Source: a virus. Taken from it: 23,546 nt of DNA. A program made the translations under genes and the position numbers. The notes under the pieces were generated by a model, which did no database searches, was not told where the DNA came from, and saw only the letters and a list, made by a program, of their open reading frames with translations. Shown in pieces: positions 1-23,546 of the stretch. The first letter of the stretch is position 1; each line of letters opens with the position of its first letter. Location of the stretch: positions 794-24,339 of the IMG/VR virus record IMGVR_UViG_3300030430_004647; one strand, 5' to 3'.

Positions 1-9
1 GAGATTTGT

Positions 10-1188
10 ATGTCCTCAATGTTAGAACAAGCTATTATTGATGCCGAGCAACTAAAAGAAACTGCTCAAAGAACAGCCGAAGAAGCTGTTATCGAAAAGT
101 ACCAGTCCGAGATTAAAGAGGCTGTTAACGCTATTTTAGAGCAAGAAGAGCCAATGGAAGAAGAGACTGAGGCTGCAGCGGTTATTGACGAAGACGGCAC
201 AAAAATTGTAGAGGATCTACCTTCAGCGCAACTAGCAGAAGACGACGACATTGTAGAAATCAACCTTGACAAACTAGAAGAGCTAATGGCACAAGAGATC
301 GAAGAAGGCGAACTAGACGAAGAAGAAATGTTAGATCGTACAGAGGTTCTTGAAGATTTAGCAGAGGATCTTGATGAAGAAGTAGAACTCGATGAGGACA
401 TCGACGACCTTTTAGAAGAGGAAGACCTTGATGAAGAAATCGACCTTGACGAGTCAGACCTAGCCGATGTTATCGCTGAACTTCTCGCAGAAGAAGAGCA
501 CGACAAAGAGAGTAAAAAAGGCAAGTTGGGACCCGACTTAAAAAAAGAGGAAGAGACTCTAGAAGAGATTGAGATTGTTGAAGAGGAAGAGGAGATCGAA
601 GAAGAGATGACTAGTCGGTATGATGACCACGAGGCTCTTCAAGGCAAGCAAAAGAAGAATCTTCCTGATGCGCTACAAGCTGCTATCATCGATAAGAAAA
701 CTCAAAACGAGTCCAGACTCCTCCAAAAAGAGAACAAAACTCTCCTAAGAGAGCAAAAGAAAATGAACAACAAAGTCCAGTTGTTAGAAAACAAACTTAA
801 TAAATATGGCACAGTCATCGAGCAATTAAAGCAAAAGTTAGACGAGAGCAATTTGTCTAACGCTAAACTGCTCTACCAAAATCGCATTTTAAATAGCATC
901 TCCTTGAATGAGCGACAAAAAGATAAAATTGTCGAAGCTATCACAAATGCAACTACAGTTGAAGAAGCAAAAATAATTTTTGAAACTCTTCAAAGTGCAG
1001 TGGGCTTAAAGTCTAAAAAGACCCAAAGGAGATTAAATAAATGTCTATTTTACAAAAACTTACAGAAGGTGTCGTTAGTCGCGACATGCGTAAGGAAGGT
1101 TCGGCACTCCTCAATAAGTGGGAGCAGACCGGTCTTCTTGAGGGCCTTCAAACTGATGTTGAAAAGAACAACATGGCCCGTCTTTTAG
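10..1188 (+). CDS. 22: Prohead core scaffold protein (T4 gp22-like), 3' end uncertain
   Basis: Likely internal scaffold around which the capsid shell assembles and which is later degraded. Residues 1-45 are helical (begins MSSMLEQAIIDAEQLKET, comparable to the start of T4 gp22). Residues 40-230 are extremely rich in Glu and Asp, and residues 235-285 look like a coiled coil (LLQKENKTLLREQKKM). Residues 295-335 form the conserved-looking helical end (NERQKDKIVEAITNATTVEE). The gene lies directly upstream of the capsid gene, as gene 22 does in T4. A GAG at bases 1-3, spaced 6 from the ATG, may be the rest of a ribosome site cut by the window edge. Oddity: no stop occurs before the capsid start, so the frame runs 148 bases into it. 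The extra 49 residues are unlike the rest (no acid-rich character). The true end is probably near 1036, with an indel in the A5 run at 1015-1019. Confidence 0.8.
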   Translation: MSSMLEQAIIDAEQLKETAQRTAEEAVIEKYQSEIKEAVNAILEQEEPMEEETEAAAVIDEDGTKIVEDLPSAQLAEDDDIVEINLDKLEELMAQEIEEGELDEEEMLDRTEVLEDLAEDLDEEVELDEDIDDLLEEEDLDEEIDLDESDLADVIAELLAEEEHDKESKKGKLGPDLKKEEETLEEIEIVEEEEEIEEEMTSRYDDHEALQGKQKKNLPDALQAAIIDKKTQNESRLLQKENKTLLREQKKMNNKVQLLENKLNKYGTVIEQLKQKLDESNLSNAKLLYQNRILNSISLNERQKDKIVEAITNATTVEEAKIIFETLQSAVGLKSKKTQRRLNKCLFYKNLQKVSLVATCVRKVRHSSISGSRPVFLRAFKLMLKRTTWPVF

Positions 1189-2852
1189 AAAATCAAGCAA
1201 AGCAACTTCTTAAAGAGGCTGCTTCATCCATGAGAGGTGGTGATGTAGAAGGTTTCGCTGCTGTTGCATTCCCAATTGTCCGTCGTGTATTCGGTGGCCT
1301 TATTGCAAATGACCTTGTTAGCGTTCAGCCAATGTCGCTCCCATCTGGTCTTATCTTCTTCCTAGATTTCACGTTCGGTGGAACCGATGAGTCGACCGAT
1401 GAGCGCTTAGGCTTCGGTGGTGAACCAGCACAGTCATTATATGGTGGCGATGCAGTTGGTTCTCAGATCACTGGTGGTGTAAATCTAAGTGGAGAGGCTG
1501 GAACTATTGCTGGTCAGTTCTATGGATTGACAAATGGTTACTCTTCGCCAACAGGATCAGAGGGCGACCTTATCGTTGTCGCTTCCGGCAGTGTTACTGA
1601 GGGCGGTAAAGTTTCAGCTGAAGCTGCGACCTCTAATGGTTATGCTCCATTGACTGCAGAGCAAGCCGCAAGCCAATTCCTTCGATTTGATCCGGATTTG
1701 GTCTCTGGTTCAGGTTTTGTTGTTGCTGAGAAAAACATGGGCTCCTTGGACGTCACCGGCAATAAATTTGACTTTGACAACTTGGCCGCATGTGCAAGTA
1801 ACATCGACCAAAGAGGTTTCTTGGTTAGACGCCTCACTCATCTAAGTAAAAGTTCAGATGGAACCGAAACTAGTGAGACAGTGGTTCGATTTGTGTTTGT
1901 CAGTTCCGGTTCATCGGATAGTGTTGATGCACAAACCGATTTGATCGGTGATCTTTCTGGAGCAATAAATGGTTCAACTATCCATTATCCAATTAAAGAC
2001 AATTTCGAAGCAGCTGACACTCTAGGTGCTGTCGTAGGTGCAGAGAAGTTTGGTCTTGAGGCTACTGGAAACATTCCAGAAATTAATCTTAAGGTCGATA
2101 GTGTGTCTGTAACGGCACTCACCAAGAAGCTCAAGGCTAAGTGGACACCAGAGTTGGGTCAAGACCTAAACGCTTACCACAACCTTGACGCAGAGGTCGA
2201 GCTTACTTCAATTCTCTCTGAGCAGATTGCTCTAGAGATTGACCGTGAGATTGTTGAAGATCTCGTTAAAGGTGCTAAAGCGGCCACTTACTACTGGTCA
2301 CGAAGCCCAGGTCTTTTTGTCGATAGAAAAACTGGTGCTGAGATTGGTGCATCTTCGGCTGCTCCAGACTTTACCGGTACTGTTTCTGAGTGGTATGAGA
2401 CACTTGGTGAGACCATTAACGATGTGTCTGCTCAGATTCACCGCAAGACGCTACGTGGCGGCGCGAACTTCCTTGTTACTTCCCCAGAGGTTGCTAACAT
2501 TCTTGAGTTCACAGCCGGTTTCCGCGCAAATGTAACCCATGACGATACCACTGGTACTGCTGGTACTACGCAAGTTGGTACCCTAAGCAAGCGTTATGAC
2601 GTATACGTTGATCCTTACTTCCCACGTAACCTTATTCTCGTTGGACGTAAGGGTGGTTCTTTCCTAGAGAGCGGTTATGTATACGCTCCATACGTGCCAC
2701 TACAAGTCACTCCTACCATCTTTGGTGTGGAAGACTTCGTACCACGTAAGGGTGTTATGACTCGCTATGCGAAGAAGATGGTTCGACCAGATATGTACGG
2801 TCTAGTCATTTGTCGCGGACTCTTAGGTGAGAGCGGCGCAACCTCCGCATAA
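1041..2852 (+). CDS. 23: Major capsid protein (T4 gp23-like)
   Basis: Main shell protein of the head, 603 aa against 521 in T4 gp23. Recognisable segments are residues 90-105 (DLVSVQPMSLPSGLIFFLD, compare the T4 'GVQPMNSPTGQVFAL' region), about 365-400 (KWTPELGQDLNAYHNLDAE, then ILSEQIALEIDREIVEDL) and the end (YVDPYFPRNLILVGRKGG, YVYAPYVPLQVTP, MVRPDMYGLVICRGLL). Residues 54-60 read NQAKQLLKEA. LLKE|A fits the T4 gp21 protease rule (Leu/Ile-x-Glu), so mature protein may begin at Ala60, close to the T4 cut after Glu65. The start is well set: AAAGGAG at 1025-1031, nine bases before ATG. Arginine is mostly CGT/CGC here, whereas neighbours prefer AGA, as expected for the most highly made protein. 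A terminator follows. Confidence 0.96.
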   Translation: MSILQKLTEGVVSRDMRKEGSALLNKWEQTGLLEGLQTDVEKNNMARLLENQAKQLLKEAASSMRGGDVEGFAAVAFPIVRRVFGGLIANDLVSVQPMSLPSGLIFFLDFTFGGTDESTDERLGFGGEPAQSLYGGDAVGSQITGGVNLSGEAGTIAGQFYGLTNGYSSPTGSEGDLIVVASGSVTEGGKVSAEAATSNGYAPLTAEQAASQFLRFDPDLVSGSGFVVAEKNMGSLDVTGNKFDFDNLAACASNIDQRGFLVRRLTHLSKSSDGTETSETVVRFVFVSSGSSDSVDAQTDLIGDLSGAINGSTIHYPIKDNFEAADTLGAVVGAEKFGLEATGNIPEINLKVDSVSVTALTKKLKAKWTPELGQDLNAYHNLDAEVELTSILSEQIALEIDREIVEDLVKGAKAATYYWSRSPGLFVDRKTGAEIGASSAAPDFTGTVSEWYETLGETINDVSAQIHRKTLRGGANFLVTSPEVANILEFTAGFRANVTHDDTTGTAGTTQVGTLSKRYDVYVDPYFPRNLILVGRKGGSFLESGYVYAPYVPLQVTPTIFGVEDFVPRKGVMTRYAKKMVRPDMYGLVICRGLLGESGATSA

Positions 2853-2883
2853 AACTAATTTAATTTAGTTTAAACAAATCCGA

Positions 2884-2916
2884 CCCCGTGTTTCTTTTGA
2901 GGCACGGGGTTTTTTG
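2884..2916 (+). terminator. Intrinsic terminator after the major capsid gene
   Basis: CCCCGTG (2884-2890) pairs with CACGGGG (2903-2909), with an extra A-T pair at 2883/2910, around a 12-base loop. It is followed by TTTTTTGTTTT. It starts about 30 bases after the capsid stop. This is a typical rho-independent terminator. Confidence 0.92.
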
Positions 2917-2960
2917 TTTTAGTGCTTTACTATTTACTATACCCATGTTTCTGACATGAT

Positions 2961-2968
2961 TATAAATG
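2961..2968 (+). promoter_or_regulatory. Candidate T4-type late promoter element TATAAATG
   Basis: TATAAATG differs at one base from the T4 late promoter core TATAAATA. It lies just after the capsid terminator and 29 bases before the next start codon, where a new late promoter is expected. In an A+T-rich genome such an octamer can also arise by chance, so the call rests mainly on position. Confidence 0.4.
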
Positions 2969-2979
2969 GCCGAAGGCCA
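2967..2979 (+). other. Small hairpin just upstream of a ribosome site
   Basis: TGGCC (2967-2971) and GGCCA (2975-2979) form a perfect 5-bp stem with a GAA loop. It sits between the candidate late promoter and the ribosome site GGGAGGG (2981-2987) of the 135-aa gene. It could stabilise the 5' end of the mRNA or tune translation; this is inference. Confidence 0.45.
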
Positions 2980-2996
2980 AGGGAGGGTTTTAAATA

Positions 2997-3404
2997 ATGG
3001 GTTCAAAAAGAATAGGTCTTGCGAGAACGCAAGCATTAATAGAGAGCTTAAAAAGAGAGTTAAATTTAGCTGATTCCACGTTGGCTGGGCAGACCATTAC
3101 GGACGCCGCAAAATTGACCGGACAAGTAGCCGCAACAGTTACAGCGGCTGGTACATCCGCCGCGCTGTCAGAGGCGCTTATATGTCCGGTAGACAGTGGC
3201 AATGATGCTCATAAAGTGAAAATGTTCAATGCCACAGCTATTGGACAAATTTGTTTTGTTGTTAACGTTGACACCAGCCAAGACGCTGTTATAAGAAACG
3301 TCGCAGATGATGCCAACTTGGTTACACTTGGAGAAGGCGTCGGATGCGTTTTAGTTGCCACCGCTACAGGTGATAATTGGTATCCTGTTGGACTCGGCTC
3401 TTAA
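2997..3404 (+). CDS. Small probable capsid accessory or decoration protein
   Basis: 135 aa. The N terminus (MGSKRIGLARTQALIESLKR) forms a basic amphipathic helix. The rest is Ala/Thr/Val-rich and looks beta-structured (TVTAAGTSAALSEALICPVD, ICFVVNVDTSQDAVIRNV) with a WYPVGLGS end, as in small virion surface or head-fibre proteins. It lies straight after the major capsid gene, between two intrinsic terminators, with a strong ribosome site (GGGAGGG, nine bases before ATG). It is therefore probably made in large amounts from its own transcript. The function is inferred from context; I see no enzyme motif. Other possibilities are a head-fibre base or an unrelated late protein. Confidence 0.72.
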   Translation: MGSKRIGLARTQALIESLKRELNLADSTLAGQTITDAAKLTGQVAATVTAAGTSAALSEALICPVDSGNDAHKVKMFNATAIGQICFVVNVDTSQDAVIRNVADDANLVTLGEGVGCVLVATATGDNWYPVGLGS

Positions 3405-3434
3405 GACTAATAAAATATAGAATTTATATTTGGA

Positions 3435-3459
3435 CCCCCTCCGAAGAGGGGGTTTTTTT
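3435..3459 (+). terminator. Intrinsic terminator after the 135-aa gene
   Basis: CCCCCTC (3435-3441) pairs perfectly with GAGGGGG (3446-3452) around a CGAA tetraloop, followed by seven T. This is a textbook strong rho-independent terminator. Confidence 0.95.
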
Positions 3460-3470
3460 ATATAAAAACA

Positions 3471-3486
3471 ACTAATTATATAAAAC
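3471..3486 (+). promoter_or_regulatory. Candidate promoter: ACTAATTATA with overlapping TATAAAAC
   Basis: This is one copy of the recurring intergenic motif ACTAWTWAWW, overlapping TATAAAAC (3479-3486). It lies just after the terminator and before the ribosome site ACAGGAG of the basic 114-aa gene. A promoter is needed here because the preceding terminator is strong. TATAAAAA at 3461-3468 is an alternative core. Confidence 0.4.
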
Positions 3487-3498
3487 AGGAGTTTTATT

Positions 3499-3843
3499 AT
3501 GGGAAAAAAGAGAAGACTAATTAACAAATCTAATAAATTCACCGCTAAACACTCTAACCATCCGGTATTAAAGCGAATTAACAGTCAAACACAACCCAGC
3601 GAAAACGAAGTTGTAGAGATAGTTAATAAACCAATTATAGAAGTTAAAAAAGTAGAAAAGCCGATTAAAGTTGAAGAAACAAAAGTTCAATTTAAACCAG
3701 AACCTATTGTCGAAACACAAAGTAAAACAATACCAAAGGTTAAAAAAACGGTCACTAGAAAAGCAACACCCAAGGTTAAAGCTAAAAACAAAACAACAAA
3801 AAGAGTCAAAAAAACTAAACCAACAACAGACAAAGCTATTTAG
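3499..3843 (+). CDS. Highly basic Lys/Pro/Thr-rich protein, function unknown
   Basis: 114 aa with no recognisable enzyme domain. The N terminus (MGKKRRLINKSNKFTAKHSN) is strongly basic. The middle (about 35-75) alternates Val/Glu/Lys/Pro (KPIIEVKKVEKPIKVEETK). The last 40 residues are almost only Lys, Thr, Arg, Val and Pro (KVKKTVTRKATPKVKAKNK), like histone H1-type tails. The protein is probably disordered and nucleic-acid binding. It sits among head genes, so a DNA-packaging or internal head role is possible but unproven. It has a good ribosome site (ACAGGAG, 8-9 bases before ATG), follows a strong terminator, and so needs its own promoter. Confidence 0.7.
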   Translation: MGKKRRLINKSNKFTAKHSNHPVLKRINSQTQPSENEVVEIVNKPIIEVKKVEKPIKVEETKVQFKPEPIVETQSKTIPKVKKTVTRKATPKVKAKNKTTKRVKKTKPTTDKAI

Positions 3844-3847
3844 ACCT

Positions 3848-3872
3848 TCTCCTACTATTTATAGGGAGGAGA
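3848..3872 (+). promoter_or_regulatory. Hairpin covering the ribosome site of the neck gene
   Basis: TCTCCT (3848-3853) is the exact reverse complement of AGGAGA (3867-3872), which is the ribosome site of the next gene (ATG at 3880). The 13-base loop contains ACTATTTATA, a copy of the recurring intergenic motif. When paired, the site would be hidden from ribosomes. A weak six-pair stem, so a regulatory effect is only a possibility. Confidence 0.4.
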
Positions 3873-3879
3873 TCCGTAA

Positions 3880-5130
3880 ATGTCTGAACCTACGCTAATA
3901 CCAGTATCACAAACTAGCAAAGTTATTCTGCCCAGTGGCAGCACTTTTGAAGAGGCAAGCGATGCTATAGGGTCTTTTCCCTTTAGCGTGTACACTGATG
4001 ATCACTTTTTCTTAACTGGAGCCGCAGACCAAGTTGCTTATACTTTTCATAAGCTAGGCGGTGATGTGCTTGATATTGAACTGACTAAAGAACAAGTATT
4101 CTCAGCTTATCAAGAGTCGGTTTTAGAATATTCTTATCTTCTTAACATACACCAAGCAAAGAACTCAATTGGCGATCTTTTGGGTGCAAAAACAGGCTCT
4201 TTTAATGAAGAGGGCCAACTACAAGATCCAACCGATCTTGAGGATGTGGCTCTAAAATTCCCTAAGTTTAAGTTCGAATATGCTAGAAGAGTAGCGCATG
4301 GTTACTCCACCGAAGCTGGATTAGGAGGTGTTACTGAGATATACTCAGCTTCGTTCAACACTGTAAATGGTCAGCAAGATTATGATCTACAATCAATTAT
4401 TTCTTCTAAGACAGAGTTTAGCACCATAGTTGGAGAAAAACGCATTAACGTAACTAAAGTTTATTACAAAACTCCACAGGCTATGTGGAGATTTTTTGGA
4501 TATTATGGGGGGTTAAATACCGTAGGAGACTTGGCGAGCTACGGACAGTATGCCGATGACAGCACTTTTCAATTAATACCAACTTGGCAAAATAAAGCCC
4601 AAGCCATGGCTTTTGAAGACGCTATATATACAAGAAACAGTCATTACAGTTTTGAGATAAAAAACAATAAATTAAGGATTTTTCCTCAAACTGTAAATGT
4701 TAGTCCAAAAACAATGTATGTGGAGTTTTTCGTTGACACCGACACGCCATGGAAAGAAGACGATACAACCGATAATGGTGTTGAGGGCATCAACAACATG
4801 AACACATTGCCTTTTGAAAACACACCATATCAATCTATTAATTCAATTGGTAAACAATGGATAAGACGATTTGCTCTTGCCATATCAAAAGAAACTCTTG
4901 GCAATATTCGATCTAAGATAAGCACCATTCCGATTCCCGGTGATAGTGTAACTCTAGATGGGCCGGCCCTTATTAATCAAGGGCAAACAGAACAAGATAA
5001 ATTAAGAGAAGAGTTAAAAACAATATTTGATGAATTAACATATGCTAAGATTGCCCAGGGAGACGCTGAGTTATCTGACGCTGTGAATAAAGTTCAAGAA
5101 AGGATCCCAATGCGGATTTTTGTAGGGTAG
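3880..5130 (+). CDS. Neck / head-completion protein (gp13-like)
   Basis: 416 aa, probably part of the ring joining head and tail. It lies between capsid genes and the tail-completion genes, where T4-type phages have genes 13 and 14. Features seen are an N-terminal segment with a short helical part (TKEQVFSAYQESVLEYSYLL, about 68-87), then a beta segment (NTVNGQQDYDLQSII, about 161-175), INVTKVYYKTPQAMWRFFGY, the segment KNNKLRIFPQTVN, and a helical C terminus with LREELKTIFDELTYAKIA. The KLRIFP segment and overall plan are familiar from neck proteins of divergent T4-like phages, but T4 gp13 is shorter (309 aa) and I see no strict signature. The ribosome site AGGGAGGAG precedes ATG by about 8 bases and may be hidden in a hairpin. 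Confidence 0.7.
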   Translation: MSEPTLIPVSQTSKVILPSGSTFEEASDAIGSFPFSVYTDDHFFLTGAADQVAYTFHKLGGDVLDIELTKEQVFSAYQESVLEYSYLLNIHQAKNSIGDLLGAKTGSFNEEGQLQDPTDLEDVALKFPKFKFEYARRVAHGYSTEAGLGGVTEIYSASFNTVNGQQDYDLQSIISSKTEFSTIVGEKRINVTKVYYKTPQAMWRFFGYYGGLNTVGDLASYGQYADDSTFQLIPTWQNKAQAMAFEDAIYTRNSHYSFEIKNNKLRIFPQTVNVSPKTMYVEFFVDTDTPWKEDDTTDNGVEGINNMNTLPFENTPYQSINSIGKQWIRRFALAISKETLGNIRSKISTIPIPGDSVTLDGPALINQGQTEQDKLREELKTIFDELTYAKIAQGDAELSDAVNKVQERIPMRIFVG

Positions 5131-5134
5131 GTGA

Positions 5135-5623
5135 ATGGCTGATAATGAATGGAAACAACCAGATGCTCCACCTCCACCATTATTTTTGGGAGAAAAAGAG
5201 CGAGACTTTGTAAAACAAGTCAACGATGAACTTATTGAAAGAGTTATCGGTCAAGGTATATTCTATTATCCTATCAGCATGGAACACACTAACTTTCATC
5301 CAATGTATGGCGAGGCAATAGAAAAAACTTATTTGCCTCCGATTAGGGTTTATGCACTCGTAATGTGGGAGGGCTTTGTTACTGAGACAACAAACTTAGG
5401 GATAGATCGCAGACCATCAATTGTTATTCGTTTTCAAAAAAGAAGATTAACCGAAGATCAAAATCTTTTTGTTAGAGAAGGCGATTTCGTAAAATATGGT
5501 GAAACTTTTTATGAGATAGTAGAACTAAATGAGCCAAAACAAATGTTTGGACAAATACAACATAAAATGACAATAGAGGCAAAATGTATTAAAGCACGAC
5601 AGGGGACGTTCAATGGCAAGTGA
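5135..5623 (+). CDS. Neck protein (gp14-like head-tail connector)
   Basis: 162 aa. N-terminal Pro stretch (QPDAPPPPLFLGEKERDFVK), then a helix and a beta-rich core: IFYYPISMEHTNFHPMYGEA (about 43-62), VYALVMWEGF, IVIRFQKRRL, and GDFVKYGETFYEIVELNEP (about 119-137). The plan of tyrosine-rich start, 'GEA' turn, and a late 'GD-x-FYEI' beta hairpin matches T4 gp14-type neck proteins. It starts four bases after the previous stop and overlaps the next gene by 11 bases, so the three genes form one translated unit. T4 gp14 is longer (256 aa), so the name is a family-level guess. Confidence 0.65.
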   Translation: MADNEWKQPDAPPPPLFLGEKERDFVKQVNDELIERVIGQGIFYYPISMEHTNFHPMYGEAIEKTYLPPIRVYALVMWEGFVTETTNLGIDRRPSIVIRFQKRRLTEDQNLFVREGDFVKYGETFYEIVELNEPKQMFGQIQHKMTIEAKCIKARQGTFNGK

Positions 5624-6470
5624 AGTATATGAAATACAACCGTCAACACTGGAAACAATAGACTTCGCTCTTTTTGATTTTATTAACAAAAAGATGAACA
5701 ATAGTTCTACAAGAAATGATGGATGGGAAAAAGTACCAGTGATATGGGTAAGTTCAGAGCGTTCTTTTCTCTCTAAAAACAATAAAGACTTGAGAGATGA
5801 TGATGGTACTATCAAACTGCCCCTAATAACAATTGAAAAAACGTCTGTGGCAAAAGATCTAACATTCAAAGGGGCTTACTACGGCAACCCCGTAAATTTT
5901 ACAGACCCGGCTCGTGGAGGCCGCATATCAATTTCAAGAAGAATTGTTAAAGACAAAACAAGTAATTTTGCCGCTGCTGACAATATTAAGAATATTAGTG
6001 GTGTAAAATCAAAATCAGGCGGCCAATCTTACTTTCCAAGAAAAAAAACAGAAAAAATAGTTTATGAAACCTTAAACATGCCAATGCCTGTTTATCTGAC
6101 AATAAACTATACAGTAACCGTTAGGGCACAGTATATTCAACAAATGAATGAACTAACAAGCCCATTTGCTACGCTCGGTGGTCATATTAACTCTTTTCTA
6201 ATTAGAAAAGATGGACATCGCTATGAAACATTCGTCCAGTCTGATTTTGCTTTAAACAACAACGTATCTAATTTAGGTGTTGATGAGCGAATATATGATA
6301 CAAAATTTAATTTTAAAGTTTTAGGTTATATTATTGGTGAGGGTCCAAATGGAGATAGGCCAAGAATAATCAAAAGAGAAAATGCCGTAGAGGTAAAAAT
6401 CCCTAGAGAGCATATAATTTTGGACGAAATTCCAGAGCGTAACGATAATAAAGGATTTTACAGAGAATAA
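5613..6470 (+). CDS. 15: Tail completion / sheath-stabiliser protein (gp15-like)
   Basis: 285 aa against 272 in T4 gp15, which caps the finished tail before it joins the head. Matching features are residues 41-55 (VPVIWVSSERSFLS, compare T4 'VPITYASKEHFM'), then LPLITIEKTSV (compare 'LPRINLHLVDF'), and residues 152-180 (KIVYETLNMPMPVYLTINY then VRAQYIQQMNELTSPF, compare 'IYELSIFTRYEDDMFQIVEQ'). The C-terminal part has a beta core and ends in an acidic tail. The start at 5613 has AGGGGA about eight bases upstream and overlaps the end of the previous gene. The tail sheath gene follows, as expected for this role. Confidence 0.8.
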   Translation: MASEVYEIQPSTLETIDFALFDFINKKMNNSSTRNDGWEKVPVIWVSSERSFLSKNNKDLRDDDGTIKLPLITIEKTSVAKDLTFKGAYYGNPVNFTDPARGGRISISRRIVKDKTSNFAAADNIKNISGVKSKSGGQSYFPRKKTEKIVYETLNMPMPVYLTINYTVTVRAQYIQQMNELTSPFATLGGHINSFLIRKDGHRYETFVQSDFALNNNVSNLGVDERIYDTKFNFKVLGYIIGEGPNGDRPRIIKRENAVEVKIPREHIILDEIPERNDNKGFYRE

Positions 6471-6500
6471 CAACTAATTAATAAAGAACTTTTAAAAGTT

Positions 6501-6508
6501 TATAAAAG
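6501..6508 (+). promoter_or_regulatory. Candidate late promoter core TATAAAAG before the sheath gene
   Basis: TATAAAAG is two mismatches from TATAAATA. It lies in the 49-base gap before the sheath gene and directly touches the ribosome site AAAGGAG. A palindrome AACTTTTAAAAGTT (6487-6500) is just upstream and ACTAATTAAT is at 6473-6482. If this core were the promoter the leader would be too short to include the ribosome site, so the upstream motif is the better candidate. Confidence 0.22.
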
Positions 6509-6519
6509 GAGAAGCGCTA

Positions 6520-9500
6520 ATGTCTGTTGAAAAGTATAAGTTTATTTCACCTGGAATTTTCGTGAGTGAAATTGATAACACAGGTAGGTTACAGTCTCCC
6601 GGTGATGTTGGACCAGCAATTATCGGTAGAGCGGAAAAAGGACCAATCTTAAAACCTGTCACTGTTGACACTTATTTTGATTTTGTAAAAACATTTGGAA
6701 ACCCAATTCCTGGTGGAGCCGGCTCAGATGTCGCGAGAAATGGAAACTATACTTCTCCTACATACGCTGGATATGCAGCGCAAGCATGGCTTAGAAACAA
6801 TTCCCCTGTGACATTTGTTCGTCTTGGCGGTCAGGCAGATCCAAGTGCTTCTGGAACTGGTTTAGCCGGGTGGCAGACAACTCAAACTAGCCCTTCAACG
6901 ACTACAGACGATAATGGCGGCGCATTTGGCCTTTTTATAGCTGATGCTCCAACAAGAACTTATTTAACAGCCACTCTTGAAGTCACTTCTCTTGACATCT
7001 CTCCTGGTCAAACTATAAGTTTTACTGATAATTTAGGCACCGAAAGAATTATTACGTCTGGCACTGTTACAAACGCCACAACTTTTGACGCTAGTAAAAC
7101 TACGGTAGTAGAGATCGCAGAGCAAATCCACGAGGCAATCAACTCAGGTTCGCTTATCACATCTACTGGATTTGGTGGCGCAATCGGTGCGGTTAGTGTT
7201 CTTTCATTAACAGCCAACACTGCCGCGGCTCCATTGCAAACCGCTACGCTTCCAAAGTTATACGCAGGCCCGAGTATTGCGGAGCTTGGATCAGCTACAG
7301 CTGCAACAGCCAGCTTTACATTTACCGACAAGCCAAACGAAGAAACAACCTTATCACTCACCGACGCGTCGAACACCACTGTTGTTTTTGAAATTGATGA
7401 CAACGGTGATGGCGTTGTCACTGGAGGCGCGGTCGCCGTAACGGGCATTGCCGGTGCAGGTGGCGGTGCGACAGGTACAGCCGCTCGCCTAACAGCTTTG
7501 ATAAACGCCAATGCATTTGACATAACCGCAGTTGATGAGGGTGGCGGAAAAGTTACATTAACACAAGACACGGCTGGTACGACGGGCAATAAAGCCATCT
7601 CAAGCACTTTAACTGCCGGTGCCTTTGCAGCTAATAAAGGTGTGCCGACTCAATTCTTTGGAGGCAGTGGAATTCCAGCAATAGTCCTATCAATAGAAAA
7701 TACCGGAGAAATTGCCAACAATCAAACTGGCTCTCTGAGCGCTAGTTACTCGGCAACAACCGGAACGCTAGCTGCTGTCTGGTATATTGATGAAAAAGCC
7801 ACTATTGGCCTATCCGGTTCTAGATCTGACACCGGTGCTGATGATGTAGGAGCAGGAATTTACTTTGACTCCCTTGGAAAACATCAGTTTAAAGTACAAA
7901 TTAGCTCTTCTGCCGGCACGCCAAATGGCGTGTTGATAGACACAAAGTTTGACTTTACCGATACTAGTGATAATTACGTTAGAAAGGCATTTAGCACTAA
8001 TCCAATATTAACCAACTCCTCTGTTGTCGACACAACTAGTAATTCCTACAATAAATACTGGTTGGGTGAGACATACGAGGGCGCAGTTGTAGAAAAATGT
8101 ACAACTAGCGATCAGATTGGTGTGATACTGCCACTTAATAATGGAACAAATTTAGGTTCAGACTTTAGAAGAGATTATGCTGATGCTGAAACTGGCTTCT
8201 TCTTCTCTCAAGATTTAGCAGTCGGCCCATCGGCAACTGGAAGCTACTCTCCAGATAACATGCAAAACCTCTTTAAGCTTGTAGCTAGAAATAGTGGAGA
8301 CTATGTTTCTAGAAACTTAAAAGTATCAATCTCTGATATCAGACAAGCACCTGACGACACGGCTGATCAACCATATGGATCTTTCAGCGTCCTATTACGT
8401 AGAATTGATGACACTGATAATCGTGTAGAAATAGTCGAGCAATTCAACAACTGCAATCTAAATCCAAATTCTCCAAATTTCATTGGTAGAAAAATTGGTG
8501 ATAAGTTTGTTGAATGGGATGATGAAGATAAGAGATACCGTGAGTATGGTGACTACGATAACAGATCGGCATACGTGTATGTTGAATTACCAGAGGAAGT
8601 AAAGGCTGGTGAAACTGACGCTAGGTTCCTACCTTTTGGTGTTCGCGGACCATTGGTGTTCAAAGATTTCCAAGACTTCACTGGAAACGGTGAGACAGTT
8701 GCCATAAACACTTTAGTTTCTGGTAACTTTAACAATTACGGTACAACAAACATTACAAGCTTTATTGAGGGTGCACAAGTAACCAATGGAACCACTAGGT
8801 TTGAATTCCCTCACTTAAGATTAAGAGTTTCAGCTTCTGAGGGTGATCCTGTTGATCAATTGAACTCTTACTACGGTGTTGACACAACATTCAATAGCAG
8901 TAGATTAAACAAGTCAGTCAGAGATCACTTAAAAATATTCCCTGCCGGCATCAGCAACGTTAATGCTAGTGCTTTAACTGAAAGGATGTTTAATTTTACT
9001 TTAGATGACATTTGCTTTCTAAGTGCATCTAACGGTGCAAGGTTCTTTGTTCACAAAACAGGAGCACGCAGCGCTGATGGGGCGACGGCTGTAGATAGTC
9101 TTCACCTGCGCGGTGGCCTAAGCTACCTACGCGGAGATGGCCCTTATACAACCGTTCTTGATGCGGGTGTCGATAAGTTTACAACCGTATTCGCCGGAGG
9201 CTTTGACGGATTAAATATAAAAGAATCGGAGCCGCTACGCGAGGTAAACTATCCAGATGCAGGTATAAGCCCAAGCAACACAGTAAGCTCAGTGTTTAAT
9301 TCTTTAAACGTAGCGATCAACGCACTGAGGGACCCAGAAGTTGTTGAGTTTGACATTGCAGCCATGCCGGGTGTTGTTAACTCTACATTGAATAGAAAAT
9401 TAGTTGACATGTGTGAGGAGAGAGGAGACGCCTTGGGTATTGTCGATATTAAGGGTGGTCACATCCCAGCTAATCAATCTACGCTCGATTCAACCCAACG

Positions 9501-10200
9501 TCGCGGCAGCGTGCAAGAGGTAGTCGATACTTTGAAAACAAATCCTATTGACTCTAGTTATGGCGCAGCATACTATCCATATGTTCAGATATCTGATCTG
9601 AATAACGGTCAAGTTGTAACTGTTCCGCCATCAGTGGTCGCGATCGGAGCGCTATCTTACAGCCAAAACACATCAGAACTTTGGTTTGCTCCAGCCGGCT
9701 TTACTAGAGGCGGGTTGTCTAGCGGTAGAGCAGGATTACCGGTTGTTGGAGTTAAAGATCGTTTAACGTCCCGTGATCGCGATAAGCTTTATGAGAACAG
9801 AATTAACCCGATCGCTCAATTCCCAGCAGAGGGTATCGTTATCTTCGGGCAAAAAACCTTGCAAGTAACTCCATCTGCACTAGATAGAATTAACGTGAGA
9901 CGATTAATGATATTCTTGAAACGACAAATCTCAAGATTTGCTGCTACTGTGTTGTTTGATCAAAATGTTCAAACAACCTGGAACAGATTTACCGGTGTGG
10001 TTGAGCCATTCTTAAGAGGTGTCCAGGCTGGTCTTGGTATCACTCAGTTTAAATTGGTTTTAGATGAGACAACGACAACGCCAGATTTAGTCGATAGAAA
10101 CATCTTGTATGCCAAAATCTTTATTAGACCAGCAAGAGCAATTGAATTCATTGCTATTGATTTTATTCTAACAGATTCTGGCGCGGCTTTTGAGGACTAA
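6520..10200 (+). CDS. 18: Tail sheath protein (T4 gp18-like), unusually long
   Basis: Subunit of the contractile sheath. The N terminus is typical (KYKFISPGIFVSEIDNTG, then AIIGRAEKGPI, and PVTFVRLGG near residue 105). The C-terminal sheath domain is clear: YYPYVQISDL, VPPSVVAIGALSYSQ, RLMIFLKRQISRFAATVLF, NVQTTWNRFTGVVEPFLRG and the end RNILYAKIFIRPARAIEFIA. At 1226 aa it is almost twice T4 gp18 (659 aa). The excess lies partly in residues about 150-370, which look like two related beta modules: about 154-242 (ISFTDNLGTERIITSG, EIAEQIHEAINSG, VLSLTANTAA) and about 261-367 (TLSLTDASNTTVVFEIDD, RLTALINANAF, VTLTQDTAGTTGN). These probably project from the tail surface. Strong ribosome site AAAGGAG. 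Confidence 0.96.
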   Translation: MSVEKYKFISPGIFVSEIDNTGRLQSPGDVGPAIIGRAEKGPILKPVTVDTYFDFVKTFGNPIPGGAGSDVARNGNYTSPTYAGYAAQAWLRNNSPVTFVRLGGQADPSASGTGLAGWQTTQTSPSTTTDDNGGAFGLFIADAPTRTYLTATLEVTSLDISPGQTISFTDNLGTERIITSGTVTNATTFDASKTTVVEIAEQIHEAINSGSLITSTGFGGAIGAVSVLSLTANTAAAPLQTATLPKLYAGPSIAELGSATAATASFTFTDKPNEETTLSLTDASNTTVVFEIDDNGDGVVTGGAVAVTGIAGAGGGATGTAARLTALINANAFDITAVDEGGGKVTLTQDTAGTTGNKAISSTLTAGAFAANKGVPTQFFGGSGIPAIVLSIENTGEIANNQTGSLSASYSATTGTLAAVWYIDEKATIGLSGSRSDTGADDVGAGIYFDSLGKHQFKVQISSSAGTPNGVLIDTKFDFTDTSDNYVRKAFSTNPILTNSSVVDTTSNSYNKYWLGETYEGAVVEKCTTSDQIGVILPLNNGTNLGSDFRRDYADAETGFFFSQDLAVGPSATGSYSPDNMQNLFKLVARNSGDYVSRNLKVSISDIRQAPDDTADQPYGSFSVLLRRIDDTDNRVEIVEQFNNCNLNPNSPNFIGRKIGDKFVEWDDEDKRYREYGDYDNRSAYVYVELPEEVKAGETDARFLPFGVRGPLVFKDFQDFTGNGETVAINTLVSGNFNNYGTTNITSFIEGAQVTNGTTRFEFPHLRLRVSASEGDPVDQLNSYYGVDTTFNSSRLNKSVRDHLKIFPAGISNVNASALTERMFNFTLDDICFLSASNGARFFVHKTGARSADGATAVDSLHLRGGLSYLRGDGPYTTVLDAGVDKFTTVFAGGFDGLNIKESEPLREVNYPDAGISPSNTVSSVFNSLNVAINALRDPEVVEFDIAAMPGVVNSTLNRKLVDMCEERGDALGIVDIKGGHIPANQSTLDSTQRRGSVQEVVDTLKTNPIDSSYGAAYYPYVQISDLNNGQVVTVPPSVVAIGALSYSQNTSELWFAPAGFTRGGLSSGRAGLPVVGVKDRLTSRDRDKLYENRINPIAQFPAEGIVIFGQKTLQVTPSALDRINVRRLMIFLKRQISRFAATVLFDQNVQTTWNRFTGVVEPFLRGVQAGLGITQFKLVLDETTTTPDLVDRNILYAKIFIRPARAIEFIAIDFILTDSGAAFED

Positions 10201-10231
10201 TACTACTTATTAATAGAAGGAGACTAAGTTA

Positions 10232-10786
10232 ATGGCAACACAGAGATTTTGGACCAACTCGACAGTAGAACCTAAACGAGCGTTTAGATACTTTTTTTCA
10301 TTGGAAAGCAATGCACCTGATAGTAGCAAGATTGAAACTTACGCTATTAAGTCTGTTAAAAAGCCTTCTTTTTCGGTTAGTGAGGTTCCGCATCAATACG
10401 TGGCTCACACCTTCTACTACCCAGGTCGTGTCACTTGGAATCCAGTTGATATAACTTTTGTTGACCCAGTTATACCTGATCAGACTGCTGTGATTACAAA
10501 TATGTTTATTGGCGGTGGTTATAAAATACCAACCGATGAAGTTAATTCTAGAAACTCTTTTAGTAAGGGTAAGTACGTTAACTCTGTGGGCACACCTAAA
10601 ATCACTCAAATTGATGCAGATGGTCAAATTATTGAAACTTGGACTTTAAATAATGCTTTTATAACAACTATTGATTATGGCCAGTTAGACTACTCTTCAG
10701 AAGATTTAGTAATTCTTTCAGTTACTTTACGTTATGATTTTGCAACCTTCGAGAGCGCCGGCGCACCAACTTCGCAACTACAATAA
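10232..10786 (+). CDS. 19: Tail tube protein, copy 1 (T4 gp19-like)
   Basis: 184 aa, close to T4 gp19 (163 aa). It builds the inner tube inside the sheath. Seen: PKRAFRYFFSLES at the start, the IETYAIKSVKKPSFSVSE strand, GRVTWNPVDITFVDP at about 65-79, NMFIGGGYKIP, the ITQIDADGQIIETWTL hairpin, and the closing strands LDYSSEDLVILSVTLRYDFA. Its position right after the sheath gene is the T4 order. Ribosome site AAGGAG is about ten bases before ATG. A second, related gene follows 13 bases downstream. Confidence 0.92.
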   Translation: MATQRFWTNSTVEPKRAFRYFFSLESNAPDSSKIETYAIKSVKKPSFSVSEVPHQYVAHTFYYPGRVTWNPVDITFVDPVIPDQTAVITNMFIGGGYKIPTDEVNSRNSFSKGKYVNSVGTPKITQIDADGQIIETWTLNNAFITTIDYGQLDYSSEDLVILSVTLRYDFATFESAGAPTSQLQ

Positions 10787-10799
10787 TAGAGGGGTTTAC

Positions 10800-11327
10800 A
10801 TGCCTTTTTGGACTGAAAAAGATACTCAGCCGAAACTAGCTTTCAAATGGCACATGAGCTTTGGTAAAGCACCAAATGATGTAAAATCTTATACCGTTCG
10901 ATCCTTTCAAAGACCCTCATTTCAAATTGCCGTATCAGAATACACATGGCTTAATGATGTCAGGTTTCAACCTGGAGTATTAACTTGGAATCCAATAGAG
11001 GTTGTTTTAACTGATGGTGAAGGAAGAGATGAGAATAATGCAAAAAGAATGTATAATATTCTAGTCGGCGGCGGATATAATGCTGAACTCGGAAAAATCT
11101 CTGAAATTCAAAAAAGAAATTCATCAGATGCTTTAGGCGGCCAAATGAACTTTTTTCAGATTGACGATGCAGGCAAGAACATTGAACGTTGGACCTTAAT
11201 TGATCCATTTCTAGAGGCTGTTAATTTTGGTCAAGGTAATTATTCATCAGAAGAAATTGTGAGCATTGCTTTGACGATAAGGTATGATTATGCTTTATAT
11301 GAAGATTTAACCCCTTCAGAGGCATAG
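10800..11327 (+). CDS. Tail tube protein, copy 2 (T4 gp19-like paralogue)
   Basis: 175 aa, clearly related to the gene before it: PKLAFKWHMSFGK, SYTVRSFQRPSFQIAVSE, GVLTWNPIEVVLTDG (about 59-73), MYNILVGGGYN, NFFQIDDAGKNIERWTL and NYSSEEIVSIALTIRYDYAL align in the same order with the first copy. I place the start at 10800, with AGAGGGG seven to eight bases upstream. The frame is open further upstream to 10734, but that part overlaps the first copy. One copy is probably the main tube protein; the other may be a special ring at the tube end or baseplate. Which is which cannot be told from sequence alone. Confidence 0.9.
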   Translation: MPFWTEKDTQPKLAFKWHMSFGKAPNDVKSYTVRSFQRPSFQIAVSEYTWLNDVRFQPGVLTWNPIEVVLTDGEGRDENNAKRMYNILVGGGYNAELGKISEIQKRNSSDALGGQMNFFQIDDAGKNIERWTLIDPFLEAVNFGQGNYSSEEIVSIALTIRYDYALYEDLTPSEA

Positions 11328-11358
11328 GGCCGACGCGTCAAACTTAAAAAGGTTTAAC

Positions 11359-11389
11359 ACTAATAAATTTAATTTTATAAGTAAATTAG
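11359..11389 (+). promoter_or_regulatory. A+T-rich intergenic region with motif copy, probable promoter
   Basis: The 92-base gap from 11328 to 11419 holds GACGCGTC (palindrome, 11332-11339), then the motif ACTAATAAAT (11359-11368), with ATTAGT as a mirrored half about 16 bases on. A nearly pure A/T stretch follows up to the ribosome site GAGGT (11411-11415). It is the largest gap lacking a terminator and a likely place for a late promoter of the chaperone/tape-measure group. Confidence 0.35.
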
Positions 11390-11419
11390 TATATAATATA
11401 ATAAAATGTCGAGGTAACA

Positions 11420-12244
11420 ATGTCAAGAAATAAAAATAGAGTTAATAAAAATATCCCACCGCAGGCAATGCCAGAGATGGCGCCACAGATGCAACAAGAA
11501 GCGAGCCCATTCAACTTTATTGTACCAACAGAAGTGGTGGAATTACCGAGCAAAGGTAGATATTATCCAGAGGGCCATCCCTTAAAAGGCGTTGATTCGA
11601 TTGAAATAAAACACATGACTGCTAAAGAAGAGGATATTCTAACCTCTCAAAGTTTAATTAAAAAAGGTTTAGCTATCACAAAAATGCTACAATCTATAAT
11701 TTTAGATAAATCAATTAGGGTAGACGATCTTTTGATAGGAGATAAGAACGCTTTACTTGTTGCTTCTAGAATTCATGGTTATGGACCGGAATACAAAGTA
11801 AATTTAACTTGTCCTGCGTGTTCTAATAAATTTCAAACAGAGGTTGATTTAAATGACATAGAACCAAAAGAACTTGAAGCACTAGACAACGTTGAGTTTA
11901 CAGAAGCAGGAACTTTTGCGATAACACTGCCAAAAAGTAACTTTGAAGTGGAGTTTAGACTTTTAACTTCTGCAGATGAAACGAAACTATCCAAAGAAGC
12001 TGGTAGAGGTGCTACCGGGCTGTTAAGATTAATAATTGTTTCAATAAATGGACAAACAGACAGATTTTATATTGACCGCGCTCTTCAGGCGCTACCAATT
12101 AAAGATTCATCATTTCTAAAAAAAGCATATGCCTCAGTTATGCCAGATGTAGATATGTCTTGTAATGTCGAATGCGACAACTGCTTTACTCAAAGTAGAT
12201 TGGAGGTTCCGCTAACAGCGGAGTTTTTTTGGCCTGACTTCTGA
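11420..12244 (+). CDS. 26: gp26-like baseplate hub / tail assembly chaperone (T4_baseplate family)
   Basis: 274 aa against 208 in T4 gp26, an assembly factor of the baseplate hub. The disordered Met/Gln/Pro-rich start (1-30) is followed by the family core: FIVPTEVVELPSKGRYYPEG (33-52), IEIKHMTAKEEDIL (61-74), a helical part with SIRVDDLLIGDKNALLVA, and RIHGYGPEY. Cys131-Cys134 (CPAC) and Cys248, Cys252, Cys255 (CDNC) look like a zinc ribbon split by a long insert. The end VPLTAEFFWPDF is a natural family ending. Its last codons lie on a hairpin followed by T7, and a shift there would fuse the protein to the gp51-like frame downstream. The ribosome site GAGGT lies upstream; an ATG at 11405 stops at once and is not the start. 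Confidence 0.85.
   Translation: MSRNKNRVNKNIPPQAMPEMAPQMQQEASPFNFIVPTEVVELPSKGRYYPEGHPLKGVDSIEIKHMTAKEEDILTSQSLIKKGLAITKMLQSIILDKSIRVDDLLIGDKNALLVASRIHGYGPEYKVNLTCPACSNKFQTEVDLNDIEPKELEALDNVEFTEAGTFAITLPKSNFEVEFRLLTSADETKLSKEAGRGATGLLRLIIVSINGQTDRFYIDRALQALPIKDSSFLKKAYASVMPDVDMSCNVECDNCFTQSRLEVPLTAEFFWPDF
12208..12230 (+). promoter_or_regulatory. Hairpin plus T7 run: candidate frameshift or slippage site
   Basis: TCCGCT (12208-12213) pairs perfectly with AGCGGA (12217-12222) around an AAC loop, followed by G and seven T (12224-12230). In the gp26-like frame the run reads GAG TTT TTT TGG. A shift of +1 (or -2) leads straight into the open gp51-like frame; a shift of -1 gives a stop after two codons. 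The shape resembles an intrinsic terminator, but it is inside a gene and before essential tail genes. A GGAGG at 12202-12206 lies upstream. Confidence 0.6.
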
Positions 12245-12425
12245 TTATATAAAAGAAATTTATGAACAAATATTTTATATGAACTACATTGGCAATTGGA
12301 CTATAACAGAATTGTATAATTTGCCGGTTGGGTTAAGAACATGGTTCGTCAAGAGAACAATAAAGCAAAAAGAAGAAGAGCAAGAAGCATACGAGAAATC
12401 AATTGAAAAATCTAAAAGAAGATAA
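12231..12425 (+). CDS. gp51-like small tail/baseplate assembly protein, read by frameshift from the gp26-like gene
   Basis: 64 codons counted from the first sense codon after the T7 run; the same frame is closed by TAA at 12213. The protein has the plan of the small helical factor that follows gp26 in T4-like phages: DYIKEIYEQIFYMNYIG, then NWTITELYNLPVGLRTWFVK, then a charged helix (KQKEEEQEAYEKSIEKSKRR). The conserved-looking part begins before the first ATG in frame (12279), and no GTG or TTG is available upstream of it. An independent start would therefore remove half of the first helix, and 12279 has no clear ribosome site. This favours expression as an extension of the gp26-like protein, as for tail chaperone pairs G/GT in other phages. 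The order chaperone, frameshift product, tape measure supports this. A sequencing error in the T run is the main alternative. Confidence 0.65.
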   Translation, partial: GLTSDYIKEIYEQIFYMNYIGNWTITELYNLPVGLRTWFVKRTIKQKEEEQEAYEKSIEKSKRR

Positions 12426-12437
12426 AGTACTCTAATT

Positions 12438-12447
12438 ACTAATTATT
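12438..12447 (+). repeat. Copy of the recurring intergenic motif (ACTAATTATT)
   Basis: ACTAATTATT lies in the 38-base gap before the 117-aa gene, 26 bases before its ATG. A partial second copy, TCTAATTACT, overlaps it from 12431. See the finding on the shared motif. Confidence 0.5.
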
Positions 12448-12463
12448 AAAAAGGAGTACCCAC

Positions 12464-12817
12464 ATGACTACCTCTCACATTATCGACCTAACAATCGCCA
12501 AAAAACAACTAAATGAATCTGCAATGCTTAGAAGATTTTCAGCAGACTTGAAAGTTATTCTAAGGACTATTCTTTCCAATGAAGCTTATAGGGCTTTGAT
12601 CAGCGAAGAAGAGCAAGAAAAACCAAAAATAGTTGTAAAAGGTTCTAAAGAAGATGTTAAGGCTTTTGCTAAAGCCCTAGAAAATGAAAGGCAGTATGCT
12701 TTAAATTATATGAAACATGGCTTAGGCAGTAAAGAAGTATCAAATTCAAAGCTAGAATTAGAAAAGTCAATTCACGATTTTGAAAGCTCCACCGGTATAA
12801 AGTGGCCCATTGGATAA
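12464..12817 (+). CDS. Small conserved-type protein before the tape measure, function unknown
   Basis: 117 aa, mostly helical and hydrophilic with no membrane segment. Seen: an N-terminal helix (AKKQLNESAMLRRFSADLKV), a short beta part (KIVVKGSKEDVKAFAKALEN, about 54-73), a helix with YALNYMKHGLG (about 77-87) and the end FESSTGIKWPIG. A small protein ending in a TGI-x-WP motif in this place is familiar to me from marine T4-like phages, but it has no assigned role. Its position between the gp51-like frame and the tape measure suggests a tail assembly factor. Very good ribosome site (AAAAAGGAG, seven to eight bases before ATG). Confidence 0.75.
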   Translation: MTTSHIIDLTIAKKQLNESAMLRRFSADLKVILRTILSNEAYRALISEEEQEKPKIVVKGSKEDVKAFAKALENERQYALNYMKHGLGSKEVSNSKLELEKSIHDFESSTGIKWPIG

Positions 12818-12824
12818 ACAATAA

Positions 12825-15197
12825 ATGGCAGAATTTCTAACTGATAAACAATTTAATAAATTAGTATCTGGAATAAGTTCAGCTTTTTCTCGAGCCTTGG
12901 CTGGGGGAGGCACATCTGCGGCCGCAGCAGTACCCAAAGAGATAGATGAAGCACGAAGAAAAGTAATTCTAGATAATATAAAAAGTCTTAAAGAATATGA
13001 AGAACTTGAACGTAAAATAAAAGCTGACGCTGTGGAGAGAGCGGCAGAATTAATAGAACTTGGCGAAGAAGAACTAACCCAAAAACAAAGAAATTTGATT
13101 TTAGCTGCAGAGGCAGTAGAGGAAGCGAGAGAGTATTACAAGGTAGCAAAAGAATCTACAGATATAACTGATGAAGAAGTTCAAAATTTAAAAAATAAAT
13201 TAAAAGAATTAATTAAAATTCGTAAAGAAAAACAGAAAGACAGAGAAGATGAAAAGAATGACGATAATAAGAGACGCAATCGACAAAGCGAAATCAACAC
13301 AGAATTAAGTTTTCAAGCAGATCAAATTTTAACTAGATTTGCTGGTATTGATAATAAAACAATGTCCACTGCAAAAACACTAAAAGGGCTAGGTAGTCCT
13401 GTTAAGGCGTTCAAAGCCGGTTTAGGAGAGGCTAGTAAGAAAATACAAGAGGCCGGCCTCGGTAGCATTCTGATGGCTAAAACTTTCGAAAAGTTAAAAG
13501 AAACTGCATCTTTTATTGGTAAATTAAGTTTTGAAGGTGTTGGAGAAGGGTTTAATCTTCTTGGCAATGTTGAAAAAGCTGCAAAGAGACAAGATGCATT
13601 TAGATTGGCTGCTCGTGAGACAAATGTTCTTGCTGGACAACAAATAGAAGAGCTTGGTCAAAAATTTATGAGACTTGGCCAAGAGACCGATGGCACAACT
13701 GAAGACTTTATGCGTATAAATAAAGAGCTATTTAACACTTCTAATGTATTCAGAGATTTAAAGGCTCGCAATGATGAAACTAGGGAAAGTTTAGAAAGAA
13801 CCGCCTTTACGTTACAAAGAAGATTTATGATTAACGTTGTAGATGGTGCAAAAGTAACAGATATTTTAGGTCAATCTTTTGGAAAAACAACTCCAGAAAT
13901 AGAAGAATTTGAAAAAATATTGGCCGCTAGCGCCTCAACACTTGGATTAGATGTAAAAACTGTTTTTGCTGATTTTGCAGCTGAAGCCACAAACCTTTCA
14001 AGATTTGGTTTGCCTGATATTCAGAAAGAATTTTTATCATTGAGCGTTATAGCACAAAAAACAGGCATTTCAATTAATCAAGTGACAGGCGCCTTAGAAA
14101 AATTTTCAACATTTGAGGGAGCATTAACAGCAGCTTCAAAATTAAATGCTGTGTTTAATACCACAATTGACGGTATGGAAATAATGGAAGAGTTTAATTT
14201 GAACGGACCAGTTGCTGCACTTATTAAACTTAGAGAAGGATTAGAACAAACCGGACAATCTTTTAGTGATTTAAATTTTGCAGAGATGAGGGTGTTTCAA
14301 GAATCGTTGGGAATGAATTCTTTGCAGTTAAAATCGTTTACTGAAGTCTCTGTTGAAGAATTAAAAAAGATACAAGAAGAGACAAGAGGGTTATCTTTTG
14401 CTGAAGCAGAGAAGGTATTACAAAAAGGAAGAAAAGAGGCAGAACTATCAGCTGAAAAAAGATTAAACTTCATTGACAAATCGGTTACAGCCATGAACAA
14501 AGAAGGCAAACAATTGGATGATATTAATAGAAGCGTCATGGATTCTTTAAATGGCATGTCTGAGAGTATGAATAAATTAATACAAGCACTGAATTATGTT
14601 GGTGATATAATAAAAGTTGCTCTTGTCGGGGGCATGATTAAATTTATTGGTCAAACCGTCATGGCCACGAGAGCAGCCCAAGTGCTTGCACAAACACAAG
14701 CGATGACTAATGTAACCACAGGTCTCGGCACCGGCGCCGGCGCAGGTGGTTTCTTAGCCGGTTCAGCCGGAGGCATTCTAGGTCTCGCAGCTCTCGGAAT
14801 TGGTGCAGGTATAATGCTTGAGGGTAGCGAGTTTGATATATACGAGAAAGAGGGTGGCGGCAGCGCCATGGACAGGGCAGGCGGCATTAAAGAAAGGGGC
14901 GGACTTCCAGGCTTCCAATCTGAATTAAATTATTCTAGCATGGACCAGATGGCAGTAGTTGGAGAGGTACCAGAGACTATCGCTTTAAGACAACAAGCGA
15001 CAACAATTCCTGCAGGTGCATCAGTCAAACAAATAGCTGCTGGTCCCAGTAACATAAACTTAACTGTTAATTTGGTAACTAGAGAGGGCGAGATACTGGA
15101 AACAACAAATATTGCTACAGCTGTTGACGAAAAAGAAATGAACAAGGCAATAACAACATACTTAAATAGCAAATTGAACTTAGGACGAAGAGGTTAA
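12825..15197 (+). CDS. Tail tape measure protein
   Basis: 790 aa. It spans the tail tube during assembly and fixes its length; T4 uses gp29 (590 aa). Layout: long charged helical N-terminal half with coiled-coil character (about 35-170, for example LKEYEELERKIKADAVERAA, KNKLKELIKIRKEKQKDRED), further helices to about 590, then a hydrophobic Gly/Ala-rich segment at about 594-665 (IIKVALVGGMIKFIGQTVMA, then GAGAGGFLAGSAGGILGLAA) of the type that can enter the host membrane. A short beta-rich end follows (NINLTVNLVTREGEILETTN). It comes after the gp26/gp51-like chaperone pair, as tape measures usually do. No clear ribosome site is seen: it starts seven bases after the previous stop, so translational coupling is likely. 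Confidence 0.85.
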   Translation: MAEFLTDKQFNKLVSGISSAFSRALAGGGTSAAAAVPKEIDEARRKVILDNIKSLKEYEELERKIKADAVERAAELIELGEEELTQKQRNLILAAEAVEEAREYYKVAKESTDITDEEVQNLKNKLKELIKIRKEKQKDREDEKNDDNKRRNRQSEINTELSFQADQILTRFAGIDNKTMSTAKTLKGLGSPVKAFKAGLGEASKKIQEAGLGSILMAKTFEKLKETASFIGKLSFEGVGEGFNLLGNVEKAAKRQDAFRLAARETNVLAGQQIEELGQKFMRLGQETDGTTEDFMRINKELFNTSNVFRDLKARNDETRESLERTAFTLQRRFMINVVDGAKVTDILGQSFGKTTPEIEEFEKILAASASTLGLDVKTVFADFAAEATNLSRFGLPDIQKEFLSLSVIAQKTGISINQVTGALEKFSTFEGALTAASKLNAVFNTTIDGMEIMEEFNLNGPVAALIKLREGLEQTGQSFSDLNFAEMRVFQESLGMNSLQLKSFTEVSVEELKKIQEETRGLSFAEAEKVLQKGRKEAELSAEKRLNFIDKSVTAMNKEGKQLDDINRSVMDSLNGMSESMNKLIQALNYVGDIIKVALVGGMIKFIGQTVMATRAAQVLAQTQAMTNVTTGLGTGAGAGGFLAGSAGGILGLAALGIGAGIMLEGSEFDIYEKEGGGSAMDRAGGIKERGGLPGFQSELNYSSMDQMAVVGEVPETIALRQQATTIPAGASVKQIAAGPSNINLTVNLVTREGEILETTNIATAVDEKEMNKAITTYLNSKLNLGRRG

Positions 15198-15218
15198 CAG
15201 AAGTTATTTTATAACACG

Positions 15219-15228
15219 ACTATTTATA
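15219..15228 (+). repeat. Copy of the recurring intergenic motif (ACTATTTATA)
   Basis: ACTATTTATA is identical to the copy at 3854-3863 and lies only two bases before the start at 15231. Its reverse complement contains TATAAATA. Just upstream GTTAT TTT ATAAC (15203-15215) forms a weak 5-bp hairpin. No ribosome site is visible before the start, which is odd. Confidence 0.45.
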
Positions 15229-15230
15229 TT

Positions 15231-16241
15231 ATGCCTGTAGCCAACAGACCACATGAAACTCTCATTATAACTCCGCTGCATGTCCCGGGCGGCCGCCGAT
15301 TACAATTTGCAAGTATTATAACTGATTTTACAGATCAATGGACACAAAACTGGAATTCTACAAATGTATATGGCAGAATGGATCCAGTATCATTTTACGG
15401 CGGTACACGAAGAGAACTAACATTAGCATTTGATGTCAGGGGAGATGATGGTTTAGAGTCTGCTCGGAATATGAGAAATATTCAGACTTTAATTCAATAT
15501 CAATATCCTCGTTATAGAAATACGGCAGGCGAGCAACGAACGATTATAGCACCTCCTTACTTTGCATTTCGGTTTTTGAACATGTTAAATAGCGGTGGTG
15601 CCTATAGTAGAACTCTTACTGGTTATATTAATGGGTCAATACAAGTTAAACCAGGATTTGGAGACAAAAACACATCAATTCACTTTGATGATAATGAAAA
15701 CCCAACAGCAATGTATGCTAGCTTAGTAAATATATCCATGAGAATACAAGTTCTTCATGTTGGAGATCTGGTTGGCTGGAGTAGTCCATTTAGCTTGGGG
15801 CAAAGTTATCCTTATGGAGTCGATAAGGAAGACATTGAAAAGCTTGAAAAAAGAAACGAGGAAGCCAATCGCCCAGCTGCGCAAAATGTCAACCTCGAGG
15901 CGGAGGCGGCGCCGCCCGTTACGCCACCAGTCACCACTGACGGCGGAACCAAAGTCGACGCCGCCAAAAACCGCAGCGGCGCTTCCATTGCAGAGAGAAA
16001 AGAGACCGCCGCTGTGGAGGCTGCCGTGGATCGGATGATGAAATTAGCAAAAAACGCTGGCAGAGACAGAGACGAAATAAGAAAAGTGGTAGTAGCTGCC
16101 CGGGCTGCAATGACAGGAGAAGTAACAGGAGTGAGAACAGCAGATAAGGATTTACCGACAGGAACAGTGACTACGAAACAGGCCGAGGAAATGTTTAGCC
16201 CAAAGACTGGGCCATCATTTTTTAACCGTGGGCAGAGGTAA
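15231..16241 (+). CDS. Probable baseplate / tail-tube initiation protein
   Basis: 336 aa in two parts. Residues 1-200 are a beta-rich domain with a distinctive stretch (about 33-73): FTDQWTQNWNSTNVYGRMDP, then VSFYGGTRRELTLAFDVRGD. Later comes ARNMRNIQTLIQYQYPRY (about 79-96), a helix, then PPYFAFRFLNML and VNISMRIQVLHVGDLVGWSS. Residues 205-336 are a low-complexity linker (EAEAAPPVTPPVTTDGGTK), a helical part and a TGTVTTKQAEEMF tail. The 'GRMDP..Y..T.R...L.F' pattern is familiar from virion proteins of far-T4 phages. Position between tape measure and gp53-like gene is where T4 has genes 48 and 54, so a tube-cap or initiator role is inferred. The linker DNA is visibly more G+C-rich than its surroundings. 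The start lacks a clear ribosome site. Confidence 0.7.
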   Translation: MPVANRPHETLIITPLHVPGGRRLQFASIITDFTDQWTQNWNSTNVYGRMDPVSFYGGTRRELTLAFDVRGDDGLESARNMRNIQTLIQYQYPRYRNTAGEQRTIIAPPYFAFRFLNMLNSGGAYSRTLTGYINGSIQVKPGFGDKNTSIHFDDNENPTAMYASLVNISMRIQVLHVGDLVGWSSPFSLGQSYPYGVDKEDIEKLEKRNEEANRPAAQNVNLEAEAAPPVTPPVTTDGGTKVDAAKNRSGASIAERKETAAVEAAVDRMMKLAKNAGRDRDEIRKVVVAARAAMTGEVTGVRTADKDLPTGTVTTKQAEEMFSPKTGPSFFNRGQR

Positions 16242-16261
16242 TAAGGATTTTATTATAAACT

Positions 16262-16612
16262 ATGGCTGTAACAAGATATAATAACAGAAGAGTGATCATA
16301 ACAAGCGATTTATCATACGCACGGTCAGATATGTTCAAAAAAAGGGGTGTTCAAGCTATACAGCACTTCGATACTCCTGTTCTAACCTATCCAGACAGAG
16401 ATGACTTGGTAAATATAGTAGAAGAAACAAGAGTTTGGACAGTGGGAACTAAATACTTTAACTTGGCAAATGAATTTTACGGAGACCCTGAGTATTGGTG
16501 GGTAATTGCATGGTACAATTTAAAACCATTAGAAACAGATTTTAGCCCAGGTGAAACAGTTATTATCCCCACACCTTTGGAAAGAATTTTAAACAGTTTT
16601 GGATTAATTTAG
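16262..16612 (+). CDS. 53: Baseplate wedge protein with LysM-like fold (gp53-like)
   Basis: 116 aa; T4 gp53 is longer (196 aa). Seen: an N-terminal extended part (YPDRDDLVNIVEETRVWTVG, about 44-63), then the characteristic LysM-like end: YFNLANEFYGDPEYWWVIAW (about 65-84), NLKPLETDFSPGETVIIPTP (about 86-105) and LERILNSFGL. The pattern 'aromatic, Asn, x, LANEFYGDP-x-YWW', then 'PGE-x-V-IIP' is typical for gp53-type wedge proteins and the tail LysM proteins of other contractile phages. It is followed after one base by the hub-like gene, so both are probably translated together. A weak TAAGGA precedes the start by about 14 bases. Confidence 0.85.
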   Translation: MAVTRYNNRRVIITSDLSYARSDMFKKRGVQAIQHFDTPVLTYPDRDDLVNIVEETRVWTVGTKYFNLANEFYGDPEYWWVIAWYNLKPLETDFSPGETVIIPTPLERILNSFGLI

Positions 16613-16613
16613 T

Positions 16614-19600
16614 ATGGCATTTGCAAAATCAGATAGCATGGGGGGGATCCCCGAACAGTGCTTTTTATTAGAAAAAGCACAACAAATTTTAAATATATCT
16701 AGAAACAAAGACACCAGGCCGCCGCTTAATGCTGATCCAATTAGAGTTCGCGAACCGGTGAGAAATCCTGCCAGTATCGGTGGTACGCTCACCGCAGCGG
16801 TGCAGCCCGGGCGAGTATTAAATTCGCTTCCAGGTCCGTCCGAAGTACCAGTAAGATCTCTATCTAACGCAGTGTCTGGCAGCGGTGGCACTTTGTTGTC
16901 TCATAATATTCCAAATTATGTCCCTCAAAATCCTACTACAGTCGACGAAGTATTATCAATAGCCCCTTTGACAAACAATGTATTTACTTCTAATAAACGG
17001 TATTTAGATTTTCTTACAGGTTTACAAAATTTAAGCGCTCAGGGTCTTGAAACATTTTTAAACCTCGCACCTAATGAAATATCTCAATTAGCTCACTTTT
17101 TGGATGTTCAAGAGGTTATAACACATCCAGATAACGGGGAGATACTTAACCAGGAGGCTATATTTTACCGTAGAGATCAGCGGCGTCCTGGGCGACCAAA
17201 CCATCAAGATTTTGAAAGCAATAGAATATATCTTTCTAGAGGTTTAAGAACGGGCGCAGGTATAACCGATTTCACCCTAACCCATGAGGGTATTGATTCT
17301 GCTACAAAAAAAGTTGTTAGGGCCGAGGTCACATATGTTTTTCAAGATGTACGTGAAATGTTAAATCCAAATTATAGTCGTTTGTTTGATCAAACTGGCT
17401 TTGTTGAGCGTTCATTAACGAGTACTGTTGTTGGCCAACCAGCCACGCAGAGAAGATGCCCTCGATCAATTGATTTTACATTGGGATGGGAAACGAATGA
17501 TACGCTTAGAGCTAGGCTCTCCGGCGCGGGCTTGGATTTAAACAATCTACGAATAACGGTACGCACTCACATGGTTTCATATAATTTTAATTTAAATCAA
17601 GATGGGTCTTTAACTGTTAAAGCTGTTTATAGAGGTCAAATACAAGATGGAATGAGCGGCCCGGGGTCAAACATTCTTGAATTAGCTAAAGCGGTATTTG
17701 AACAATTTAATGGTGATGTAGATGCCGTAGAAAAAAGAGCAGTGGGGTTTGCTCAAAGCTCGGCGTCTGCTTTCAATGATCAAATTGCAAAAGGGGCAGT
17801 GGTTCAAAAATTAAAATTAATAATTGCTGACCGAATTGTTACTAGCGGACTGGGGGTCAGGCGGCCCGTTGGCAGGGGCGCGTATTCAAATTCAAGGTAT
17901 GGGACAGTTTCACAATTAAGAAGCGATTTATTTGGCGCCGGCGGCTTAGATGCCACAAACGCCGCTTTTAGAAACCTTGATAACGCCATCGTCACTGATC
18001 AGATATCATTTCTACAAAGTCAATTTGATCAATTTTTCGATAATAGATTTACCGGGTACCAGGGTCGTACCTACCTTCCGACCAGCACTGTTAACGGCTC
18101 CCGAGGAATAAACCAAAGCTCAGTTGGATTAAATGATATAGGTGATTTTTTAAGTCAAATTGACATAATCGATAAACAATATCAAACATCGGAAAACACT
18201 ATCAGAACAAACATCACTGAGGCCATAACACTATCCTATGCAGAACAAACAAGATTAGCAAATTTTCAGAAATTTAAAGCACTATCTTTACTAGGCACTC
18301 AACTAACCAACAATGCAGATTTACATCATTACTTGATTGACAAAAACGACTATCCGTCCGGACGTGATCCAATTACTGTATTTAAAGCTGAGATGGCAAC
18401 AAACAACGTGGTGAATGCACAAGCTGCAATCACAAATCTTGTTCCAACGTATTTGGTCAGCCATTTACAATTAAGAGAACTGTTTCAGCCCGGGTCCGCC
18501 GGGTCAAACGCCGTGGCTGCCCAGAGTATTCTGGGTCGAAATCAACCGATATTCGGGACGACAGGGCCAATATTTAACGATGTAAATGATCTCCCTACAA
18601 GCGACCCAAGAGCATTTAATGAAGAAAGATATATTTCTTATTCTTTTGTTTTTTTAGGACAACTAATAGAAAACGCCTTAAGGCTTCCCACTGGAATGGA
18701 CTTTTCAGTGACACCCCCGGTACCGATATCCACTGAAACGGTTATAGATCTCATACAATCTAGAGGCCCTAGAATGAGAATAGATTTAGGACTTATCGAC
18801 TTTAAGTGTCCACTAAGCGGAGTTGAAGTATCTAACTTTCCTTTGTATTATTTACCAATATCTCACAAACTTATCAATGGATTTTTTACTAGAGAAATAA
18901 TAGCGAAAGGAAAACAATATTATCCTATACACCAATTCATCATGGACTTACTTAAAAAAGCGCTGCCGGCAGGTTTTAACAAGTGTGCAGATATGTCCGG
19001 AGGTCAATCATTTGTTCCTCCAAAAATACAACTAACTGTTGCGAACCATCCGGAAGGGAATAGAGAAAACGTTTTTCAATATTTTATTCACGGTTCTAAA
19101 AGTGTTATACAAGACTTAACCGAAGCCGGGATCACTAATACTAATTTTGGAGATTATGATACAAATCTTACAAATCTAATACCTCATTTCTTTTTTTACG
19201 GTAGAAGTAAAGGTGCCGATCAAGAAATTAAATTAGTTGATATAACTGATCCATCAATTAAATCAGCAGTTTATTTTAGATCAGTCTCGTCTAAGCAGGG
19301 AGAGTTTGTCGGTGGTATGGAAAGAAAAACGGGCATTGTTCCGATTGTTTTTGAAACTGAAATAAAAACAATAGGCTTTCCTCTTGCGAATGTAGGTCAA
19401 TTGGTTTATGTAACGTTAGACCCTTTTATCATCGATGGAGCTACGATTGTTCGAGGAACCAATAGTGAATCTGTGCGTATGCTGGCGGCAACAGGGTATT
19501 ATAATATTCATAAAGTTAGTCATACTTTCTCCAAAGACGGGTTCTTTACAACTTTAAATGGTATAATTCAGATTTCGGCTAAAAACAAACGAAGCTTAGA

Positions 19601-19850
19601 GCCCACGGCCGGGTTCACACCACCTTCAGCTGCTGCCACCGGTGCGCCCACCCCGCCGGCCAGTGCTGCAACCGCATTGGCGGCTTTCGAGGCAGAAGTT
19701 GCGCAAAATGTTGCAAGATATCAAGCGATAAGGACGCAAATTAATCAGTCAGCAACGTCAGCGGCTAGAACTATACTTTTTAACGCTGAAAACAGCGCTA
19801 CTGGTTTTGATTTTAGACGAAGAAATCCCAGCGATACGACCGGCCTTTGA
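16614..19850 (+). CDS. Large baseplate hub-like virion protein
   Basis: 1078 aa with no single clear family hit by eye. Residues 1-125 look disordered and Pro/Gly/Ser-rich. The middle is mixed, with helix-rich stretches (LAKAVFEQFNGDVDAVEKRA). About residues 735-800 hold a hydrophobic part (SNFPLYYLPISHKLINGFFT, then IHQFIMDLLKKALPAGFN). About 860-990 are beta-rich (GADQEIKLVDITD, VPIVFETEIKTIGFPLANVG, QLVYVTLDPFIIDG, YYNIHKVSHTFSKDGFFTTL), resembling the tail-tip ring domains of gp27/gpD-type hubs. The last 75 residues are an Ala/Pro linker (TPPSAAATGAPTPPASAATA) and a helix. Position after gp53 supports a hub role. It starts one base after the previous stop. GGGGATCCCC (16643-16652), a perfect 10-base palindrome, lies near the start. 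Confidence 0.65.
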   Translation: MAFAKSDSMGGIPEQCFLLEKAQQILNISRNKDTRPPLNADPIRVREPVRNPASIGGTLTAAVQPGRVLNSLPGPSEVPVRSLSNAVSGSGGTLLSHNIPNYVPQNPTTVDEVLSIAPLTNNVFTSNKRYLDFLTGLQNLSAQGLETFLNLAPNEISQLAHFLDVQEVITHPDNGEILNQEAIFYRRDQRRPGRPNHQDFESNRIYLSRGLRTGAGITDFTLTHEGIDSATKKVVRAEVTYVFQDVREMLNPNYSRLFDQTGFVERSLTSTVVGQPATQRRCPRSIDFTLGWETNDTLRARLSGAGLDLNNLRITVRTHMVSYNFNLNQDGSLTVKAVYRGQIQDGMSGPGSNILELAKAVFEQFNGDVDAVEKRAVGFAQSSASAFNDQIAKGAVVQKLKLIIADRIVTSGLGVRRPVGRGAYSNSRYGTVSQLRSDLFGAGGLDATNAAFRNLDNAIVTDQISFLQSQFDQFFDNRFTGYQGRTYLPTSTVNGSRGINQSSVGLNDIGDFLSQIDIIDKQYQTSENTIRTNITEAITLSYAEQTRLANFQKFKALSLLGTQLTNNADLHHYLIDKNDYPSGRDPITVFKAEMATNNVVNAQAAITNLVPTYLVSHLQLRELFQPGSAGSNAVAAQSILGRNQPIFGTTGPIFNDVNDLPTSDPRAFNEERYISYSFVFLGQLIENALRLPTGMDFSVTPPVPISTETVIDLIQSRGPRMRIDLGLIDFKCPLSGVEVSNFPLYYLPISHKLINGFFTREIIAKGKQYYPIHQFIMDLLKKALPAGFNKCADMSGGQSFVPPKIQLTVANHPEGNRENVFQYFIHGSKSVIQDLTEAGITNTNFGDYDTNLTNLIPHFFFYGRSKGADQEIKLVDITDPSIKSAVYFRSVSSKQGEFVGGMERKTGIVPIVFETEIKTIGFPLANVGQLVYVTLDPFIIDGATIVRGTNSESVRMLAATGYYNIHKVSHTFSKDGFFTTLNGIIQISAKNKRSLEPTAGFTPPSAAATGAPTPPASAATALAAFEAEVAQNVARYQAIRTQINQSATSAARTILFNAENSATGFDFRRRNPSDTTGL

Positions 19851-19867
19851 AATTAAAAATTTTTAAA

Positions 19868-19877
19868 ACTAATTAAT
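19868..19877 (+). repeat. Copy of the recurring intergenic motif (ACTAATTAAT)
   Basis: ACTAATTAAT, identical to the copy at 6473-6482, lies in the 30-base A/T-only-like gap after the hub gene and three bases before the next ATG. No ribosome site is seen in this gap. Confidence 0.5.
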
Positions 19878-19880
19878 TTT

Positions 19881-21236
19881 ATGCCAAGTTTTTACCCACC
19901 AGTGTCCGGAAGATCTATAAATTTTAATAAATCATTACAATTATATAACAATAGATTATACTACAAATATATTACCGATCTTCTTTACGGTCAATCAAAA
20001 CCAAATTACATTGATTTATGGTATGATGTGCCTCTTTATGGTAAAATAAACATGGAAGGTTTATTAGTCATGCCAAGACCTGAATTAATGACATACTCTT
20101 TAGCAGAGGGAAATTTAGTAACATTTGATTTTTTTAAAACAGCCTTAGAGGATTATACTTTTTTTCTTAAAAGAGCCGTCAGCCAAGGAAGGACAAAACT
20201 TAATCTTTTATTAAATAATTTTGTGGTTAAACAATCCTTTATAGACTCTTACTCAATTCAAAAAAAGGTCACTGATAATTTTACAAGTATCTTTAATAGT
20301 GATATCTTTATTAAAGGAAAAAACATTACAAATTTTAATAGTTACTTTTGTGAACTAGTTGATACCATAGAAATAGCAAACTTAAATTATAGTCTCTTCA
20401 GTGCTTTTTCTAGCGCAGATACAAACCTTCTTTCAACTGGTCTTGCTTTTGAATTTGCAATAAAAGACCATGATGATGATAGAACTAAAAATTCTTATCT
20501 TCAAGATGATGAATTTGAAAAGCATGTAAATGTAGCTGCCAATTTTGGATTTAGAATTAACAAAAACGCTCCATGGATGATTATCGCTGATCTTGCCTCT
20601 AAGCCGATGCTGGATGGTCATATGGTGTCACGAAATGGCGAAAAAATAAAGGTACCAGGATATTTAGCTAATGCCTACATACCAAATGTTAAAACTTTTT
20701 TCGATCAAAATTATGATAGAGTTTCGTATAAATCTTTTGAGTTATTCAAAGAGTCTGTAATTGATGGCTATAATAAATATTTAGAAAATATAGATTACTA
20801 TTATGATCATGGATCTCCAACTTTACATGTTCCAAAAGGATATAAAAATATAACAGGAGTTAATGTCATACGTCAAGGACAAAAATTAATTTATATAAAA
20901 CAATATGATTCAAAATATTATGATGATTATTATTTTTTAAAAAAATATCAAAAAGTTATAAATTTTGAATCTGATAAAAGAATTAGAGATAGAAACTATT
21001 TGACTTTTAAATTTGCATTTGATAAAATGATGAAATTAAAAAAACCTGTTAATGAGATTTTAGATGAAATGGAGAAGTTTTACACTCCAACAAGAATATA
21101 CAATCCCCAAACCCAAAAGCTTTCTTGGAGATCTCCAAAAAACAGATTGACAAGTAGAACTAACTATGTTACCATTCAAACAAAAGAAAAACCCTCACCA
21201 GGGAAAATTGTAACTGAATTTTTACCGGACCTTTAA
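19881..21236 (+). CDS. Tyr/Lys-rich protein of unknown function
   Basis: 451 aa, not recognised. It is strongly rich in Tyr, Phe, Asn and Lys (for example YNNRLYYKYITDLLYGQSKP, about 22-41; IKQYDSKYYDDYYFLKKYQK, about 335-360). Other parts are PNYIDLWYDVPLYGKINMEG (about 40-59), INKNAPWMIIADLASKPMLD and a Ser/Arg/Thr-rich tail (SPKNRLTSRTNYVTIQTKEK). I see no signal peptide, membrane helix or enzyme motif. It directly follows the hub gene and its stop overlaps the start of the polymerase gene (TAATG at 21234-21238). It could be a further baseplate or virion protein, or belong with the polymerase. The DNA is more A+T-rich than the capsid and sheath genes. No clear ribosome site. Confidence 0.65.
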   Translation: MPSFYPPVSGRSINFNKSLQLYNNRLYYKYITDLLYGQSKPNYIDLWYDVPLYGKINMEGLLVMPRPELMTYSLAEGNLVTFDFFKTALEDYTFFLKRAVSQGRTKLNLLLNNFVVKQSFIDSYSIQKKVTDNFTSIFNSDIFIKGKNITNFNSYFCELVDTIEIANLNYSLFSAFSSADTNLLSTGLAFEFAIKDHDDDRTKNSYLQDDEFEKHVNVAANFGFRINKNAPWMIIADLASKPMLDGHMVSRNGEKIKVPGYLANAYIPNVKTFFDQNYDRVSYKSFELFKESVIDGYNKYLENIDYYYDHGSPTLHVPKGYKNITGVNVIRQGQKLIYIKQYDSKYYDDYYFLKKYQKVINFESDKRIRDRNYLTFKFAFDKMMKLKKPVNEILDEMEKFYTPTRIYNPQTQKLSWRSPKNRLTSRTNYVTIQTKEKPSPGKIVTEFLPDL

Positions 21237-22423
21237 TGCTTTTCCAAACATTTGATGAAAAAAATAAATGTACCCTAATCTACAAAAAGGGCACATTTAG
21301 TGAACAAATTACAGACAACTGCACCAAAACTTGGTCTTATGCTACTTATCTACGAGATAAGGAGGTGGAATATGCTAATCTTTACACCGGGGGTAAATCC
21401 TTGGACAAACTTTGCCCAGAAGATTTTAGAGGGCAGTGGGCCGATTGCCAAAACAAAATCAAAGCAGCCATTAAAGCAGCAAACGAAGTAGGTTTAAACC
21501 TAAATGATTACTGTATTTATGATCTCATCCCTAGACATCATCTTCAATCATTCGCAGAGATGAAAAATAAAATTTGTGAGAGCACTTTTGAGAATTATTC
21601 AAAGCCCACAAACTATGATCAACTTTTAAAAATAAATAAAGTGATTGCAGATATAAAAAACCGCAAGGTTGATATTGACCCCACAAAAATAGAAAGACTT
21701 ACAATACAAGATCGTAATATGTTTAAGACTGTAAGTAATTGCAGTCCCTACATTGATTATGATATGTTTAAAACTGTCACTGGTCGACTTGCGACAAGAC
21801 CAAACTCATTTCCAGTCATGACACTTCCAAAAAAATATCGCCAGATCCTTACCCCCACTAACGATTGGCTATTTGAGTTGGACTTTAATGCCTGTGAGTT
21901 GCGTGTAGCTCTTGCTCTGCTTGGCCACGATCAGCCTCAAGAAGATTTACATGATTGGAATCTCAAGAATGTGTTTACAAGAACCAAAAGTAGAGAAAAT
22001 GCAAAGAAAAGGATTTTTTCTTGGCTTTATAATCCAAACAGCACTGATGATAAGGTAGATAAGATTTATGACCGTAAAATACTAAAAGATATGTATTTTG
22101 ATAAAGTTTTGGGTAAAGTTTATACGCAGTTCGGTCGCGAGATTGACGCAGACGAAGATCACGCGATTAGTTATATTATTCAATCGACTGCTGCAGATTT
22201 AGTGTTCGAACAAATGTATGCAGTTTGGGACTTTCTAAAAGATAAAAAATCTTTTGTTAAGTTCTGTAATCACGATAGTTTGGTAATTGATCTTGCAGAG
22301 GAAGATCAATATGATATAAACAAAATTTCTAGACTATTTAGTAATACAAGGTTTGGCAAAATGAAGGTTAACCACGAAGGTGGTAAGAACTGGGCTGAAA
22401 TGAAGCCTTTACATATCAAATAA
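21236..22423 (+). CDS. Family A DNA polymerase domain protein (stand-alone, no exonuclease)
   Basis: 395 aa, DNA-dependent DNA polymerase of the Pol I/T7 type. Markers in order (E. coli Pol I numbers in brackets): TGRLATRPN at 182-190 (Arg184 = R668); motif A LDFNACELR with Asp216 (D705) and Glu221 (E710), then DLHDW at 237-241; motif B R253-K257-F261-Y265, exactly R-x3-K-x3-F-x3-Y (R754, K758, F762, Y766); IIQSTAAD with Gln316 (Q849); motif C NHDSLV with His346 and Asp347 (H881, D882). Pol I Glu883 is Ser348 here, and the usual YG after motif B is YN. The N-terminal 180 residues show no 3'-5' exonuclease motifs and would have to form the thumb. T4 itself uses a family B enzyme. Stop and start overlap (TAATG) with the gene before, so translation is coupled. 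Confidence 0.9.
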   Translation: MLFQTFDEKNKCTLIYKKGTFSEQITDNCTKTWSYATYLRDKEVEYANLYTGGKSLDKLCPEDFRGQWADCQNKIKAAIKAANEVGLNLNDYCIYDLIPRHHLQSFAEMKNKICESTFENYSKPTNYDQLLKINKVIADIKNRKVDIDPTKIERLTIQDRNMFKTVSNCSPYIDYDMFKTVTGRLATRPNSFPVMTLPKKYRQILTPTNDWLFELDFNACELRVALALLGHDQPQEDLHDWNLKNVFTRTKSRENAKKRIFSWLYNPNSTDDKVDKIYDRKILKDMYFDKVLGKVYTQFGREIDADEDHAISYIIQSTAADLVFEQMYAVWDFLKDKKSFVKFCNHDSLVIDLAEEDQYDINKISRLFSNTRFGKMKVNHEGGKNWAEMKPLHIK

Positions 22424-22434
22424 AGGGTCTATAA

Positions 22435-22707
22435 ATGAAAGTTACAAAAGAGTACATTAAGAAGCTTATTTTAGAAGAGCTAGAAGAACAAGAAGCAAAG
22501 CTTTCTTCTGGAGACTTTAAAAAACAGCAGATTAAACAAGCCACTGCGGTGCAATCAGGTGTTGATGATAAGGAAAGAGCTATATTGGCTCAAATTGAAG
22601 AAAAATTAAGACAATACGCTTCAAAAGGAAAGCTCGGCGGCTCTGGGATAATTACAAATCTTCTCACAAGATTAAACGCTGAATTGGATAAGGTACTTAA
22701 AAAATGA
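22435..22707 (+). CDS. Small helical protein with N-terminal MKxTKxYIKKLI tag
   Basis: 90 aa, charged and helical. The first 18 residues (MKVTKEYIKKLILEELEE) match a short leader that I know from many small proteins of marine phages, and resemble the T4 capsid-targeting start MKTYQEFIAE. LILE|E and LEE|Q would fit T4-type prohead protease sites. Residues 19-90 are a soluble helix pair (KERAILAQIEEKLRQYASKG, then LLTRLNAELDKVLKK). It follows the polymerase gene by 11 bases and overlaps the next gene by four bases (ATGA). It could be an internal head protein or a partner of its neighbour; neither is shown. The ribosome site is weak (AAAGGG). Confidence 0.7.
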   Translation: MKVTKEYIKKLILEELEEQEAKLSSGDFKKQQIKQATAVQSGVDDKERAILAQIEEKLRQYASKGKLGGSGIITNLLTRLNAELDKVLKK

Positions 22708-23396
22708 GCGATATGAAACTCATAATGGAGAGTTGGAGAGGTTATACTGCCGATCAACAAGAAGCAATTCAGTTGGTTGAAGATATATGGAATAACTCTT
22801 CCTCTAGAGATCTTATTTTAGAAAACGAAGCAAAACTTTTAGAAGAAGGAGTTGCTAATTTTTTTAGAAGTGCATACGGTGCGGCAAAATCAACAATAGA
22901 TCAATTTAAAACGTTTTCCGAGCAGAAGCTTATGGCTTTTGTGGATGCCGGTCTTAAAAAGATTGACTCTTTTGTAACGATAATGAGAAGATTTGCAAAA
23001 CAAACGGGTAATAAGATTTTATCAAATCTATTTCCAAAATATGGAACAAGGCGCCAAAAAGAGGTAATACGAGTCTTAAGAATGCCTAAATATCTTAGGA
23101 TAGGAGCCACGGTACTTGCTGTATTATTACAAAAAGCAGCTAGCCTTGGTATGCAAGCTGTTTTAGATGCTTTGAGCGCTGGCTCTGGCACCACCGCAAA
23201 AGTAGCCAACTACATAACAGAAAATTTAGAAAAAATAAAATTATTTTTTAAAGGCTTAATTGAGTTTTTGGATCCAAATGGCATTGTAGATATGATTGAT
23301 AATCTTAAAATAATGAAAGATGTTAAGGATTTAGTGGACGAATTTAAAGCAGACGTAACGGGTGAAAGATTTAGATCAGCTTTTAACGAGGAATAA
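22704..23396 (+). CDS. Helical protein with N-terminal MKLIMESWR tag, possible internal head protein
   Basis: 230 aa. The start at 22704 overlaps the previous stop (ATGA), but Met4 (22713) gives MKLIMESWRGY, a leader seen on many marine phage proteins, and may be the true start. Residues 10-48 are acidic; LLEE48|G49 fits a Leu-x-Glu prohead protease site. The remainder has basic helical parts (FRSAYGAAKSTIDQFKTF; KYGTRRQKEVIRVLRMPKYL, about 113-132), a moderately hydrophobic stretch (IGATVLAVLLQKAASLGMQA, about 134-153; too polar at the ends to be a sure membrane helix) and further amphipathic helices. This layout of an acidic removable leader and basic rest resembles T4 internal proteins. 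A holin-like or other membrane role is the main alternative. Confidence 0.7.
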   Translation: MSDMKLIMESWRGYTADQQEAIQLVEDIWNNSSSRDLILENEAKLLEEGVANFFRSAYGAAKSTIDQFKTFSEQKLMAFVDAGLKKIDSFVTIMRRFAKQTGNKILSNLFPKYGTRRQKEVIRVLRMPKYLRIGATVLAVLLQKAASLGMQAVLDALSAGSGTTAKVANYITENLEKIKLFFKGLIEFLDPNGIVDMIDNLKIMKDVKDLVDEFKADVTGERFRSAFNEE

Positions 23397-23546
23397 ATGC
23401 AAACCGTCATAGGTTTGGGTAAAGCAGGCTGTAAAATAACAGATCAGCTATCACAATACCCACAATATCAAATAAAAAAAATAGATGTAGGTCTAAAAAA
23501 GACCAAAACAACATTTGGTCTTAAGCATCAGGACAGCCCTGAACTT
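23397..23546 (+). CDS. Start of a protein with a glycine-rich nucleotide-binding-like N terminus (partial)
   Basis: 50 residues before the window ends, frame open. It begins MQTVIGLGKAGCKITDQLSQ: a short strand, then G-L-G-x-A-G-C-x-I and a helix, followed by QYQIKKIDVG. This strand-glycine loop-helix-strand order fits either a Rossmann-type NAD binding start or the T1 loop of the FtsZ/tubulin family. I recall a protein starting like this (VIGLGxAGCNI) in marine T4-like phages without a proven function. The ATG directly follows the previous stop, with GAGGA just upstream. The end lies outside the window. Confidence 0.75.
   Translation, partial: MQTVIGLGKAGCKITDQLSQYPQYQIKKIDVGLKKTKTTFGLKHQDSPEL

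Follow-up and report, generated by a model that had tools for sequence, protein, structure and literature searches.

The DNA analysed here (the window; 23,546 nucleotides, positions 794 to 24,339 of IMG/VR record IMGVR_UViG_3300030430_004647) very probably encodes a chaperone pair of the G/GT type that belongs to the T4 gp26/gp51 (PF12322) family and is made by a +1 ribosomal slip at UUU_UGG, a reading to which we assign a probability of roughly 0.9. The pair would comprise a short protein, TAC-N, read in the standard frame of a gp26-like gene, and a longer protein, TAC-NC, in which a small helical T domain from the second frame is appended. This second frame stands at the same offset in every close relative, directly behind a nearly invariant site, and its product can be traced to the C-terminal extension of T4 gp51.

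The gp26-like gene and the frame that follows it

The gp26-like gene (11420–12244, + strand) encodes by standard decoding the predicted short tail assembly chaperone TAC-N, a protein of 274 residues with two CxxC pairs. The protein matches the Pfam family PF12322 (T4_baseplate) with E = 4.3e-15 and a score of 56.4 bits, above the curated cut-off of 24.5; residues 42–271 align with profile positions 9–219 of 219, and the match thus reaches as far as the Trp codon of the shift site. The same protein matches phrog_150 (baseplate hub) at 2.3e-18. Two tail tube genes identified by PHROG lie upstream (10232–10786 and 10734–11327) and the tape-measure candidate lies downstream (12825–15197, + strand, 790 residues), which places the chaperone locus between tube and tape measure. 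The tape-measure candidate is named by its position, with no convincing family match; the gene order of the locus is that of Flavobacterium immuto, whose equivalent gene carries a tape measure annotation. An ORF of 117 residues (12464–12817, + strand), with no PHROG match and no Pfam match above the cut-off, occupies the interval between chaperone and candidate.

Several other features of the window are recorded here in their own right. The two tail tube genes overlap and both belong to phrog_4542, a tube duplication that adjoins the chaperone gene. The tail sheath protein (6520–10200) is very long, at 1226 residues, with a strong phrog_23 sheath match in its C-terminal third only, and probably contains large inserted domains. 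An ORF of 395 residues (21236–22423), located where the structural gene cluster ends, has weak matches to DNA polymerase families and, judged by eye, resembles part of a family A palm region. The sole G7 run of the window is found at 16640, near the start of an ORF of 1078 residues (16614–19850).

The C-terminal end of the gp26-like ORF reads ...LTAEFFWPDF, and its TGA stop (12242–12244, + strand) comes soon after the putative shift site, TTT TTT TGG (12224–12232, + strand). The T7 run of this site spans 12224–12230, and a perfect 6-bp hairpin, TCCGCT-AAC-AGCGGA (12208–12222), directly precedes it. The +1 frame is open over 12216–12425, downstream of a stop at 12213–12215, with the product GLTSDYIKEIYEQ...; the extension itself runs for 64 codons, from the GGC at 12231 to the TAA at 12423–12425. 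This T domain of 64 residues (12231–12425, + strand) would extend the chaperone to a fusion of 334 residues (11420–12425, + strand), predicted by translating the gene with the frame advanced by one base at the site and containing ...LEVPLTAEFFGLTSDYIK... at the junction. Between the upstream stop of the +1 frame and the ATG at 12279, which sits within the first helix, there is no ATG, GTG or TTG. The –1 frame is closed by a TAA no more than three codons from the site, which is therefore outside the –1 X_XXY_YYZ class. The 24,339-base record holds a single N-domain gene followed by a T frame that lacks a start, not the two-gene arrangement of T4. The details given for this locus in the preliminary description are all correct, from the end of the gp26-like protein, the FFW codons, the T7 run and the hairpin to the absence of a start before the first helix and the position of the first ATG inside it.

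The site and the frame offset are conserved among close relatives

Gp26-like relatives are encoded at 80 IMG/VR loci, which yield 58 distinct junctions with the window counted. The second frame is +1 in all 58. The site reads TTTTTTTGG in 55 of these junctions and TTCTTTTGG in three, such that alignment of the junctions, which had been proposed as a check, upholds the offset throughout and the T7 run in part. In the 56 junctions that were aligned, offsets 0, 1 and 3–10 of TTTTTTTGGCC are invariant (10 of 11 bases) and the third T alone varies; the T that follows GGCC is kept at 96%. At the protein level, FFG is invariant in an alignment of 39 fusions. Codon choice at the site is constrained as well: the second Phe is TTT in 58/58 distinct junctions, versus 76% TTT elsewhere in these genes, and the Pro after the site is CCT in 56/58, versus 26% elsewhere. 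The distance between the first Phe codon of the site and the frame-0 stop is 5–6 codons in 57/58 junctions and 9 in one.

The T frame contains no stop in any of 56 relatives, versus stops in 53/56 and 56/56 for the other two frames, and its pairwise dN/dS is ~0.05–0.14 in pairs for which the ratio is computable. The T frame is under strong purifying selection and is a real coding extension. Because T7 runs are common in the AT-rich window, which has eight of them, the run alone means little; the signal beyond chance is the conservation of the site and the offset. These observations bear out the earlier proposal of a programmed frameshift that joins gp26-like and gp51-like parts across relatives.

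Variant sites in the sister clade and in distant relatives

In a sister clade, the site is exclusively GGYTTCTTTTGG and the T frame is still +1. Members L099–L113, apart from L108, all have GGYTTCTTTTGGCC, in which the run of T's before GG is only four long; TTCTTTTGG in these members, as in the three close junctions described above, presents four T's in a row behind TTC. Most members of this clade have no usable start before the T domain, owing to an in-frame stop a short way upstream. The site is T7GG in L115 and L116. The +1 offset is kept in flavobacterial MAG contigs with T7GG or T8CCC, in Microcystis Mel-JY01 with TTTTTTTGG, and in Flavobacterium immuto with TTTCTTTGG (TTT CTT TGG), which would correspond to a CUU_U slip as in prfB. 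In the Bacillus phage SP-15, the Listeria phage LIS04 and the Streptococcus phage GXN1, the second frame is likewise +1, behind a common junction motif, CCCGATT, which may be a +1 site of another kind in which CGA is the slow codon. The T frame of these three phages is unannotated or truncated in GenBank.

Other arrangements also occur. In L108 (~3229) and L114 (~3217), the T domain is a separate ORF that lies in another frame and begins at its own ATG just past the gp26-like stop, and the slippery site is gone in L108; these two loci represent natural loss of the frameshift. In two jumbo-phage members, L088 (~4280, Stenotrophomonas phage RAS14) and L084 (~4271, LR756511), the T domain lies at –1; L084 also carries TAATGGATG past the stop, which could allow reinitiation. 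A search of IMG/VR for relatives of the SP-15 and RAS14 chaperones returned none that were new.

The variant sites discriminate between ways of entering the second frame. The preliminary description had allowed a shift of either +1 or –2, by either ribosomal frameshifting or RNA polymerase slippage, and in both pairs the former member stands. A ribosome that slipped two bases back on the T7 run, as happens in phage Mu, would reach the same frame with one extra Phe, giving the junction peptide LEVPLTAEFFFGLTSDYIK in place of LEVPLTAEFFGLTSDYIK for the window sequence; frame arithmetic permits such a –2 shift, the run in the window is long enough, and tail chaperones with –2 shifts are known (PMC5009743). 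If the polymerase slipped on the T's, it would instead produce mRNAs with six or nine U's that are decoded in the standard way, as might be imagined from the presence of the T7 run in most relatives. Both are disfavored because the sites of the sister clade and the variants have only four consecutive T's. At TTCTTTTGG (3/58 and the sister clade) or at TTTCTTTGG of immuto, a –2 shift would oblige the tRNA on UUU or CUU to re-pair two bases back with UCU or a similar codon, and we consider this route very unlikely. The arrangement is likewise unchanged in relatives with four consecutive T's, and the GGCC after the run, for which slippage by the polymerase has no need, is also kept, leaving transcriptional slippage highly improbable. 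In contrast, re-pairing one base forward (UUU to UUU or CUU to UUU) is perfect or near-perfect at all of these sites, and a +1 slip of the P-site tRNA at UUU_U or CUU_U before UGG is the best single mechanism because the short-run sites also fit it.

A different account would dispense with the fusion altogether, with the T domain being a separate protein initiated within the gp26-like gene or just past its stop. A second-frame ATG lies 8 nt before the site in 12/58 relatives and a GTG in 5/58 (L006, L011–L019, L021 and others), with GGAGG- or GGGGG-type sequences ahead of it in the examples read; in L108 and L114 the T ORF occupies another frame and starts at an ATG of its own, and the gp51 of cyanophages S-PM2, P-SSM2 and P-SSM4 is annotated with its own start. 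In the window, however, that codon is CAG and no start precedes 12279, 19/58 relatives have no ATG, GTG or TTG anywhere in the open +1 stretch, and the upstream stop in most of the sister clade leaves no start there. Nor would a free T domain require the invariant TTTTGGCC. An own start in relatives, which had been named as a point against the frameshift, is thus present as ATG in 12/58 and absent in most relatives, in the window and in the sister clade. Independent initiation is hardly credible as the general explanation, and a free T domain might be made additionally in the relatives with ATG or GTG. Finally, homopolymer runs are prone to error, and a true run of T6 would mean that one gene had been split by sequencing or assembly; this explanation is refuted by the 58 distinct relatives, which come from many assemblies, share one offset and include variants without a long run.

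The T domain is related to the C-terminal extension of T4 gp51

T4 gp26 and gp51 have been called hub assembly chaperones (PMC3004832). Both match PF12322 over the full length of the model and, because they match one Pfam family, appear to relate to each other as G to GT. The match of T4 gp51 to phrog_150 reaches the end of that profile (280 of 282), whereas the matches of T4 gp26 and of the gp26-like protein stop near 235. Because gp51, unlike gp26, runs to the end of phrog_150, T4 gp51 is, as judged from these profile matches, a gp26-like domain with a C-terminal extension.

The cyanophages provide an intermediate. The 'gp51' of S-PM2 is an ORF of 57 residues after gp26, in the –1 frame relative to gp26 and behind TTTTTTC. 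TTTTTTC with a T domain in the –1 frame is also present in S-WAM2, P-SSM2, P-SSM4 and Vibrio VS2, and TTTTTTT is present in Cr30 and phiN3. In S-WAM2, gp51 is unannotated and a start codon is absent near the junction.

Direct hhalign comparison of the window-clade T domain with the T4 gp51 C-terminus is weak, with p = 0.11 for the narrow set (41/300 shuffles as good; not significant) and p = 9e-4 for the broad set (0/300 shuffles). The relation is resolved because the cyanophage T domains serve as a bridge: the alignment of cyanophage-type T domains to the T4 gp51 C-terminus has a probability of 97.8 (E = 6.6e-13; 0/150 column shuffles), and their alignment to the window-clade T domain has one of 96.2 (E = 2.5e-9; 0/150 column shuffles). 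A third shuffle control, with a broader T set, gave 4/150 shuffles above the observed score, including one outlier of 133.6; we read these four as artefacts of gappy columns and place weight on the other two controls. Searches with the T domain alone gave no match by tblastn against GenBank phages and weak hits only against PHROGs. Taken through the cyanophage bridge, the profile alignments indicate that the second-frame T domain and the C-terminal extension of T4 gp51 are homologous and that the small cyanophage 'gp51' is the same T domain. The label 'gp51-like' given to the second frame was therefore right, with the addition that the frame corresponds to the C-terminal part of T4 gp51.

A link between the T4 hub factors and the general chaperone pair mechanism had also been anticipated, and it is supported by the PF12322 and T-domain homology. 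It is not new, as T4-like tail chaperone genes were identified by Vladimirov, Gautam & Davidson in 2022 (Virology 566:9–15, as cited in PMC10885494 and PMC12846349).

Predicted fold of the gp26-like protein

The AlphaFold2 model of the gp26-like protein has a pLDDT of 84. Its top fold matches are 3klu (YqbN of B. subtilis; Z = 5.5), which we take to be a chaperone relative, and 2ob9 (the HK97 tail assembly chaperone; Z = 5.4). Both matches span residues ~21–123 and are followed by an unrelated entry at Z = 3.5, values under 8 being inconclusive alone. A fold search with the model of T4-type gp51 gave no clear match. The predicted fold of the N-domain is, by itself, suggestive of tail assembly chaperones; together, position, domain anatomy, decoding and fold support the assignment of a tail assembly chaperone pair with a short and a frameshifted long form.

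Proposed mechanism

In the mechanism that we propose, the majority of ribosomes would read the gp26-like frame to the stop at 12242–12244 and release the short TAC-N. A minority would slip by +1 with tRNA-Phe in the P site on the second UUU (12227–12229) and the UGG Trp codon waiting in the A site; the tRNA would re-pair with the overlapping UUU (12228–12230), the slip thereby covering UUU_U at 12227–12230, and reading would resume at GGC-CUG. The product would be the TAC-NC of 334 residues with its helical T domain. The function of lambda G/GT and slippage in the P site are well established. To judge from lambda, the tape measure protein may be coated by the short form in many copies, and the T domain of the rare long form may recruit the tail tube subunit, in which case the ratio of the two forms would contribute to control of tail length in the phage.

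The efficiency of the slip may be low because UUU_U is a weaker +1 site than CUU_U and the UGG in the A site is a sense codon. A minority of prfB genes have UUU_U, the weaker of the two, in place of CUU_U (PMC5009743). Candidate stimulators were considered and set aside. The upstream hairpin to which attention had been drawn is real in the window, but all six pairs are preserved in 1/39 distinct sequences and position –11/–7 is T-T in 20/39, and its conservation does not hold. A GGAGG that might act as an internal Shine-Dalgarno sequence lies ~20 nt before the shift codon and is absent in many relatives; at this distance it is presumably too remote for a prfB-like effect. The 80 nt downstream contain no unusual RNA structure (mean z of –0.1, mononucleotide shuffles).

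A more speculative proposal, which we think rather unlikely, is that UGG acts as a timer, such that the supply of charged tRNA-Trp, or the amino-acid state of the host, governs the proportion of short and long chaperone and through it tail output, combined with repeated switching among –1, +1, duplicated-gene and separate-ORF arrangements at one homologous junction.

Comparison with known systems

T4 gp26/gp51, cyanophage gp26/'gp51' and the marine clade of the window would form one chaperone family with at least three decoding modes at the same protein junction, namely a +1 slip, a –1 slip and two genes. The family lends itself naturally to the study of how programmed frameshifts arise, change direction or give way to another arrangement. 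The comparison also sets annotation right, the T domain being usually overlooked, truncated or named as a separate gp51. UUU_UGG, which places a sense codon in the A site and lacks an evident stimulator, would be a useful case for the prediction of +1 frameshifts; PRFect recovered 0/481 forward shifts of the RECODE set (PMC10885494).

A review from 2016 describes the G-T frameshift as widespread among long-tailed phages 'except T4' (PMC5009743). Vladimirov et al. (2022) are cited for the arrangement of a short gene and a long gene in the PRFect paper (PMC10885494) and for poly-T –1 sites in the Adele paper (PMC12846349). In the open full texts, we found no report of a +1 class among T4-type tail chaperones, and the +1 UUU_UGG variant and the switching of direction appear to be new.

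The closest functional parallel is the gpG/gpGT pair of lambda, with further counterparts in P2 (E/E+E') and Mu. Lambda shifts by –1, whereas the window phage would shift by +1 at UUU_UGG, and the N-domain of the window protein differs in its CxxC pairs. As in the window, a poly-T site is found in a myovirus tail chaperone gene of the Vandenendeviridae (Adele), but there the shift is –1 at GTTTTT (PMC12846349). The +1 slip of a P-site tRNA in prfB and in Listeria phage PSA resembles that proposed for the window, where the likeness is one of sequence. Sites of the prfB type, however, have a stop codon in the A site and a Shine-Dalgarno sequence 3 nt upstream, whereas the window has a sense UGG, no close Shine-Dalgarno sequence and no 3' structure found. 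Within the family itself, the gp26-'gp51' of cyanophages and other T4-like phages (S-PM2, P-SSM2, P-SSM4, S-WAM2, Cr30, phiN3 and Vibrio VS2) places the T domain after the same Phe-Phe codons, but at these junctions the T domain lies in the –1 frame (U_UUU_UUC type), whereas in the window clade it lies at +1. T4 gp26 and gp51 belong to the same family (PF12322), and the gp51 extension is, by the profile bridge, homologous to the T domain of the window; T4 obtains its two forms from two separate, divergent genes without a frameshift, whereas the window phage would obtain them from a single gene and a shift.
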